NCBI GenBank assembly: GCA_002898215.1
Contig: BEIF01000001.1
Location: 353,501-417,500, forward strand
Length of the DNA stretch: 64,000 nt
From: a bacterium HR29
GTDB lineage: Bacteria > Chloroflexota > Dehalococcoidia > Tepidiformales > Tepidiformaceae
Reading direction: 5' to 3'
Both the position numbers and the translations under genes were made by a program. The notes below the pieces were generated by a model. That model was given only the letters and a program-made list of their open reading frames with translations, searched no databases and was not told the DNA's origin. Below are positions 1 through 64,000 of the stretch, piece after piece. Numbering within the stretch: the stretch's first letter is position 1; every line of letters begins with the position of its first letter.

Positions 1-911
1 AAGTACTCGCCGTAGCCGCGCCGTTCGATGACGTCGGCGGCGAGCCGGTACGCCTCCTCCCCCGTCATCCCGCTGCGGATGCCATCGATGGCGGCGAGCT
101 GCGCCTCGAGGACGACCTCGTACACCGCGGCGAACTTCGGATTCCCACGCCCCGCCGCGAACGTCCGCGTGATGTCGCTGCAGTAGCCCTGCCACACGGC
201 GCCCATGTCGATCACGACCGCGTCGCCTTCACGGAACGGCACGTCGCGCGGGTAGGCGTGGGGCAACGCCGCCCAGACGCCGCCGGCGACGATGGTGGCG
301 AACGATGGCCCCTCGCCACCGTGCTTCCGGATGGCCGCTCCCACCGCTTCCGCCACCGCTGCCTCCGTGACCCCCGGATGTACAAGCTCCGCGGCCTCGC
401 CGAGGGCAGCGTCGGCGATCGCTGCCGCGCGGGTGAGGGCTGCGATCTCGCCTTCGTCCTTCACCCGGCGGAGCCGCTCGACGAGAGGAGGAGCGACCAG
501 GAGCTCCGGCCGCTCCCCCGGCGGCAGTGCTTCGTTCGCCTCGGTCAGCCGGCGCCAAACCGAGAGGGTGGTGTCGTTCGGGGAGCAACCGACCCGCTTC
601 CCCACAATGCCGGCCTCCGCGACAAGCTCTCGCCACCACGCGCTGGAACGTCCGCGCAATCGGAAGATGCGAACTGCCTCCCGGTCGACTTGTTCCGCTG
701 CTTGTTCCCAGTACCGGGCATCGACGGCGAGAAATGCGGCCTCCCCGGTCACCAACACCATCCCAGCCGAGCCGGTGAACCCCGTGAGGTACCGCCGGTT
801 GGCCGAGTGACGACCCGAGACGTCGTCGACGGGAGCGGTGACGAGCAGGGCATCGAGCCCTTCGCGGGCCATCTCGGCGCGGAGGCGCTGAAGTCTGACG
901 GCGATGCTCAC
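1..911 (-). CDS. M24-family Xaa-Pro aminopeptidase, C-terminus cut by window edge
   Basis: The 303 visible codons start at a GTG whose GTGA overlaps the aroQ stop. Residues about 1-130 form a creatinase-type N-terminal domain (LTGFTGSAG, then VDARYWEQA). The pita-bread metallopeptidase domain follows, with ALPHAYP and the metal-binding aspartates in VVIDMGAVWQGYCSDITRTF. The remaining metal ligands (H, E, E) would lie beyond position 1 and cannot be checked. The family removes N-terminal residues ahead of proline in the cytoplasm. It is the last visible gene of the glmU-to-aroQ run, and an aroQ-pepP order is common in bacteria. Family assignment is firm; exact substrate is not. Confidence 0.92.
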   Translation of the reverse strand, partial: MSIAVRLQRLRAEMAREGLDALLVTAPVDDVSGRHSANRRYLTGFTGSAGMVLVTGEAAFLAVDARYWEQAAEQVDREAVRIFRLRGRSSAWWRELVAEAGIVGKRVGCSPNDTTLSVWRRLTEANEALPPGERPELLVAPPLVERLRRVKDEGEIAALTRAAAIADAALGEAAELVHPGVTEAAVAEAVGAAIRKHGGEGPSFATIVAGGVWAALPHAYPRDVPFREGDAVVIDMGAVWQGYCSDITRTFAAGRGNPKFAAVYEVVLEAQLAAIDGIRSGMTGEEAYRLAADVIERRGYGEY

Positions 912-1402
912 GGGGTGCCCTCCTCCGTGGCGGCGGAAGCGGCTCGGCGGCGCTCCAGCCAGTCGAGGAGCAAGTCGACCGCGAGGCCGTACCCCTCCAC
1001 GCCGAAGCCGGCAACGTGGGCGATGCAGACTGCAGCCGTCAGCGAAGCGTGCCGGAAGCTCTCGCGGCGGTGCGTGTTCGAGACGTGCACCTCCACGGCA
1101 GGAAGGCCGCACGCCTCGATCGCATCGCGCAGCGCGACGGACGTATGGGTGAGCCCACCCGGATTGATGACGAGACCGCTCGCGGAGCGGCGCTGCTGGT
1201 GGAGGAAGTCGATGAGCGCCCCTTCGTGATTGCTCTGGAAGGAGAGCAGCGCTGCGCCGCGGGCGTTGGCCCTCGCCGCGGCCACCGCCTCCGCGTCGAG
1301 GAGGGTCGATCGGCCGTAGACGCGAGGGTTCCGCTCGCCGAGCAGATTCAAGTTCGGTCCGTTCACGAGGAGGATGACTCGCGGCCGCTCTGTCTGTGTC
1401 AC
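908..1402 (-). CDS. aroQ: type II 3-dehydroquinate dehydratase
   Basis: A 164-residue cytoplasmic shikimate-pathway enzyme that converts 3-dehydroquinate to 3-dehydroshikimate. All type II signatures are present: GPNLNLLGERNPRVYG with the catalytic tyrosine, FQSNHEGALID, INPGGLTHTSVALRDAI and the histidine in VEVHVSNTH. The GTG at 1402 was chosen because it forms a GTGA overlap with the xerD stop and has GGAGGAGG just upstream. An in-frame start at 1456 would add 18 Arg/Glu-rich residues that the family does not need. The downstream M24 peptidase is again coupled by GTGA, so both are probably translated from the same mRNA. Confidence 0.95.
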   Translation of the reverse strand: MTQTERPRVILLVNGPNLNLLGERNPRVYGRSTLLDAEAVAAARANARGAALLSFQSNHEGALIDFLHQQRRSASGLVINPGGLTHTSVALRDAIEACGLPAVEVHVSNTHRRESFRHASLTAAVCIAHVAGFGVEGYGLAVDLLLDWLERRRAASAATEEGTP

Positions 1403-2391
1403 TGCTGCCTCCTCCTCCGGGCGCGGTCGAGCACTTCGGCGCCGACGGCGCGCCACGCCTCCTCGGCGACCTCTGCGTGCCGTGCGCGGCTCACGTGGGT
1501 GTAGATCTCGGTGGTGGCGGGCGAAGCGTGCCCAAGGAGCTCCTGGACGATGCGGAGGTCGGCGCCGCCGTCCAGCAGGTGGGTGGCGAACGAGTGGCGC
1601 AGGAGGTGGGGGTGGAGGTCTTCGGCGATTCCGGCTGCGACCGCGTACCGCTTGATGGCCGTCTGCACGCTTCGCACGCTCAGCCGGTGGCCGAATCGGT
1701 TGACGAAGAGGGCCTTCTCCCCCGCGCGAGCGAGCTTGGGACGTCCCCCTGAGAGATACCGTTCGAGCGCGCGCATCGCCGGTCGGCCGAACAGCACGAC
1801 CCGTTCGCGGCGCCCCTTTCCCCGCACGATAGCGGTGCCGGCGATGAGGTCCACTTCGCCGATGTCCAGCGCCACCAGCTCGGAGATCCGAAGGCCGCCA
1901 CCATAGAGCAGCTCGAAGGCCGCGCGGTCGCGAAGACCTTGGGGGGTGTCCTCTGGCACGGCCTCGATGAGGGCCGCGATGACCGAAGGGTCTACCACTT
2001 TGGGCAAGCGTCGCGGGCGCTTCGGCAGCGTAATCCCGTACAGCGGGTCCCGCTCGATGACACCGGAGCGTTGCAGCCAGCGGTAGAAGCCGTGAATGGT
2101 GCTCGTACGGCGGCTGACGGAGGCTGCGGCGACGCCTCGGCTCCGCAGCGTCGCCAAGTACTCCCGGAATCGTGCCCGGTCGATGGCCAGGGGGTCGGCG
2201 CCGCGCTCGTCGCAGAATGCGAGGAAGTCGCCGATGTCGGATCGGTAGTTGCGCACCGTGTACGGCGAACGGTTCGCCACGGCCGCCAGTTCGTGGAGGT
2301 ACCGTTCGAGCAGGTGGCGGGCACGGGCGGGAGGCTCGGCGGTCATGCCCGAAGCATAGGCCGCCGATGACGGCTCGGGAATCCCGCTCAC
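1399..2391 (-). CDS. xerD: XerC/XerD-type tyrosine recombinase
   Basis: A site-specific recombinase, presumably for chromosome dimer resolution at dif. The N-terminal SAM-like core-binding domain (to about residue 110) is followed by the catalytic domain. The catalytic set is visible: R in GGGLRISELVALD, K in RGKGRRERV, H-x-x-R in HLLRHSFATHLL, and the H and nucleophilic Y in LLGHASPATTEIYTHVS. The GTG at 2391 overlaps the topA stop as GTGA; an ATG at 2346 (removing 15 poorly conserved residues) is equally possible, and neither has a clear Shine-Dalgarno. It sits in a housekeeping operon and not beside an integrated element, which favours Xer over a phage integrase. No second Xer gene is in the window. 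Confidence 0.9.
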   Translation of the reverse strand: MSGIPEPSSAAYASGMTAEPPARARHLLERYLHELAAVANRSPYTVRNYRSDIGDFLAFCDERGADPLAIDRARFREYLATLRSRGVAAASVSRRTSTIHGFYRWLQRSGVIERDPLYGITLPKRPRRLPKVVDPSVIAALIEAVPEDTPQGLRDRAAFELLYGGGLRISELVALDIGEVDLIAGTAIVRGKGRRERVVLFGRPAMRALERYLSGGRPKLARAGEKALFVNRFGHRLSVRSVQTAIKRYAVAAGIAEDLHPHLLRHSFATHLLDGGADLRIVQELLGHASPATTEIYTHVSRARHAEVAEEAWRAVGAEVLDRARRRRQQ

Positions 2392-4763
2392 GAGGCCCGG
2401 CGGGCGCGGCGAGCCGCTGACGCGCGCTTCGCGCGTGCGCTCCGTTCGAGAAGGCGCGCGTTCGCTTCGGCGCGCTCTTCGGGCGGACGCGGCGGCGCCA
2501 TCTTCTCGGGCTCGATGCTGTTCGTCGTATAGCTACAGGCCGGGTAGTTCCAGCAACCGTAGAAGCTCCCCCGGCGCGTCCGCCGAACCACCAGCTCGCC
2601 GCCGTCCTCCGGACAGCGGACGCCCACAGGGACGCCGCTGGTGAAGTCGCACACGCCCGCCTCGCGGTGTTCGCAGGCCACGTACGGGCCGAAGGGGCCG
2701 GAGCGGCGGTAGAGGGTGCCTCCGCACTTCGGGCAGCGGTACTCGGTCGGCTCCGGTCCGGTCGCGGCCGGCTGTCCCTCCTCGGTGAGGGGCTTGGCGT
2801 TCTTGCAGTCGGGGAAGCGCGGGCAGGCGAGGAACTTCCCGCGTCGGCCCCAGCGGATGACCATCTTCGCCTGGCCGCACACGTCGCAGGGAATGTCCGT
2901 GGGCTCCTCCTGTCGCTCCGCCTGCTCCCGCGCGGCCTTCCACTCCTTCTCGAACGTTTCCCAGAAGCTCTTCACCACGGGGAGGTACGACGCTTCGCCC
3001 CTGGCGATCTCGTCGAGCTGCTCCTCCATCCGGCTGGTGAACTCCGGTTCCACGTACTTGTCCAGATGCTTCACCAGCAAGTCGTTCACGATGAACCCGA
3101 GCTCCTGGGGGACGAGCTGACGCCCCTCTTTCTTCACATAATCGCGCTTCAGCACCGTCTGCACGATGGTCGCGTACGTGCTCGGACGGCCGATGCCGAG
3201 CTCCTCGAGCTTCTTGATGAGCGATGCTTCCGTGTAGCGGGGTGGTGGCTCGGTGAAGTGCTGCTTCGCTTCGATTCGCCGGCGCTCGAGGATGTCGCCT
3301 TCGGCGAGCGGCGGCAGCGAACGTTCGGCCTCGTCCTCGCCCTCTTCGGGGTCGGAAGCTTCGGCCGCGTACGCCGCCAGGTGGCCGGGAAACTCCAAGT
3401 GTTGGGCGCTGGCGCGGAAGGTTCCGCGCCCTTGGCCGTCCTCGCTCGCCTCGATCTCGACCTGCACGGTGCGGTAACGCGCGTCGCTCATCTGGCTGGC
3501 GAGGAAGCGCTGCCAGATGAGGGTGTAGACGGCGAGCTGGTCGCGGTTGAGGACACCCCGGAGGCTATCGGGGGTTCGTCGCGGATCGGTGGGGCGGATC
3601 GCCTCGTGTGCCTCTTGGGCGCCGCGGGTGCGGGTGCGGTAGACGCGCTCCTTCGGCGGCACGTACTCGGCGCCCCAACGGGTGGCGATGTACTCCCGGG
3701 CTTCGCGTCGCGCCTCGGGCGCTACGTGGAGCGAGTCCGTTCGCATGTAGGTGATGAGGCCCACGGGGCCTTCGCCGGGGATTTCGATGCCTTCGTACAG
3801 CTCCTGGGCGATGGCCATCGCCCTGGCAGCGCTCATCCCCAGGCGGTTGTTGGCGGCCTGCTGGAACGTGCTCGTGGTGAAGGGCGGAAGGGGTGCGCGC
3901 GAGCGTGTCCCCCGCTTCACCGAGGTGACCCGGAATTCGCAGCGCTCGAAAACGTCCGTCAGCTGGCGGGCCGTCGTTTCGTCCGGGATGTCCGGCTTCC
4001 CCTGTTGGCCGGGAAGCCGGGCGAGGTCGGCCCTGAACGGTGTCCCCTCCTTCGCCAGCTCTGCGTGGATGGTCCAGTACTCCTTCGGCACGAAGTTCTG
4101 GATCTCCCGCTCCCGTTCGACGATGAGGCGCAGGGCGACGCTCTGGACCCGTCCGGCGCTGGCGTCTCGCCGCACTTTGCTTTGGACGAACCAGGTAAGG
4201 GGGTAACCGACGAGGCGGTCCAGCACCCGGCGTGCCTTCTGGGCTTCGACGAGGCGTTCGTTGATCTCTCCGGGGTGCTGGAACGCCTCCTGCACGGCTG
4301 CCGGGGTGATCTGGTGGAAGACGACCCGCTTCGCCTTCTCGCGCGGGATCTTCGCCGCCTCGACGATGTGCCAGGAGATCGCCTCCCCTTCCCGGTCGGG
4401 GTCCGTCGAGAGGTACACCCGCTCGGCCTGCTTTGCCGCCTCCGCGATCTCCTTGACGACCTCCCGCTTGTCGACGCCTCGCTCCTTCACGATGACGTAC
4501 TTCGGCTCGAAGGTCTCGAAATCCTTCAGCCCGTAGCCGTGCTCCGGAAGGTCGCGAACGTGCCCGACGGAGGCGATGACGCGGTAGTCGCGCCCGAGGA
4601 TGTTGGCAATCGTGCGGGCCTTCGCCGGGGATTCGACGATGACGAGGTTTCGGGCGCCGTTTTCGGTCGCCGCCGAGGTGCGGCGCGCCCCCTTCGCGCG
4701 GCTGCCGGCGCGAGAAGGCTCGTTGGCCAAGGCTTCGCTCTGTTCGCTGGCCGACTTGGTCAT
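2388..4763 (-). CDS. topA: DNA topoisomerase I
   Basis: A 791-residue type IA topoisomerase that relaxes negative supercoils. The Toprim domain carries LVIVESPAKA (about residue 40) and the acidic motif STDPDREGEA (about 116). The active-site tyrosine lies in GLITYMRTDSLH. The C-terminus has three zinc-ribbon-type repeats: two with four cysteines (starting CDVCGQ and CPKCGG) and one that has lost its second cysteine (RCPEDGGE). The ATG at 4763 is taken as the start; the reading frame stays open for 113 more codons, but those run antiparallel-free over dprA in another frame and lack family similarity. It lies 100 bp after dprA, a frequent dprA-topA-xer arrangement. Confidence 0.96.
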   Translation of the reverse strand: MTKSASEQSEALANEPSRAGSRAKGARRTSAATENGARNLVIVESPAKARTIANILGRDYRVIASVGHVRDLPEHGYGLKDFETFEPKYVIVKERGVDKREVVKEIAEAAKQAERVYLSTDPDREGEAISWHIVEAAKIPREKAKRVVFHQITPAAVQEAFQHPGEINERLVEAQKARRVLDRLVGYPLTWFVQSKVRRDASAGRVQSVALRLIVEREREIQNFVPKEYWTIHAELAKEGTPFRADLARLPGQQGKPDIPDETTARQLTDVFERCEFRVTSVKRGTRSRAPLPPFTTSTFQQAANNRLGMSAARAMAIAQELYEGIEIPGEGPVGLITYMRTDSLHVAPEARREAREYIATRWGAEYVPPKERVYRTRTRGAQEAHEAIRPTDPRRTPDSLRGVLNRDQLAVYTLIWQRFLASQMSDARYRTVQVEIEASEDGQGRGTFRASAQHLEFPGHLAAYAAEASDPEEGEDEAERSLPPLAEGDILERRRIEAKQHFTEPPPRYTEASLIKKLEELGIGRPSTYATIVQTVLKRDYVKKEGRQLVPQELGFIVNDLLVKHLDKYVEPEFTSRMEEQLDEIARGEASYLPVVKSFWETFEKEWKAAREQAERQEEPTDIPCDVCGQAKMVIRWGRRGKFLACPRFPDCKNAKPLTEEGQPAATGPEPTEYRCPKCGGTLYRRSGPFGPYVACEHREAGVCDFTSGVPVGVRCPEDGGELVVRRTRRGSFYGCWNYPACSYTTNSIEPEKMAPPRPPEERAEANARLLERSARAKRASAARRARRAS

Positions 4764-4863
4764 GCTTCCCGCCAGAATGCCGCTGGCTGATTCCGTAGCG
4801 CGCCCGGCCCCCGGCTGTCTATCGGGCGCACCCCCGATTGTCGCGCACGGAGTGGCGTTCCTG

Positions 4864-5985
4864 TCAAACCAGTTCGTACACGTTGGGCGACGATTCGCGG
4901 ACGCGGCCCTCGATGGCCAGCATCTGGACCGCCCCGATGACGGAGGCGATGTCCAGCCGGGTGGTGCGAACGAGCTCGTCCACGTGCATGGGTTGGTCCT
5001 TGAGCAGCTCGAGGATGCGTGCCTCCGGCGTGTCTGGCGGCGGCTCGGGCGCTGCCGGCGACGCGCTGGCGGCGGCCGGCAAGGGGAACTGCCCGCCCGC
5101 ACGGAGCAGGTTCAGCTCTTCGCAAAGCTGTTCGGGGGTGGCCACCAGCTTCGCCGTTTGCTCGCGGATGAGCTGATTGGTGCCGGCGCTCTGCTCCGAG
5201 AAGATGCTCCCCGGGATGGCGAACACATCCCGACCCTGCTCGAAGGCCCAGTTCGCGGTATGAAGCGCGCCGCTGCCGGCTCCCGCTTCGACGACGAGCG
5301 TCGCCCGAGCGAGCCCGGAAAGGATACGGTTCCGGCGGGGGAAGTAGTCGGGGCGCGCCGGGACGCCGAGCGGGTATTCGCTCACGAGGCACCCGTGTTC
5401 GCAGATGCGGCGGGCGAGGCGCTCGTGCTCGCGCGGGTAGATGCGGTCGAGGCCGCTGGCGAGGACGGCGACCGTCGGAGCTCCGTGTGCCAGCGCGGTT
5501 TCGTGGGCGATGGCGTCCACGCCGCGGGCGAGTCCCGAAACGATCGCAACCCCCAGCGCTGCCAGCGTCGCGCAGAACGTCTCCGCTGCCTTCCGGCCAT
5601 AGGGCGTCACCCGCCGCGTGCCCACGACGGCGACGGCCTGGTCGAAGTGCGGCCCCGCATTTCCCTTCACGAAGAGGACGGGTGGGCTCTGGGGAATCTC
5701 CCGCAGGAGTGGGGGATAGTCGTCGTCCAGCCAGGTGAGGGCGCGAACGCCGGCCCGCTCCAACGCGGCGAGCTCGGCGGCGGCGTCGAACTCGCGGCGG
5801 GCGCGCTCGAACGCGCGGACGAACTTTGCGTCGAGCCCTGTCTGCCCGATTTCGTCCGCAGGGGCTTCCCAGGCCGACGCGATGGAGCCGAAGCGGGCGA
5901 TGAGCAGGGCGAAGCTGGTGCTGCCGAGCCCTGCCCGTCGCAACGCGATCCACTGGGCGCGCTCAGCATCCCGTTCCACGGGCAC
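4864..5985 (-). CDS. dprA: DNA-processing protein DprA
   Basis: A RecA loader that binds incoming single-stranded DNA during transformation. The protein is 373 residues: an N-terminal SAM-like helical region, the Rossmann-like core (VAVVGTRRVTPYG, SGLARGVDAIAHE, SGLDRIYPREH, FPRRNRILSGL) and a C-terminal winged helix (about 310-373, PEARILELLKDQPMHVDEL). The GTG start at 5985 lies 3 bp after the preceding stop. A TATAGT box overlaps that stop and would place a leaderless start at the GTG two codons later (5979), so dprA may also have its own promoter. Confidence 0.95.
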   Translation of the reverse strand: MPVERDAERAQWIALRRAGLGSTSFALLIARFGSIASAWEAPADEIGQTGLDAKFVRAFERARREFDAAAELAALERAGVRALTWLDDDYPPLLREIPQSPPVLFVKGNAGPHFDQAVAVVGTRRVTPYGRKAAETFCATLAALGVAIVSGLARGVDAIAHETALAHGAPTVAVLASGLDRIYPREHERLARRICEHGCLVSEYPLGVPARPDYFPRRNRILSGLARATLVVEAGAGSGALHTANWAFEQGRDVFAIPGSIFSEQSAGTNQLIREQTAKLVATPEQLCEELNLLRAGGQFPLPAAASASPAAPEPPPDTPEARILELLKDQPMHVDELVRTTRLDIASVIGAVQMLAIEGRVRESSPNVYELV

Positions 5986-5987
5986 GT

Positions 5988-5993
5988 ACTATA
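5988..5993 (-). promoter_or_regulatory. candidate leaderless -10 box of dprA
   Basis: TATAGT on the minus strand overlaps the stop codon of the upstream gene. Eight nucleotides separate it from the GTG at 5979, the spacing seen at other genes in this window with TANNNT boxes. It would give an internal promoter inside the glmU operon. Confidence 0.4.
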
Positions 5994-7299
5994 ACCGATC
6001 GGTGAGCTCCGCTGCCCGAGGCGGCAGCACGGTGCGCGACCCGTCGGGCAGGCGTTCGTCTCGCGCCTCCACGCGTCGGACGCGGACGCGCCGCACGCGG
6101 CGGCCCGACATCATCTCCACCCTGATGACGAGCGGTCCGACGCTCACTTCGTCGCCCACGCGGGGCACCCGCCCTAGCTCGTGGAGGACCAGGCCGGCGA
6201 GCGTGTCGAACTCCTCCGACTCCACTCGGAAGCCGAAGAGCTCCTCGAGCACGTCGGTCGGGACGCCCGCATCGAGCACGACCTCGTCCTCCGATACGAC
6301 CTCCATCACCGACCGGGCGACGTCGTATTCGTCCTCGATCTCGCCCACGATCTCTTCGATGAGGTCCTCGATGGTGACGAGCCCGGCGGTCCCGCCGTAC
6401 TCGTCCACCACGATGGCCATGTGCACGCGGAGGCGGCGCAGCTCGGCGAGCAGCTCGTCCAGCCGTTTCGATTCGGGCACGAAGTAGGGCTGGCGTAGCA
6501 AGTCCTCGAGTCTGGGCTCCCCACCGTTCGTGAGCGCGCGGAGGAGGTCCTTCGCGTAGGCGATGCCCACAATCTCATCGATGCTGCCGCGGTAAACGGG
6601 GATACGGCTGAATCCCCGCTCGACGATGAGCTGGGCCACGTCGCGCACGCTGGCTTCGATGTCGGCGGCGACGATGTCGATGCGCGGAACCATGATTTCT
6701 CGAGCGGTCTTCTCCTCGAGGGCGATGATGCCCCGGATCATGCGCCGCTCCTCTTCCTCGACGCCTCCGGCCGCCTCCTCGCGCTCCATGAGTGCGATAA
6801 GGTCCTCCCGGTCGCTCGCGCTCGGCGCGGGCCTGCCGGCTGTCAGCCGTGCCGGAAGGGCGAGGACCATCGCCGGCAGGCCGAAGGCCCGCCGCGCCGC
6901 CGCGGGGAGGAAGCTCAACCTCAGCGCCGCCACCTCCGGACGTGGAGCCGCCAGGGCGGCAGCAGCGGTCTGCGCCGCCACGGCCGCGGCGAGACCGGCC
7001 ACGGCCCCCCATACGACGCCGTGAGGCGACGCCGCATACCCGGCGAGCGCTGCCAGTGTCACGACCGTGGCCCCCAACCCCGACCGGGCAAACACCAGGG
7101 GCGCGAGAAGCTCGTCGAGCGGCCGGGGACGCTCGGCCGTGCCCACCAGCCGGGCCGCTCGCCGGTCGCCCTGGGCGGCGAGGGCCTGAAGCCGGACTCG
7201 GCTCGCGCGCTGGAGGCCGACCTCCGCTGCCGACGCCGCCGCCAACGCAGCTGTCGCCAGGGCTGCTCCGAGCGCCAGGAAGAACGAATCAGGCTCCAC
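5989..7299 (-). CDS. CNNM/CBS/CorC-domain membrane protein (HlyC/CorC family)
   Basis: 436 residues. An N-terminal CNNM (DUF21) membrane region (about 1-170, several hydrophobic Ala/Leu-rich helices) is followed by a paired CBS module (about 190-320; MVPRIDIVAAD, GFSRIPVYRG, VVDEYGGTAGLVTIEDL) and a C-terminal CorC_HlyC transporter-associated domain (about 335-420). The family is linked to Mg2+/Co2+ efflux or resistance and is often misnamed hemolysin. GTG start, overlapping glmU by 11 bp, with GGGAGGA upstream. The membrane part is richer in alanine and less typical than in well-studied members, so transport specificity is open. Confidence 0.88.
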   Translation of the reverse strand: MEPDSFFLALGAALATAALAAASAAEVGLQRASRVRLQALAAQGDRRAARLVGTAERPRPLDELLAPLVFARSGLGATVVTLAALAGYAASPHGVVWGAVAGLAAAVAAQTAAAALAAPRPEVAALRLSFLPAAARRAFGLPAMVLALPARLTAGRPAPSASDREDLIALMEREEAAGGVEEEERRMIRGIIALEEKTAREIMVPRIDIVAADIEASVRDVAQLIVERGFSRIPVYRGSIDEIVGIAYAKDLLRALTNGGEPRLEDLLRQPYFVPESKRLDELLAELRRLRVHMAIVVDEYGGTAGLVTIEDLIEEIVGEIEDEYDVARSVMEVVSEDEVVLDAGVPTDVLEELFGFRVESEEFDTLAGLVLHELGRVPRVGDEVSVGPLVIRVEMMSGRRVRRVRVRRVEARDERLPDGSRTVLPPRAAELTDRL

Positions 7300-8677
7300 G
7301 GTTGTGTGTCGGGTCCTCCCGTACGACGCGTGCGGGCACGCCGACCGCGAGCGCTCCCGGTGGGATGTCGGCCGTGACGACTGCCCCCGCGCCAGTCCGC
7401 GCGCCGTCGCCCACCGTGACCGGCGCGACGAGCATCGTGTCGCTCCCGAGCAGCACCCCTCGACCGATGACCGTGCGGTGCTTCGTCACGCCGTCGAAGT
7501 TGCACGTGATGGTGCCGGCGGCGATGTTCGTCTCCTCACCCACCTCGGCGTCGCCCACGTAGCTGAAATGGTGCATCTTCACCCGCGGTCCCAGCCGCGA
7601 GTTCTTCACTTCCGCGAAGTTCCCGAGGAAGCAGTCGTCCCCGATGTCCGCCCCGCCGCGGATGTGGGAGTACGGGCCGACGTGCACACGGTCGCCGAGC
7701 CGCGAATCCTCCACTACGGAGAGCTCGACCCGGCACGCCTTTCCGACCACCGCCGAGCGGAGGACGGTGCCCGGGCCAATCACCGAGCCGGCGCCCACCC
7801 GCGTTCGGCCGAAGAGATGGCACCCGGGAAGAACGACGACGTCCTCCTCGAACTCGACGTCGGCATCCAGGTAGGTGGTGGCAGGGTCGGCGATCGTCAC
7901 GCCGTTCCTCATCGCCGCTTCGAGCAGGCGCCGGCGGAGGATGCGTTCCGCCTCGGCAAGAGCTGCGCGGTCGTCCACGCCCAGGATCTCCTCCGCCGAA
8001 GCCTCGATGGCCACGGCGTGGGCGCCTTCTTCGGCTGCCAGGGATGCCAGATGGGTGAGGTACACCTCGCCGGAGTCGCTCCGCGGGAGCCGGGATACCC
8101 GTTCCCAGAGCCAGCGGGCGTCGAAGGCGTACTGTCCGGCGTTCCGCTCGGCCTCCCTCCCGGGCTCGCCCCTGTGACCGGGTGGCGCCTCCTCGATGCG
8201 TACGACGCGCCCGGCAGGGTCGCGCACCAGCCGGCCGAAGCGTCCCACATCCGGCACCCGAGCGAAAACGAGGGCCATGGGGCTCTCCCCCCGGGCCGCC
8301 AGCAACCGTTCGAGGAGTGCGGGCGTGACGAGCGGCGAGTCGCCGTTCAGCACCAGCACCTCGCTGCAGTCGGCGAGGAGCTCGCGGCAGCGGGCGACGG
8401 CGTCGCCGGTGCCTGCGAGCTCGGGCTGCTCCACGAAGACGACGGGCCACTCGCCGCTTGCCAGGGCCTCGCGCACCTGCCCGGCGCCGTACCCGACCAC
8501 GACGGCGATCCGCCGGGGCCGTAGCGCGGCGGCAGCGCGGACCACGTGCTCGACCATCGGCCGGCCGCACACCGTGTGGAGCACCTTCGGCAGGGCCGAG
8601 CGCATACGCGTGCCGCGGCCTGCGGCGAGCACCGCCACTCCGAGGTTCAGACGACTGCTCGGTTCGTCGCTCGTCAT
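7289..8677 (-). CDS. glmU: bifunctional GlmU (UDP-GlcNAc pyrophosphorylase / GlcN-1-P acetyltransferase)
   Basis: 462 residues, the usual family length, making UDP-GlcNAc for peptidoglycan. The nucleotidyltransferase half starts with VAVLAAGRGTRMRSALPKVL and contains LVLNGDSPLV and NAGQYAFDA. The C-terminal half is a left-handed beta-helix of hexapeptide repeats with the acetyltransferase region around KMHHFSYVGDAEVGEETNIA. The ATG at 8677 gives the canonical N-terminus; upstream in-frame starts would add 44 residues lying between the promoter and the ATG. First gene of the seven-gene minus-strand run. Confidence 0.96.
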   Translation of the reverse strand: MTSDEPSSRLNLGVAVLAAGRGTRMRSALPKVLHTVCGRPMVEHVVRAAAALRPRRIAVVVGYGAGQVREALASGEWPVVFVEQPELAGTGDAVARCRELLADCSEVLVLNGDSPLVTPALLERLLAARGESPMALVFARVPDVGRFGRLVRDPAGRVVRIEEAPPGHRGEPGREAERNAGQYAFDARWLWERVSRLPRSDSGEVYLTHLASLAAEEGAHAVAIEASAEEILGVDDRAALAEAERILRRRLLEAAMRNGVTIADPATTYLDADVEFEEDVVVLPGCHLFGRTRVGAGSVIGPGTVLRSAVVGKACRVELSVVEDSRLGDRVHVGPYSHIRGGADIGDDCFLGNFAEVKNSRLGPRVKMHHFSYVGDAEVGEETNIAAGTITCNFDGVTKHRTVIGRGVLLGSDTMLVAPVTVGDGARTGAGAVVTADIPPGALAVGVPARVVREDPTHNRGA

Positions 8678-8760
8678 GGGAGAAGGCTTGGCCGCAGCCC
8701 GCTCCCAGCGGGACTGCGCCGTTCCGGAATGCGCATCATCACCTGTGAACGCTCGCGACG

Positions 8761-8790
8761 ATGCTAGGCAGCCTCGGAGAGGGGTGTCAA
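8761..8790 (-). promoter_or_regulatory. sigma-70-type promoter of the glmU operon
   Basis: On the minus strand a perfect TTGACA (8790-8785) is followed after 18 nt by TAGCAT (8766-8761). Transcription would start near 8754, giving a leader of about 77 nt before glmU. This is one of the few perfect -35 boxes in the window, and the -10 fits the local TANNNT pattern. Confidence 0.7.
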
Positions 8791-8822
8791 GCCGCCCCCG
8801 CGTGCCCACAGGCGCCCTCGCC

Positions 8823-8828
8823 TATACT
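8823..8828 (+). promoter_or_regulatory. -10 box of pheS, near-leaderless
   Basis: TATACT ends 11 nt before the pheS ATG, so the mRNA would begin only about 3-5 nt before the start codon. No ribosome-binding sequence fits in that space. No clear -35 box is seen. Confidence 0.55.
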
Positions 8829-8839
8829 CTTGTTCCATC

Positions 8840-9892
8840 ATGCAGGTGGGCGCCCGGTTCGACGAGCTCCGCGAGCAGGCACTCGCCGAGCTCGCCGCCT
8901 GTGCCGATGAACGCGCCCTCGAAGCCTGGCGCGCGGCCTGGCTGGGACGCCAGGACGGGCGCATCACACTGCTGCTCCGCTCCGTCAAGGACCAGCCCCC
9001 CGACGAGCGGCCGGCCTTCGGGAAAGCTGCCAACGCCCTTCGCGCGGAGCTCGAGGATGCTCTCGAGGCGAAGCGGCAGGAGCTCAAAGAGCGGGCCCTC
9101 CGCGAATTGGCAACCCTCCGCGCCCTCGATGTCACCCTCCCCGGACGCCGGCCGACGCGCGGCACGCTTCACCCCGTGACCCAGACCCTCCGCGACTGTA
9201 TCCGCGCGTTCGAGGCGATGGGGTTCCGCGTCTTCGAAGGCCCGGAGGTGGAGTGGGCTTACTACAACTTCGACGCCGTCCGCATCCCGGAGGACCACCC
9301 GGCGCGGGATATGTGGGACACGCTCTGGGTGGACGCCCTCGTCGACGGAGAGCGGAAGATGCTCCTGCGGACGCACACCTCGCCGAACCAGATCCGCGTG
9401 CTCGAACGGCATGCGCCGCCCATCCGGGTCATCGTGCCCGGGAAGTGCTATCGCCAGGAAGCCACCGACGCCACCCACGAGTGGATGCTCACCCAAATCG
9501 AAGGGCTCGCCGTCGATGAAGGCGTGCGGATGTCCGACCTGAAGGGCGTCCTCTACGACTTCGCCCGGCGAATCTTCGGCCACGACCGGCGGATCATCTT
9601 CCATCACAGCTACTTCCCCTTCGTGGAGCCGGGGGTCGAGATGGCCATCGACTGCTTCCGCTGCCGCGGAAGCGGCGCCGAGTGCCCAACCTGTCACGGC
9701 AGCGGCTGGATCGAGATCCTCGGCGCCGGCATGGTCCACCCCGAGATCATCGCCAATGCTGGGTTGGACCCCTCCCGGTACACCGGTTTCGCCTTCGGGC
9801 TCGGGATCGAGCGGGTGGCCATGCTCCGTTGGGGCATCGAAGATATCCGCCACTTCTACCAGAATGACCTTCGCTTCCTCCGTCAGTTCTAG
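8840..9892 (+). CDS. pheS: phenylalanyl-tRNA synthetase alpha subunit
   Basis: 350-residue catalytic subunit of the class II (alpha-beta)2 enzyme. An N-terminal coiled coil (about 1-85) that contacts tRNA precedes the catalytic core: FEAMGFRVFEGPEVEWAYYN, LLRTHTSPNQIRVL (motif 2 region), VEPGVEMAIDCFRCRG and the motif 3 segment GFAFGLGIERVAMLRWGIED. The core includes a short Cys-rich insert (CFRCRGSGAECPTCHGSGW) typical of many PheS proteins. ATG start; pheT follows after 57 bp. Confidence 0.97.
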   Translation: MQVGARFDELREQALAELAACADERALEAWRAAWLGRQDGRITLLLRSVKDQPPDERPAFGKAANALRAELEDALEAKRQELKERALRELATLRALDVTLPGRRPTRGTLHPVTQTLRDCIRAFEAMGFRVFEGPEVEWAYYNFDAVRIPEDHPARDMWDTLWVDALVDGERKMLLRTHTSPNQIRVLERHAPPIRVIVPGKCYRQEATDATHEWMLTQIEGLAVDEGVRMSDLKGVLYDFARRIFGHDRRIIFHHSYFPFVEPGVEMAIDCFRCRGSGAECPTCHGSGWIEILGAGMVHPEIIANAGLDPSRYTGFAFGLGIERVAMLRWGIEDIRHFYQNDLRFLRQF

Positions 9893-9949
9893 ACCGTCCA
9901 GAGCGCCGCGGGGTCGGGCCGCCGCCCCCGCTGTCCGAGGTGTCCGGAA

Positions 9950-12376
9950 ATGAGGCTGCCCCTCAGTTGGCTCCGCGAATTCGTCGACGTCGACGTTCCG
10001 GCCGAGACCCTCGCCCGGATGCTGACCGACTCCGTTGCCGAGGTGGAGGAGGTCCGGGTTATCGGAGGAGAGTGGGACCCGCAGCTCGTCCGGGTGGGCC
10101 GGGTCGTCGCTATCGAGCCCCACCCGAACGCCGACCGGTTGAAGCTCGCCACGGTGGACCTGGGCGACAGCATTCACCGGGTCGTTTGCGGCGCGCCGAA
10201 CATTGCCCCCGGGCAACACGTCGCCTTCGCCCTCGAGGGGGCGCGGATCGTCGACGGCCGCACGGGCCAGCCTGCGGTCCTCCGCCGGGCGACCATCCGG
10301 GGCGTCGAGTCGGCCGGTATGGTCCTGAGCGAGCGGGAGCTTGGCCTCGGCGAGGACCATTCCGGCATCCTCGTGCTTCCCGACTCCGCTCCCGTCGGGC
10401 GGCCGCTGGTCGAGGTGCTTGGCGATGTCGTTTTCGAACTCTCCACCTGGGCGAACCGCGCCGACCTCCTCGGTGTCCTCGGGCTCGCCCGCGAAGTCGC
10501 CGCGCTGTTGGGGAAGGAGCTTCGCGAGCCGCCCCGGACCTACACCGCCGAAGGCCCAGCCATCGAGGAGCTCGCCGAAGTCGTGGTGGAGGCGCCGGAC
10601 CTCTGCCGCCGTTTCACGGCGGCGGTCGTCACCGACCTCACCATCGAGCCGTCTCCCCGTTGGCTGCAGGAACGACTCGAACGCATGGGCATGCGACCCA
10701 TCAACAACGTCGTCGACATCACCAACTACGTGATGCTCGAGACTGGGCAGCCGCTCCACGCGTTCGATTACGAGGCCATCGGCGGACGGAAGGTCGTGGC
10801 CCGCCGCGCTCGCCCCGGAGAGCGCATCGTCACCCTGGACGGCGTCGAGCGGGAGTTGGACCCCGACATGCTGCTCATCTGCGACGCCGAACGCCCTCTC
10901 GGCATCGCGGGCATCATGGGCGGGGCGGAAAGCGAGGTGAACCCCCGTACACGCACCATCCTGCTCGAGGTGGCGAACTTCCATCCCGGCTCCATCCGCC
11001 GGACGAGCATGCGTCTCAAGCTGCGAACCGAGGCATCCTCCCGGTTCGAAAAAGGGATCGGGCCCGGCATGGCCGTCTACGCGCAGGCCCGCGCCCTGCA
11101 CCTGTTGCAGGAGGTCTGCGGCGGACGCATCGCGAGGGGGACCATCGACCTCTATCCCACGCCGGTCGAGCCGGCACCGATCGAGCTGCCCGAGGCTCGC
11201 ATCGGCCAGGTACTGGGCATGGAAGTGCCCGACAGCGAGGTGCGACGGATCCTCACCGCGCTGGGCTTCCGCTGCGAGGCTGACACGTCTGCCCGCACCT
11301 ACCAGGTGACGCCCCCGTTCTGGCGGACCGATGTCGCCATCGCCGACGACGTCATCGAGGAGATCGCCCGCGTCCACGGCTACGACAAACTGCCGACGAC
11401 GTCTCTGCGTGGGGCCCTCCCGGAGCCGGAGGCCGACCCGGTTCGGGAACTTCGGCATCGCCTGGCAGACGCCTTCGTCGCTGTCGGCTTCCACGAAGTC
11501 ATCACGTACAGCCTCACCGACGCGGAGGAGCTTCGCCGGACGGTGGCGCCGGATGATACCCTCCGGAACCGTCCGCTTGCGGTGGTGAATCCGGTGGCCG
11601 CGCAGCACACCTACCTCCGCACGACCCTTCGCGGGTCGCTCCTGCGTACGTACGCTCGAAACCGTCCGCACGCCCAGGGGCCGCTGCAGCTCTTCGAGAT
11701 CGGGGTCGAGTTCCTGCCCCGCGACGGCGACCTTCCCGACGAACGCCCCGTGCTCGTGGCGGCCATGGGCGGCTTCCGTCCTGACCGATGGGGCCACCCC
11801 AGCGACGAACGTCTCGACTTCTTCGACCTGAAGGGCGCGCTCGAATCCGTCCTGGAGGGTCTTTGGAGCGAGGCGAGCTTCGAGCCGGCCGAGGAGCACG
11901 GGTTCCTCGCCGGCCACACGGCGGCGGTGCTCGTCAGTGGCCAACGGGTCGGCATCCTCGGCCAGGTGCATCCGGATGTCGCGGCCGCCTTCGACATCGG
12001 CGAGCCCGTCTACCTACTCGAGCTCGGTCTCCGGGAGCTCGCCGCGGTCCTCCCCGAGCGCCCGGCCTACCAGCCGCCCCCGCGTTTCCCGCCGGTTCGC
12101 CTCGACCTCGCGCTCGTGGTCGAAGCCGGGTTGCCAGCCGCGCAATTGCTGCGGGCGGTGCGCAGTCACCGCAGTGGCAGCGTCACCATCGAGGCGGACC
12201 TCTTCGACGAATACCGCGGGCCAGGCATCCCCGAAGGGAAGAAATCCCTTGCCCTCCACCTCCGCCTGCAGGCGCCCGACCGAACCCTCACCGATGCGGA
12301 GGCGAAACGGGTGGTCGAGGGGCTGCTCGCTCGCCTCGAACGGGAACTGGGAGCGCGGCCCCGAGCTGCGCTGTGA
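9950..12376 (+). CDS. pheT: phenylalanyl-tRNA synthetase beta subunit
   Basis: 808 residues, standard length. Domain order: N-terminal B1 and tRNA-binding OB fold (about 40-150; GRVVAIEPHPNADRLKLATV), B3/B4 editing module (about 210-380; RPINNVVDITNYVMLETGQ), B5 (about 405-475), the core B6-B7 domain, and the C-terminal FDX-ACB anticodon-binding domain (about 715-805). It assembles with PheS and hydrolyses mischarged Tyr-tRNA(Phe). Its TGA overlaps the GTG of the next small gene. Confidence 0.97.
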   Translation: MRLPLSWLREFVDVDVPAETLARMLTDSVAEVEEVRVIGGEWDPQLVRVGRVVAIEPHPNADRLKLATVDLGDSIHRVVCGAPNIAPGQHVAFALEGARIVDGRTGQPAVLRRATIRGVESAGMVLSERELGLGEDHSGILVLPDSAPVGRPLVEVLGDVVFELSTWANRADLLGVLGLAREVAALLGKELREPPRTYTAEGPAIEELAEVVVEAPDLCRRFTAAVVTDLTIEPSPRWLQERLERMGMRPINNVVDITNYVMLETGQPLHAFDYEAIGGRKVVARRARPGERIVTLDGVERELDPDMLLICDAERPLGIAGIMGGAESEVNPRTRTILLEVANFHPGSIRRTSMRLKLRTEASSRFEKGIGPGMAVYAQARALHLLQEVCGGRIARGTIDLYPTPVEPAPIELPEARIGQVLGMEVPDSEVRRILTALGFRCEADTSARTYQVTPPFWRTDVAIADDVIEEIARVHGYDKLPTTSLRGALPEPEADPVRELRHRLADAFVAVGFHEVITYSLTDAEELRRTVAPDDTLRNRPLAVVNPVAAQHTYLRTTLRGSLLRTYARNRPHAQGPLQLFEIGVEFLPRDGDLPDERPVLVAAMGGFRPDRWGHPSDERLDFFDLKGALESVLEGLWSEASFEPAEEHGFLAGHTAAVLVSGQRVGILGQVHPDVAAAFDIGEPVYLLELGLRELAAVLPERPAYQPPPRFPPVRLDLALVVEAGLPAAQLLRAVRSHRSGSVTIEADLFDEYRGPGIPEGKKSLALHLRLQAPDRTLTDAEAKRVVEGLLARLERELGARPRAAL

Positions 12377-12570
12377 ACAGGCCGCTCGACCCAGGGCTCT
12401 GCCGCTCTTGCGCCTTCGCGCGAACGGTCCGCTCGTCCCGCGGGTCGGTCTTCTGGCTGTGCGAGCGCTCCCGAAGCGATCCGCGCTTTCCGCGCTACCC
12501 GAGCCTTCCCGTCACGGCTTGCCCTGGGTGGGCGGACGGTGAGCCGAAAGGCGCAAGGCCGTCTCGGTGA
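12373..12570 (+). CDS. small four-cysteine protein coupled to pheT
   Basis: A 65-residue protein starting at a GTG that overlaps the pheT stop (GTGA). Four cysteines are arranged C-x2-C-x16-C-x17-C (residues 10, 13, 30, 48), with FWLCERSRSDPRFPRYPSLP and ACPGW around the last two; this looks like a small zinc-binding fold. I recall similar short uncharacterised proteins in Actinobacteria and Chloroflexota, but know no function. The last 19 codons overlap the end of the convergent wrbA-like gene, and the region after ACPGW looks non-conserved. Translation with pheT is implied by the overlap. Confidence 0.6.
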   Translation: MNRPLDPGLCRSCAFARTVRSSRGSVFWLCERSRSDPRFPRYPSLPVTACPGWADGEPKGARPSR

Positions 12571-13039
12571 CGCGGCGGCCCAGCATTCGCGCTTGCTCGC
12601 GATCGTCCTCCGTAACCTCGCCGTGGGCCGTCGCGCCGTAGTAACTGCCCGAGCGACGCATGCGCTCGCTCCAGGGGAGGCCGACGAAGAGCATCCCGTG
12701 GCTCAGGAGGAGGTGGAGGAGCTGGAGGAGCGTCGCCTCGGTGCCGCCGGAGGGGGAGTACCCGGCGGTGAAGGCCCCCGCAGGCTTCCCTGCGAGCTCG
12801 CCCGTCTCCCACAGGTCGCCCGAGCGGTCCCACCACTCCTTCAGCTTGCCGGTGATACCGCTCCAGTTCGGCGAGCCCAGCACGAGGCCGTCGCAGCGGA
12901 GAAGGTCGGCGGGCTCGGCCTCATCGGCTCGCCGTTCGACGGGCGTGCCGCCGGCCTCGCGCACCCCTTCCGCTACGGCTCTGGCGAGCTGTTCGACGAG
13001 GCCTCCCCGGCTGTCGTAGAGCACCAGGATCGCCACCAT
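12512..13039 (-). CDS. WrbA-like flavodoxin-family NAD(P)H:quinone oxidoreductase
   Basis: 175 residues of flavodoxin fold. The N-terminal FMN phosphate-binding loop is VLYDSRGGLVEQLA; LVLGSPNWSGITGKLKEWWD and GAFTAGYSPSGGTEATL match the isoalloxazine-binding segments of WrbA-type proteins. Likely a cytoplasmic FMN enzyme reducing quinones by two electrons. The ATG at 13039 lies inside the 3' end of the upstream HAD-like gene (67-bp overlap in another frame), so expression is probably coupled to it. Confidence 0.85.
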   Translation of the reverse strand: MVAILVLYDSRGGLVEQLARAVAEGVREAGGTPVERRADEAEPADLLRCDGLVLGSPNWSGITGKLKEWWDRSGDLWETGELAGKPAGAFTAGYSPSGGTEATLLQLLHLLLSHGMLFVGLPWSERMRRSGSYYGATAHGEVTEDDREQARMLGRRVTETALRLSAHRPPTQGKP

Positions 13040-13644
13040 GCTTCCCCCTGCCTCTCCAGGATTCCGACGACGTCCTCCAGCCGTACGAAATGAAGGTCGC
13101 CGCGCGCGCGGCCGATGGCGGCGTGGGCCGCTGCGGCCGCCTCCGGGGCCCCTTCGGCCCCGAGGTACACGACGAAATCGCCCGCAGCCCGGTAGGCGGC
13201 CACGTAGGAGAGCTTGAATCGTGCCTGGATTTCGATGCCGCGCGGGCTGAAGTACTGCGCCCGCCAGCGATACCGAGTCGTGGTCCGAGCGCAATGACGC
13301 GGAAGCCGCGGCAGCCCGAGGGGCGCCAGCGAGGGCTCGACGTAGAAATCGAAGCCGTCGGCCAGGACGACGAGGAACCAGTCGTTCCAATGCGCCCAGT
13401 CCCAGAGCTCGGTGAGACCCCGCTCCAGCTCGGCGGTTTCGGTAGCGAACGGAACGACCTCGTCGGCCGGCGCTTCTATCGAACGTAGCGCTTCGGCGAG
13501 GTAGCTCTCGCGACTCCGAAAGCCCCGCTGCCATTCGGCGCGGAGTGTACGCCAGGATTCGTCGGCGAACCGTTCGAAGATGGCCGCTGGCACGTCCCGC
13601 CTAGCGAGTGCCCCCTCGTAATCGACGCACACGACCCGCGCCAT
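12973..13644 (-). CDS. HAD-fold protein of the MtnX/phosphoserine-phosphatase type, probably inactive
   Basis: 223 residues. The layout matches HAD subfamily IB phosphatases: motif I region VVCVDYEGALARRDV, motif II region LVVLADGFDFYVEP, a lysine in ARFKLSYV and motif IV region FVVYLGAEGAPEAAAAAHA. The usual DxD is DxE here, the motif II Ser/Thr is Ala, and the acidic motif IV (normally GDGxSD) reads GAEGAP, so the Mg2+ ligands are gone. The fold is recognisable but phosphatase activity looks unlikely. The last 22 codons overlap the wrbA-like gene in another frame. Start ATG sits 6 nt after a TACACT box, predicting a leaderless mRNA. Role unknown. Confidence 0.7.
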   Translation of the reverse strand: MARVVCVDYEGALARRDVPAAIFERFADESWRTLRAEWQRGFRSRESYLAEALRSIEAPADEVVPFATETAELERGLTELWDWAHWNDWFLVVLADGFDFYVEPSLAPLGLPRLPRHCARTTTRYRWRAQYFSPRGIEIQARFKLSYVAAYRAAGDFVVYLGAEGAPEAAAAAHAAIGRARGDLHFVRLEDVVGILERQGEAWWRSWCSTTAGEASSNSSPEP

Positions 13645-13650
13645 ACCCTC

Positions 13651-13680
13651 AGTGTAGACGTGGCCGCGCGCTGCTATCGT
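13651..13680. promoter_or_regulatory. divergent pair of leaderless promoters
   Basis: On the minus strand TACACT (13656-13651) ends 6 nt before the HAD-like ATG. On the plus strand TATCGT (13675-13680) ends 8 nt before the methyltransferase ATG at 13689. The two -10 boxes are only 18 nt apart, so the two polymerase sites overlap and may compete. Confidence 0.5.
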
Positions 13681-13688
13681 CGGTGGCG

Positions 13689-14876
13689 ATGGATCGCGAG
13701 CGGGCCCGCTTCCTCCTCTCACCCAGAGGCCAGGAGCGCCTCGCGGCAACGGAGAACCACCACCGTGACCCTCTCGCTCTCCAGCGGGCCCTTCGGAAGG
13801 AGCTCCCCCCAGCCGAGGCGGCCGCGGTGGGCGAGCAGGTAGTTCTCCGCGCTCGCGCCCGCGAGCGGTTCGGGCGGGCATTCGTGGGCTGGCTCTGGAC
13901 GGCGGAGACGCTGGAGATGGCCGCTCACCCGGGCGCGGCACACCGCCGCGCCCAGCGCCTTGCACGGTCGGCCGAGTCGGTGATCGACGGAACCGTCGGG
14001 GCCGGCGTCGACCTCTCCGCTTGCGCCGAGGCTGGCCTGTGGGCGGCCGGCTTCGAACGGGACGAGGTGCGGGCGCTTCTTGCGGCCCACAACCTCCGGG
14101 GGCATGCCTCCGTCGCTCGCGCCGACATCCGTCGCCCGCCTGCGGACCTCGCGAGACATGCCCTCCTGCTCGACCCCTCGCGCCGCGGTCCGGACGGCCG
14201 CCGCTTCGACCCCTCGCGTTTCGAACCGTCGTGGCAGACCTGCCTGGCGCTGGCACGGAGCGCGCCGCTCTCGGTCGTGAAAGCGCCGCCAGGGATCGAC
14301 CGAGGCGACGTTCCGTCCGATGCCGAGGTGGAGTGGGTACAGGCCGGGCGGTCGCTCCGCGAGGCTGCCCTCTGGTTCGGACGGGGCACCGTGCCCGGAC
14401 TGCGTCGGGCGGTGGTTCTCGAGGCGGACGCGGAGCTCGATTCCCGCGCCCCGGCTGTGCCCTGGGAAGCACGCCCGTTGGGGGGCGTCCTCTACGACCC
14501 CGAGCCCGCGGTGACGCGCGCGGGGCTCGCCGCACAACTGGCGGCCATGCTGGTCGCCTGGCCGCTCGACCCTGACGTTGCCTACCTCTCGGCGGAGGAT
14601 TTCCGCCCGACGCCGTTCGCGCGGGCCTTTGCCATCCTCGATGTCCTGGATTTTTCGCTCGGCAGGCTGCGGGCCCACCTTCGCCGCCGCGGCTGGCGGC
14701 TCGGCGAAGTGCTGCGCCGTCGGTTCCCATTGGAGCCCGAAGCGCTACGCCGTCTCTGCGGACGCGTGGAAGGGGAGCCCGTGGCAGCCATCTGCACGAC
14801 GGTCGCCGGGCGGCGGCTCGTCATCCTCGGCCGGCCGCTGGCGACCGGTCCGGGGCGGGAGACCCCATGCCGTTAG
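13689..14876 (+). CDS. class I SAM-dependent methyltransferase with C-terminal THUMP-like domain
   Basis: 395 residues. After a helical N-terminal region comes a Rossmann methyltransferase core: VIDGTVGAGVDLSACAEAGL is motif I (glycine-rich SAM loop), and HALLLDPSRRGPDGRRF resembles the motif IV Asp-Pro segment of RNA/DNA methyltransferases. The C-terminus (about 300-385; TPFARAFAILDVLDFSLGRL) matches the THUMP-like module that usually follows this domain. The substrate is not established; the architecture suggests RNA. The ATG follows a TATCGT box by 8 nt. The stop codon overlaps the -35 region of the next gene. Confidence 0.72.
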   Translation: MDRERARFLLSPRGQERLAATENHHRDPLALQRALRKELPPAEAAAVGEQVVLRARARERFGRAFVGWLWTAETLEMAAHPGAAHRRAQRLARSAESVIDGTVGAGVDLSACAEAGLWAAGFERDEVRALLAAHNLRGHASVARADIRRPPADLARHALLLDPSRRGPDGRRFDPSRFEPSWQTCLALARSAPLSVVKAPPGIDRGDVPSDAEVEWVQAGRSLREAALWFGRGTVPGLRRAVVLEADAELDSRAPAVPWEARPLGGVLYDPEPAVTRAGLAAQLAAMLVAWPLDPDVAYLSAEDFRPTPFARAFAILDVLDFSLGRLRAHLRRRGWRLGEVLRRRFPLEPEALRRLCGRVEGEPVAAICTTVAGRRLVILGRPLATGPGRETPCR

Positions 14877-14903
14877 ACAATAATGTGCGCGCGGGTGTAT
14901 CGT
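14874..14903 (+). promoter_or_regulatory. promoter of the small HTH gene
   Basis: TAGACA (14874-14879) and TATCGT (14898-14903) are 18 nt apart in a locally A+T-rich patch. The -35 box overlaps the TAG stop of the methyltransferase. Transcription would start near 14910, downstream of the in-frame ATG at 14867, which supports the ATG at 14975 as the real start. Confidence 0.5.
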
Positions 14904-14974
14904 TGCTTATTGCTTACGCCCTTGATCCGTTCTTCGGGCGGCAGGACGCGACGACCGGAAGGGTGAACGGCACG

Positions 14975-15193
14975 ATGGCAGCGTCGAGGCTCTTCGAGGA
15001 CTACTACGATCTCGTGGAAGCGGCGCGGGAGCTGGATATCCATCCGCAAAGCCTCCGGCGCCTCATCAAGCAGAAGAAGATCCCCGCCACGATGTTCGCG
15101 GGGAAGTACCTGATTGAGCGCGACAAGCTCGAGATGTTCAAGGCGAACTACGACCCCCGCCCGGGGCGGAAACCGATTCGCCGGCTTCTGTAG
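14975..15193 (+). CDS. small excisionase/MerR-like helix-turn-helix protein
   Basis: 72 residues with a winged-HTH of the excisionase/MerR N-terminal type: DLVEAARELDIHPQSLRRLI followed by KKIPATMFAGKYLIERDKL, then a basic tail (RPGRKPIRRLL). Such proteins bind DNA as small transcription factors or recombination directionality factors. No integrase or phage gene is adjacent, so a regulatory role is more likely. The start was chosen after the mapped promoter and a GAAGGG about 10 nt upstream. Confidence 0.75.
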   Translation: MAASRLFEDYYDLVEAARELDIHPQSLRRLIKQKKIPATMFAGKYLIERDKLEMFKANYDPRPGRKPIRRLL

Positions 15194-15213
15194 CTTCGGA
15201 CTCCCGGTTCGTC

Positions 15214-15435
15214 CTACCCGAACAGCACGCCCCGGTCGACGAGCACGACGAGGGTGATGAGCCCCGCCGCTTCGGCCAGAAGCAGCGTCCCGATGATCCC
15301 GGCCCAGATGGCCTGTGCCCGGCCGCGGCTGGCAAACACGGGGATGGTGAGAACGACGGCCGATACCAGGAAGGCCAGTAGCGACATGACGCCCATCGAG
15401 AGTGGGCTCACCAACACGGGCAAGTCGACGCTCAT
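15214..15435 (-). CDS. small two-helix membrane protein, unknown function
   Basis: 73 residues with two hydrophobic segments (about 13-35 and 42-66) joined by a short basic loop (ASRGRAQ). The ATG is preceded by GGAGAGGAA, a good ribosome-binding site. It lies 75 bp after the NifU-like gene on the same strand and may be the last gene of that operon. I do not recognise the family. Confidence 0.6.
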   Translation of the reverse strand: MSVDLPVLVSPLSMGVMSLLAFLVSAVVLTIPVFASRGRAQAIWAGIIGTLLLAEAAGLITLVVLVDRGVLFG

Positions 15436-15510
15436 TTCCTCTCCGCTTCGGTCAGGGGCTCGTGGTCCGCGTCACAAGCGGACCCGTGGGGATGATACGC
15501 AAACGTAGCT

Positions 15511-15894
15511 TTACGTCCCACGTCCGAGGCGGCTCCGGTAATCGCGCACCGCCGCCCGGAGGGCATCGGCTGCCAGCACGCTGCAGTGGATCTTGTCCGG
15601 CGGCAGTCCGCCGATTCCCTCGGCGATCCGCTCCCGTGTGAGGGCCTCGACCTCGTCGAGCGTCCATCCCTGCACCAGTTCGCTGGCGAAGGAGCTCGTG
15701 GCGATGGCAGGCGGGCAGCCCCGCGTCTGCCACCGGACCTCGGCGACGCGCCCGTCCCGGACCCGGATCATCACGCGCATTCGGTCGCCGCACACGGGAT
15801 TGGCCACCGTCGCCTCGCCGTCCGGGTCCTCCATCACGCCGGCGTTCCGGGGGTGCTCGAAGTGTTCGATCACGAGGGGAGAGTACTGGCCCAT
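15511..15894 (-). CDS. NifU/IscU-like Fe-S cluster scaffold
   Basis: 127 residues corresponding to the NifU N-terminal domain. The three cluster-binding cysteines are in NPVCGDRM, TRGCPPAIATSS and KIHCSVLAADAL. Such scaffolds assemble [2Fe-2S] or [4Fe-4S] clusters and pass them to apo-proteins in the cytoplasm. No cysteine desulfurase is next to it. It lies 9 bp after a peroxiredoxin gene and downstream of MidA. Fe-S-rich clients exist in this window (the beta subunit at 56.6 kb). Confidence 0.88.
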   Translation of the reverse strand: MGQYSPLVIEHFEHPRNAGVMEDPDGEATVANPVCGDRMRVMIRVRDGRVAEVRWQTRGCPPAIATSSFASELVQGWTLDEVEALTRERIAEGIGGLPPDKIHCSVLAADALRAAVRDYRSRLGRGT

Positions 15895-15903
15895 GGGCGC
15901 CCC

Positions 15904-16404
15904 CTACACCAAGCCGAGCGCGCGGAACACCTCCTCGAACGCGCTCACGCTGTTGGGGTTGAAGTGGGGAAGCGTGAATCGCACCGTTCCGTCCTCGCCG
16001 ATGACGACGACCCCGCGCCGGGATTTCCCTTCGTCGGGGTCCCAGAACCCGTACGCCTTCACCGCTTCTCCGTAGAAATCGCTGATGAGCGGGAAGGGGA
16101 AGCGGTCCCGCTCTTGGAACCGCTGGTGTGAGTAGATCCCGTTCGTGTTGATGCCGAATACTTGGACGCCCGCCTCGGCCAGCAGCTCGTGCTCCTGGGC
16201 GAACGCCTTCAACTCGCTCGTGCACACCGGCATCCCGTCGTCCTGGTAGAAGACCAGCATGACCGGCCCCTTGGCGAGGAGGTCGCGCAGCCGCACCTCC
16301 AGCGATGAGCCGTCGGTCGTCACCGCGGGAAGGGTGAAGTCGGGCGCTTCCTCCCCCGGTTCAATGGGCCGGTCGCGGAAGGTTGTCGGGGCAGGATCGC
16401 TCAT
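15904..16404 (-). CDS. peroxiredoxin-like (AhpC/TSA) protein with atypical active site
   Basis: 166 residues of thioredoxin fold: APDFTLPAV at the N-terminus, then VMLVFYQDDGMPVCTSELKA with a probable peroxidatic cysteine. Classical peroxiredoxins have P-x3-(T/S)-x2-C; here the Pro and Thr positions are Gln and Met, so peroxide activation may differ. No obvious resolving cysteine is seen. ATG overlaps the MidA stop (ATGA). The function could be thiol peroxidase or another redoxin activity. Confidence 0.8.
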   Translation of the reverse strand: MSDPAPTTFRDRPIEPGEEAPDFTLPAVTTDGSSLEVRLRDLLAKGPVMLVFYQDDGMPVCTSELKAFAQEHELLAEAGVQVFGINTNGIYSHQRFQERDRFPFPLISDFYGEAVKAYGFWDPDEGKSRRGVVVIGEDGTVRFTLPHFNPNSVSAFEEVFRALGLV

Positions 16405-17477
16405 GGCTCCTCCTCGAATCCGGGCGGCGGGCCCCCGATCCCCCGGAGGCCGGCGATGACGCGGATGCGGCCGAGCCCGGCGCTGTCGGTGAGCTGCTCG
16501 AGTGCCCGCCGCCGCACGAAGTACTCCTGGAGGTCGTGGCGCACCGCCTCCACAAGCCCGTGCGCACCGAGAGCGTACAGGAACTCCCGCTGGGTGCGGG
16601 GCCCATAGGTCTCCATCTCTTCCGCCTCGAGCGCCGCCAGCAACTCGTCGAGGTTCACGTGCGCGGTGAGGTCCTGCTCGCCCACGTGCACGTACGGGTC
16701 GGTGTGCACCGTGTGGCGGTAGAAGCAGAGGAGGGTCCCCTGCGTCCGCCAGGGCGCCCACAGCTCCTGGCGAGGGTAACCGTAATCGAAGACGAGCACC
16801 GCGCCCCGGCGGACGAAGCGTGCCATGGCGCGCATCGTCCCATAGGCGAGGGGGCTCACCTCGAAACGCCCCGCGGGCGGCGCGCCGTCGACCGTGGCGA
16901 TCCGGCCCCGTACTTCGACGAACCGCTCCCCGTTCCAGGCAACCATCACCTCGGCCGGTCCGCGTTCGGTCACCTCGAAGAGTTGCACCGGAAGGGCGTC
17001 GAAGAACTCGTTGGCGACGACCGCTCCCGCCTCGGCCGGCTCCTCCGGCTCATCGATCCAGATGACCCGAGGATCGTCGCCGCGTGCCCCCCGTTCGATG
17101 GCGAAGTACCGAACGGCCGCCGCGAACTCGGGGTCGCGTCCTTCAGCCCAGTCGAGGATGGCCCGCGCAAGGTGTCCCTCCCCGGCACCCGGCTCGAAGA
17201 TGGCGAAGGGAGTGGGCCGGCCGAGCTGCTCCCATACCCAGCGGCACCACGCCCCGACAGCCCAGCCGAAGAGGGGGTGGATCGTCGGGCTGGTGAGGAA
17301 ATCGCCGTGTCGGCCGATGCGGCCAGGCTTCCGGTAGTAGCCGTGTTCGGGGTGGTAGAGCGCCAGCTCCATGAAACGCTGGAACGGGATCGCCCCGCCG
17401 CCCATCTCCGCGATGATGGCGCGGACGAGTTGCGGATTTCCTAGCGCTGCCAGTCCCGGGTCGAGGTCGAGTGGCAT
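16401..17477 (-). CDS. MidA/NDUFAF7-family SAM-dependent protein methyltransferase
   Basis: About 358 residues. GAIPFQRFMELALYHPEHGYY at the N-terminus, GDFLTSPTIHPLFGWAVG, the SAM-binding IFEPGAGEGHLA and VVANEFFDALPV are hallmarks of this family (DUF185). In mitochondria the homologue methylates an arginine of a complex I subunit; the bacterial substrate is not known. ATG 17477 has GCGGAGAT immediately upstream; an ATG at 17510 would add 11 residues. First gene of the MidA-peroxiredoxin-NifU-like operon, coupled by ATGA. Confidence 0.88.
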   Translation of the reverse strand: MPLDLDPGLAALGNPQLVRAIIAEMGGGAIPFQRFMELALYHPEHGYYRKPGRIGRHGDFLTSPTIHPLFGWAVGAWCRWVWEQLGRPTPFAIFEPGAGEGHLARAILDWAEGRDPEFAAAVRYFAIERGARGDDPRVIWIDEPEEPAEAGAVVANEFFDALPVQLFEVTERGPAEVMVAWNGERFVEVRGRIATVDGAPPAGRFEVSPLAYGTMRAMARFVRRGAVLVFDYGYPRQELWAPWRTQGTLLCFYRHTVHTDPYVHVGEQDLTAHVNLDELLAALEAEEMETYGPRTQREFLYALGAHGLVEAVRHDLQEYFVRRRALEQLTDSAGLGRIRVIAGLRGIGGPPPGFEEEP

Positions 17478-17591
17478 ATCTCCGCGATCTACGGTACGCT
17501 GTCGCGCCATCCGGGAGCCACTGGAATCCGGTTCGTATCCGTTTCCGCGTCGCCGCTCCGGGCTCCCGATGCTACCGCTGGGGGGAAAGCG

Positions 17592-18092
17592 ATGAGCGCA
17601 ACCGAACAGTGGGAAGAGCTCATGGATGCAGCCGTCCGCAACCTCGGCCTCGCGCTCGCCATCTTCGACCCGCTCCGGTTCCGCGCTTGGGCCGAGCTCG
17701 GGCTCACCACCGCGCAGCTGCGCGTCCTCTTCCTCATCCGCGCGAAGCCGGGCGTCACCGCCGGCCAGCTCGCCACTCGGCTCGGGGTCACGCCGCCGAC
17801 CATCTCCGGCATCATCGACCGCCTTGTCCGCCTCGAGCTCGTCCGGCGCGAGGATGACGCCTGCGACCGCCGCCTGGTTCGCAACTTCCTTACGGAGGCG
17901 GGAGAGCGGTGCTGCTCGCGGATGGCCCGCGGCGGCGATGCCTTCACGCGTCGTATCCTGTCGGAGATGGCCCCGGCCGACCTCGAGGCGCTCAACCGCG
18001 GTCTCCGCGCCTTCATCGAGGCGAGCGAGGCGGTGGCCCGCGCCGAGCCGAATCTGGCCGCGGTCGTGATGCCAGGTACCAGTAGCGAATGA
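17592..18092 (+). CDS. MarR-family transcriptional regulator
   Basis: 166 residues. A winged-HTH lies at about 40-105: LTTAQLRVLFLI, GQLATRLGVTPPTISGIIDR as recognition helix region, and LVRREDDACDRRLVRNFLT as wing. N- and C-terminal helices would form the dimer interface. A GGGGGAAAG ribosome-binding site lies 2-10 nt upstream of the ATG. The last 4 bp overlap the phosphatase gene, so the two are co-transcribed. Ligand and targets cannot be read from sequence. Confidence 0.9.
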   Translation: MSATEQWEELMDAAVRNLGLALAIFDPLRFRAWAELGLTTAQLRVLFLIRAKPGVTAGQLATRLGVTPPTISGIIDRLVRLELVRREDDACDRRLVRNFLTEAGERCCSRMARGGDAFTRRILSEMAPADLEALNRGLRAFIEASEAVARAEPNLAAVVMPGTSSE

Positions 18093-18802
18093 CGGAGACG
18101 ACCCGCCGAGTCCGAACCATCGACCTCGAAGACCCGTTCGTCCCGTCCTTCGAGGGGATGTGCGAGCTCCTCCTCGTCCGCCACGGCGAGCAAGCCTTCC
18201 GCGACAACATCCCCCTCGGCGAGGCGGTCGATGCCCCGCTCTCGGAGCTGGGGTGGAAGCAGGCCCGGGCCTTGGGGGAGCGCTTGGCGAAGGCGCGCAT
18301 CGGCGCCGTCTACACCAGCCCCCTTCGCCGCGCCTACGACACCGCGATGGAGGTGGCGAAGCACCACGGCCTCACGCCGATCGTTCGCGAGGACTTGCGC
18401 GAAATCGACCTCTGGCAGCGGGCTCCCCAGGACAAAGGGCTCCTCGACCTGTTCAGCCGCGACGAGCTCGTCGCCATCTACCGCGAGGTCGCCCGCGCCC
18501 GCCGGCACGAGGCCTGGCCGTACGTCGAAGACGTCGAAGCGTTCCGGCGGCGGGTGGTCGCTGCAATCGACCGCATCGCCGAGGAGGGCGTTGGCCATCG
18601 GGTGGTCGTGGTCTGCCATGGCGGCGTCATCAACACCTACCTCTCGCACCTGTTCGGCAGCCGGTTCGACCACCTGGTCGCGGTGCACCACACCTCCATC
18701 ACGGTGGTGCGGGCTGCCGATACCCGCCGCGCCGTGCTCACAATCAACGACTACAGCCACGTGATGCCGATTCAGAGCAGTCGAAACAAATTGAACGCCT
18801 GA
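18089..18802 (+). CDS. histidine phosphatase (phosphoglycerate-mutase-like) family protein
   Basis: 237 residues. The phospho-accepting histidine is in LLLVRHGEQ (about residue 31); LSELGWKQARALGERLA, VYTSPLRRAYDTAMEVA and VVVVCHGGVINTYLSHL complete the branch-1 signature. The family includes sugar- and cofactor-phosphatases as well as mutases, and the specific substrate cannot be told. ATG overlaps the MarR stop (ATGA). Confidence 0.87.
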   Translation: MTETTRRVRTIDLEDPFVPSFEGMCELLLVRHGEQAFRDNIPLGEAVDAPLSELGWKQARALGERLAKARIGAVYTSPLRRAYDTAMEVAKHHGLTPIVREDLREIDLWQRAPQDKGLLDLFSRDELVAIYREVARARRHEAWPYVEDVEAFRRRVVAAIDRIAEEGVGHRVVVVCHGGVINTYLSHLFGSRFDHLVAVHHTSITVVRAADTRRAVLTINDYSHVMPIQSSRNKLNA

Positions 18803-18827
18803 GGCGCTGGCGCGTGCGCACCTCTGG

Positions 18828-18833
18828 TACCCT
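18828..18833 (+). promoter_or_regulatory. leaderless -10 box of the ModE-like gene
   Basis: TACCCT, preceded by TCTGG, ends 6 nt before the GTG start at 18840. This places transcription start at or next to the start codon. No convincing -35 box. Confidence 0.45.
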
Positions 18834-18839
18834 TGGCCC

Positions 18840-19208
18840 GTGAGCCGCGTGGTGCCTCGGCAGAAGCTCTGGCTCGAGCGGGACGGGCGCATCGCCCTCT
18901 CCGATTACCGGGTGCGGCTGTTGGAGCTCGTCGCCGAGCGCGGGTCCCTGGCGGCCGCCGCCGAGGCGATGGGCCTCTCCTATCGCCGGGCCTGGGGAAA
19001 GATCAAGGAGCTGGAAGCGAACCTCGGCGTCCGCCTCGTTGCCTCCGAAGTCGGTGGCGCCGGGGGCGGCCATACCCGCCTCACTCCCCTCGGCGAGGAG
19101 TTCGTGGCCGCCTACCGGCGATTCCAGCGGCGCCTCGAAGCGGCGCTGGGAGAAGCCTTCGCGGCGGAGCTCGAACCCGTCCTGGGAAGCCGCCTGGCGG
19201 GCGGCTGA
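18840..19208 (+). CDS. stand-alone ModE-type (LysR-like) winged-HTH regulator
   Basis: 122 residues equal to the N-terminal DNA-binding domain of ModE: LWLERDGRIALSDYRVRLLE, ERGSLAAAAEAMGLSYRRAW as HTH, KIKELEANLGVRLVA as recognition and wing, then TRLTPLGEEFVAAYRRF. The C-terminal molybdate-binding TOBE/MOP domains are absent, so it would need another way to sense molybdate. Two molybdenum enzymes are encoded in the window (33.8 kb and 58-61 kb), which makes a molybdenum link plausible but unproven. GTG start placed by the -10 spacing. Confidence 0.82.
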   Translation: MSRVVPRQKLWLERDGRIALSDYRVRLLELVAERGSLAAAAEAMGLSYRRAWGKIKELEANLGVRLVASEVGGAGGGHTRLTPLGEEFVAAYRRFQRRLEAALGEAFAAELEPVLGSRLAGG

Positions 19209-19237
19209 ATGCCCTCGCCCGCAGCTTGGCGCGCCGG

Positions 19238-19243
19238 TACGCT
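19238..19243 (+). promoter_or_regulatory. leaderless -10 box of aspS
   Basis: TACGCT ends 6 nt before the aspS ATG. Nothing resembling a Shine-Dalgarno lies between, so a leaderless mRNA is predicted. Confidence 0.5.
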
Positions 19244-19249
19244 CCAACC

Positions 19250-21046
19250 ATGTTGAAGGACACGTACTGTGGCGACCTCCGCGCCTCCGATGCCGGCCGC
19301 ACCGTCCGCCTGGCCGGGTGGGTACACCGGCGGCGCGATCACGGTGGGCTCATCTTCATCGACCTGCGTGACTCCCACGGCATCGTTCAGCTCGTCTTCA
19401 CGCCCGACCGTCCCGAAGTCCACGCCGTTGCCGACCGCGCCCGCGTCGAGTGGGTGTTGGCCGTCGAGGGCGAAGTCCGCCTGCGCGCGCCCAACACGGT
19501 GAACCCACGTCTCCCAACGGGCGAGGTGGAGGTCGTTCCCATTCGCTGCGAGGTGCTCAACGAATCGCTGACTCCGCCCTTCTACATCAACGAGCCGGCC
19601 GACGTCGACGAGCGCGTCCGCCTCACGTACCGCTACCTGGACCTGCGCCGGCCGGAGGTCGCCCGGGTCATCCGCCTCCGCCACGAAGTCGTGCGCTTCA
19701 TCCGCGAATTCCTCTACGCCCGCGGCTTCACCGAAATCGAAACGCCGACCCTCATCAAATCCACTCCGGAGGGGGCGCGCGACTTCCTCGTTCCCTTCCG
19801 CCATCGGCCCGGCTACTTCTTCGCACTCCCCCAATCCCCGCAGATCCTGAAGGAGCTCCTGATGGTGGCGGGCTTCGAGCGATACTTCCAGCTCGCCCGC
19901 TGCTACCGCGACGAGGACTTCCGTGCCAACCGCGTGGCCGAACATACCCAGCTCGACCTGGAGATGAGCTTCGTCGACGAATCGGACGTCATGGGGCTCA
20001 TCGAGGAGCTGTACACGGAGATCGCCCGTCGCTTTGGGAACGGGCGAATCCTTCAGTCTCCGTTCCCGCGCCTCGACTACTTCGACTGTATGGAGCGGTA
20101 CGGGATCGACCGGCCCGACCTACGCTACGGTCTGGAACAGGTCGACATCACCGAGCCGCTCCGCGGAACGACCTTCAACGTCTTCGCCTCCGTCATCGCC
20201 GCCGGCGGTGTGGTGAAGGCCATCCGCGTTCCCGGGAAGGCCGATTTCACTCGCCGCGAGCTCGATTCGCTCACCGAGATCGCGAAGGGCGGAGGCGCCA
20301 AGGGGCTCGCCACGATCGCCTGGCTCCCGGGAGGCGAAGTCCGCTCCCCCATCGCCAAGTTCCTGACGCCGGCGGAGATCGACGGGATTCGGATGCGCAC
20401 CGAAGCGTGCGAAGGCGATATCGTCCTCATCGTCGCCGACGAGCGTGAGGTCGCGGCGAGGTCGCTCCACCTGGTACGGGACGAGCTGGGCGACCGTCTC
20501 GGCCTCAAAGATCCTTCCGTCCTCGCCTTCGCTTGGGTGACCGGCTTCCCGCTGCTCGAATGGCGCCCGGAGGAGGGACGGTGGGACGCCATGCACAACC
20601 CGTTCAGCGGCTTCCGTCCGGAAGACGAACCCTTGCTCGATACCGACCCTGGCCGAGTCGTCTCCCGCCAGTACGACCTCGTGATGAACGGCCAGGAGCT
20701 TGGCGGCGGCTCCATCCGTATCAACAAACGGGCTCAGCAGGAGAAGGTGTTCTCCCTCATGGGGTATTCGAAGGAGGAGATGGAGGCCCGTTTCGGCGCC
20801 CTGCTCCGCGCGCTCGAATACGGCGCGCCTCCCATGGGAGGCATCGGCGCCGGCATCGACCGACTCATCATGGCGCTCGTCGGTACCGATAACATCCGCG
20901 ACGTCATCGCCTTCCCGAAGACCTCGAACGGGACCGACCCCATGCTCGGCGCGCCCTCGCCCGTCGACCCCGAGCAGCTCCGTGAGCTCGGGCTGATGTT
21001 GACGCCAGAGGCGGAGAGGAACGTGCGCGAAGCCGCCGAGCTCTAA
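19250..21046 (+). CDS. aspS: aspartyl-tRNA synthetase (bacterial type)
   Basis: 598 residues. N-terminal anticodon-binding OB fold (about 1-105; VRLAGWVHRRRDHGGLIFID), class II core with QSPQILKELLMVAGFERYFQ (motif 2 region), the inserted GAD domain (about 290-410) and motif 3 GGIGAGIDRLIMAL. The reading frame is open upstream to 18833, but the family N-terminus MLKDTYCGDL starts at 19250. Oddity: the normally near-invariant motif 2 stretch RADRQPEFTQ reads RANRVAEHTQ, unusual for this enzyme. Whether it charges tRNA(Asn) as well cannot be decided from this window. Confidence 0.95.
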   Translation: MLKDTYCGDLRASDAGRTVRLAGWVHRRRDHGGLIFIDLRDSHGIVQLVFTPDRPEVHAVADRARVEWVLAVEGEVRLRAPNTVNPRLPTGEVEVVPIRCEVLNESLTPPFYINEPADVDERVRLTYRYLDLRRPEVARVIRLRHEVVRFIREFLYARGFTEIETPTLIKSTPEGARDFLVPFRHRPGYFFALPQSPQILKELLMVAGFERYFQLARCYRDEDFRANRVAEHTQLDLEMSFVDESDVMGLIEELYTEIARRFGNGRILQSPFPRLDYFDCMERYGIDRPDLRYGLEQVDITEPLRGTTFNVFASVIAAGGVVKAIRVPGKADFTRRELDSLTEIAKGGGAKGLATIAWLPGGEVRSPIAKFLTPAEIDGIRMRTEACEGDIVLIVADEREVAARSLHLVRDELGDRLGLKDPSVLAFAWVTGFPLLEWRPEEGRWDAMHNPFSGFRPEDEPLLDTDPGRVVSRQYDLVMNGQELGGGSIRINKRAQQEKVFSLMGYSKEEMEARFGALLRALEYGAPPMGGIGAGIDRLIMALVGTDNIRDVIAFPKTSNGTDPMLGAPSPVDPEQLRELGLMLTPEAERNVREAAEL

Positions 21047-21125
21047 CCGGCCCCGCCGGCTATACTCTTTTCCCAGCCTTGACGGGCCGCCCGAGCGGGG
21101 CCATCCCCTTCCGGGCCGGTCGTCG

Positions 21126-21148
21126 TACAGTAGGCGGGAATTCCCGCC
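21126..21148 (+). promoter_or_regulatory. -10 box plus 16-bp perfect palindrome upstream of the ABC operon
   Basis: TACAGT (21126-21131) is followed one base later by GGCGGGAATTCCCGCC (21133-21148), a perfect palindrome. The predicted transcription start (about 21138) falls inside the palindrome, the classic place for a repressor operator. A second -10-like TATACT lies at 21061-21066. Confidence 0.5.
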
Positions 21149-21162
21149 CGAGGGCCTGTCGG

Positions 21163-22827
21163 ATGTCGAATCGCGCCCTCACCCTGATGATGGGGTTCGT
21201 GGCGGCGCTCATCGTGGTGGTGGGCGCCGTGCTGGTTATCGCCCTGCTCGGCGACGGGGGAGACGGCTCCCCCGCGCCCGGTTCGCCCTCGGAAGGCGGC
21301 AGCGGCGGGTCCTCCTCCAGCGCGGGCTTCTGCCGCGACAACGTCCTCATCACGTTCGGGGCGGACCCAGCCTCGGTGCTCGACCCCATCCAAGTACGCG
21401 ACGAGGGAACCGCGGAGTACGTCGTGGAGATCTTCGGCGGCCTCGTCACCCTCGACCTGAACATGAAGGTGGTGCCCGACATCGCCGAGAGCTGGGAAGT
21501 CTCTCCGGACGGGCTCACCTACACCTTCCACCTGCGGGACGACGTGGTGTTCCACAACGGCCGCCGCGTGACCGCCGAGGATTTCAAGTACTCGTTCGAA
21601 CGTGCGGCCGACCCCGCCAACGCCTCGCCTACCGTCCTGCTCTACCTCGGCAACATCGTCGGCGTGCGCGAGCGGTACGCCAACCAGGCCTCTGAAGTCT
21701 CGGGCGTTCAGGTTATCGACGAACGCACCCTCCAGATCCGCGTGCGCCAGCCCACCTCGTACTTCCTCGCCGAACTGACGTATCCGGTCGCGTTCGTGGT
21801 CGATCGCGAACAGATCGAGCGGGACCCCCGCAACTGGACCCGGCGACCGAACGGGACGGGGCCCTACCGGGTGAAAGAGTTCATCCCCGGGCAGCGCATC
21901 GTGCTCGTCCGGAACGAGCGTTACCATCTCGGGATGCCGAAGCTCGAGGAGGTGCGCTTCGACCTGGGCGGCGGCTCGCTCCTCACACGGTACGAGAACA
22001 ACGAGATCCACGTCGCCCTCGTCCCCGCGATCGAGCTCGGGGCGATCAAGGAGGGCCGGAGCCCCCTGGCGAAGGAGTACGTGCCCAATCCGCGAATGGC
22101 GGTCTCGTATCTTGCCTTCAACGCCAAACAGCCGCCGTTCGACGACCCGAAGGTGCGACAGGCGTTGGCCATGACCGTCGACCGGGAGCGCATCAACGAC
22201 GTGCTCCTCTTCGGGACCCAGCGCCCCGCCGACGGCATCCTCCCTCCGGAAATGCCAGGCTTCGACGAGTCAATCAGCGGCTATCCCTACGACCCTGCTC
22301 GGGCCAAACAGCTTCTCGCCGAGTCGCGGTACGCCGGCAACATGCCGCGCATCGTGCTCACCTACGCGGGCGCCGGAGGAGAGCCGCCCGATGTCCTTCT
22401 CGCCATCACCGAGGAGTGGAAGCAGCAGCTCGGCGTGGAGGTGGAACTCCAAGCGACCGAATACAGCGCGTTCCTCCGGGAACTCCGCCGTGGAACGTTC
22501 CAGGCGTTCTCGGCCGGTTGGATCGCCGATTACCCCGACCCCGAGGACTTCCTCGACAAGCTGTTCCACTCCGAGAGCCCCCAGAACGAGATGGGCTACC
22601 GCAACCCCGAGGTCGACCGCATCCTCGAGCAAGCCCGCGGGGAACGCGACCAGGCCCGCCGGTTCGAGCTCTACCACCAGGCGGAGCGGCTCATCCTCCA
22701 GGACGCCGTCGTCATCCCGCTCTTCTGGCCGGTGGAGCACCAGCTCGTGAAGCCTTGCGTGAAGAACTGGCCCGTCGTACCGATGACCGTGCCGAAGTAC
22801 CGGTACATCGAAATCAGTCCCGATTGA
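21163..22827 (+). CDS. peptide/nickel-type ABC transporter substrate-binding protein
   Basis: 554 residues, SBP family 5. An N-terminal hydrophobic anchor (about 8-30; no lipobox) is followed by a Gly/Ser/Pro linker (to about 58) and the binding domain: AESWEVSPDGLTYTFHLRDD, NGRRVTAEDFKYSFERAADP and the C-terminal lobe with SAGWIADYPDPEDFLDKLFH. It would face outside, tethered by the anchor, and deliver oligopeptides to the two permeases that follow. ATG 21163 was chosen for the signal anchor; GAGGG lies 8 nt upstream. Confidence 0.9.
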   Translation: MSNRALTLMMGFVAALIVVVGAVLVIALLGDGGDGSPAPGSPSEGGSGGSSSSAGFCRDNVLITFGADPASVLDPIQVRDEGTAEYVVEIFGGLVTLDLNMKVVPDIAESWEVSPDGLTYTFHLRDDVVFHNGRRVTAEDFKYSFERAADPANASPTVLLYLGNIVGVRERYANQASEVSGVQVIDERTLQIRVRQPTSYFLAELTYPVAFVVDREQIERDPRNWTRRPNGTGPYRVKEFIPGQRIVLVRNERYHLGMPKLEEVRFDLGGGSLLTRYENNEIHVALVPAIELGAIKEGRSPLAKEYVPNPRMAVSYLAFNAKQPPFDDPKVRQALAMTVDRERINDVLLFGTQRPADGILPPEMPGFDESISGYPYDPARAKQLLAESRYAGNMPRIVLTYAGAGGEPPDVLLAITEEWKQQLGVEVELQATEYSAFLRELRRGTFQAFSAGWIADYPDPEDFLDKLFHSESPQNEMGYRNPEVDRILEQARGERDQARRFELYHQAERLILQDAVVIPLFWPVEHQLVKPCVKNWPVVPMTVPKYRYIEISPD

Positions 22828-22831
22828 TGCC

Positions 22832-23782
22832 ATGCCGCCCGGCCTTTCGGCCTACCTGATTCGGCGCCTCCTCTGGACGATCCCCGTTCTCTTCGCCATC
22901 TCCTTCATCGTCTTCACCATCCTTCGGCTCGCGCCCGGAGACCCGGTCGATACGCTCCTCGGCCAGCGGTACACGGAGGAGACTGCGGCGCGGCTGCGCG
23001 CGAAGTACGGTTACGACCGGCCGCTCCTCGTCCAGTACGGGAAGTACCTCTCGAACCTCATGCGGGGTGACCTCGGCGTCTCAACCCGGCATGCCGATTT
23101 CACCGTGAGCGAGGTGATCTGGCCGAAGATCAAGGTTTCGAGCCAGCTCGGGGCGATGGCGTTGGTCATCACCTTCGCCATCGGCATCCCGGTCGGAGTG
23201 TATGCGGCGCTGGCCCGCGGCACCCCGCTCGACCCGCTCACCATCGGCTTCTGGCTGGCGATCGACGCCGTCCCGGTCTTCGTTGCCATCCCGATCCTCC
23301 AGTGGGTGCTCGCGGTGAAGCTCGGGTGGGTCCGCCTCGCCTGGGAAGGGGTCTGGAGCCCGAACATCATCCTGCCGGTGCTCATCATGAGCCTGCCGGG
23401 GGTGGCCGGGGTCGCGCGCTTCACCCGCGCCTCGGTTATCTCCGTCATGTCCGAAGACTACGTGCGCACGGCCCGAGCGAAGGGTCTGCCCGAACGCCTG
23501 GTGGTGTGGAGACACATCGCCCGCAACGCCATGCTGCCGCTCATCACCGTTATCGGCCTTTCGCTCCCGGGGATCGCCGGCGGCGCGCTCTTCGTCGAGC
23601 TCTACTTCGGCATTCCCGGCATCGCCCGCGAAGCGCTCGAGGCGGTCCTCGCCCCCGATTTCGACGTCGTCCTCGCCCTTGTGCTCTTCGGGTCGCTCCT
23701 GTTCGTGCTGGCCAACATCCTCGTCGATGTCTCGTACGCCATCATCGACCCCCGGGTCCGGGTCCAGGCGCAGCGAGGCTGA
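22832..23782 (+). CDS. ABC transporter permease, DppB type
   Basis: 316 residues with about six membrane helices. The N-terminus AYLIRRLLWTIPVLFAISF and the segment LAPGDPVDTLLGQRYT are typical of DppB/OppB. The cytoplasmic EAA-like loop (YVRTARAKGLPERLVVWRHI) docks the ATPase. It starts 4 bp after the binding-protein gene. No ATPase gene (DppD/DppF) follows; these must be encoded elsewhere. Confidence 0.93.
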   Translation: MPPGLSAYLIRRLLWTIPVLFAISFIVFTILRLAPGDPVDTLLGQRYTEETAARLRAKYGYDRPLLVQYGKYLSNLMRGDLGVSTRHADFTVSEVIWPKIKVSSQLGAMALVITFAIGIPVGVYAALARGTPLDPLTIGFWLAIDAVPVFVAIPILQWVLAVKLGWVRLAWEGVWSPNIILPVLIMSLPGVAGVARFTRASVISVMSEDYVRTARAKGLPERLVVWRHIARNAMLPLITVIGLSLPGIAGGALFVELYFGIPGIAREALEAVLAPDFDVVLALVLFGSLLFVLANILVDVSYAIIDPRVRVQAQRG

Positions 23783-23785
23783 ATC

Positions 23786-24760
23786 GTGCAGGACGTCGCT
23801 CTGCTCGAATTCGAGAGCGTGGTTCGGCCGGGTGCATCCCCGTGGCGGCGCTTCCTGCGCGACCTCCTGCGCCGGAAGGTGGCCGTGGTGGCGCTCGCGT
23901 ACATCCTGCTCTTCTACGCTGTCGGAGCCTTCGCGCCGCTCGTTGCACCCTACGACCCGAACGCCCAGAACCTTTCGGTCGAATCCAGGCTGCAGGGCCC
24001 CTCGTGGGAGCATCTCTTGGGCACCGATTCGCTCGGCCGCGACATCCTCTCCCGCGTGGTCTACGCCGCCCGGACCACGCTCCTCTTCACCGTCGCTGTG
24101 TTAGTCACGGGGGGGTTGGTGCTCGGTTTGGGGCTCGGCCTGCTCGCCGGCTACCGCGGTGGCTGGGTCGATACGCTCATCATGCGCGTCGGTGAAGTCC
24201 TCGCCGGCATCCCTACCCTCTTCCTCATGATCGCCATCGCCGCTGCCTTCCGAACCCGCATCGATGACGCGGCCTACTGGTTGCGGCAGAACACCTTCCT
24301 CGGCCAGGACGCGAAGGCCTTCCTCGATTTCGTCATCATCGTCGGCGTGACGGTCCCCTTCGCCTGGGTGGGTACGGCCCGCATCGTCCGCAGCCAGGCG
24401 CTCGCCATCCGCGAGATGGAGTACGTGCTTGCGGCCGAGGCGCTCGGTGCGTCGGTGTGGCGTATCGTTACCCGGCACATCCTCCCTGGGGTTCTGCCCC
24501 TCTTCCTTGTCGGCGTTTCGGGCGGGATGGCCGCCATCGCCGGCGTCGAGGTTTCGCTCAGCTTCCTCGGCCTGGGGGTCGACCCTCCCACCGCCAGCTT
24601 CGGGACGCTCATCGGCGATGGGGCGGGGGTTCGCACTTTCCAGGCATACCCGCATCTGCTCCTCTCGGCTGCCGTTCCGGTGGTGCTCTTCTTCTTCGCC
24701 TGGAATTTGCTCGGAGACGCGCTGGTCGACATCCTCGAACCGCGGATGCAGGCGCGCTGA
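23786..24760 (+). CDS. ABC transporter permease, DppC type
   Basis: 324 residues. An N-terminal cytoplasmic stretch and first helix (about 36-58) precede the membrane domain; LLGTDSLGRDILSRVVYAAR is the diagnostic DppC/OppC motif, and EYVLAAEALGASVWRIVTRH is the EAA loop. A roughly 30-residue insert (about 150-180; DDAAYWLRQNTFLGQDAKAF) enlarges an extracytoplasmic loop compared with the usual family. GTG start 3 bp after the DppB gene. Confidence 0.93.
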   Translation: MQDVALLEFESVVRPGASPWRRFLRDLLRRKVAVVALAYILLFYAVGAFAPLVAPYDPNAQNLSVESRLQGPSWEHLLGTDSLGRDILSRVVYAARTTLLFTVAVLVTGGLVLGLGLGLLAGYRGGWVDTLIMRVGEVLAGIPTLFLMIAIAAAFRTRIDDAAYWLRQNTFLGQDAKAFLDFVIIVGVTVPFAWVGTARIVRSQALAIREMEYVLAAEALGASVWRIVTRHILPGVLPLFLVGVSGGMAAIAGVEVSLSFLGLGVDPPTASFGTLIGDGAGVRTFQAYPHLLLSAAVPVVLFFFAWNLLGDALVDILEPRMQAR

Positions 24761-24787
24761 GCTCCCGGTCCCTCTCCGCTGCTCTGG

Positions 24788-24793
24788 TATACT
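24788..24793 (+). promoter_or_regulatory. -10 box of the tig-clpP-clpX operon
   Basis: TATACT lies 23 nt before the tig GTG. Transcription from about 24800 would give a short leader (about 17 nt) carrying GGAGG at 24802-24806, a conventional ribosome-binding site. Confidence 0.5.
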
Positions 24794-24816
24794 CGCTTTT
24801 CGGAGGCCCCCAGACG

Positions 24817-26130
24817 GTGAAGGTTACGCTCGAACGACTCCCCCGGAGCCGCGTCCAGCTTGAAATCGAGGTCGACCCGGAGCGGGTCGAACGCTCTCTC
24901 GAGGCTGCCTATCGCCGTATCGTCCGGCGCACCAAAATCCCGGGATTCCGCCCTGGCAAGGCGCCTCGCGCCGTCGTCGAGCGCCTGGTGGGGCGCGAAG
25001 GGCTCCTCCGCGAGGCGCTCGATGACCTCGTGGGCGACGCCTACGGCGAGGCCGTAGCGCGGGAGAACGTGGAACCCATCGGCCGCCCGCAGGTCGAAAT
25101 CCTCGATTTGGAGCCGGTCCGCTTCAAGGCCGTGGTAGCGGTGAAGCCGACCGTCGAGCTCGGTGATTACTCCTCGCTCCGCATTCCCCTGGAGCCCACT
25201 CCCGTCACCGACGAGATGGTCGAAGAGCAGCTCCTTGCCCTTCGCCGTCGGCGCGCCCTCTACGTTCCCGTCGACCGGCCCGTCCAATGGAACGATGTCG
25301 TCACCGCCGACGTGAAGGGCACGACAGCGGAGGGCGAGACGTTCATCGAGGACGAGGCGGCCGAGTTCATCCTACGCGAAGGGCAGACGCTCCTCCTTCC
25401 CGGACTCGCCGAAGCCTTCATCGGCATGGCCAAGGGCGAAGCGAAGGAGGTGGAGCTCGACGTCCCGGAGTCCTTCTCCATCGAGCGGTTCCGGGGGAAG
25501 CGCGTCCGACTCTCCATCACCGTTCGCGAGGTGAAGGAGGAGCAGCTCCCCGAGCTCGACGACGAGTTCGCCCAGCAGATCGACGCCGAGGAGTTCCCGA
25601 CGCTTGAAGCGTTGCGGACGCGCATCCGGACGGAGCTGGAGGAGGCCTTCCGCCGCGAAGCCGAGGAGAAGCTCCGCCTCGAGGCGCTCGATAAGCTCGT
25701 CGAGCTCTCGAAGCTCGAGTACCCCGAGCTCCTCGTCGAGCACGAGATCGACCACATGGTGCGGGAGATGGCGGGCGACGACCGCCAGGCCTTCCTCGCT
25801 GAGCTCCGCCGCATCGGGCGGAGCGAGGCCGAGTTCCGAGCCTCCCTCCGCGAGGCAGCAGCCCGCCGCGTCGAGCGCTCCCTCGTCTTCGAAGCGTTCG
25901 CCGAGCGGGAAGGGATCGAGGTGAGTGAGGAGGAGGTCACCGCTGAGATCGAACGGCTCGCCGGCGAGCGGGAGCCCGAGCGGAGCCGGTTCATCGAGGT
26001 CTTCTCCGACCCTCGGGGCCGGGAGGCTATCCGCAACCAGCTCTACCGGCGCAAAGCATTCGAGCGGCTGCAGGCCGTCGTCACCGGCACCGACGGCGCC
26101 CCGGCCGCGGCAGAGGAGGCATCCGCGTGA
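24817..26130 (+). CDS. tig: trigger factor
   Basis: 437 residues. The ribosome-binding domain contains [16 protein letters not shown]; the FKBP-type PPIase domain is at about 160-245 ([20 protein letters not shown]) and the rest is the helical chaperone arm. It binds nascent chains at the ribosome exit tunnel. GTG start supported by GGAGG 10 nt upstream. The stop overlaps clpP (GTGA); the order tig-clpP-clpX is widely conserved. Confidence 0.95.
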
Positions 26131-26765
26131 CCGAGCGCCCCGTCATCCACCCCCTCGTTCAGGCCGTCATCCCCATGGTCATCGAGTCGGGCCCACGCAG
26201 CGAGCGGGCTTTCGACATCTTCTCGCTCCTGCTGAAGGAACGTATCGTCTTCCTCGGCACCCCGATCGATGATCAGGTTGCGAACCTGATCGTCGCCCAG
26301 CTGCTCTACTTGCAGCGGGAAGATCCGGAGCGCGATATCAGCCTGTACATCCATTCGCCGGGGGGCGTCATCAGCGCCGGCCTCGCCATCTACGACACCA
26401 TGCAGCTCATCCAGCCGGACGTCTCCACCATCGCGGTCGGCCAGACGGCCTCCATGGCGACCGTACTCCTCGCCGCCGGCGCGCCGGGCAAGCGGTACGC
26501 GCTGCCGAACGCGACGGTGCACATGCACCAGGCTCTCGGTGGTGCGCGGGGCCAGGCTGCCGATATTGAAATTGCGGCGAAGGAAATTCTTCGCAACAAC
26601 GAAATCATTCGCAACCTCATCGCGAAGCACACCGGACAGCCGCCCGAAAAGGTCGCCCGGGACTTCGACCGAGACTTCTACCTCGACGCCCAGGGGGCGA
26701 AGGAGTACGGGTTCGTCGACGAACTGCTGATGCCGCCCGCCGAGAAGGCCGCGGAAAAGCGCTGA
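26127..26765 (+). CDS. clpP: ATP-dependent Clp protease proteolytic subunit
   Basis: 212 residues. The catalytic triad is visible: Ser in [15 protein letters not shown], His in [12 protein letters not shown] and Asp in RDFDRDFYL. The usual MIHQP around the histidine is MHQAL here, a mild deviation. The tetradecameric peptidase receives substrates from ClpX, encoded 12 bp downstream. GTG start in the overlap with tig. Confidence 0.96.
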
Positions 26766-26777
26766 GGGGGTTCCACG

Positions 26778-28097
26778 TTGGCCGGCAACCGCACCAACCG
26801 CGTCCAATACCACTGCTCGTTCTGCGGAAAGAACCAGGACCAGGTGCGCCGGCTCATCGCTGGCCCCGGGGCGGTGTACATCTGCGACGAGTGCGTCGAC
26901 CTCTGCCGTGAGATCATCGAGGAGGAAACGGGGCCTGCCTCCTCTCAGGCGCGGGGACGCGCTGCCGGGGCGCCCGCAGCCTCCATCCCCCCGCCTAAGT
27001 ACATCTACGAACATCTGAACGAGTACGTGGTCGGCCAGGAGCACGCGAAGAAGGTGCTCTCGGTCGCCGTCTACAACCACTACAAGCGCATCAACTCCAT
27101 CGGCAGCAGCGACGTCGAACTGGAGAAATCGAACATCCTCCTCGTCGGTCCCACCGGCGTGGGGAAGACGCTCCTCGCCCGCACCCTGGCCAAGATCCTC
27201 GACGTCCCCTTCTCCGTGGCCGATGCCACGGCCCTCACCGAGGCGGGCTACGTGGGCGAAGACGTCGAGAACATCCTCCTCCACCTCATCCAGGCGGCCG
27301 ACTACGACATCCAGCGGGCCGAACGGGGCATCATCTACATCGACGAAATCGACAAGATCGCCCGAAAGGGCGACAACCCCTCCATCACCCGCGACGTCTC
27401 GGGCGAGGGTGTGCAGCAGGCGCTGCTGAAGATCATCGAAGGCTGCATCGCCAACGTCCCGCCCCAGGGTGGCCGCAAACACCCTCACCAGGAATTCATC
27501 CAAATCAACACGCAGAACATCCTCTTCATCTGCGGCGGCGCCTTCGAAGGGCTCGAGAACATCATCGAGAAGCGCCTCACCCGCGACCACGTCCGCATCG
27601 GGTTCACGGCCGACCGAGGCTTCAAGGGTCCCAAGCGCACCGACGAGCTCTTGCGACACGTCACCCACGATGACCTCCTCGCCTTTGGGCTCATCCCCGA
27701 GTTCGTCGGCCGCCTCCCGATGGTCGTGCCGCTTCAGTCGCTCGACCGGGACGCGCTCATCCGCATCCTCACGGAGCCGAAGAACGCGCTCATCAAGCAG
27801 TACCAGCGGTACTTCGCCATGGACGGCGTGGAGCTCGTGTTCACCGACGACGCCCTCCGCGCCATCGCTGACGAGGCGCTGCGGAAGAAGACCGGCGCCC
27901 GCGGGCTCCGCTCTGTGCTCGAAGACCGCCTGCTCGACGTCATGTACGAGATCCCCGGCCGCACCGAAATCGTGAAGTGCGTCGTCAACGCCGACGTCAT
28001 CCTCAAGCGGCAGCGACCGATCCTGCTCACACGGGGCGGCCAGCCGGTCGAGCTCGAGACATCTCCCATCGAAAAGGTCCGCGGAGAGTCGGCCTGA
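26778..28097 (+). CDS. clpX: ATP-dependent Clp protease ATP-binding subunit ClpX
   Basis: 439 residues. N-terminal zinc-binding domain (CSFCGKNQ and [10 protein letters not shown]), AAA+ domain with Walker [16 protein letters not shown], Walker [16 protein letters not shown], and the pore/IGF region [17 protein letters not shown] start, preceded by GAGGGGG. Partner of ClpP for regulated proteolysis. Confidence 0.97.
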
Positions 28098-28167
28098 AGG
28101 ACGGCACGGTTGGCACGTGCCCACCGCGCGGGTAGGCTCGTGCCGATTCCTTCGCAAAGGTTGCGCC

Positions 28168-29019
28168 GTGCTCACCGCCGTCGATCGCGTGATCCTCGTT
28201 GCCGACGACCCCAGAACCGCCGCCACTCCCTTCGAACAACTCCTCGGCGCCGCCATCGTCGGCGCGCGCTCGAGCGCGGTCCTCGGCGGCGAAGGCCTCG
28301 TCCTGCGGCTCGGGACGAGCGAAGTCGAAATCTACCGACCGACCGAGGCCGGGCCCCTGCACGATTTCGCGACCCGCTGGGGGCGAGGCCTGGCGGCCGT
28401 AGGCTTCGCGACCGCGGACCTGCCCGGCGTCGAACAGCGCCTGCGCGAGCGCGGCGTCGCGGTCCAGGACGACGGCGGGCGCCTCTTCGTTCCTGCGGAG
28501 GCCACGTTCGGGATGCCCTGCCTGGTGGTGGCGGAAGAGCAGCGTCGGCCCGTCGGCCTGGTCCGGCACCTCTACGAAGTGACGAACGTCGTCGACGACT
28601 GGCGCGCCGCCGAGGCACGGTACGCCGACCTTTTCGGGCTGGACCGCGGCGTATTCTGCCCCATCCGCAGCGACCGATGGGGATACGAAGGCGTGCTGAC
28701 ACTCTTCCATCCGCGGCGGCTGCACCGCATCGAAATCACGCAACCGTGGGGCGATGGCGCCATGGCCCGCTTCCACCGGCGGCGCGGCCCCTCGCTGTAC
28801 ATGTGCTTCGCCGAGGCGGACGTCATCGCTCCCATCGCCGAGCGGTTGCAACAGGCGGGGGCTCGGTTCGCCTGGGAGGACGAACATGACCCCACGGTAG
28901 GGCTCTTTATCCATCCGAGCGCGCTGGCCGGGATGCTGATGGGGATCAGCCGCACCCACCACGCGTGGACCTGGAGCGGGCACCCCGAATGGGCGGTTGC
29001 CGGCCCGCCCGATGGCTAA
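28168..29019 (+). CDS. VOC (glyoxalase/dioxygenase-fold) superfamily protein
   Basis: 283 residues, apparently two tandem VOC modules: about 1-125 (DRVILVADDPRTAATPFEQL) and about 130-270 (HLYEVTNVVDDWRAAEARYA; YMCFAEADVIAPIAERLQ). Metal ligands are not obvious. The superfamily covers lyases, dioxygenases and resistance proteins, so no reaction is assigned. The GTG at 28168 has AAAGG 8 nt upstream, and a TAGGCT -10 box at 28133. The 3' end overlaps the convergent UbiA gene by 4 bp. Confidence 0.75.
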   Translation: MLTAVDRVILVADDPRTAATPFEQLLGAAIVGARSSAVLGGEGLVLRLGTSEVEIYRPTEAGPLHDFATRWGRGLAAVGFATADLPGVEQRLRERGVAVQDDGGRLFVPAEATFGMPCLVVAEEQRRPVGLVRHLYEVTNVVDDWRAAEARYADLFGLDRGVFCPIRSDRWGYEGVLTLFHPRRLHRIEITQPWGDGAMARFHRRRGPSLYMCFAEADVIAPIAERLQQAGARFAWEDEHDPTVGLFIHPSALAGMLMGISRTHHAWTWSGHPEWAVAGPPDG

Positions 29020-29963
29020 CCGGAAGCGGCGAGCACCGATACGGCCGTGACCACGAACCCGAGGACCGAAGCGACGATCGCGGGGTCGGTGAAGAGGATG
29101 CGGTCAGGCGCATCGCCGGCACGTGGTCCCGCGAGCAGGTAGAGGTAGCGGAAGATCGCGAAGGCGACGAAGGGCACTGTCAGGGCCATCGCCCCGTTGC
29201 TCGGCACGTTCGCCGACTCGATGGAATAGAGCGCGTACGACACCAGCGCTGCTCCTGCGCTGACCGTGAGCATCTGGTCGAGGACGACCGGAGGGTACTT
29301 CGCCAGTGCGGGACGGTGATTCCCCGCATCGTCGCCCAGCGAACGTGCCTCGGCCCATCGCTTGCTCACAGCGAGGAACCAAGCTGCGGCGGCCGAGCAG
29401 ACGTACAGCCAGGGGCTGATGGCTACGTCGAGGACCACCGCGCCGGCGGCCGCGCGCAGAACGACCCCTGCGGAGAGGATGAGCACGTCGACGACAGGCA
29501 TCGCCTTCAGCGCGAAGGTGTAGGCTAGCATGCCCCCCGTGTAGCCGGTGAGCATCGCTCCTGCTTCGGGCGAGGCGGCGAACCCCGCGGCGATCCCTGC
29601 CGACACGAGCAGCACGGCCGCGGCAACCGCCAGCCCCGGGTTTAGCTCGCCCGAAGCGAGCGGCCGTGAACGCTTCCGGGGGTGGAACCGGTCGAAGGGC
29701 GCATCGCGGAGGTCGTTCACCAGGTACACACCGCTGGCGGCCAGGCACCAGGCGACGAAGAGGAGGGCGACCCGACCCGCGAGCGGCTGCCATGATTCCG
29801 GGTCGCGCGGCGTCCACACATCGCCGACGCTGAACAGCAGGGCAGCGAAGACGATGAGGTTCTTCGGCCACTGGAACGGGCGGACGGCGGTGACGAGGGC
29901 GCGGAGCTGCGCCCCCGGCCGCGCGACGCCACCGCTCAGCGCTCCTGCGCGATCGCTGCCCAT
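29016..29963 (-). CDS. UbiA-family prenyltransferase, decaprenyl-phosphate phosphoribosyltransferase-like
   Basis: 315 residues, about nine membrane helices. The polyprenyl-binding motif is VNDLRDAPFDRFHPRKRSRP (N-D-x2-D-x3-D), followed by PLASGELNPG. The pattern RPFQWPKNLIVFAALLFS near the N-terminus and DAPDRILFTDP near the end resemble the enzyme that joins PRPP to polyprenyl phosphate, not quinone-pathway UbiA. No DprE1/E2 epimerase is nearby. ATG 29963 has AAAGGGCC upstream and overlaps the YbaK-type gene by 28 bp. Confidence 0.8.
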   Translation of the reverse strand: MGSDRAGALSGGVARPGAQLRALVTAVRPFQWPKNLIVFAALLFSVGDVWTPRDPESWQPLAGRVALLFVAWCLAASGVYLVNDLRDAPFDRFHPRKRSRPLASGELNPGLAVAAAVLLVSAGIAAGFAASPEAGAMLTGYTGGMLAYTFALKAMPVVDVLILSAGVVLRAAAGAVVLDVAISPWLYVCSAAAAWFLAVSKRWAEARSLGDDAGNHRPALAKYPPVVLDQMLTVSAGAALVSYALYSIESANVPSNGAMALTVPFVAFAIFRYLYLLAGPRAGDAPDRILFTDPAIVASVLGFVVTAVSVLAASG

Positions 29964-30415
29964 TGGCCCTTTACCGCCCGCGCAAGCTCGTCGGTCCCGA
30001 CCGGGAAGACGGCGTTGGGGGTGCCCGCGGCTGCCCAGACCGTTCCGTATCGCCGAAGGCTCTCGTCGATGATCACGTCGAACGTCTCGCCGTGGCCGAC
30101 CGGCGGCACACCACCCACGTCGTAGCCGGTCGCTGCCCGAACCTCCGCCGGGGTTGCCATCCGCACTCGCTTCCGTGGCATGCCGAGGATTCGCGCCAAA
30201 CGGGTCGGGTCGACGCGGCGGTCGCCGGCCACGAGGACGAGCACGCAGCGCCCGTCGGCCATGAACACGAGCGTCTTCACGATTTGGCCGAGCTCGCAGC
30301 CGACGGCTGCTGCAGCTTCCTCCGCAGTGCTGGTCGGCTGGCTGAAGACGACGGGTTCGCTGGGGATCCCCAGCTCGTGCAGCGCGGCCGCGACCCGGGC
30401 TACGGCTGCCTCCAT
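29936..30415 (-). CDS. YbaK/EbsC-family aminoacyl-tRNA deacylase
   Basis: 159 residues of the YbaK/ProX editing fold: SQPTSTAEEAAAAVGCELGQ, IVKTLVFMADGRCVLVLVAGD with the catalytic lysine region, and TGYDVGGVPPVGHG. These free-standing domains hydrolyse mischarged tRNAs such as Cys- or Ala-tRNA(Pro). The ATG follows a TAAGCT box by 8 nt, so a leaderless mRNA is likely. Confidence 0.88.
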   Translation of the reverse strand: MEAAVARVAAALHELGIPSEPVVFSQPTSTAEEAAAAVGCELGQIVKTLVFMADGRCVLVLVAGDRRVDPTRLARILGMPRKRVRMATPAEVRAATGYDVGGVPPVGHGETFDVIIDESLRRYGTVWAAAGTPNAVFPVGTDELARAVKGQWAAIAQER

Positions 30416-30423
30416 GGCCTCCA

Positions 30424-30429
30424 AGCTTA
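30424..30429 (-). promoter_or_regulatory. leaderless -10 box of the YbaK-type gene
   Basis: TAAGCT on the minus strand ends 8 nt before the ATG at 30415. A TTG at 30424 would fall inside the -10 box, arguing against it as start. Confidence 0.4.
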
Positions 30430-30471
30430 CGGGAAGGCGTGCTCCCGCTCATGCCGCGGGTTCGCAGCATC

Positions 30472-30501
30472 TTGTCATGGCGCCCCGTAGAGCCCTAGCC
30501 T
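30472..30501 (+). promoter_or_regulatory. promoter of the tlyA-nadK-recN operon, leaderless
   Basis: TTGTCA (30472-30477) and TAGCCT (30496-30501) are separated by 18 nt. The -10 box ends 6 nt before the tlyA GTG, so transcription should start at the start codon. Confidence 0.6.
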
Positions 30502-30507
30502 TGGGCC

Positions 30508-31260
30508 GTGATCGGAGCCAAGCGCGTGCGCGCCGATGTCCTCCTGGTGGAGCGGGGGCTGGCAGAGAGCCGCGAGCAGGCTCAGCGGCTCATCTCCGCC
30601 GGACGCGCCCGGGTGGGGACCCGCGTCCTCGTCAAGCCGAGCACGCCGCTTCCTTCCGACGCTCCCATCGAGCTGTTGGCGCCCGAGCGGTACGTCTCGC
30701 GGGGCGGCTACAAGCTCGAAGCCGCGCTCGAGACCTTCGCCATCGATGTCCGCGGGCTGCGTTGCCTCGACATCGGCGCCGGGACCGGCGGCTTCACCGA
30801 CTGTCTCCTCCAGCGCGGCGCGCGCGAGGTGGTCGCCGTCGACGTCGGCCGCGGGCAGCTCCACGCTCGCCTCCGCTCCGACCCTCGCGTCGTCGTCCTC
30901 GAAGGAGTGAACGCCCGGGAGTTGCCCGACGTCGGCCCGATCGACTTCGTGACTGCCGACGTGTCCTTCATCTCGCTCCGGCTGGTTCTGCCGGCCGTCG
31001 CCCGACGCGTTTGCGGAGGCACACCGTGCGTCGTCCTCTTCAAGCCGCAGTTCGAGGCTGGCCGTGACCGGGTTCCTCGCGGCGGGGTCATCCGCGATGA
31101 AGCGCTTCGGCAGAGCCTGATCGAAGAGTTCGCCGCGTGGGCCGCTTCGGCCGGATGGGAGGTGCTGGGGCGAACCCCCTCCCCGGTTCCGGGGGCCGAC
31201 GGGAACCGGGAAGAACTCTTCTGGCTCCGGACGCCCCGAGCGGAGGCTCGGTCGTGCTAG
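30508..31260 (+). CDS. tlyA: TlyA-family rRNA 2'-O-methyltransferase
   Basis: 250 residues. N-terminal S4 RNA-binding domain (about 6-62; RADVLLVERGLAESREQAQR) and an FtsJ-type methyltransferase core (YVSRGGYKLEAALETF with the catalytic lysine, CLDIGAGTGGFTDCLL, DFVTADVSFISLRLVLP, VLFKPQFEAGRD). Homologues methylate 16S and/or 23S rRNA ribose. GTG start from promoter position. Three residues before its stop the nadK start begins, so the operon is tightly packed. Confidence 0.94.
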   Translation: MIGAKRVRADVLLVERGLAESREQAQRLISAGRARVGTRVLVKPSTPLPSDAPIELLAPERYVSRGGYKLEAALETFAIDVRGLRCLDIGAGTGGFTDCLLQRGAREVVAVDVGRGQLHARLRSDPRVVVLEGVNARELPDVGPIDFVTADVSFISLRLVLPAVARRVCGGTPCVVLFKPQFEAGRDRVPRGGVIRDEALRQSLIEEFAAWAASAGWEVLGRTPSPVPGADGNREELFWLRTPRAEARSC

Positions 31261-32111
31261 AGCGGGTGGTTATCTTCCACCACCCCCGCAGCGAAGGCGC
31301 GGCGGCGCTCTCCCGGCAGCTCGCCACCGAGCTCGAGCGCCACGGCGTGGAGACGTTCGTCGCTGACGCGTGGGAACAGGCCGGGGCCGCGCACGTTGAA
31401 CGGGCGAGCCTCGTCGTGTGCATCGGCGGGGACGGCACCGTCCTCCGTGCCGCGCGTGTGGTCGTCCCCCACGCCACGCCCATCCTCGGAGTCAATATGG
31501 GGCGCTTGGGCTTCCTCACGGACATGAGCCCTCGCGACCTCTTCACGCACTTCGAGCGCATCCTCGCGGGAGAGTGGCGGCTCGAGGAGCGGGTCATGGT
31601 CCGGGCCGACGTCGTCGATGGGCCGGGCGCGGAGCCGCGCACCTTCCACGGGCTCAACGACATCGTCCTCAGCCGGGAACACGTCGGGCGGCCCATCTAC
31701 ATCGACGTGCGGATCGACAGGGCGCGGGTGGCCGTGTACCGCTGCGACGGCATCATCGTGGCTACTCCCACAGGCTCGACCGGCTACTCCCTCGCCGCCG
31801 GCGGGCCGATTATGGCTCCCACGGAACACCACCTCGTGCTCACACCGGTATCCGCGCACCTGGCGCTGGGGCGCTCGATCGTGCTCCAGCCCGATTCCAT
31901 CGTCGAGCTGCGGGTCGCCTCGGAGCACGATGGCATCCTCTCCGTCGATGGGCAGGAGGACCTCCCGGTGAGCAACCGCGTGCGGGTCGTGGTCCGGCTG
32001 AGCGAACACATCACCCGCTTCGTGCGCTTCCGCGACCCGTCGTCGTTCTACGCCGAGCTCGCCGAGAAGCTCGAAGGCACGCTTTCGAGCCCGATGAGCA
32101 CCGGTGTTTGA
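31254..32111 (+). CDS. nadK: NAD kinase
   Basis: 285 residues. The signature GGDGTVLRAARV lies at about 60-70, followed by GVNMGRLGFLTD, GLNDIVLSREH and the ATPTGSTGYSLAAGGPIM segment; all match PpnK-type kinases that make NADP from NAD. GTG start within the end of tlyA, and an 8-bp overlap with recN. The tlyA-nadK-recN order is common in Gram-positive-type genomes. Confidence 0.96.
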   Translation: MLERVVIFHHPRSEGAAALSRQLATELERHGVETFVADAWEQAGAAHVERASLVVCIGGDGTVLRAARVVVPHATPILGVNMGRLGFLTDMSPRDLFTHFERILAGEWRLEERVMVRADVVDGPGAEPRTFHGLNDIVLSREHVGRPIYIDVRIDRARVAVYRCDGIIVATPTGSTGYSLAAGGPIMAPTEHHLVLTPVSAHLALGRSIVLQPDSIVELRVASEHDGILSVDGQEDLPVSNRVRVVVRLSEHITRFVRFRDPSSFYAELAEKLEGTLSSPMSTGV

Positions 32112-33795
32112 GGAACTCGTCATCGAGAACTTCGCGGTCGCCCGTTCGGTGCGGCTTCCCCTCGGGCCGGGACTCACGGTATTCACGGGCGAAACCGGCG
32201 CCGGGAAGTCGCTCATCGTCGACGCCATCGCCTTCCTCCTCGGCGCCCGCCGGGGCCGCGAGGCGATCGCGGCGGGAGCTTCCCAGGCGACGGTTCGAGC
32301 CCGACTCCGCATCGGCGGCGCCGTGCACACCCTCGAGCGGAGCATCTCCCTGTCGGGTCGCTCGCGGGCGGCGCTCGACGGCGAGCCCATCCAGCTCGAA
32401 GCGCTCCAGGAGCTCGCCGGCGAGCTCGCCGATATCCACGGCCAGGCCGAGCAGCTCGCCCTCCTGCGGCCGTCCGTGCAGCTAGCGCTCCTCGATGCCT
32501 ACGGCGGCCTCGAAGCGCAGCGAGACGAAACGGCTCGGCTGGTACGGGAGCTACGGGCCGTGCGTCGCCGGCTCGAGGCGCTCCGTTCGGACGCCCGGGA
32601 GCGCGAACGCCAGCTCGACCAGCTTCGGTACGAGGTGGCGGAGATCGAACGTGCCGAACTTCGTCCGGGCGAGGACACCGCCTTGCGCGACGAGCTCTCC
32701 CGCCTGGCCAGCATCGAGCGCCTTCGGGAGGCGGCGGCAGCGTTGGCCGAGGCACTCGATTCGCCCGCTTTCGACGCGGCCTTCGCGGCTGCCCGCGCGA
32801 TCGTCGAACGCGACCCCGGCGCGGGCGAGGTTCGGGACCTCGCCGTCGTGTTCGAAGAGACCGCGGCCGAGCTCCGCCGCGCCGTTCGGCGGTATGCCGA
32901 GGGGCTGGAGGCCGACCCCGAGCGGCTCGTTGCCCTGCAGGAGCGGTTGGACCTCATTGCCCGCCTCCGCCGGAAGTACGGCGAGACGATCGAGGAGGTG
33001 CTGGCGTACCTCGAGGCGGCGCGCGAACGGCTCGCGGTCCTCGAAGGGGCCGAAGAATCGGCGGAGGAGCTGCAGCAGCGCGAGGCGGAACTCTCCCGGA
33101 GGCTCGCGGCGGCGGCCGAGCAGCTTTCGGCTGCCCGGCGCGAGGCCGCAGCGCGCCTCACGGCGGCCGTGGCTGCGGAGCTGGCCGAGCTTGCCATGCC
33201 CCACGCGGCATTGGCCGTCGGCTTCGCATGTAGCGACGCTCCGGATGGGGTGCCCGTGAGGCTGCCGGATTACGAGGTGGTCGGGCCTTCCTCGTCGCCC
33301 CTCCCGCTGGCGGACGCGGAGGCGGCTCCGCGCGCATTCACCGAATCCGGTGTCGACAGGGTCGAGTTCTTGGCCTCCTTCAACCCTGGCGAGTCGCCGC
33401 GTGCGCTGTCCGCCGTAGCCAGCGGGGGCGAAACGTCGCGGTTCCTGATCGCCCTTACGGCTGTCTTCGGCAGCGCTTCGCCGCCCCGCACCATCGTGCT
33501 CGACGAGGCGGACGAAGGGGTGGGTGGCCGGGCGGGCGCCCTGGTTGGCAAGGCTCTGCGCCGCCTAGCCCAGCGTCACCAGGTGCTCTGCGTGACTCAC
33601 CTCCCCCAGGTGGCGGCCTTCGGTGACCGCCACTTCGTGGTGGTGAAGCACACCGACGGCCGCCGAACGTGGAGCGAGGTCCGCGACGTGACCGGCCCGG
33701 AGCGCCTGCGCGAACTCGCGGCGATGCTCGGAGGGCCCACGGAAGCAAACCTTCGGGCTGCCGAAGAACTCCTCGCTGCCGCGGCCGCCCAGTAA
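32104..33795 (+). CDS. recN: DNA repair protein RecN
   Basis: 563 residues, SMC-like ATPase. Walker A GETGAGKSLIVDAIAFLLGA near residue 28, Q-loop region ADIHGQAEQLALLRP, a long coiled-coil centre (about 145-370), the ABC signature SGGETSRFLIALTAVF and Walker B TIVLDEADEGVGG, then the H-loop CVTHLPQVAAFGDRHF. Acts in double-strand-break repair. GTG start overlapping nadK. Confidence 0.96.
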   Translation: MFEELVIENFAVARSVRLPLGPGLTVFTGETGAGKSLIVDAIAFLLGARRGREAIAAGASQATVRARLRIGGAVHTLERSISLSGRSRAALDGEPIQLEALQELAGELADIHGQAEQLALLRPSVQLALLDAYGGLEAQRDETARLVRELRAVRRRLEALRSDARERERQLDQLRYEVAEIERAELRPGEDTALRDELSRLASIERLREAAAALAEALDSPAFDAAFAAARAIVERDPGAGEVRDLAVVFEETAAELRRAVRRYAEGLEADPERLVALQERLDLIARLRRKYGETIEEVLAYLEAARERLAVLEGAEESAEELQQREAELSRRLAAAAEQLSAARREAAARLTAAVAAELAELAMPHAALAVGFACSDAPDGVPVRLPDYEVVGPSSSPLPLADAEAAPRAFTESGVDRVEFLASFNPGESPRALSAVASGGETSRFLIALTAVFGSASPPRTIVLDEADEGVGGRAGALVGKALRRLAQRHQVLCVTHLPQVAAFGDRHFVVVKHTDGRRTWSEVRDVTGPERLRELAAMLGGPTEANLRAAEELLAAAAAQ

Positions 33796-33811
33796 CCACG
33801 CGGGGTCGAAA

Positions 33812-34408
33812 TCAGGCGTACCGCTGCTCTTTCCAGGGGTCGCCGTACATGTGGTAGCCGTACGTCTCCCAGAAGCCTGGGCGGTCGTGGTCGAGGAACT
33901 GGAGGCCGCCGACCCACTTCGCGCTCTTCCAAAAGTACAGGTGCGGCACCACCAGGCGCATGGGCCAGCCGTGCTCGGGTGTGAGCGGCTGCCCGTTGTG
34001 GCTGTGGGCGAAGAGCACCCCGTCGCGCAGCAGGTCCTCCAGCGGGATGTTCGTGGTGTAGCCGCCGTAGCAGTGGACCATCACGTACTTCGCCTCGGGG
34101 AGCGGCTTCACCGCCTCGTAAACCGCTCGGAACGGCACGCCCTCCCACTCGTTGTCGAACTTGCTCCAACTCGTGACGCAGTGGATGTCGCTGACGTCCT
34201 TCGTCTGCCCGAGGGCGTTGAACTCCTCCCAGGTGAAGGTCCGCTCCTGGGGCACCAGACCCCACACGTGGAACCGCCACGTCTTCAGGTCGAGCCGGGG
34301 GATGCTCCCGTAATGGAGGACGGGCCAGCCGGTCGTGAGGTGCTGGCCGGGTGGAAGCCGAGGCTTTCCGTCGGGGCGAAGTTCGCGGGTTGGGTCGGCG
34401 GTGCGCAT
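33812..34408 (-). CDS. sulfite-oxidase-like molybdopterin oxidoreductase domain protein
   Basis: 198 residues covering the SUOX/MsrP molybdopterin fold: RFHVWGLVPQERTFTWEEFN, DIHCVTSWSKFDNEWEGVPF with the Cys that ligates molybdenum, VMVHCYGGYTTNIPLEDLL, EHGWPMRLVVPHLYFWKSAK. No Tat or Sec signal and no haem domain, so it is likely cytoplasmic, with substrate unknown. Genes of this size are often annotated as sulfite oxidase-like. Stands alone, converging on recN. Confidence 0.88.
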   Translation of the reverse strand: MRTADPTRELRPDGKPRLPPGQHLTTGWPVLHYGSIPRLDLKTWRFHVWGLVPQERTFTWEEFNALGQTKDVSDIHCVTSWSKFDNEWEGVPFRAVYEAVKPLPEAKYVMVHCYGGYTTNIPLEDLLRDGVLFAHSHNGQPLTPEHGWPMRLVVPHLYFWKSAKWVGGLQFLDHDRPGFWETYGYHMYGDPWKEQRYA

Positions 34409-34446
34409 CGATCGGCTCCTTCCGCGCTGCCGCGTTCGAATCCAGC

Positions 34447-35517
34447 CTAGCTCGCCGGGCTTGGCGCGGGCAACGGCCCAGCCGAACGGCTCCCCGTTCC
34501 CAGCGCCTTCCGCACCCGCGGCGCCACCTCGCCGCCGTACAGCTCGATGGCGCGGAGGACATGCCGATGAGGGATGGTGCCCACGGTGAGTTGAAGGAGG
34601 AAGCGCTCGTGGCCGAACAGCTCGTGCTGACGGAGGATCTTCTCCGCTACCTCGTCGGGGGTGCCCACGAAGTCGGCGCCGTTCGGCCCTCGGCCAGCCT
34701 CGAACGCCTCCCGCGTCAACGGCGGCCACCCCCGCTCCGCTCCGATGCGGTCCATCTGCAGCTTGAAGGCCGGGAAGGCGATGTCCGCGGCCATCCGCGA
34801 GGTGTCGGCGATGAACCCGTGGGAGGCGATGCCGACCTTCGGCGGCTGGTTCGACTCGGCTGCCGCCGCGCGGTACAGCTCGATCAACGGGCTGAACCGT
34901 GCCCATCGGCCGCCGATGATCGCCAGCACGAGGGGCAGCCCGAGAACCCCGGCCCGCACGCAGGAGTGCGGCGCCCCTCCAACGGCGACCCATACCGGGA
35001 GTGGCTGTTGGACGGGGCGGGGATAGACCCCACGATCCTCGATAGGCGGCCGGTGCTTCCCCCTCCACGTGACCCGCTCCCGTTCCCGCAGCTCGAGCAG
35101 GAGGAGCAGCTTCTCTTCGAACAGCTCGTCGTAATCGGAGAGGTCGTAGCCGAAGAGGGGGAAGGATTCGAGGAAGGACCCGCGCCCGACCATAATTTCG
35201 GCTCGGCCGTTCGAAAGGAGGTCGAGCGTGGCAAACTGCTGGAACACCCGTACCGGGTCGTCGGAGCTGAGCACGGTCACCGCGCTCGTCAGACGGATGC
35301 GCGAGGTTCGCGCTGCCGCGGCCGCCAGGATTACGGACGGCGCCGAGGCGACGTATTCCGGGCGGTGGTGTTCGCCGACGCCGAAGACATCGAGCCCGAC
35401 CTGGTCTGCCAGCTCGATCTCCTCGAGCAGCCGCGCCATCCGCTCCCGAGGGGAGATTCGGCTCCCAGTTTCGGGGTCGACGGTGCAGTCGCCGAAGGTG
35501 TAGATGCCGAGTTCCAC
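34447..35517 (-). CDS. LLM-class (luciferase-like) flavin-dependent oxidoreductase
   Basis: 356 residues of a bacterial luciferase-like TIM barrel: [78 protein letters not shown]. Enzymes of this group use FMN or F420; the cofactor cannot be decided here. GTG start with AAAGG upstream and a TACACT box at 35571-35566 that gives a leader of about 42 nt. Confidence 0.88.
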
Positions 35518-35610
35518 GGTCGATACGCCTTTCTGCGGCCCCAGAGCGCCTGCTTACGGAAGGTAAGTGTACGTGCTCATCGTAGCACACCGGGGCCGCC
35601 TCGCCTCCGC

Positions 35611-35616
35611 TAGGAT
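35611..35616 (+). promoter_or_regulatory. leaderless -10 box of lspA
   Basis: TAGGAT ends 6 nt before the lspA GTG. The intervening GGAGTC could mimic a ribosome site, but it is too close to the start, so leaderless initiation fits better. Confidence 0.5.
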
Positions 35617-35622
35617 GGAGTC

Positions 35623-36186
35623 GTGCCCTCGGACGATTCGGCCCCTCTTGCTGTCGTTCGTGCCCAGCTTGCCCAGCGCACACGTCGCTCCGACCTCCGG
35701 CTGCTGGCGCTTGCGGCGAGCGTCGTGGCGGTGGACCAGGCGACGAAGGCGGCGGTGCGGGCCTGGCTCGCGCTCGGAGATTCGTGGCCGGCGGATGACT
35801 GGCCCGTTCGTCTGGTCCATTTCACGAACACGGGCGCGGCGTTCGGTCTCTTCCAGAACGCTGCCCCCCTGTTGGCGGTGGCCAGCCTGGCTGGCATCGC
35901 GCTGATCCTCGTCTACCTGTTCAGTCCCGACTTCGCCCAGACGCCCATCCGCCTTGCCCTTGCCCTGATGCTCGGTGGGGCGCTGGGCAACCTCATCGAC
36001 CGCGTGACGCGGGGCGAGGTGGTGGACTTCATCAAGGTGCCCCAGTGGCCCGCATTCAACGTGGCCGACTCGGCCATTACCATCGGCGTGACGCTCTTGC
36101 TATGGATGACGCTGTTCGGACGGTCCGACCCGGAGAGCGGATCTGCTTCACCGCCCCCCGCCGAGGACGGGTCGACTCCCTCGTAG
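35623..36186 (+). CDS. lspA: lipoprotein signal peptidase (signal peptidase II)
   Basis: 187 residues with four membrane helices. The catalytic aspartates lie in [20 protein letters not shown] and [24 protein letters not shown] is also conserved. It removes signal peptides from prolipoproteins, and two likely substrates are encoded at 40.3-42.2 kb. GTG start. The rluD frame begins within its last 85 bp. Confidence 0.95.
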
Positions 36187-37073
36187 CTCGGGAGATTCCG
36201 GCTCTCAGCCGGGCGAGGGCTCAACGCCTCGTCGCCGAAGGTCACGTGCGCGTCGGGGGCCTGCCCGTGGAGAAGTCCCGCGTCGTGGAGCCCGGCGAGC
36301 TGGTCGAGGTGTACGTTCCCGCCCGGCATCGCTCTCCCGAGCCGCTCCCCTTTGACCTCCCGGTCCTGTACGAGGACGACGCTCTCCTGGCCATCGACAA
36401 GCCGGCTGGAATCGCCACGCACGGCGCTCCCGGCGACATGCGCCCGAGTGTGGTGTGGTGGTTCGTGCAGCGCTTTCCCCGGTTGGCGGAAACGTTCGAT
36501 GCCGACCGTCCCGGCATCGTCCACCGCCTCGACAAGGGCACGAGCGGGGTCCTGCTGCTGGCGAAAACTCCTGCTGCCCAGCTGGCCCTCAACCAGGCGT
36601 TCGAACAGCGGCGGGTCCGGAAGGAGTATCTCGCCCTCTGTGACGGCGTCCCGCCCCGCGAGCGGGCGGTGATCGACGCGCCCATCGGGCGGCATCCGGG
36701 CGATCGCACGCGGATGGCGGTTACCATCCGCGGTCGGGACGCGAAGACGGAGTACACCGTCCTCGGGGCCTCCCAAGGGAAGTCCCTGCTCCTCGTTCGC
36801 CCGCTCACCGGCCGGACGCACCAGATTCGTGTCCACCTGGCCGCCATCGGTGCACCAGTGGCCGATGACCGGGTGTACGGCCGGCGGGGCGGCGAACGCC
36901 CGCTGCTGCACGCATACCGGTTGGTCGTTCCTCACCCCCTGGGCGGGGTTCTCGACGCTGCCTCGCCGCTGCCCGACGATTTCTGGGCAGCAGCGGTGGA
37001 CGCGGGGCTCGCCGAGGCTGCCCGCCCCTACCGCCAGTCCCCACCCCCGCGGCGTTTCGAGGAGGCTTCGTGA
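36102..37073 (+). CDS. RluD/RluA-family pseudouridine synthase
   Basis: 323 residues. N-terminal S4 domain (about 22-80; [20 protein letters not shown]), then the synthase core with the catalytic aspartate in [18 protein letters not shown] and the [20 protein letters not shown] signature. Modifies uridines in rRNA. The ATG at 36102 lies inside lspA; no good Shine-Dalgarno is seen, so translation may depend on lspA. Followed by gltX with a 4-bp overlap. Confidence 0.92.
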
Positions 37074-38554
37074 CCGAACAACCCGTCCGCACGCGGTACG
37101 CTCCCAGTCCGACCGGCGATCCCCATGTCGGGAACATCCGGACGGCTCTCTTCGCTTGGGCGCTGGCCCGCCGCACCGGCGGCCAGTTCCTCCTGCGCAT
37201 CGAGGACACCGACCGTACGCGGTACGTGCCCTCCTCGCTCGAGGCGATCTACGAAAGCCTTCGCTGGCTCGGGCTCGATTGGGACGAAGGCCCCATCGTG
37301 GGCGGCCCGTACGCTCCCTACATCCAGTCGGAGCGGCTTCCCTACTACCACGAGGTCGCGAACCGGCTCCTCGCCGAGGGGAAGGCGTACCGCTGCTTCT
37401 GCACGGTGGAGCGCCTCGATGCCCTTCGCGCCGAACAGCAGCGCCGTAAACAGCCGCCCGGCTACGACGGCCTCTGCCGGTCGATCCCGCCCGCCGAGGC
37501 GGAGGCGCGAGCTGGCGAACCCCACGTCATCCGCTTCAAGATGCCACGCGAGGGGCAGACGGTCCTCCGCGACGCGATCCGCGGAGAGGTGGTATTCGAA
37601 AACGCCCTTCAGGACGACTTCGTCCTCCTGAAGTCCGACGGCTACCCCACGTACCACCTCGCCGCCATCGCCGACGACATCGCCATGCGCATAACGCACG
37701 TCATCCGCGGCGAGGAGTGGCTCTCGTCGGCTCCCAAACATATCCGCCTCTACGAAGCGCTCGGCGCGCCGGAACCGGTCTGGGCCCACCTGCCGGTGAT
37801 CCTCGGCACGGACCGGAAGAAGCTCTCGAAGCGCTCGGGTGACACCTCCGTCCTGGAGTACCGCGAGAAGGGATACCTCCCGGAGGCGATGGTGAACTTC
37901 CTCGCTTTGCTGGGGTGGTCGCTCGACGACAAGACCACCATCGTGGACCGGGAGACGTTCGTGCGGAACTTCTCGCTCGAGCGCGTGGGCGCGAACCCTG
38001 CCGTTTTCGACATCGAGCGGCTCGACTACCTGAATGGCTACTACATCCGCGCGATGTCACCCGACCGCTGGGCGGCGACGGTGGTGGAGTGGTGCGAGGC
38101 GCACCTGCCGTCCTCCGTCCCGCGGCCCCTCGACCGCTCCGTACTCGAAGCTGCCGCCCCCCTCCTCCAGGAGCGGGTGACGCGCTTGGCCGATATCGAC
38201 GACCTCGTCCTCTTCCTCTTCACGGAGCGCGCCCCCGAGTACGAGCCCGAGCTGCTGGTTGAACGTCTTGCCGGGGACCGCGACTTCGCCCTGCGCGTGG
38301 TGGATGCCGCGCTCCTCGCGCTCGATGCCCTTCCGCCGCAGGAGTGGACCCGGGAGCGGGTGGAAGGGGCGGTGCGCAGCCTCGAATCGGCCCTGGGCAC
38401 GAAGCTGCGGAAGTTCGTCGCCGTCCTCTACGTCGCGGTGATGGGTCGACCGCAGGGCATCCCGCTCTTCGATTCGATGGCGCTCTTGGGACGAGAGCGG
38501 ACGCTGCTTCGCCTGCGAGAGGCGCGGGCGAAGCTCGAACGGATGCACGGGTGA
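37070..38554 (+). CDS. gltX: glutamyl-tRNA synthetase
   Basis: 494 residues, class I. The HIGH-type motif is in RYAPSPTGDPHVGNIRTALF; RIEDTDRTRYV and the KMSKS-type KKLSKRSGDTSVLEY follow. The zinc-binding cysteine set typical of some GltX proteins is not obvious. GTG start in GTGA overlap with the pseudouridine synthase gene. Provides Glu-tRNA(Glu) for translation. Confidence 0.96.
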   Translation: MTEQPVRTRYAPSPTGDPHVGNIRTALFAWALARRTGGQFLLRIEDTDRTRYVPSSLEAIYESLRWLGLDWDEGPIVGGPYAPYIQSERLPYYHEVANRLLAEGKAYRCFCTVERLDALRAEQQRRKQPPGYDGLCRSIPPAEAEARAGEPHVIRFKMPREGQTVLRDAIRGEVVFENALQDDFVLLKSDGYPTYHLAAIADDIAMRITHVIRGEEWLSSAPKHIRLYEALGAPEPVWAHLPVILGTDRKKLSKRSGDTSVLEYREKGYLPEAMVNFLALLGWSLDDKTTIVDRETFVRNFSLERVGANPAVFDIERLDYLNGYYIRAMSPDRWAATVVEWCEAHLPSSVPRPLDRSVLEAAAPLLQERVTRLADIDDLVLFLFTERAPEYEPELLVERLAGDRDFALRVVDAALLALDALPPQEWTRERVEGAVRSLESALGTKLRKFVAVLYVAVMGRPQGIPLFDSMALLGRERTLLRLREARAKLERMHG

Positions 38555-38566
38555 GGCGGGCGCCGA

Positions 38567-38607
38567 TTGACAGCCTCCTACCGGTCGGAAAAGATGCCCC
38601 TGGCATC
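38567..38607 (+). promoter_or_regulatory. promoter and small palindrome before the alcohol dehydrogenase
   Basis: A perfect TTGACA (38567-38572) is followed after 17 nt by AAAGAT (38590-38595). An inverted repeat GATGCC-cct-GGCATC (38593-38607) overlaps the -10 end and the predicted start of transcription, a possible operator. AGGAGGG precedes the ATG. Confidence 0.5.
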
Positions 38608-38630
38608 TCACTTCGAGCAGGAGGGTCTGG

Positions 38631-39710
38631 ATGCGTGCCAAGGCGGCCGTGATGTACGGCGTCAACCAGCCGCTCGTCATCGAGGAGATCGAGCTCGACT
38701 CGCCTCGGGCCGGCGAGGTGCTGGTCAAGACGGGGGCCAGCGGGGTGTGCCACTCCGACCTGCACTTCATGGAGGGTTCGTACCCCACCGCTACGCCCAT
38801 CGTTCTCGGCCACGAATCGGCAGGCACCGTGGTCGAGGTCGGTGAAGGCGTCACCAACGTCAAGCCCGGAGACCGGGTGGTGGTGGCCTTCGTGGCCTCG
38901 TGCGGCCACTGCGCGAACTGCGTTACCGGTAAGCCCTACCTCTGCGAGAACACCCAGGCGCTGGGCCGCGCCGACCGCGTCCGCCTGAAGGGGCAACCGA
39001 TCCCCCAGTTCGCCAACATGTCGGCCTTCGCCGAGTACCAGCTCGTGAGCGCGAATGCCTGTGTGAAGGTCCCCGACGGTGTACCGCTCGAGGCGGCCGC
39101 CCTCGTGGGCTGCAGCGTCATGACCGGCGTGGGCGCGGTCGCCAACACCGCCAAGGTCCCCGTCGGCGCGACGGTGGCGGTGGTCGGCTGCGGGGGCGTC
39201 GGCCTCAACATCATCCAGGGGGCCCGGCTCGCCGGCGCGTCGCGCATCATCGCCATCGACATCGTGGAGAGCAAGCTTGCGGCGGCGAAGGAGTTCGGCG
39301 CCACGGATGTCATCGATGCCTCCTCGAAGGACCCGGTGGCCGAAGTCATCCAGATGACGGGCGGGGGCGTCGACTTCGCCTTCGAAGCCATCGGCCTCGC
39401 GAAGACCGCCGAGCAGTGCTTCGCGATGATCAAGCGGGGCGGGCGAGCGGTCGTGGTGGGCATGATCCCCGTGATGCAGCAAGTCAGCCTGCCGGGGTTC
39501 GGGTTTCTCCAGGAGAAGGGCATCATCGGCAGCTTCTACGGGTCCACCCGCCAGACCTACGACATGCCCTGGTTGATGGAGCTGTACCGCCAGAAGCGCC
39601 TCAAGATCGACGAGCTCATCTCGCGCCGCTGGAAGCTGGAGGAGATCAACGAGGCGTACGCTGCCCTCAAGCGGGGCGAGGTGAACCGCAGCGTCATCGT
39701 TTTCGATTAG
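38631..39710 (+). CDS. zinc-dependent alcohol dehydrogenase (MDR superfamily)
   Basis: 359 residues. GVCHSDLHFMEGSYP and GHESAGTVVEVGEGV carry catalytic zinc ligands; the structural zinc is held by CGHCANCVTGKPYLC. The Rossmann motif is VAVVGCGGVGLNIIQGA, followed by an acidic IAIDIVESK that favours NAD. Similar to class III-like or mycothiol-type dehydrogenases; the true substrate is open. Clear promoter and Shine-Dalgarno upstream and a hairpin downstream, so it is probably monocistronic. Confidence 0.92.
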   Translation: MRAKAAVMYGVNQPLVIEEIELDSPRAGEVLVKTGASGVCHSDLHFMEGSYPTATPIVLGHESAGTVVEVGEGVTNVKPGDRVVVAFVASCGHCANCVTGKPYLCENTQALGRADRVRLKGQPIPQFANMSAFAEYQLVSANACVKVPDGVPLEAAALVGCSVMTGVGAVANTAKVPVGATVAVVGCGGVGLNIIQGARLAGASRIIAIDIVESKLAAAKEFGATDVIDASSKDPVAEVIQMTGGGVDFAFEAIGLAKTAEQCFAMIKRGGRAVVVGMIPVMQQVSLPGFGFLQEKGIIGSFYGSTRQTYDMPWLMELYRQKRLKIDELISRRWKLEEINEAYAALKRGEVNRSVIVFD

Positions 39711-39728
39711 GTTCGGGCAACGCGCACC

Positions 39729-39757
39729 GAGGGGTCGGGCAGCACGCCCGACCCCTC
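39729..39757. terminator. perfect 12-bp hairpin between convergent genes
   Basis: GAGGGGTCGGGC and GCCCGACCCCTC flank a 5-nt loop (AGCAC). It lies 18 bp after the dehydrogenase stop and 28 bp from the end of the convergent peroxiredoxin gene. There is no T-run on either side, so it is a bidirectional terminator of the no-U-tract kind or an RNA-stabilising hairpin. Confidence 0.7.
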
Positions 39758-39785
39758 ACGCTCGCCCGCGGCGACCTCCGACGTT

Positions 39786-40256
39786 TCAGCCCTTCAAGCA
39801 GCTCATCACCGGGTCGTAGTCCGGAAGCTCGACCACCTTGGGAGCAGGCTGGATCCAGGCGATGCGGCCGTCCTTGTCCACGACGATCACGACGCGATTG
39901 CTGATGCCGCGTTCCTCGATCAGCACGCCGTACTTCCGGGACACCTCGCCTTTCGGGAAGTCGCTGAGCACCGGGTAGGAAATCCCTAGCTGTTCTTTCC
40001 ACGCTTTTAGGGCCCACGTGTTGTCGACCGAGATCGCCACCGGAATGGCGTTCTGCGCGGAGAACTCGGCTATCTTCTGCTCAACGAGCTGGAGCTGGTT
40101 CGAACAGACCGGCGAGAAGGCCGCGGGTACGAAATTCAGCACCACGGCGTTCTTGCCGCGATAGTCGCTGAGACGGAACGTGTCGCCCGTGGGGCTGCTG
40201 GGGAGTTCGAAGTCGGGGGCCTCGTCGCCCACCTTCAGGGTCGCCGTTTCTGCCAT
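39786..40256 (-). CDS. peroxiredoxin (AhpC/TSA, AhpE/Bcp-like)
   Basis: 156 residues. DEAPDFELPSSPTGDTFRLS, then NFVPAAFSPVCSNQLQLVEQ with the classical P-x3-S-x2-C active site, and a cysteine five residues from the C-terminus (MSCLKG) that might serve as resolving partner. Reduces peroxides in the cytoplasm. ATG with GGAGGA 6 nt upstream and a near-consensus promoter. It contrasts with the atypical peroxiredoxin at 15.9 kb. Confidence 0.92.
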   Translation of the reverse strand: MAETATLKVGDEAPDFELPSSPTGDTFRLSDYRGKNAVVLNFVPAAFSPVCSNQLQLVEQKIAEFSAQNAIPVAISVDNTWALKAWKEQLGISYPVLSDFPKGEVSRKYGVLIEERGISNRVVIVVDKDGRIAWIQPAPKVVELPDYDPVMSCLKG

Positions 40257-40284
40257 GCGTTCCTCCGGGGTGAAGACTACGCAA

Positions 40285-40313
40285 ATGCTAGTGCCAGCGC
40301 TTCGGCTTTGCAA
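40285..40313 (-). promoter_or_regulatory. sigma-70-type promoter of the peroxiredoxin gene
   Basis: On the minus strand TTGCAA (40313-40308) and TAGCAT (40290-40285) are 17 nt apart. Transcription would start near 40278, leaving a 22-nt leader that carries the GGAGGA site. Confidence 0.65.
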
Positions 40314-40321
40314 GCGAGGCG

Positions 40322-40909
40322 TTAGGGGATCCGGATCGTCTGGCCCGGCTGGAGCGCCTGACAGTCGAGCCCGTTCAAGGAGATGAGGGCCTGGAGGTCG
40401 ACCCCGTACGTTCGGGCGATGTCGTAGCACGTGTCGCCAGGTTGGATCGTGTGCGTGCGCCCGCCAGTTCCCGCTGCGCCGGTGGGCGTGGGCGTCGCGC
40501 GGGCCGCAGGGGCGCTCGCCCCCGGCACGACCAGGTCCTGCCCCGGCTGCAGGTTCGTACATCCTGGGTCGATACCGGGATTCGCGTTCCGGAGCGCCTC
40601 CACCGTCACGCCCAGCGCCTCGGCGATGCTGATGCAGGTGTCGCCGGGCTGCACCGTATACGTGCGCCCGGTCGTCGGTGGCGCGGTCGGGCCCGCGGTA
40701 GGCGAGCCCGATGGCGGCACGATGATGCCTCCCTCGAACCGGAAGATGCGCTGTTCGGAAGCGGGCGTCGCGGTGGGGACCGTTGCCGGGTCGGTCAGGC
40801 GCAGCGAGGGACCTTCACCAGGGCCATCGCCGTTCCCGCAGGCCGCGATGATGGCTGCGACGACCGCAACCACCAGAGCCGTGCCGAAACGTGCTCGCAC
40901 GCTCGCCAT
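40322..40909 (-). CDS. LysM-repeat lipoprotein
   Basis: 195 residues. A signal peptide ending in a lipobox (VAAIIAAC, Cys about 24) is followed by a Pro/Thr-rich linker, a first LysM (about 83-128; TYTVQPGDTCISIAEALGV), a second linker (Ala/Pro/Thr) and a second LysM (about 150-194; THTIQPGDTCYDIARTYGV). LysM domains bind peptidoglycan or chitin-like glycans. It begins one base after the M28 stop, so it shares that mRNA, and it should be matured by LspA. Confidence 0.9.
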   Translation of the reverse strand: MASVRARFGTALVVAVVAAIIAACGNGDGPGEGPSLRLTDPATVPTATPASEQRIFRFEGGIIVPPSGSPTAGPTAPPTTGRTYTVQPGDTCISIAEALGVTVEALRNANPGIDPGCTNLQPGQDLVVPGASAPAARATPTPTGAAGTGGRTHTIQPGDTCYDIARTYGVDLQALISLNGLDCQALQPGQTIRIP

Positions 40910-40910
40910 G

Positions 40911-42239
40911 CTAGGAATCCTCGGCGAAGGGCGGCAACTCGGCGAGTAACGCTGCCAGCACGGCGAGGCCGACCCGGCCGATGCGCTCCACTTCCGCCGC
41001 GTCGATGGCCTCGAAGCGGTCGTCCGGCGTGTGGATGACCGAGAAGTCGCCCGACGTGAAGAGCACGACCGGCACGCCGGCAGCTTCGAAGCTCGCGTGG
41101 TCGCTCGAGGCGTTCGGCGGGAGCGTCGAGGGCACCGCCGGAATGCCGAGCGTCGCCGAGACCTGAAGGGAGCCCTGGACGAGCACGGGTGTGCCGATCA
41201 CCTCCACTCGGCTCCCTATCCCGGTCACGTCGAAGTTCAGCATCGCTTCGGGGAGGGCCGCTGCGGCCTGCAGCTCCTCCGCCATCGCGCGTGAACCGTG
41301 CAGCCCGAACTCCTCCGCCCCGAACGCGGCGAAGCAAAGCCCCGGGTCGAGACCATCGGCAGCCATCGCCCGGGCAAGCTCCAGCATGGTCGCTGTGCCG
41401 CTCGCGTTGTCGTTCGCCCCGGGCGAGCCGGGGACGGAATCGTAGTGCGCTCCGACGAGAACGCGACAGCGCCCCTGGGGTGCGGCGGCCGCGAAGACGT
41501 TGATGGACTCGAGCGTTCCCGGTGGGTCGGCGCGGACCGTCACGTCGTCCCCCCGTTCCGCCGCGGCCAGGAGCGCTTCCCGCGCCTCCTTCCCGACGGC
41601 GACCGCCGGGATTTCGGACGCCCCCTGGAGCGTGCCGAAGAACGCCCCCGGGGCGTCGTTCACCACCACCAGGGCTGCTGCCCCTTTCCTGCGTACGTTT
41701 GCGTACTTCCCTGCGAAGGTGACCGCGCCCCGGTCGGCGATGGCGACCGCGCCCTGTAGGTCGAGACTTGCGACGTCGGCTTCGCTGGCGAGCCCCACGA
41801 ACACTGCCCGGCCGGTCACCTCCCCGCTCGCCGACCCTCCCAGCGGCAGGGCGTCCAAGCGCTCTCCGCCCACCTCGACCGCCGCGCTACGTAGGGCCTC
41901 GTCGCGAACACGGAAGGTTCGCAGCTCGGCGGCGTACCCGTAACGTGCGAGCTCGCCGCGGATGTACTCCGCTGCCCGGCGCTCGTTACCGCTACCGGCG
42001 ACGCGCTGGCCGATCTCCACGGCCAGGATGCGGATGTGCGCCATCGCCCGCTCCGCCCTGAATTCGGACGGCCCCAGGTCGATGAGAGCGCGCGTGGCCG
42101 GGGCCGACGTCGGCTCTGCCGTGATTGCCGCCTGCGCCGCGGTGGGCGGCGGTGCCCCGGCCGGCGCCGCCCGGTCGCCACACGCCGCGAGCGCACAGAC
42201 GGAAAGGAGCCCTACGAAGGCCCAGAGGCGGTGACGCAC
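40911..42239 (-). CDS. M28-family metallopeptidase, lipoprotein
   Basis: 442 residues. Lipobox LSVCALAAC (Cys about 20), an inserted PA domain (about 145-235; GRAVFVGLASEADVASLDLQ) and the M28 catalytic domain: VGAHYDSVPGSPGANDNASG and CFAAFGAEEFGLHGS carry the zinc ligands and catalytic acids, and FSVIHTPDDRF the last histidine. An extracytoplasmic aminopeptidase, probably supplying amino acids; a peptide ABC transporter is at 21-25 kb. GTG start 7 nt after a TAGGCT box. Confidence 0.93.
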   Translation of the reverse strand: MRHRLWAFVGLLSVCALAACGDRAAPAGAPPPTAAQAAITAEPTSAPATRALIDLGPSEFRAERAMAHIRILAVEIGQRVAGSGNERRAAEYIRGELARYGYAAELRTFRVRDEALRSAAVEVGGERLDALPLGGSASGEVTGRAVFVGLASEADVASLDLQGAVAIADRGAVTFAGKYANVRRKGAAALVVVNDAPGAFFGTLQGASEIPAVAVGKEAREALLAAAERGDDVTVRADPPGTLESINVFAAAAPQGRCRVLVGAHYDSVPGSPGANDNASGTATMLELARAMAADGLDPGLCFAAFGAEEFGLHGSRAMAEELQAAAALPEAMLNFDVTGIGSRVEVIGTPVLVQGSLQVSATLGIPAVPSTLPPNASSDHASFEAAGVPVVLFTSGDFSVIHTPDDRFEAIDAAEVERIGRVGLAVLAALLAELPPFAEDS

Positions 42240-42246
42240 GAGTCCC

Positions 42247-42252
42247 AGCCTA
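42247..42252 (-). promoter_or_regulatory. leaderless -10 box of the M28 peptidase gene
   Basis: TAGGCT on the minus strand ends 7 nt before the GTG at 42239. No Shine-Dalgarno lies between them. Confidence 0.5.
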
Positions 42253-42281
42253 CCCCAGAGGGGCGAAATGCTCCGGAAACC

Positions 42282-42704
42282 TCAGCGTCGGCCGAACCAA
42301 CGGCGGATACGCCGCGCCAACGAGGGCCGCTCCGGTTCGTACTCGATGTACCGGTCGCGCCAGTACACCCGGCGGGGGCCGCCTGGCGTACGCCGTCCCG
42401 GCTCGCGGAAGAACGACCACACGAAGGCTCCCAGGAACAGGACGATGCCGACGAACGAGAGCCAGATTCCCTGTGCCCAGGCCGCAGAGGCGACGAGGCC
42501 CGCCAACACCAGCCCGGCGCCCGCGAAGAGCAGGGTCGCCGGCTCGATCGGCAGCCGCAGGCGGGGGAGCCGAGGGCGGCGGGGACGCCGTCTACGCCGA
42601 AACGGGATCGGCTCACGCGAAACGGGACCCTCCCCGGGCAGATCCCCTGCCCGTGCCAGGATCTCCTCGATCTCCTGCTGGATGCGATCGGGCATGGCGC
42701 TCAC
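42282..42704 (-). CDS. small membrane protein with basic flanks, unknown function
   Basis: 140 residues (or 137 from the ATG at 42695). A short helical N-terminus (MPDRIQQEIEEILARAGDLP) is followed by a very Arg/Pro-rich stretch, two adjacent membrane helices (about 55-75 and 79-97) and a basic, Tyr-containing tail ending RRWFGRR. I recognise it only as a type of small protein common in Chloroflexota. GTG 42704 lies 5 nt after a TACGGT box. Confidence 0.7.
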   Translation of the reverse strand: MSAMPDRIQQEIEEILARAGDLPGEGPVSREPIPFRRRRRPRRPRLPRLRLPIEPATLLFAGAGLVLAGLVASAAWAQGIWLSFVGIVLFLGAFVWSFFREPGRRTPGGPRRVYWRDRYIEYEPERPSLARRIRRWFGRR

Positions 42705-42709
42705 CGATA

Positions 42710-42715
42710 ACCGTA
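42710..42715 (-). promoter_or_regulatory. leaderless -10 box of the small membrane-protein gene
   Basis: TACGGT on the minus strand ends 5 nt before the GTG at 42704, at the short end of the spacing range seen in this window. Confidence 0.35.
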
Positions 42716-42734
42716 GGCTGCCCGGGTGCGCTTG

Positions 42735-44294
42735 TCACGCCGGCCCGTGGCCGTAGCCGCCACCCCCCGGGGTTTCCAGGCGCAGCCGCGTACCGGGTCC
42801 GGGCCGGATGCTCGCCACCGCCGGGAGTTCGGTCGGCTCGCCGTGTGGCCCCACGAGCAGTGTGGTGCCCGGCGTGCCGGGGCCACCGCCCGCCAGGCCC
42901 CATGGCGGCACTCGGTGCCGGTTGGCGACGACTGCCGCGTTCACCGGCGAAAGGAACTCCACCTCCTTGACGACTCCGTCGCCGCCGCGGTGGGCTCCGG
43001 CGCCGCCGCTCTCGCGCCGCACTTCGAAGCGCCACACCACCATGGGGAAGTCGCGCTCCAGCATCTCGACCGGGGTGTTCGCGGTGTTCGTCATGTGCGT
43101 CTGGATGGCAGGCTCGCCGGGCCCCGATGGTCCCGCCCCCGCCCCTCCGGGGATGGTCTCGTAGTAGGCGAAGCGGGTGCCGTCTGCGCGAATGCCGCCG
43201 AAGGTGAAATTCGTCATCGTGCCCGCGCTCGCGGCGGGGATGCGTCCGGGAAGGGCCGCCGCCAGCGCCTTCATGACCACGTCGACGATGCGCTGGGAGG
43301 TCTCGACGTTGCCAGCCGAAACCGCCGCTGGCGGCCGCGCATTCACGAGGCTGCCTTCGGGGAGCACGAACCGGAGCGGACGGAAAAACCCCGCGTTGGA
43401 AGGGGCGTGGGCGGGCAGGAGGCAGCGGACGCAGTAGGCCGCCGCCGATACGGTGACCGCCGCCACCGCGTTGAACGACGAGTGATGCTGGGGCGCCGTC
43501 CCGCTGAAATCGAACGTTGCCGTTTCGCCTTCGATGCGAAGCGAAAGCACGATGGGGAGCAGTGAACCGTCCGGCGCCTCGATGACGTCGGAGGCGGCGT
43601 AGGTGCCGTCGGGGATCGCCGCGAGCGCCGCCCGGGTGAGCCGCTCGGTATACGATTGCAGCTCCTCCATCGCTGCGAAGACGGTTGACGCGCCGTACCG
43701 CTCGAAAAGTGAGCGCAGCCGCCGCTCGCCGGTCCGGAGGGCTGCCAGTTGGGCATCGAAGTCCCCGCGGCGCTCTTCGGGCGTTCGGACGTTCCGGAGG
43801 ATGAGGGCGAACACATCCTCGTTCAGTCGGCCGGCTGCTGTGAGCCGCAGCGGGGGAACGATGACTCCCTCCTGGTACAGCTCCTCCGAGGGCGGCATCG
43901 AGCCCGGCGCCATCCCGCCGATGTCGGCGTGATGGGCGCGGTTCGCGAGGAAGGCGGCCACTCGGCCCTCCCAGAAGAACGGGGCGACGAGGGTGACGTC
44001 GGGCAGGTGCGTTCCGCCGAGGTAAGGGTCGTTGACGATGGCGATGTCGCCGGGCTGCCAGGGGGCGAGCGTCTGGACCGCACGCACCGCTTCGGGCATC
44101 GAACCGAGGTGCACCGGGATGTGAGCCGCTTGGGCAACGAGCTCTCCCCCCGCGTCGAACAGCGCGCAGGAGTAGTCCCGACGTTCGCGGATGTTTGGGG
44201 AGTGGGCTGTCAGCCCGAGCGTGACCCCCATCTCTTCCGCCACGGAGGCGAGCAGGCCGTTCCAGATGGTGAGCTGGGCGGGCGTCAGGTTCAC
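42735..44294 (-). CDS. hyuB: hydantoinase B/oxoprolinase family protein
   Basis: 519 residues. The beta component of ATP-dependent hydantoinase or 5-oxoprolinase: SVAEEMGVTLGLTAHSPNIR, REYSCA-like RRDYSCALFDAGGELVAQAA, HIPVHLGSMPEAVRA, DPYLGGTHLPDVTLV and the C-terminal GGAGAHRGGDGVVKEVEF. ATG overlaps the hyuA stop (ATGA). The pair cleaves a lactam ring with ATP; the natural substrate (hydantoin, 5-oxoproline or other) is not evident. Confidence 0.92.
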   Translation of the reverse strand: MNLTPAQLTIWNGLLASVAEEMGVTLGLTAHSPNIRERRDYSCALFDAGGELVAQAAHIPVHLGSMPEAVRAVQTLAPWQPGDIAIVNDPYLGGTHLPDVTLVAPFFWEGRVAAFLANRAHHADIGGMAPGSMPPSEELYQEGVIVPPLRLTAAGRLNEDVFALILRNVRTPEERRGDFDAQLAALRTGERRLRSLFERYGASTVFAAMEELQSYTERLTRAALAAIPDGTYAASDVIEAPDGSLLPIVLSLRIEGETATFDFSGTAPQHHSSFNAVAAVTVSAAAYCVRCLLPAHAPSNAGFFRPLRFVLPEGSLVNARPPAAVSAGNVETSQRIVDVVMKALAAALPGRIPAASAGTMTNFTFGGIRADGTRFAYYETIPGGAGAGPSGPGEPAIQTHMTNTANTPVEMLERDFPMVVWRFEVRRESGGAGAHRGGDGVVKEVEFLSPVNAAVVANRHRVPPWGLAGGGPGTPGTTLLVGPHGEPTELPAVASIRPGPGTRLRLETPGGGGYGHGPA

Positions 44295-46228
44295 CGGCTC
44301 GCCTCGAGCAGGAGGTTGCCGAAGACGTCAGTTCGTCCCCGCCATCCCGGGGGGACGTAGGTGGTGCAGTCGTCCTGGACGATGACCATGGGACCCTCGA
44401 CGGTCGCGCCAACTCCGAGCGCCTCACGGTGGAGCACGGTGGCCGCCTCGAACCCGCCGTCGGTCCAGACCATCGCAGGGGTTCCCTCCGCGAGCGGAGA
44501 GGCAACGTGGCTGCGGGGGAAGATGATTTCGGGCACAGGGACTTCGGCGCGCACGCGCAGGGCTACTAGCTCCACTGGACGGTCGGGTGCGTGGAATCCG
44601 AAACGTTCGAGGTGGGCAGCGTGGAACGCCTCGGCTATCGCGGCTGGCGCGGGGGCCGCGACCGCTACGCGAAGCTCGTGCGCTTGGCCCACGTAGCGGG
44701 CATCGGCGTACCAACGGAGAGCGGCCGGCTCGCCGGCGAAGCGCGCCAGTCGCTGCCGAGCCTCCCGCTCGAGGGCGGCTGCGAGGTTGGCGATGGCAGG
44801 GGCGGCGGCCTCGTCCACGGCGCAGACCATGCCCCGTTGCACCTCGACGGCCTCCGGCGCCGCCAGCATCCCGAGGGCGGAGAGCACGCCTGGGTAGCGG
44901 GGCACTAGCACCCGCGGTATGCCGACGTCCGCAGCGAGTTCGCAGGCGTGGAGGGGTCCGGCGCCTCCGAACGCCACCAGCGTGAAGGTCGCCGGGTCGT
45001 GCCCGCGCTCGAGGCTAACCCGGCGCAGGGCGCGGGCCATGGCGGCGTTCGCCACGGCTACGACCGCTGCGGCCGCCTCGACCGGGCTGCCGAGGCGAGC
45101 GAGCGCGGCGGCAGCCCGCTCCGCCTTCGGCTGGACGCTGCCACCGAGAGCCTGCTCCGGGCGAAGGCGTCCGAGGACCAGATTCGCGTCGGTCACGGTG
45201 GGGAGGAGGCCACGCCCGTAGCACGCGGGCCCCGGGTCCGCCCCCGCGCTCTCCGGGCCCACGAGCAGGGCCCCGCCGGCATCGATGCGGGCGATCGAGC
45301 CGCCCCCGGCGCCGACGGTGACGACATCGAGCGCGGGCGTGCGGATGGCGAGCCCGTCCACCTCCGATTCGTTGCGAACGGAAGGCTCGCCCAAGCAGAG
45401 GGCCACGTCGGTGCTCGTTCCGCCCATGTCGAAGCTGAGGATTCGGTCGAAGCCTGCCGCGCGGGCCACTGCAAGCGCGCCCAGGACTCCTCCTGCCGGC
45501 CCCGAGAGGATCATCGAAGTCGGCCGGGCCAGCGCCTCCTCGGGCGCTACCAGACCACCTGCCGAGTGGATGAGGCGAAGCCCGCGCAACGCCGCCTGCA
45601 ACGGCTCGAGGTAGCGGGCAATGGTGGGGCGAAGGAACGCGGCGATGGCCGTCGTGCTCGCGCGCTCGTACTCTCGGGGTTCCGGTGCGATGTCGGCCGA
45701 GAGCACGCACTCGAGCCCCGCCGCACGGAGCGCGGCCGCGACCAGCCGTTCGTGGCGGTCGTCGACGTACGAATGGAGGAGGCAGACGGCAAACGCCTCG
45801 CCTCCGGTCGCCCGCGCCGCTTCGACGACGCGCTGGAGCTCTTCGTCGCCGAGAGGAACGAGGACTCGCCCGTGAGCATCGAGCCGTTCGCGGACGCCGA
45901 TCGTGTCCTCCGGTCGGACCACGTGCGGCGTGCGCCGAGGCTCGAGGTCGTAGAGGGAAGGACGAGTCTGGCGCCGTATCGTGAGCAGGTCTCGGAAGCC
46001 CTCGGTCGTCAGCAGGACCGTGCGGGGGCCGCGGCGTTCGAGCAGGGCGTTCGTGGCGACCGTGCTCCCGTGGACGACGCGTTCCGGGGGCACATCGGGA
46101 AGCCCCGCGAGGACCGCCTTCGAGGGATCGGCGGGAGTCGAAAGCCGTTTCCAGGCGCGGATGACGCCGTCCGCAAGAAGGACGAAATCGGTGAACGTTC
46201 CGCCAACGTCGATGCCGATCGCGGCCAC
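44291..46228 (-). CDS. hyuA: hydantoinase A/oxoprolinase family protein
   Basis: 645 residues. ASKHA-fold ATPase with phosphate-binding AIGIDVGGTFTDFVLL at the N-terminus, the second signature ILSFDMGGTSTDVALCLGEP and DVVTVGAGGGSIARIDAGG. C-terminal region about 490-640 contains the helper domain. Forms a complex with HyuB. GTG start lies 8 nt after a TACAAT -10 box, again predicting a leaderless mRNA for the hyuAB operon. Confidence 0.93.
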   Translation of the reverse strand: MAAIGIDVGGTFTDFVLLADGVIRAWKRLSTPADPSKAVLAGLPDVPPERVVHGSTVATNALLERRGPRTVLLTTEGFRDLLTIRRQTRPSLYDLEPRRTPHVVRPEDTIGVRERLDAHGRVLVPLGDEELQRVVEAARATGGEAFAVCLLHSYVDDRHERLVAAALRAAGLECVLSADIAPEPREYERASTTAIAAFLRPTIARYLEPLQAALRGLRLIHSAGGLVAPEEALARPTSMILSGPAGGVLGALAVARAAGFDRILSFDMGGTSTDVALCLGEPSVRNESEVDGLAIRTPALDVVTVGAGGGSIARIDAGGALLVGPESAGADPGPACYGRGLLPTVTDANLVLGRLRPEQALGGSVQPKAERAAAALARLGSPVEAAAAVVAVANAAMARALRRVSLERGHDPATFTLVAFGGAGPLHACELAADVGIPRVLVPRYPGVLSALGMLAAPEAVEVQRGMVCAVDEAAAPAIANLAAALEREARQRLARFAGEPAALRWYADARYVGQAHELRVAVAAPAPAAIAEAFHAAHLERFGFHAPDRPVELVALRVRAEVPVPEIIFPRSHVASPLAEGTPAMVWTDGGFEAATVLHREALGVGATVEGPMVIVQDDCTTYVPPGWRGRTDVFGNLLLEASR

Positions 46229-46236
46229 GGGTTACG

Positions 46237-46242
46237 ATTGTA
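46237..46242 (-). promoter_or_regulatory. leaderless -10 box of hyuA
   Basis: TACAAT on the minus strand ends 8 nt before the hyuA GTG. This hexamer matches the sigma-70 consensus at five of six positions. Confidence 0.55.
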
Positions 46243-46320
46243 GCGGGCAGGCGCCGTGTCCCCTCGCGGAGGATGCCTGGCTCGGCAGCGGCTGCGGCAT
46301 GCGTTCGAGAAGATTGCTCC

Positions 46321-46552
46321 TTGCAACCCGCGCCCTTGCCGATTATAGTGGTGGCGAGCCCCTTGGAATCGCACTGCACCGTGTCATCGCTGGTCACGCC
46401 GTCCCGCCGCGGGGGTGGGCGGTAGGCACGTTTGGGTTCGGTGCAAGGGTCGATCGCCGGGGAGCGCGACTCCAGGTTCGTAGTGATGAGTGCAACGGGC
46501 GCGATGCCCATCGTCTCGGCGCGACAAATCTCCTCGCGGGCTCGGAGTTGAC
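46321..46552 (+). promoter_or_regulatory. rpoD promoter and about 200-nt leader
   Basis: TTGCAA (46321-46326) and TATAGT (46344-46349) are exactly 17 nt apart, the best -35/-10 pair in the window. Transcription would start near 46356, leaving about 197 nt before the ATG at 46553, with CGGAG just upstream of it. The 324-bp gap 46229-46552 holds only this promoter, the divergent hyuA promoter and the leader. I could not match the leader to a riboswitch class. Confidence 0.7.
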
Positions 46553-48109
46553 ATGGCAGGTGGAGTGAACGACGACGTGGTAATGGCAATGGCCCCTGGG
46601 ATGGGCGACGCCATCGAGCGGCTTGGTGTCGCCCGCGAGGCGGACGAGCTCGAGGAGCTCGGCCTCGATGTGGAAACGGGCGAACTGGTGGTCGACGAAG
46701 AGCCGCTCGCAGCCGAAGAGGAAGTCGAGGAAACCCTGTTCGAAGAGGAGGAGGAAGGCGAGGCGCTCGAGGACTCCGTTCGCGCCTACCTGCGCGAAAT
46801 CGGGCGCGTCGACCTCCTCACCAAGGCCGATGAGCAGCGGCTCGGCGCGGAAATGGAGGCGCGCGATTACCTGAAGCGCCTCGAAGAGGAGTACCGCGAG
46901 GCGCACGGCACGGAGCCGTCGCCGGCGCGCGCGGCCGTGCTCCTGCTGGAGCGGCTCACGGCCTCCTGGCAGGCGCTCGCTGCTGCCGCGGCCGTCGCCC
47001 GTGGCGACGCGGAGGAACTGGGGAAGCTCCGCCGCCGGCGGAAGCCAGCCTTCGGGCGACCGCTGACGGAGGTGGCAGCCGATCCTGCCGTCCGGGCGAT
47101 CATCGATGGCGAGTTCAAGCCCGACTTCGTGAAGACGCTCGAATCCGCGCTCGGCCTGACCACCGAGGCCGCGCAGCGCGCCATCGTCGATGTCTCCGTC
47201 ACGACGACGATCCTCGACCCTGCGCTGCTGAAGGCGATGGCCGAGGCGGCGGGCGGGGAGGAGAAGCTGGTGCCGCCCGCGCCTGAACTCGTCGAGGCGC
47301 TCCTGCCGCTCGAAGGTCAGCTCCGTCGCCGTTTCGAGGAGGTGAAGCGGAAGGGCGACCGCGCCCAGAAGCAGCTCGCCGAGGCGAACCTCCGCTTGGT
47401 GGTCTCGGTCGCGAAGAAGTACATCGGCCGGGGCATGTCCCTCCTCGACCTCATCCAGGAAGGGAACATCGGCCTGCTCCGGGGCGTCGAAAAGTTCGAC
47501 TATCGGAAGGGCTTCAAGTTCTCCACGTACGCCACCTGGTGGATCCGCCAGGCCATCACCCGCGCCCTGGCCGACCAGTCGCGGACCATTCGCATCCCGG
47601 TCCACATGACCGAGGTGATGAACAAGCTCGCCCGCGTCACCCGCCGGCTCATGCAGCAGTACGGCCGCGAGCCGACGGCCGAGGAGCTGGCGGCTGCGAT
47701 GCAGAAGGAGGTTCGCCCCAACGAGGCGGCGCAGTACACTCCGGAGCGGATCCGGGAGATCCAGGCGCTGGCCCGCGACCCGGCCTCGTTGGAGACGCCT
47801 ATCGGCGACGACGAGGAGAGCGAGCTGGGCGACTTCATCGAAGACGAGAACGCCATCGCGCCCGAAGAAGTGGCGACGATGCAGCTCTTGCGTGAGCAGG
47901 TGGAGGATATTCTGGCGACGCTCACCGCTCGCGAGCGCCAGGTCCTGAAGCTCCGCTTCGGCCTCGAGGATGGCCGAGCCCGCACTCTCGAAGAGGTCGG
48001 GCGGGAGTTCGGCGTCACGCGGGAGCGAATCCGCCAGATCGAAGGCCAGGCGCTCCGCAAGCTTCGGCAGCCGAGCCGGGCGCGGAAGCTCGCTGGCTAC
48101 CTCGAATGA
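46553..48109 (+). CDS. rpoD: primary RNA polymerase sigma factor (sigma-70 family)
   Basis: 518 residues. A short acidic N-terminus (about 1-70) replaces the full region 1.1. Region 1.2 ([20 protein letters not shown]) is followed by a non-conserved segment of about 170 residues, then region 2 ([40 protein letters not shown]), region 3 and region 4.2 ([20 protein letters not shown]). All primary-sigma features are present. ATG with CGGAG 6 nt upstream; stop overlaps the zinc-ribbon gene (ATGA). Confidence 0.96.
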
Positions 48110-48612
48110 CGAACACCGTTGCGAGGAGCATGAGGGTGACGACGGAAGTCCCACTGCTCACCTGCAGCCGCTGCGGGAGCGAATTCGAACCCTTGGACGA
48201 CCTCCCCACCGAGGAACGTGGCGAGGTGCTCTGCAGCGAGTGCCGCGGGGGTGAGGCTCCCTCCCGTCGGCGGCAGAAGCGGCGGCGCATTACCGTCGAG
48301 TGCGCCGCGTGCGGTGAAAAGGCCCGCATCTCCTTCGAACCGCGTGAGGGACGTCCCGTCTACTGCAAGCGCTGCTTCAAGAAGCAGCAACAGGACGCCC
48401 AGGCCGGCGAAGCGGAGGAGGAAGAGGACATCCGCATCCCGTCCTCGGTCGACCTGTACATGCGCAACAACCGCTGGACGCGCTGGGTGCGAGGCCACGC
48501 ACGGCGGAATGGGGCCCAGAACGGGTTCCGCCCTGGCATGGCCTGGGAAGGCCCCATCGAGCGCCCGCCCCTGCCCCGCCGAGGACTCGGGAGTGCCGGA
48601 ACGTACGACTGA
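48106..48612 (+). CDS. double zinc-ribbon protein translationally coupled to rpoD
   Basis: 168 residues. Two zinc-ribbon-like units: [14 protein letters not shown] with VLCSECRGG (about 20-46), and [16 protein letters not shown] with [10 protein letters not shown] (about 65-92), the latter like the CxxC-type ribbon often seen in small Chloroflexota and Patescibacteria proteins. The acidic and basic C-terminus (about 100-168) shows no domain I recognise. The ATGA overlap with rpoD implies matched synthesis; a role near RNA polymerase or nucleic acid is plausible, but this is inference. Confidence 0.8.
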
Positions 48613-48662
48613 CGGCGAGCCCTCCGCCTGCTATCCGTTCGACACCTTTTCATTACCTGCGA

Positions 48663-48714
48663 TACGATGGAGCCTGCTCGGTGCGGAAGCGCACCGGGCA
48701 GTGCTTCCCTCCTG
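48663..48714 (+). promoter_or_regulatory. -10 box and first hairpin of the deacetylase leader
   Basis: TACGAT at 48663-48668 could start transcription near 48675. Immediately there, 48674-48685 pairs with 48690-48701 (12 pairs including one G-U; loop GAAG). A competing pairing GGAAGC (48685-48690) with GCTTCC (48703-48708) would break this stem. The arrangement resembles an attenuator, but may also be part of a tandem terminator for the rpoD operon. Confidence 0.45.
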
Positions 48715-48745
48715 GCAGGACCGGTCCCCCGGTCCTGCTCATTTT
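48715..48745 (+). terminator. intrinsic terminator 24 bp before the deacetylase gene
   Basis: GCAGGACCGG and CCGGTCCTGC form a perfect 10-bp stem around the loop TCCC, followed by TCATTTT. It ends only 23 bp upstream of the GTG of the next gene and about 100 bp after the zinc-ribbon stop, so it either ends the rpoD operon or acts as an attenuator for the deacetylase gene. Confidence 0.7.
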
Positions 48746-48768
48746 GCGGTTCCACCGGAGGGCACGCC

Positions 48769-49923
48769 GTGAGCGGCACCGCCGCCTACGTGTACTCGCC
48801 TGAACTTCGCCAGTACGACCACGGGCCCCTCCATCCCCTCAAGCCCGAGCGCTTCACCCTCGCACGAGAGCTCTCCGAGGTGTGCGGACTTCTCAGCGCC
48901 CCCGACGTCCTCGACCTGCCGGCTCGGCCGGCCCGCGATGAGGAGATCGCAACCTGCCATTCGACGCGGTACATCGAAGCGGTTCGTGCTGCCGGCGAAG
49001 GCGCGCCTGGCCGCTGGGAGGCGTTCGGGTTCGGCCCGGGCGACAACCCCATCTTCGCGCGCATGCACGATGCAGCCGCTTGGGTGGTCGGCGCCACGCT
49101 CGAGGCGGCCCGGGCGATCGCCGAAGGGCGAGCGCTGCACGCCTTCAGTCCCGCCGGTGGGCTCCACCACGCGATGCCCGAACAGGCCTGGGGCTTCTGC
49201 ATCTACAACGACCCTGCCATCGCCATCCGCTGGCTCCTCCGACAGGGGTTCCAGCGCGTCGCCTACATCGACCTCGATGTCCACCACGGCGACGGCGTGC
49301 AGGCCATCTTCTACCGCGAGCCGCGGGTGCTCACGATCTCCATCCACGAAAGTGGGCAGTTCCTCTTTCCGGGAACCGGGTTCGTGGACGAGATCGGAGA
49401 GGGGCCTGCCGAAGGCACGAAAGTGAACGTACCACTGCCGCCCGGAACGGCGGACCCGGAGTGGCTGCTCTCCATCGACGAAATCGTCCTTCCCCTCGTG
49501 CGCGCTTGGCGGCCCGACATCCTCGTCACCCAGCTCGGCTGCGACACCCACGCGACGGACCCACTCGCCCACTTCGAGCTTTCGACCTTCGCCTATCGGG
49601 AGGCGTACGCGCGCATGCATGCCCTCGCCCACGAGGTGGCGGGCGGGCGCTGGCTCGCTACCGGGGGAGGCGGCTACCAATGGGCAGCGGTGGCTCCTCG
49701 CGCGTGGACGCTCGCCTTCGCGGAAATGGTGGGTCGCGAGCTTCCCGAGACGGTTCCCGAGGCGTGGGCGGCATCGGTGGCGGAGCGGTACGGTGTCGAC
49801 GTTCCGCGGCCGTTCGTGGAAGAGCAGGCTCGGCCGGGCGCGTATGCGCACCACGTCCGCCGCGTGCTCCAAGCGGTCAAAGCGGCCGTCTTCCGTTATC
49901 ACGGGCTCGACGGAGAGAGCTAA
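48769..49923 (+). CDS. AcuC-type histone-deacetylase-family protein
   Basis: 384 residues of the arginase/deacetylase fold. The catalytic histidines are in SPAGGLHHAMPEQAWGFCIY, metal ligands in AYIDLDVHHGDGVQAIFY and TQLGCDTHATDPLAHFEL, and the glycine-rich LATGGGGYQWAA closes the site. AcuC deacetylates acetyl-CoA synthetase in bacilli; the target here is unknown. GTG start with CGGAGG 7 nt upstream. The 3' end overlaps the convergent gene by 4 bp. Confidence 0.92.
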   Translation: MSGTAAYVYSPELRQYDHGPLHPLKPERFTLARELSEVCGLLSAPDVLDLPARPARDEEIATCHSTRYIEAVRAAGEGAPGRWEAFGFGPGDNPIFARMHDAAAWVVGATLEAARAIAEGRALHAFSPAGGLHHAMPEQAWGFCIYNDPAIAIRWLLRQGFQRVAYIDLDVHHGDGVQAIFYREPRVLTISIHESGQFLFPGTGFVDEIGEGPAEGTKVNVPLPPGTADPEWLLSIDEIVLPLVRAWRPDILVTQLGCDTHATDPLAHFELSTFAYREAYARMHALAHEVAGGRWLATGGGGYQWAAVAPRAWTLAFAEMVGRELPETVPEAWAASVAERYGVDVPRPFVEEQARPGAYAHHVRRVLQAVKAAVFRYHGLDGES

Positions 49924-50936
49924 GGAGCGCTCCGTGGCTGCGGCGACGGCTCCCCCTGGGCGTCGCCGCGCCCTCGCCGCTGCTCCCAAGGGAGGAGGTC
50001 ACTGAACTGGAGCCTCATCTGCCAGGCGGCCAGCGGACCGAGAACCAGGAACGGAAGCGATAGCACCCCCTGCAGCCCGATCGCGTAGGCTGTGGCCAGC
50101 TCCGGGTCCTGGCCGACGGCGATCAGCGCCTGCTGCGCCAGGAGCAGGAACCCCACGCCCGACTGGGCGACGGGGATGGCCGCCCCGACGTTCGCCGCTG
50201 CTACCAGGAATACGAACACGAGCGGTTCGGCGGTCACCCCGAAGGCACGGGCGGTCAGCCAGAACAGCACGGCCTCCGTGAGCCAGATCGCTCCCGACAG
50301 GAGCGCGAGGTCCGCGAGCTGGCGAGGCCGGCGGACGGCTGCCAGGCCCTCCGCGAACCGCTGCCCGCCCCACCGCCGCAGACGCGCGTTTCGCGCCGGA
50401 GAGAGCGGCGACCCGGGGCGCGCGATCTCGACTGCGAGCAGCATGCCCAGCGCAGTCCCCACGAGCATGAAGATGGTGAGACCGCGGAAGGCGGGGCCGA
50501 TCGGCAGGAACACCATCGTGACGCCGAGAAACAGCGCGAACGTGACGCCGTCCCAGAGGCGCTCCACCGCCTCGGCGCCGAGCAGGTGCAGGCGGGAGAT
50601 GCCGAACTTCCGGGCCGAAATCTGGATCATCACGCCGTATCCGAGCTGGAAGGGAAGCACGAGGTTCGCCCCCTGGGAGAGCACGACGCGTGGAAGCGCA
50701 TCCCGAATCGCGATCGGCTTGAGATGCGCCACGAGGGCGCGCCAGCGCAGGGCGCGGAGCCAGAACCTTCCCACGTACACGGCCGCAATTTCGGGCAGGT
50801 AGGCGATGTTGGCGCCCGCGAGCGCGCGTCCTACTTCGCCGATGTGTATGTCGCGGAGGATGAGCCAGAGGAAGGCCCCCGTGGCGCCGGCTCCCAACGC
50901 TGCCCGCAGGGCTTGCGCGCGAAGCCGGGAGCGCAC
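49920..50936 (-). CDS. flippase-like integral membrane protein (AglD/MprF N-domain, UPF0104)
   Basis: 338 residues with about eight membrane helices. VLSQGANLVLPFQLGYGVMI, LLGAEAVERLWDGVTFALF and the late AAIPVAQSGVGFLLLAQQAL resemble the lysylphosphatidylglycerol-synthase transmembrane region and AglD-type flippases. The soluble aminoacyl-transferase domain of MprF is absent. A lipid or polyprenyl-linked substrate is likely but unspecified. GTG start shortly after the upstream decarboxylase-like gene. Confidence 0.82.
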   Translation of the reverse strand: MRSRLRAQALRAALGAGATGAFLWLILRDIHIGEVGRALAGANIAYLPEIAAVYVGRFWLRALRWRALVAHLKPIAIRDALPRVVLSQGANLVLPFQLGYGVMIQISARKFGISRLHLLGAEAVERLWDGVTFALFLGVTMVFLPIGPAFRGLTIFMLVGTALGMLLAVEIARPGSPLSPARNARLRRWGGQRFAEGLAAVRRPRQLADLALLSGAIWLTEAVLFWLTARAFGVTAEPLVFVFLVAAANVGAAIPVAQSGVGFLLLAQQALIAVGQDPELATAYAIGLQGVLSLPFLVLGPLAAWQMRLQFSDLLPWEQRRGRGDAQGEPSPQPRSAP

Positions 50937-50945
50937 GGGGATCGC

Positions 50946-51746
50946 CTACCGCCCGGCGCCGCTCGGCTCTTCGGCCCACACCAGGAGGTCGTCGACCTTC
51001 GCGAAGGCGAACGGAAGGAACGTCTCGGTGGGCACGGTGGCCGCGACGGCGCCTGAAGTCTCCGTGACCCCCTCACTGAACGCGGCGCCGAGCACCTTCA
51101 GGATTGGGATGTCGAACAGGGGGTCGTGCGGGGATTCGCGTACGGTCAGCGAAGCCTGCCCGCGGGCTGTCACCCGCAGCCGACTCCGGTGCAGTACCCG
51201 GACGAGCTCGACCGGACCGGCGATCCGACCATCGGGGGTGGGGAGGAACCGGAAGTGATAGCGGATCGTTTCGGTCTCACGCTCCGGCTCCTCAGTCGGG
51301 TCGAGGACGGCGCTCAGCTCGAGGAAGGTGATCCCATACCGCGTGACGCTCCCGTGCACGACCCCGTCGCCGCGCTCCTCGAGCTGGATTTCGGCGAGCT
51401 TCTTCGGCTCCCCGTACAACTCGCGCCCGAAGGTGAGCGCTGAGTCGGTGCTCACTGGCATCGCCAGGCAGTAGAGCGCGGTCTCGCCCTGGTACGTGCA
51501 TGCGATATCGACGGTGGCGACGAAGAACGCGCCGACGCAATTGGAGCGGCGGACCTCGGCGACGGAGAAGACGATGCGCGGCTCTGCTGCCGGCTCGAGC
51601 GGCGGCGGGAGGAGCGCCGCCAGCGTCTCCGGATCGCTGTCGGCCGTCACAGTGAGCGCACGGACATCCCGGAAGAGCGGACGGCGGAAGGCAGCGAGGA
51701 ACTGCTCGATCTCCTCGTTCGTGCGGCGGAAGCGGGGATGCGGCAT
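50946..51746 (-). CDS. acetoacetate-decarboxylase-family protein
   Basis: 266 residues. The ADC-like fold is indicated by ALTFGRELYGEPKKLAEIQL, where the lysine pair corresponds to the Schiff-base lysine region of acetoacetate decarboxylase, and by the repeated beta-cone strands. Many family members act on other keto acids, so a decarboxylase reaction is not certain. ATG preceded by GGAAGGAGG. It is probably co-transcribed with the flippase-like gene 9 bp downstream. Confidence 0.82.
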   Translation of the reverse strand: MPHPRFRRTNEEIEQFLAAFRRPLFRDVRALTVTADSDPETLAALLPPPLEPAAEPRIVFSVAEVRRSNCVGAFFVATVDIACTYQGETALYCLAMPVSTDSALTFGRELYGEPKKLAEIQLEERGDGVVHGSVTRYGITFLELSAVLDPTEEPERETETIRYHFRFLPTPDGRIAGPVELVRVLHRSRLRVTARGQASLTVRESPHDPLFDIPILKVLGAAFSEGVTETSGAVAATVPTETFLPFAFAKVDDLLVWAEEPSGAGR

Positions 51747-51798
51747 CGAGCCTCCTTCCATCGGTTGGCTCGAAGCCATTCTAGGGGAGCGGGCAAGG

Positions 51799-52647
51799 CT
51801 ACCGGCGGATGCGGACGATGGGCCCCTCGCAGTACAGGTTGCCGATGTGGATGCCCGCGTGCTCGTACACCTTTCGCGGGATGCCCAAGTCGGCAAGGAA
51901 CAACTCGCCCACGTATGGCCGCGCCTGCTCGATGAGGAGACCTTGTTTGGGCAGGTCGAGGGCGAGCGTCGTCACTGCGGGTACCACAGGGCTCGTGACC
52001 TCGCCGGTGGTGGCGTCGATCCCCGTGGGGACGTCGAGGGCGAGGATTGGCCGCTTCGATGCCACGGCCAATTCGGCGCAGGCGAGGGCGATCCCGGACC
52101 TCGGCGTCGGCCGACCGTACCCCACGAGGGCATCGATTACGAGGTCGGCGTAGCGGAGGTGCTCCTCGAGCGTGCTCTGGCTCGAATCCCGGTCGAAATG
52201 GTCGGAGATGCCTGCCTGGCGGAGGATCTGGAGCTGACGGCGGGCGGCGAAGGAGGATTCTTCCTCGACCTCGCCGAGAACCGGCTCGACGATGCACCCC
52301 CAGTTGGCGAGGTTGCGGGCTGCGCAGAGCCCCGCGGCGCCCTTGTTCCCGCCCCCGGCGAGGACGATGACCCGCTGACCCCGGCCGCGGCCGCCCAGCA
52401 TCGCCAGGGCGAGCGTCGCCGCGGCACGGCCGGCGTTCTCCATCATCTGGAGAATGTCGAGCCCGAACTCCTCTTGGGCGATGCGCTGGACTTCGCGCAT
52501 CTGTCGGGCGGAGACCCAGGGAACTTCCGTTGCGCGCCGCTGGGGGAAGCCGCCCGGCACCGCTTTCACCGCGTATCCCCTCGGCTGGGGGCCGCCCCGA
52601 AGTCGTCCGGGGCTCCATTCGCGGCGCCGCACGGCTGGCAGGTTCAT
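51799..52647 (-). CDS. NAD(P)H-hydrate epimerase (YjeF N-terminal domain only)
   Basis: 282 residues. VSARQMREVQRIAQEEFGLD, LQMMENAGRAAATLALAM, VIVLAGGGNKGAAGLCAARN, YADLVIDALVGYGRP and ALDVPTGIDATTGEV define the epimerase that repairs damaged NAD(P)HX. The ADP-dependent dehydratase domain normally fused or paired with it is missing here. About 45 N-terminal residues precede the domain. ATG 52647 has GGAGGTG 8 nt upstream, and TAGACT (52684-52679) fits a -10 box. Confidence 0.88.
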   Translation of the reverse strand: MNLPAVRRREWSPGRLRGGPQPRGYAVKAVPGGFPQRRATEVPWVSARQMREVQRIAQEEFGLDILQMMENAGRAAATLALAMLGGRGRGQRVIVLAGGGNKGAAGLCAARNLANWGCIVEPVLGEVEEESSFAARRQLQILRQAGISDHFDRDSSQSTLEEHLRYADLVIDALVGYGRPTPRSGIALACAELAVASKRPILALDVPTGIDATTGEVTSPVVPAVTTLALDLPKQGLLIEQARPYVGELFLADLGIPRKVYEHAGIHIGNLYCEGPIVRIRR

Positions 52648-52726
52648 CCCCGACACCTCCGCCTCGGTGCTGCAACGCAGTCTAGAGAGCGCTCAGGAGT
52701 GAGCAAGCCATCCGCCGAGGACGAGC

Positions 52727-53104
52727 TCACTTGGCTCCTTCACTTCTAGTGTACGTTGCCGTCACCCGCGCCGAGATGCCGCCGCGGGTGTTGAAGTCGC
52801 CGATGACCGTGCAGGAGCGGGGCTGAACTGCGGCCACGATGTCATCGAGCACCTGGTTGACCACGTCCTCGTAGAAGATTCCCCGGTTGCGGTACGTGTG
52901 GAGGTAGTACTTGAAGCTGCGCAGCTCGATGCACCGCCTGTCCGGCACGTAACGGATGGTCAGGGTGCCGAAGTCCGGCAGCCCGGTCATCGGGCAGACG
53001 CTCGTGAACTCCGGCGCCGTGAACTCGATGACGTAATCACGCTCAGGGTGGCGGTTCTCGAAGAAGTCGATCGTGCCATCAGTTCGGAAAGTGTTCTCGC
53101 CCAT
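52727..53104 (-). CDS. queF: NADPH-dependent 7-cyano-7-deazaguanine reductase
   Basis: 125 residues, the short (type I) QueF length. The nucleophilic cysteine and catalytic aspartate lie in EFTSVCPMTGLPDFGTLTIR (Cys 37, Asp 44), and CIELRSFKYYLHTYRNRGIF is the QueF signature region. It reduces preQ0 to preQ1 in queuosine synthesis. Other queuosine genes are not adjacent. Divergent from the enoyl-CoA hydratase gene. Confidence 0.94.
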   Translation of the reverse strand: MGENTFRTDGTIDFFENRHPERDYVIEFTAPEFTSVCPMTGLPDFGTLTIRYVPDRRCIELRSFKYYLHTYRNRGIFYEDVVNQVLDDIVAAVQPRSCTVIGDFNTRGGISARVTATYTRSEGAK

Positions 53105-53154
53105 GCCACCAGCCTGGTGCGCGTCGGCCCGGGGCGCAAGCGCGCGCGCCGGGC

Positions 53155-53160
53155 TACAAT
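53155..53160 (+). promoter_or_regulatory. -10 box of the enoyl-CoA hydratase gene
   Basis: TACAAT lies 31 nt before the GTG at 53192. It overlaps the in-frame ATG at 53159, which therefore cannot be the start if this promoter is used. The resulting leader (about 25 nt) includes GGAGG. Confidence 0.55.
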
Positions 53161-53191
53161 GCCACCGCTTGAACTTCCCGTGGAGGCAGCC

Positions 53192-53998
53192 GTGGAGTAC
53201 CGCTCCATCCTCTACGACGTCCAGGACGGCGTCGCCGTGATCACCCTCAACAAGCCGGAGCGCCTGAACGCTTTCGACGACGAGATGCTCGCCGAATGGC
53301 ACGATGCCATCGTCCGCTCCGACCGAGACCGGGATGTGAAGGTCATCGTCGTCACCGGCGCCGGCCGCGGGTTCTGCAGCGGCATGAACGTCGCTGCCGA
53401 GGCTGCCGGTCGCGGCGTCTTGCGCAGCCAGCAGACCATCGCCGAACGCCGGCACAGCCTGCGCAATTCGGTGCACCCCATCCCTCGCGCCCTGATCCAG
53501 TTGGAAAAGCCGTACATCGCGGCGGTGAACGGCCCAGCGGTGGGTGCGGGCATGGACATGGCCAGCATGGCCGACATCCGCTTCGCCAGCCGCACCGCCC
53601 GGTTCGGCATGACGTATGTCCGTATGGGTCTCATCCCCGGCGATGGCGGTTGTTGGACGCTCCCTCGGATCGTCGGCATTTCCCGTGCGCTGGAACTCAT
53701 CTGGACCGGCCGCCTCTTCGATGCCGAGGAGGCGCTGGCGATGGGATACGTCAACGCCGTCTTCGAGCCGGAGGAGCTCATGCCCAAGACGCTCGAGTTC
53801 GCGAGGTCCCTCGCGAAGGGCCCGGCCACGGCAATCCAGCTTTCGAAGAAGCTCGTCTACCGCTCCCTCAACATCGGCTTCGACGAGCACCTCGATATGG
53901 CGCAGCTCGCGATGACCATCGCCCAGTCGACCGAAGACGCGAAGGAGGGTCCGCGGGCCTTCGTCGAGAAGCGCGAACCGCAATTCAAGGGCTACTGA
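53192..53998 (+). CDS. enoyl-CoA hydratase/isomerase family protein
   Basis: 268 residues of the crotonase fold: VITLNKPERLNAFDDEMLAE, VIVVTGAGRGFCSGMNVAAE (first oxyanion-hole segment) and AVNGPAVGAGMDMASMADIR (second). The position of the first catalytic glutamate in classical hydratases appears as FGMTYVRMGLIPGDGGCWTL, where G/D are present instead, so the reaction may be isomerisation or other. GTG start chosen from GGAGG 5 nt upstream and the -10 box. Its last 7 bp overlap the convergent membrane-protein gene. Confidence 0.88.
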   Translation: MEYRSILYDVQDGVAVITLNKPERLNAFDDEMLAEWHDAIVRSDRDRDVKVIVVTGAGRGFCSGMNVAAEAAGRGVLRSQQTIAERRHSLRNSVHPIPRALIQLEKPYIAAVNGPAVGAGMDMASMADIRFASRTARFGMTYVRMGLIPGDGGCWTLPRIVGISRALELIWTGRLFDAEEALAMGYVNAVFEPEELMPKTLEFARSLAKGPATAIQLSKKLVYRSLNIGFDEHLDMAQLAMTIAQSTEDAKEGPRAFVEKREPQFKGY

Positions 53999-54906
53999 GC
54001 GGCGCCCCTGCGCCCCTGTGCGAGGAGGAGCGTAGCGAGGGCTGCCACGGCGAGGGCGCTCTGGTACGTGTTATGGAGCCCCAGCCCAGAGGCCGCGAGC
54101 AGGGCGACGGGCACCCAAACGCTGCGGGGGGCGGCGGCGAAGGAGGCGGCGCCCGTGGCAACCGCAATCCCGTAAGCGAAGGGAGGGAACGTCCCCGCAA
54201 GGCCGAGATTCCAGAGGGTGAGGAAGCGGAGTGTCCAGCCGGAGGGGCCGGCCATTGCGGCGGTAGCGGCGACGCCGGCTGCACCCGCCGCGAACCAGCG
54301 GCGGCGTCCCCGCGGCCGGACCGCGACGGCGGCAGCGAGGGGAATCGCCAGGGCGGCGGCCTCACCGAGCCACAACATCCAGCGGCCCGCTTCGCCCGGT
54401 GCGACCCCCAGGCTCTGGATAGCCGTGTGCCCCCCGATGAGCAGCCAGGCCGCGGTGAAGCAGGCGAGCGCGGGTGTCCTCCGGCCTCCCGCCGAGGCGG
54501 CGGCCAGCGAGGCAACGGTGGCGAGGGTCGCCCATTGCCACAGGCCGGGAGGTCCCCAGCCGAAGCGGATGGCGGTAGCCGCGACCGCGAACGCCCCGGT
54601 CAATGCCATTACGGCTCTTCCGCGCCAGTCACCGCGGAGCCATCCCTCGGCGGCGGCGGCCGCCAGCGTCACGATGGCCAGCGACTGCGCCAGCACCAGC
54701 ACGACGTCGCCGGCTTCCGTCATGAGCGCGTAGGGCTTGCGCAGGGCAGGGAGCGCAGGGATGTGGATGGCCGTCCGCGAGCCAACCCGCACGAGGAGGA
54801 GCTCGGCCAGGGCCGCGACGGCCAGGGCACCCGCGAGCTCGCTCCCCCGTGGTGCCGCGGTCCGGCCTGCGATGGCAAGGCGCGGCGCCCTCCCGACGGC
54901 CGTCAC
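53992..54906 (-). CDS. polytopic membrane protein at the end of the Mo-enzyme operon
   Basis: 304 residues, about eight to nine predicted membrane helices, very Ala/Leu-rich. No known domain is recognised. A few histidines (HIPALPALRKPY, GGHTAIQSLG, GLHNTYQSA) lie near helix ends and might bind haem or contact quinone, but no canonical pattern is present. GTG start overlaps the stop of the haem gamma subunit (GTGA), so it is made with the reductase. A membrane anchor or quinone-linked electron carrier is a reasonable guess only. Confidence 0.65.
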   Translation of the reverse strand: MTAVGRAPRLAIAGRTAAPRGSELAGALAVAALAELLLVRVGSRTAIHIPALPALRKPYALMTEAGDVVLVLAQSLAIVTLAAAAAEGWLRGDWRGRAVMALTGAFAVAATAIRFGWGPPGLWQWATLATVASLAAASAGGRRTPALACFTAAWLLIGGHTAIQSLGVAPGEAGRWMLWLGEAAALAIPLAAAVAVRPRGRRRWFAAGAAGVAATAAMAGPSGWTLRFLTLWNLGLAGTFPPFAYGIAVATGAASFAAAPRSVWVPVALLAASGLGLHNTYQSALAVAALATLLLAQGRRGAAQ

Positions 54907-55892
54907 CGCCCCATCCTCGCTTCGCGGTAGCCGTACCAGCCGAGGGCCAGGCCGATCGCGCTCAGCCCGAGGAAGAGCGCGATCGCCGCCACGGTCCACG
55001 GCCAATCCTCGGGGCCTCCGCCGGCCAGCGGAGCGCCGGAGATGGAGAGGGTGATGAACTGCGATACGGACTTCATGCCGTCGCGTTCGCCCTTCGAGCC
55101 GTCCCAGACGGCGAAGGCAACGTCCGTCTTCGTGCCAGGGCCGAAGGCCGCCAGCTCCGGGTCCGATGTGCTGAAGGGGCGCGCGAAGACGACCTGCCAC
55201 TTCCCGTTGGCGTACACGCCGTGGCCCTGGACGGATTGCTCGGCTGCCGGCGTCAGCGTGCCGAACGCCTGGGCAACCAGGTTCTGGACGGGGCTTGCGT
55301 TGAGGGCGTACGGATTCCCTGCGGCGCGAGCTGTGAAGAAGAGGTCCTCGGTGCTGGGATACCAATCGACAACGGCGTTGGAGTAGTGCTCGGTGGGCAA
55401 GGCCAGCACCTGTTCGGAGTCGGCCCGCCAGTGCCAGATGTTCACCCCTGCGCCCGGCTGGCCCATGCAGAAGGAGGGAACCGTCGTTGCCGCCTGTGCG
55501 GGGAACTCGACCGCCGCCGCGTCGGCGAAATCCTCGGGCCGATAGCTGCTGGTGTCCGCTGTGGGGTCGTCCCACTCGAGGCGGAGGTACAGCGTTCCCT
55601 TGTGATGGACCGCCCGCACCGACACGACAGGCACGGACCCGCCACCAGCGGCGTAGGTGGCTGCCTGTCCCGACAACGGGACTTGTACCGGCTGCGCCCG
55701 CTCCCAGACGGAGTTCCCGGGGTCGAGGCCCGGGTCGCGATCTGCTTCGTAGGCGAAGAGCGTGAGGTTCTGCGTTTCAGCGGGCTCCGTGTCAGTCCAT
55801 TGGAGGAGGGCGGCGATGGTGAGCACCGCTGCGGCTCCCAGCCAGAACCGCCATGCTCGGCTCTGCAGCACCGCGGCGAAGAGTCCCTTCAT
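54903..55892 (-). CDS. membrane-anchored haem-binding gamma subunit (ethylbenzene-dehydrogenase-gamma type)
   Basis: 329 residues. A membrane helix at about 16-33 without a cleavage motif, then an EB_dh/cytochrome b-type haem domain (about 45-285), then a second helix (about 297-318) and a short basic tail. In EbdC the haem is held by Met and Lys; candidates here are the Met in PSFCMGQPGAGVNIWHW and the lysines in WDGSKGERDGMKSVSQF. Typical gamma subunits of this class are soluble; the two anchors are unusual. It would carry electrons between the alpha-beta pair and the membrane. ATGA overlap with the chaperone gene. Confidence 0.82.
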   Translation of the reverse strand: MKGLFAAVLQSRAWRFWLGAAAVLTIAALLQWTDTEPAETQNLTLFAYEADRDPGLDPGNSVWERAQPVQVPLSGQAATYAAGGGSVPVVSVRAVHHKGTLYLRLEWDDPTADTSSYRPEDFADAAAVEFPAQAATTVPSFCMGQPGAGVNIWHWRADSEQVLALPTEHYSNAVVDWYPSTEDLFFTARAAGNPYALNASPVQNLVAQAFGTLTPAAEQSVQGHGVYANGKWQVVFARPFSTSDPELAAFGPGTKTDVAFAVWDGSKGERDGMKSVSQFITLSISGAPLAGGGPEDWPWTVAAIALFLGLSAIGLALGWYGYREARMGR

Positions 55893-56632
55893 CGGTCCAT
55901 CACCTCGATGGTTTCGAGTGCAACGATGGGCGGTGCGATGTCGTCCCGAGGCTCCGACGCGAGCTGGTCGACCGTGACCTCGTCCGCTGCCGCGCTGATG
56001 TCGGCGCCGAGGTGCGCGGCATCCTCGGCGAGCCAGGTCTGCAAGGCGGCGCCTGCCAGGGCGTAGAAGCTCCCCACGGGCGCGCAGCGAACGAGGCGGC
56101 GGGCGAACGACGGTGCCCAGCGTCCGAGATGCTCCCGGAAGAACAGCCGCTGAGCTTCGGCCGCGATTGCTTCCCGCTCAGGGTCGCGCTCGTGCAGCGC
56201 CAGCCACTCCTTCGCTGCCAGCAATCCCATGAACTCGAGCTCTGTGCCGATTTCGTCGGGTCGGCTTCCGCTCCGTTGCGCTTGCACCCCCCACGCGCGA
56301 TAGAAGCCGCACAGCTCGGCCATCCGATGCGTCTGTTGGAAGGTGTCGCGGCAGAGGTACGCCGTTTCGTAGGCTGGGCAGTCGGGGTTCGTGGTGTGCG
56401 TGAAGGTTTCGATGTAGTGGGTGCGCAGGTCTGCCTCCCGGACTTCGTCCGCAGCCGTTGCCAGCGCGGAAATGGGGGTGCCGGCGCAGACGCGTCCCGC
56501 GACGCCCGCGACCTGGCGGAGGGCGCGGACGGCCTCCGGGCTCGGGTAGGCGAAGGCCCGGGCGAGGAAGCCGTAACCCACGGCTCGAATGGCGGCGCGT
56601 TCCTCATTCGCGGTGAGCTTGGGGGCGGTCAT
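55889..56632 (-). CDS. TorD/DMSO-reductase-type chaperone
   Basis: 247 residues, all-helical. The family motif region reads CPAYETAYLCRDTFQQTHRM then AELCGFYRAWGV, and DEIGTELEFMGLLAAKEWLA follows. Such chaperones bind the Tat signal of the molybdoenzyme alpha subunit and assist cofactor insertion before export. The gene starts 11 bp after the beta-subunit stop with GAAAGG upstream, consistent with service to this operon. Confidence 0.88.
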   Translation of the reverse strand: MTAPKLTANEERAAIRAVGYGFLARAFAYPSPEAVRALRQVAGVAGRVCAGTPISALATAADEVREADLRTHYIETFTHTTNPDCPAYETAYLCRDTFQQTHRMAELCGFYRAWGVQAQRSGSRPDEIGTELEFMGLLAAKEWLALHERDPEREAIAAEAQRLFFREHLGRWAPSFARRLVRCAPVGSFYALAGAALQTWLAEDAAHLGADISAAADEVTVDQLASEPRDDIAPPIVALETIEVMDR

Positions 56633-56643
56633 CGGTCTGCCTT

Positions 56644-57879
56644 TCAAATCGAGTTCAGCGTCTTGCGCTGCGGACGTTCGTAAATCGGCTCCTCCACGGT
56701 GACGCGGACGATCTCCTTCCCGTCGCGACCGTAGCCGATGACGGTGTCGTTGAAGATCTCGCGAACGGTGCCGTTGATGCGCACCTCGCCGACCTTCGGT
56801 CCGGGCTCGATCGCGTAGGAGAAGATGATGCGCTGCGTCACCCGGAATAGCTGCAGCACAGCCAGCAGCTCGCGCGAGGGGTTGGTGTAGCGCTCGATGG
56901 CGTGGTCGACGCCGGGCCCGAACATCTGCCGGAGGTAGGCGCGCGGCACCCACCGGGGAGGGATGTAGTAGACGTTTGGCTGGGTACCGAACTGCGGATA
57001 CAGCGGTAACGCAACCTTTTCCACGTGCACCAGGTAGTAGATGGGGTTCTGCCGGTCTTCGACCCATCGCCCCGTCTCGTCGACGCGAACGAGGCCCTGG
57101 AGCCGGATCTTCCCCACGCAGGTCGCCATGCAGCGCGTTTCCATCGGCTCGCCCTGGGTGAGGGGGTCGCTCCCCTCCACCCGGGGGAAACAGGCGATGC
57201 ACTTTTCAGAGGTTCGCGTCGTGGGGCGGTACATCGCCTTCTTGTAGGGGCACGCCTCGACGCATTTCCGGTAGCCGCGGCACCGCTCCTGGTCGATGAG
57301 GACGATGCCGTCCTCCTGGCGCTTGTAAATCGCCTGTCTCGGGCAAGCGGCGAGGCAGGCAGGGTACGTGCAGTGGTTGCAGATCCGCTGCAGGTAGAAG
57401 AACCAGCCTGCATGCTCGGGGAGCTCCGCTCCCTTCGCCGACCAACCCGTGGCGACGTCCTCGCCGTTGTTCGGGCCTTTCCACTCCTCTTCGCTGGGGA
57501 GGTAGCCGAGCGCCCGCTGGGTCATCCCGTCGGCAGCCTCGAAGATGGTCTTCCCCTCGAAGCGGCCGTACGGAGCGTCGTCGCTCTTCGCCGTGGCGTC
57601 CCACACCTGTCCACCGGGGTTCGCCTTCTCCAATAGCTCCAGGATTTTCACGTCCCAGTTGTGCGGGTATCCGCCGTACGGCTTCGTTTCGACGTTGTTC
57701 CACCACATGAGCTCCTGCCCGGGTGAGAACGTCCACGTCGACTTGCACGCCATCGTGCAAGTCTGGCAGGCGATGCATCGGTTCGTGTTGAAGACCGCTG
57801 CGAACTGCCACCCGCCGGGCCCGTTCTGGTACGGGTACGACATCTCGCGGCCGAGGTGCCAGTTGTACACCGTCGCCAT
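56644..57879 (-). CDS. Fe-S beta subunit, NxrB/NarH-like
   Basis: 411 residues. Four cluster-binding cysteine groups are visible: CIACQTCTMACK (about 36), CNHCTYPACLAACP (about 165), CRGYRKCVEACP (about 201) and CIACFPRV with CMATCVG (about 229-255). The third group has Tyr where a Cys or Trp occurs in relatives, consistent with a [3Fe-4S] cluster. From memory the sequence is closest in style to periplasmic NxrB (YNWHLGREM, MWWNNVETKPYGGYP, SRELLAVLQL). No signal peptide: it would be exported bound to alpha. ATG 57879 has GGAGG 7 nt upstream; a GTG at 57882 is an alternative. Confidence 0.93.
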   Translation of the reverse strand: MATVYNWHLGREMSYPYQNGPGGWQFAAVFNTNRCIACQTCTMACKSTWTFSPGQELMWWNNVETKPYGGYPHNWDVKILELLEKANPGGQVWDATAKSDDAPYGRFEGKTIFEAADGMTQRALGYLPSEEEWKGPNNGEDVATGWSAKGAELPEHAGWFFYLQRICNHCTYPACLAACPRQAIYKRQEDGIVLIDQERCRGYRKCVEACPYKKAMYRPTTRTSEKCIACFPRVEGSDPLTQGEPMETRCMATCVGKIRLQGLVRVDETGRWVEDRQNPIYYLVHVEKVALPLYPQFGTQPNVYYIPPRWVPRAYLRQMFGPGVDHAIERYTNPSRELLAVLQLFRVTQRIIFSYAIEPGPKVGEVRINGTVREIFNDTVIGYGRDGKEIVRVTVEEPIYERPQRKTLNSI

Positions 57880-58148
57880 CACTGAACCTCCTGGGGCGCG
57901 GGCCCGAAGACTTCGTCGAGGATCTCGCGGACGAACTTCTCACCTCGCCGTGCGAGGATGGCGTGCGTCCCGGCGAAGAACGGTGACGCGAACAGCCGCC
58001 AGACCTTGGCACGTGGCATGCCCAACAGGGCGTACTCTTCGACGATCGCCCGCGTCATCTCGCGGTCGAGCTGTTCGGCGTCGCCGGCGGGAAACGCCAC
58101 CCCGACCAGCGCGTACGGGTCATCGAGCTCGAACGCTTTCTCTGCCAT
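57879..58148 (-). CDS. 89-residue protein between alpha and beta subunit genes
   Basis: Small helical protein without signal peptide or cysteines: ELDDPYALVGVAFPAGDAEQ, EEYALLGMPRAKVWRLFASP, FFAGTHAILARRGEKFVREI. The start ATG lies 1 bp after the alpha stop with a G-run upstream, and the stop overlaps the beta start. Similar short proteins, from memory, accompany molybdoenzymes in Chloroflexota; function unknown, possibly assembly or cofactor delivery. Confidence 0.75.
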   Translation of the reverse strand: MAEKAFELDDPYALVGVAFPAGDAEQLDREMTRAIVEEYALLGMPRAKVWRLFASPFFAGTHAILARRGEKFVREILDEVFGPAPQEVQ

Positions 58149-58149
58149 C

Positions 58150-61100
58150 TCAAGCCCCCCGCACCTGCACGTACCGGCCGGCAAGGTATGCGCGCATTGC
58201 CTCGTTCTCGGTCCCAGGGCGGTATCCTGCTTTCGCCCACACCCAGTTCCCGTCCTCCGCCTTCGAGATGCGCACGAGCGTTTCTTTGGGAACGGTGTTC
58301 ACGGCGTGGTTGTCGGCTTCGCCGCCGAAGATGAAGGCGTGTGCCACTTTGGCCTTGTGGAAGAGGGTGTCGGTCTGGTGCATGGGCATCGACCAGTCCC
58401 GGGTCAGGCTCTGGTGCGACCCGTACCGGAACGTCGACTGGTAGCCGGTGTCCGCGGAAATAGCGCGCCGGTCGGGCCGCGTCTCGTGGGCCAACACCGT
58501 CTTCTCCGTGGCGATGAAGCCCCCGTGCTTCGTCATCACGACGCCTCGGGGGTAGGCGGGGTTGTACTTCACCCGGAACATGGCCCGGGCCACCTTGTAG
58601 CGCGGGTCGTCGGGCTTCCAGCCGGGGTAGGGTCGGTCGACCGGATTGGCGTCGACCCACACGTAGTCACCGTCCGCGATGCCCAGCTCCTTCGCGTCTT
58701 CCGGGTTCATGTGGAGCTGGTAGTCCCCCACGCCGGGCAGTCGGTTGTCGGCGCGGTAGGGGTCGGAGAAATCGTTCGAGAAGAGCATCGTCCAGTCGGT
58801 CGCTGCCCAGGACGAGTGGGTCGTGTGTCGAGACTTCGGTGTGAGGAAGTAGAATCGGAAGCCCTGCTCCCAGAGCGGGTTCCTCGTCTTCTTCACCTCC
58901 GACCACGGCATCTTGATGTTCCGCACTGTCCGTAGCTCGGGGTCCATCTCGGTCGGCGGGATGCCGTAGTCGTTCGGACGAATGAGAGGGTTCGAGCTCA
59001 CGATCACGTTGGGCAGGTAAGGCGTCGCCTCCGGCCCCTCGCGGTGCACGACGAAGTTTTCCCCGTACTCGATGGCCTCAGGGATGTCGCAGTACGAGTT
59101 CAGCCTACCCGTGTCGGTGAAGAACGGGAGGCTATCGTGGACCTGCTCGTAGAACGGCACCCGGGGGTAGGTGCGGAACATCATCAGCGCGGTGCCGGGC
59201 TCACCGTACTTTCCGGCGACGATGTCCTCTACTCGGTACCCGGCAGTCGGCCCGGATGAATCGAGCAGCCGTTGGATGTAAACCTCTGACTTGCCCTCCA
59301 GCGCGAACTTCCAGTAGTCGGCGAAGCGCTGGTCGCCGGTCTCCTCGGCGAGAGCCTTGGCGACCCCGGCGATGATTTCGATGTCGTCTTTCGTGTCGAA
59401 CATTGGTTCGATCCCGCCCTTCCAAATCTGCAGGAACGGGTTCGAGCAGGACGCCGTGACCTCGTACTGCTTCATCTCCAGCCAGGAATTCGCCGGCAAG
59501 ATGAAGTCGGAGTACTCGCAGGTGGCGGTCATCTCGATGTCCTGCGTAATGATCAGGTCGATTTTCGGCAGGACATTGAAGAGAACGTTGTAGACCCACT
59601 TCGCGTTGTTGATGAGATTGACGTTCGTCGTCCACGTCACCTTCGTTGGCGTGGGCATGTGTGTCTTGCCCGTGAACACCTTTCGCCCCGCCTTCGGTGT
59701 CTCGACGATGAGAGCCCGGTCGCCGTGGCTCCAATAGGCCGGCTCCTCGTCCTTCGTGTAGGCGTGGGCAACGATGTCCTTGCCATGGGCGTTCGGGTCG
59801 AGGTTCGGATGGAACGGGTCTTCGGCAACCCAACCCTTGAAGCCCGGGCCTGTCTCCGGCGTGCCCTGGAAGAGCGCCGCCTTGTAGTTGCCGGCCCAGG
59901 TATAACAGCCCGCCCCCGGCTTCCCGATGTTCCCGGTCAGCATCAGCGGGAGATACGTCGCTCGGTTGTGCAACGTGGCGTGGAACCAGTGGTTGATGCC
60001 TTCCCCGACGTGGATGGCGACCGGCTTGATGGTGGCGATGTCCTGGGCCAGCCGCTCGATGAGCTCCTTCGGCGCGCCGCTGATTTCGGCGGCCGTATCC
60101 AGGTCGTAGTCGCGCAGATGGAGCTTGTACGCCTCCCAAAGGGTTATCACCTCGACGACGCTGCCGTCGAGCAGGGTGACCTTGCCCTGGTACTCCAGCT
60201 TCGGGTCGATCCCCTTCGCCGCCAGCCGCTCACCCACATCGTCACGGGTGATCGCCTTCAGGCTGTTGCTGCGCGCGTCGAAGACGACGTAATCCTGGAG
60301 CTTCTCGTACTGCTCCTTCTTCAGCCCCTGCAGGGTAAAGCTCGGTCCGTCGGGCGAGAGGCCTGGCTGGTAGTTCGGGAAGACGTCGCGCGGGTCGAGC
60401 CGCTTGAGGGTGTCGGTGCGGATGATGATGGGAAAGTCGGTGAACTTCTTCACGAAGTCGGCGTCGTACAGGTTCCGCTCCATCAGGTAGCGGGTGATGG
60501 CCAGGAAGATGGCCGTATCACCGAGCCCCGGCCGGCAGGGAATCCAGTAGTCAGCCTTCGTGGCGGGAGGGCTGTATTCGGGCGCGATGACGACGATCTT
60601 CCCACCGCGCTCCATCAGCTCGATGAAGAAGTGCGCGTCGGCCCGCTTGTTCTCGATCAGGTTCTTCCCGACCTGGATGTGGAGCCTCGCGTGCCGCATT
60701 TCGTTGAAGTCCACGTCCGCCGTTTGCAGGCCGTGGACGAAGGGGAAGCCGGGGGCCTGGTCGCCGTGCCACGTGTAGTTCGACCAGTTCCGACCGCCCT
60801 TCGCCTCCTCGGGTGAAACCTTCCGAACGTAGACGTCGAGGAGGGCGAGCATGTTCGACGCGCGGTACAGGCCGTACTTGCCGGTCACCCCCAAGAGCCC
60901 CATGCCTCCGCGGAGCTTGAAGGTCCGCGTGCCCGCGCCCTCCATCGCCTCCACCATCTCGGGCTGATACCCCTCCTCGAGGAGGATGCGCTTTCCGGAT
61001 TCGCCCGAGTACCGCTTCGCGATGGCGATCATGCCCCTGGCGATGTAGCGGAACGCGTCGTCCCAGCTGATGCGCTCGAAGGTGTCGGTGCCGCGCGAAT

Positions 61101-61584
61101 CGAACTTGAACTTGGTGCGGTTCTCGGCGTTCAGGTCGGGGAAGCCCGCGTCGGCCCAGGCCTTCCACCCTGCGCGTACCATGGGGTACTTCAACCGGTA
61201 CGGACCGTAGATTCGCCGGGGCAGCGTGGCGCCGTTGTTGCAGCCGCGCGGGTTCCAGGCCACCGTGGCCTTGTTCCCGAGCTGGTCCATCACCCGCTGA
61301 CAGTCGTAGTTCTGCTCCGTTCGCAGCACCACGCCGTTCCGCACGAATGCCCGCAGACGGCAGTTATGGGTGCAGTTCGGGGCGCACACGAAGGTGAAGC
61401 TCGAGTCGTACCGGTATTGGTCGCGGTAGACCGCCTCCCAACCGCGGTTCGGGTACTCCGCGAGCGGGTTCTGCACTCCCTGGGCCGCTTCAAGGAAAGC
61501 GAAGCGCTGGCCGGCGTAGAAGGCCCCGACGCCCGCAGCGGTGCCACCAGCGAGCTTGAGGAAGGAACGGCGGCTGAGAGCCAT
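58150..61584 (-). CDS. Tat-exported molybdopterin alpha subunit, NxrA/type II DMSO-reductase family
   Basis: 1144 residues. Twin-arginine signal LSRRSFLKLAGG; N-terminal [4Fe-4S] motif CAPNCTHNC plus the cysteine in NPRGC; molybdenum-ligand aspartate region SNYTWHGDQAPGFPFVHG, as in NarG-type (Asp-ligated) enzymes. Length and many segments (DPNAHGKDI, GRKVFTGKTHMPTPTKV, DTGYQSTFRYGSHQSLTRDW) match my recollection of periplasmic nitrite oxidoreductase NxrA along its whole length. The first cluster ligand is Cys where NarG has His. The active site would face outside the membrane. Substrate (nitrite, nitrate, chlorate or other) cannot be read from sequence. Well-placed GGAAGGAG upstream of the ATG. 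Confidence 0.93.
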   Translation of the reverse strand: MALSRRSFLKLAGGTAAGVGAFYAGQRFAFLEAAQGVQNPLAEYPNRGWEAVYRDQYRYDSSFTFVCAPNCTHNCRLRAFVRNGVVLRTEQNYDCQRVMDQLGNKATVAWNPRGCNNGATLPRRIYGPYRLKYPMVRAGWKAWADAGFPDLNAENRTKFKFDSRGTDTFERISWDDAFRYIARGMIAIAKRYSGESGKRILLEEGYQPEMVEAMEGAGTRTFKLRGGMGLLGVTGKYGLYRASNMLALLDVYVRKVSPEEAKGGRNWSNYTWHGDQAPGFPFVHGLQTADVDFNEMRHARLHIQVGKNLIENKRADAHFFIELMERGGKIVVIAPEYSPPATKADYWIPCRPGLGDTAIFLAITRYLMERNLYDADFVKKFTDFPIIIRTDTLKRLDPRDVFPNYQPGLSPDGPSFTLQGLKKEQYEKLQDYVVFDARSNSLKAITRDDVGERLAAKGIDPKLEYQGKVTLLDGSVVEVITLWEAYKLHLRDYDLDTAAEISGAPKELIERLAQDIATIKPVAIHVGEGINHWFHATLHNRATYLPLMLTGNIGKPGAGCYTWAGNYKAALFQGTPETGPGFKGWVAEDPFHPNLDPNAHGKDIVAHAYTKDEEPAYWSHGDRALIVETPKAGRKVFTGKTHMPTPTKVTWTTNVNLINNAKWVYNVLFNVLPKIDLIITQDIEMTATCEYSDFILPANSWLEMKQYEVTASCSNPFLQIWKGGIEPMFDTKDDIEIIAGVAKALAEETGDQRFADYWKFALEGKSEVYIQRLLDSSGPTAGYRVEDIVAGKYGEPGTALMMFRTYPRVPFYEQVHDSLPFFTDTGRLNSYCDIPEAIEYGENFVVHREGPEATPYLPNVIVSSNPLIRPNDYGIPPTEMDPELRTVRNIKMPWSEVKKTRNPLWEQGFRFYFLTPKSRHTTHSSWAATDWTMLFSNDFSDPYRADNRLPGVGDYQLHMNPEDAKELGIADGDYVWVDANPVDRPYPGWKPDDPRYKVARAMFRVKYNPAYPRGVVMTKHGGFIATEKTVLAHETRPDRRAISADTGYQSTFRYGSHQSLTRDWSMPMHQTDTLFHKAKVAHAFIFGGEADNHAVNTVPKETLVRISKAEDGNWVWAKAGYRPGTENEAMRAYLAGRYVQVRGA

Positions 61585-61640
61585 CGACGGTCACTCCTTC
61601 CGTGTATGCGGTTCGTCCCCCGCGCTCCGGACCGTCGGAG

Positions 61641-61678
61641 GCCTACCGTTCCCCTGAGCGCTCCTGCGGAGCCTACCG
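61641..61678. promoter_or_regulatory. two GCCTACCG repeats 30 bp apart upstream of the molybdoenzyme operon
   Basis: GCCTACCG occurs at 61641-61648 and 61671-61678, three helical turns apart. The second copy overlaps TAGGCT on the minus strand (61675-61670), a possible -10 box that would give an approximately 78-nt leader before the alpha-subunit ATG. Possible activator or repressor sites; evidence is only the repeat and spacing. Confidence 0.35.
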
Positions 61679-62390
61679 ACGCCCCCTGGTCACGACGACG
61701 GCCGAACGGTCTATCGCCTTCCGGCCATTCGTCCGATTCGCTCCGAAGCCCCCGGGGACGGAGGCGCGGGCACGACCGGGGGCGAGCTCCCTGCCGCGAA
61801 CCGTATCGGGCTGCCGCCAGACGACCTCGGTGCGACCCCGGGGGCGGCGCCGAGCAGGCCGCGCACCCGGTCGCCGACGTGCTGGCGAAAAAGCTGGACT
61901 CCGTCACCGGGCACGGGGGGGGAACGGCGGCTGCGCTCACACTGACCAGGAAGGCCGCCGCTCGCATCCATGGCGGGCCGCACACGGATGGGGGACGAGC
62001 ATGCGGACGAATGTCGGCAGGGAGGTCGCCGACGCTGCTTCCCCCATCGCCCACCCCGGAGGTATCCGATTGGAAATCGTGGTCGCAGGCACGGTCCTGG
62101 CGCGGCCTTACCAACCCAACCAGGGAAGCGTCGGAAGGCGGTAGGACAGTGAGCCAGCCGAGGCGTTCGCCGACGACTTTCCTGGACGAATGACTGCAGG
62201 ACGCGGTCGCCTCCGCGCGGCCGGTCGGCACGTCTGTCGTCGTCGGGAAGACGGCCGGAGGGCGAGGATGGCGACGCGGCCTCCGGTGTCCGCCACAGGC
62301 CCACGCCGAAGCCCGACCGGCAGCGGTAGGCGGGGAGCAGCGCCCCCGCGGGGTTCGTACGGCTCGAAAGGGGACGAGGACTGCTGCCGG

Positions 62391-62498
62391 GCCGAACGGA
62401 TGCGCCAACCCGCCGACGCCGGCGGTCGTGAGCACCGTATCGCCCGCACGGGAGGGGGAGCGAGCCGAACGGAAGCGCCAACCCGCCGAGGCCAGCGG
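62391..62498. repeat. imperfect 35-bp direct repeat
   Basis: Copies at 62391-62425 and 62464-62498 differ at three positions and share the core GCGCCAACCCGCCGA. Start-to-start distance is 73 bp. No third full copy was found nearby. Seen directly in sequence; no function assigned. Confidence 0.7.
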
Positions 62499-62929
62499 AG
62501 GAGCGGTCGAGTCCGATCGCGGCTGTGGGCCGCTCGGGCCGCCACTGTCCTGAGCCCTGTTCCGCCGCGAACAGGATCGGCAAGGCGGACCGTTTCGCTC
62601 CCGGCCGCGTTCGTTCAGCGGCCCCGGTGGCAGAGCGGTCGAGGCTGCAGGAGGGACTGAACGGAGCCTGGCCAGACGCGGCGGGCTCGCCCGGCGCTCG
62701 GTGCCGCGTGGACGGCCATCCCGGCCGAGTTCGGGCTCGGGACGTGTCCGGTCGCCACCCGGCGGTCGGCGGCTCCCCGGCGTCGAGCCACGTGCCCGCC
62801 GCCTTCTGGCGGGACTCGGTCGGGTGGGCTGCGGGGCCAACGAATCCCGGGACGCCCACCTTCGACGAAGCGGAAGTCACCTTCCCCGGGTTCGGCCCGG
62901 CGGCTCCGGGAGCGGTTGGTGGGCGACGT

Positions 62930-64000
62930 TCACCGTGCCAAGGCCGCCTCGATGGCGTCGCGCCACGCCGGGTAGAGCGCAGCGAACGCCCGCACGAGTC
63001 CGAAGCAGCCAGCCAGCATCATGTCGCCGTGAGGAACGGCCTCGTAGCGGGGAAGTGAGGAGGCTCGCAGCATCCCCCGCCTTGGGCCGAGCACTACCGT
63101 GAAGGGTTCGGGCGTTCCCAGCCTGTCGAAAGAGATGGCGCCGTGCCCGTGGTCGGCGAAGACCTCCTCGTTCGCGAGTTGACCGGCCGCCAAACGTCGA
63201 ATGAGGCGTTCCAGCTTGGCAGCGTCGACCAGTCCGGTGTGGTGCTCGAACAAACCCGCCACCTGGCCGTCGAGGAGGGCGAACGCCAGGGTGTGGAAGT
63301 TCCCCACGTTCACCACAATTTTGGCTCCTGCTTCGGCCACGCGCGGGTCGTCGAGGCTTCCGAGCACGGCTGCGGGGGCCGTGTCCATCACCGCCAGCGG
63401 GAGCCTCGACGGGGCGAGCGCCGCCACGGCGCGCAGGCGCGTCATCGACTCCGGAATCTCGTCGCCCCGGAAGGCGAACCCGGCCAGTCCGAGCCCGGCC
63501 TGTAGCCGGGACCGCAAATAGTCGAACCGGAAGGCACGGTCGCTCACGCCTCTGGGCGCGTTGCCGTGGTCGAAGACCGCCACGGCGAGGGCATCGAACT
63601 CGGGGCGCACGCCGCCAGCGGCGAGGGCAGCGCAGATCTCCGGCAGCATGAGGTCGCGGAGCTCGACCCTTTCCACGTCCTCGCGCCGGCCGAGCGAAGC
63701 TGCCTCGTCGTCGCTCACGACCTCCAGGCCAAGGTCAGCCGCGACCTGCTCCAGGTCGTCGTTGAAGGTCCGCGCAGCATCCGGGGTCGCCCAGAGGGGG
63801 AGGCCGGCTTTCCGGTGTGCCTCGGCTGCCCACGCTGACGGTCCGCCTCCCATCGTGACCCCCGTGAGCAGGACCCCCTTCCCCGCGGCCGTGGCAGCCC
63901 GAATCCGGTCGGCGACGATGACGGTGGGGGACGGCAGCACGAGCTGGACGCAGTTCTCCGGCTCCCGCTCGGTGTCGAAGAGGAGGATGTCCTGCGTCCC
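62930..64000 (-). CDS. DUF1786-family protein, N-terminus cut by window edge
   Basis: 357 codons are visible and the frame runs out of the window. The first visible residues GTQDILLFDTEREPENCVQL continue into VLPSPTVIVADRI, matching the start of DUF1786 proteins (sometimes labelled pyruvate-formate-lyase-activating-like). GVTMGGGPSAWAA and KIVVNVGNFHTLAFALLDGQ resemble phosphate-binding turns of an ASKHA-like fold. I know no demonstrated function. An internal ATG/GTG near 63940 is not the start, because conserved sequence extends upstream. Confidence 0.82.
   Translation of the reverse strand, partial: GTQDILLFDTEREPENCVQLVLPSPTVIVADRIRAATAAGKGVLLTGVTMGGGPSAWAAEAHRKAGLPLWATPDAARTFNDDLEQVAADLGLEVVSDDEAASLGRREDVERVELRDLMLPEICAALAAGGVRPEFDALAVAVFDHGNAPRGVSDRAFRFDYLRSRLQAGLGLAGFAFRGDEIPESMTRLRAVAALAPSRLPLAVMDTAPAAVLGSLDDPRVAEAGAKIVVNVGNFHTLAFALLDGQVAGLFEHHTGLVDAAKLERLIRRLAAGQLANEEVFADHGHGAISFDRLGTPEPFTVVLGPRRGMLRASSLPRYEAVPHGDMMLAGCFGLVRAFAALYPAWRDAIEAALAR

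Follow-up and report, generated by a model that had tools for sequence, protein, structure and literature searches.

The window, a 64,000-nucleotide stretch of the bacterium HR29 genome to which all positions below refer, contains a gap of 156 nt between the stop codon of a small zinc-finger gene at 48612 and the GTG start codon of a deacetylase gene at 48769. All features of this locus lie on the forward (+) strand. Upstream, an RpoD-like sigma-70 factor is encoded at 46490–48109, with Sigma70 regions 1.2, 2, 3 and 4 and with RpoD_Cterm above the cut-off; its start is uncertain (the gene script picked 46553). A second RpoD-like sigma factor, encoded at G000:C1:1054821-1056401 of the same 2.3-Mb genome, is 58% identical to the product of 46490–48109. 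The last gene of the upstream operon codes for a small zf_Tbcl_2 zinc-finger protein (48106–48612; PF23477, 2.2e-15) and starts at either 48106 or 48136.

The gene downstream (48769–49923) codes for a classical zinc deacetylase that carries a Hist_deacetyl domain (PF00850, 4.5e-85) and shows sequence kinship to solved HDACs and HDLP; its nearest relative, L062, aligned from residue 1 of the GTG-initiated protein. The original prediction had named it AcuC-type. The Hist_deacetyl domain agrees with this name, but a comparison with NCBIfam assigned zero families at E 0.001, and the label is a loose one. An N-terminal extension from an ATG at 48667 has an open frame, but this codon overlaps the –10 element and is without a Shine-Dalgarno, and we rejected it. 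A leader ORF of 23 codons, running from a GTG at 48701 to a TGA at 48772 and overlapping the deacetylase GTG, is by eye also without a Shine-Dalgarno and is probably due to chance.

The gap is built, in this order, from a promoter-like site, a first hairpin (hp1), the motif CCCTCC, a second hairpin (hp2), a broken T tail (TCATTTT), the Shine-Dalgarno GGAGGG and then the deacetylase. hp1 (CTGCTCGGTGCG/GAAG/CGCACCGGGCAG, 48674–48701) has 12 pairs, one of them G-U, with a folding energy of -23.6 kcal/mol; it starts 61 nt past the upstream stop and lies 67 nt from the deacetylase. After a gap of 13 nt follows hp2 (GCAGGACCGG/TCCC/CCGGTCCTGC, 48715–48738), with 10 perfect pairs and -19.9 kcal/mol, which starts 102 nt past the upstream stop and lies 30 nt from the deacetylase. 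The tail occupies 48739–48745 and ends 23 nt before the GTG. Thus, the 12-pair hairpin, the perfect 10-bp stem and its TCATTTT, all claimed in the original prediction, were borne out, and so was the placement of hp1 at the predicted transcription start, since it begins at 48674 and the expected +1 is at ~48675. CCCTCC (48707–48712) is the perfect complement of the deacetylase Shine-Dalgarno (48757–48762), and their predicted pair probabilities are mostly at least 0.9.

To place these structures in their genomic context, we used a sample of 20 stretches of 20 kb plus the window, together 464 kb of 2.34 Mb, in which a simple codon-usage script called 444 genes; the calls are crude and the gene ends approximate. 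Positions 48640–48790 fold at -75.8 kcal/mol, compared with -57.0 ± 3.9 for 200 shuffles (z -4.8), and among the 22 promoter-to-gene leaders in the sample this one has the strongest structure (-0.60 kcal/mol per nt, the next being -0.49). Hairpins of -18 kcal/mol or better occur at 0.70 per kb in intergenic DNA vs 0.15 per kb in genes, and stems of at least 12 pairs number 18 in 48.6 kb intergenic vs 31 in 415 kb coding DNA. Only two pairs of such -18 kcal/mol hairpins lie at most 60 nt apart, and hp1/hp2 alone is fully intergenic, the first hairpin of the other pair being inside coding sequence; relaxing the limit to -15 kcal/mol gives 12 pairs, of which two have an intergenic first hairpin.

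The promoter-like site, TCGACA-18-TACGAT at 48639–48668, was judged against the same sample. Its intergenic DNA (49.4 kb) holds 27 sites of equal quality and its coding DNA (414.6 kb) five, an enrichment of which a likely higher A+T content of intergenic DNA may be a partial cause; at most 200 nt separate 23 of the 27 from a downstream gene on the same strand. Judged from sequence, the site is a credible promoter, from which transcription would start at ~48675. A scan of 48200–49100 returned no second promoter-like site and hence none between hp2 and the gene, so the hairpins probably lie inside the deacetylase transcript.

Several lines of evidence point to these hairpins as the 3' end of the upstream operon. 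In the 464-kb sample, hairpins of -18 kcal/mol or better occupy 10 of the 22 gaps between convergent genes, 19 of the 123 between tandem genes and 2 of the 66 between divergent genes (convergent vs divergent, p 7e-6; tandem vs divergent, p 0.008), the order expected of 3' terminators, which argues that strong hairpins mark gene 3' ends in this genome. By tail score, hp2 ranks second and hp1 third among 29 tandem-gap hairpins, and the score of hp2 is reached by only one of 184 coding hairpins. Closeness to the following gene is not special to hp2, since 9 of the 29 tandem-gap hairpins at -15 kcal/mol or better, hp2 included, lie at most 30 nt from the next start. The stems of hp1 and hp2 are stable and GC-rich beyond chance. 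The tail of hp2 is broken, with a score of 3.11 that becomes 2.46 when counted from 48740, that is, if the G48714-T48739 pair joins the stem. A terminator scan returned no terminator-like site at hp2 and its tail, presumably because this pair was counted into the stem, leaving four T. PMC8355165 describes hairpin clusters, mostly of two and with spacings below 15 nt, as a common form of intrinsic terminator favored by high GC; over 97% of the clusters and of the single hairpins there lie at most 80 nt from the stop codon, and hp2 is farther from its stop than nearly all of those terminators. Some GC-rich termini are without U tails (PMC8269248).

The gene neighborhood bears on the same question. 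A homologue of the zinc-finger gene was absent from all 99 other deacetylase loci fetched, many of which had only ~1.5 kb of flank, which suggests that the zinc-finger and deacetylase genes are separate units. Three Actinomycetospora loci have an RpoD-like gene 3.7–3.8 kb past the deacetylase on the other strand (L078:9945-10688, L081:9871-10632, L082:9821-10564), and the neighborhood of sigma factor and deacetylase may therefore be not wholly accidental.

The layout had also been read as that of an attenuator or small riboswitch, with a mutually exclusive alternative pairing. Pairing of the 52 nt 5' of hp2 with one or the other of its arms is indeed predicted, at -10.7 and -10.3 kcal/mol, but 76 and 81 of 149 unrelated hairpins from the genome pair with the same 52 nt equally well or better. 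Likewise, going from hp2 to the best alternative costs 17.4 kcal/mol, and 60 of 87 constructs in which another strong hairpin replaces hp1 (a set that included hp1 and hp2 themselves) cost no more. The alternative pairing is thus at chance level, and we rejected it as a switch. What stands of the proposed layout is the upstream promoter and the closeness of hp2 to the gene; the competing pairing, conservation in the gene family and a match to Rfam do not, as no Rfam family scored above its gathering threshold in 48500–48900 or in the whole window. A published distance filter for attenuator candidates, described in PMC2965389, asks that the terminator be nearer the downstream gene; hp2 passes it (30 vs 102 nt) and hp1 fails (67 vs 61 nt).

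We examined conservation at 66 of the 99 other deacetylase loci (40–56% identity), having left out loci that repeat the window and dropped 32 loci below 40% identity and one whose alignment starts after residue 25. Our terminator rule was satisfied at 1 of the 66 loci and at none of the 32 with at least 49% identity; a hairpin of -15 kcal/mol or better within 130 nt occurred at four, and two strong hairpins at none of the 66. Conservation of the hairpins with the deacetylase was not found at 40–56% identity. No further genome of the genus (g1) was present among 61 relatives or 38 genomes of the family. The rule itself is not blind, as it recovers a leader site at the greA gene of HR29 and at 13 of 29 further greA loci (with L290 counted for a weak 5-pair stem), on a background of 15 of 427 genes in the own-genome sample; the greA relatives are closer (50–72% identity, most from the same family), and the contrast with the deacetylase is not perfectly matched. 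The HR29 greA leader (L169:18387-18450, equal to G000:C1:718387-718450) has a promoter-like site and then, exactly at the expected +1, a hairpin of nine pairs (-16.1 kcal/mol) followed by CATTTTTTT, 39 nt before the ATG. It lies in a divergent gap and can hardly serve the upstream gene.

Searches for the leader elsewhere returned only the locus itself in its own genome, which speaks against a repeated element, together with an 18-nt exact match within apparent coding sequence; there was no match to the leader in plasmids, and the pattern CCCTCCNGGCAGGACCGG is present in three viral contigs. The stem of hp2 recurs within the family. CCTCC followed by the GCAGGACCGG hairpin has exact matches in three of the 38 genomes of the family, HR29 included, vs 0 of 38 for the reversed control, and each of the three copies has a hairpin directly 5'. 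In one genome (G024) the copy is found where nusG and a transporter-permease gene converge; the corresponding gap in G007 and G027 has the stem as well, but neither CCTCC nor a comparable first hairpin. The 10-nt stem thus forms a hairpin at this place in three genomes, all from another genus of the family. The third copy (L213:1501-1586, G016:C4:127924-128009) has two hairpins and lies between NrdR-like and luciferase-like genes, on the opposite strand to both. The bare stem occurs in 3 of 294 genomes of the class, all from this family; a permuted stem and the reversed pattern are each present in one of the 294. A model built from the window sequence given twice (R1) picked up, in addition, an unrelated hairpin located 3' of a flagellin gene, and its E-values are therefore untrustworthy. 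At E ≤0.1, a model of three sequences (R2) hit 24 sites distributed over 17 of 38 genomes; among the 13 of 24 matches listed, the stem is confined to the three founders and the matches from G007 and G027. The modest interpretation of these copies is a terminator stem that recurs, with the G016 copy outside it.

Regulated readings of the leader have to be weighed against this background. In one of them, hp1, alone or through a bound factor, would determine whether hp2 folds and halts RNA polymerase ahead of the deacetylase. The promoter 5' of both hairpins, the distance of hp2, the top rank of the leader in structure and the leader terminator at greA in the same genome are consistent with such attenuation. 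The chance-level competing pairing, the scarcity of the terminator rule at the other deacetylase loci and the lack of an Rfam match speak against it. Protein-bound attenuators need no competing pairing; overall, we consider the attenuator unlikely. Alternatively, CCCUCC (48707–48712) and GGAGGG might pair across hp2 and keep the mRNA untranslated until opened. The predicted probability that the Shine-Dalgarno is unpaired is 0.002, equal occlusion is seen in 7 of 241 genes and an exact 6-nt upstream complement in 6 of 154, this gene being included in both counts; such complements are, however, expected by chance in about 4% of genes, and single-sequence folding overstates pairing in a genome of 69% GC, which leaves this lock improbable. 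A combination of the two, a lineage-specific cis-regulatory RNA in which hp2 would be a conditional terminator and the CCCUCC-GGAGGG pairing a lock, tying deacetylation to a signal sensed by hp1, we hold to be quite improbable. Both high structure in the leader and an occluded Shine-Dalgarno are expected of a regulated leader, and neither is extreme enough here to show one.

Other readings assign the first hairpin or the whole element a different role. As DNA, hp1 is a near-perfect inverted repeat of 28 bp from the expected +1, and it might be an operator for a repressor of the deacetylase promoter, with hp2 as the terminator; given a leader present in a single genomic copy and no regulator identified, this is decidedly unlikely. 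The locus might instead produce a small RNA of ~71 nt (48675–48745) with its own promoter, hp1, a single-stranded CUUCCCUCC seed and hp2 as terminator. The exact copies, each preceded by a hairpin and set against a reversed control at zero, are compatible with this, as is the strand of the G016 copy; the position of the G024 copy in the nusG gap argues against it, together with the two same-genus relatives that keep the stem without CCTCC or such a first hairpin and the frequency of the bare stem (3 of 294 genomes, vs 1 with a permuted stem). The stem without CCTCC in the G007 and G027 gaps much weakens a small-RNA family with a CCUCC seed, and we regard a small RNA as very unlikely.

We therefore somewhat favor an intrinsic terminator of two hairpins that closes the rpoD/zinc-finger operon at its 3' end and doubles, passively, as the leader of the deacetylase. 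The original prediction had offered a tandem terminator for the rpoD operon as its simpler option, and the gap pattern, the tails and the chance-level pairing make this the better supported of its two readings. The 3'-end pattern of strong hairpins, the tail ranks, the cluster-terminator form and the stem in the convergent nusG gap argue for it, as do the separate gene units and the alternative pairing at chance. Against it stand the broken tail, the miss by the terminator scan and the 102 nt between hp2 and the stop codon, as well as the most structured leader of 22, the occluded Shine-Dalgarno and the RpoD-like neighbors in Actinomycetospora. In this mechanism, hp1 and hp2 would halt most read-through from the sigma-factor operon and, as the deacetylase 5' leader, would probably cut its transcription by a fixed amount, with no signal-sensing switch. 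Should the promoter be real, the next gene would be hit by the terminator as well, an odd arrangement for a purely passive element. Even so, we infer that the leader is unregulated, and it is probably an ordinary, routine terminator.

If so, a compact GC-rich genome may use one hairpin pair both as an operon end and as the leader of the next gene, and attenuator geometry alone is weak evidence of regulation. A regulated leader would mean RNA-level control of a bacterial deacetylase; among the literature matches listed (titles and abstract openings of the open literature) there was no report of an acuC or deacetylase leader, attenuator or riboswitch, which does not prove that none exists.

Known systems resemble the locus in part. 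With the attenuation leaders of PMC2965389 it shares a promoter, a leader hairpin, a terminator close to the gene and passage of the distance filter, and it differs in having no above-chance antiterminator and no conservation in the gene family at the distances available. The HR29 greA leader is similar to attenuators of the greA/GraL type (PMC2965389, PMC6829880). The deacetylase leader has in common with the GraL system of PMC6829880 a +1 hairpin and, ahead of the gene, a terminator-like site, an arrangement with an example in its own genome; the two differ in recurrence, with the greA site at 13 of 29 other loci and that of the deacetylase at 1 of 66. Compared with the cluster terminators of PMC8355165, hp2 lies farther from the stop (102 nt) and 30 nt before a gene, with a likely promoter in between, whereas two GC-rich hairpins 13 nt apart, an hp1 less than 80 nt from the stop codon and a weak T tail are features that the locus shares with them.
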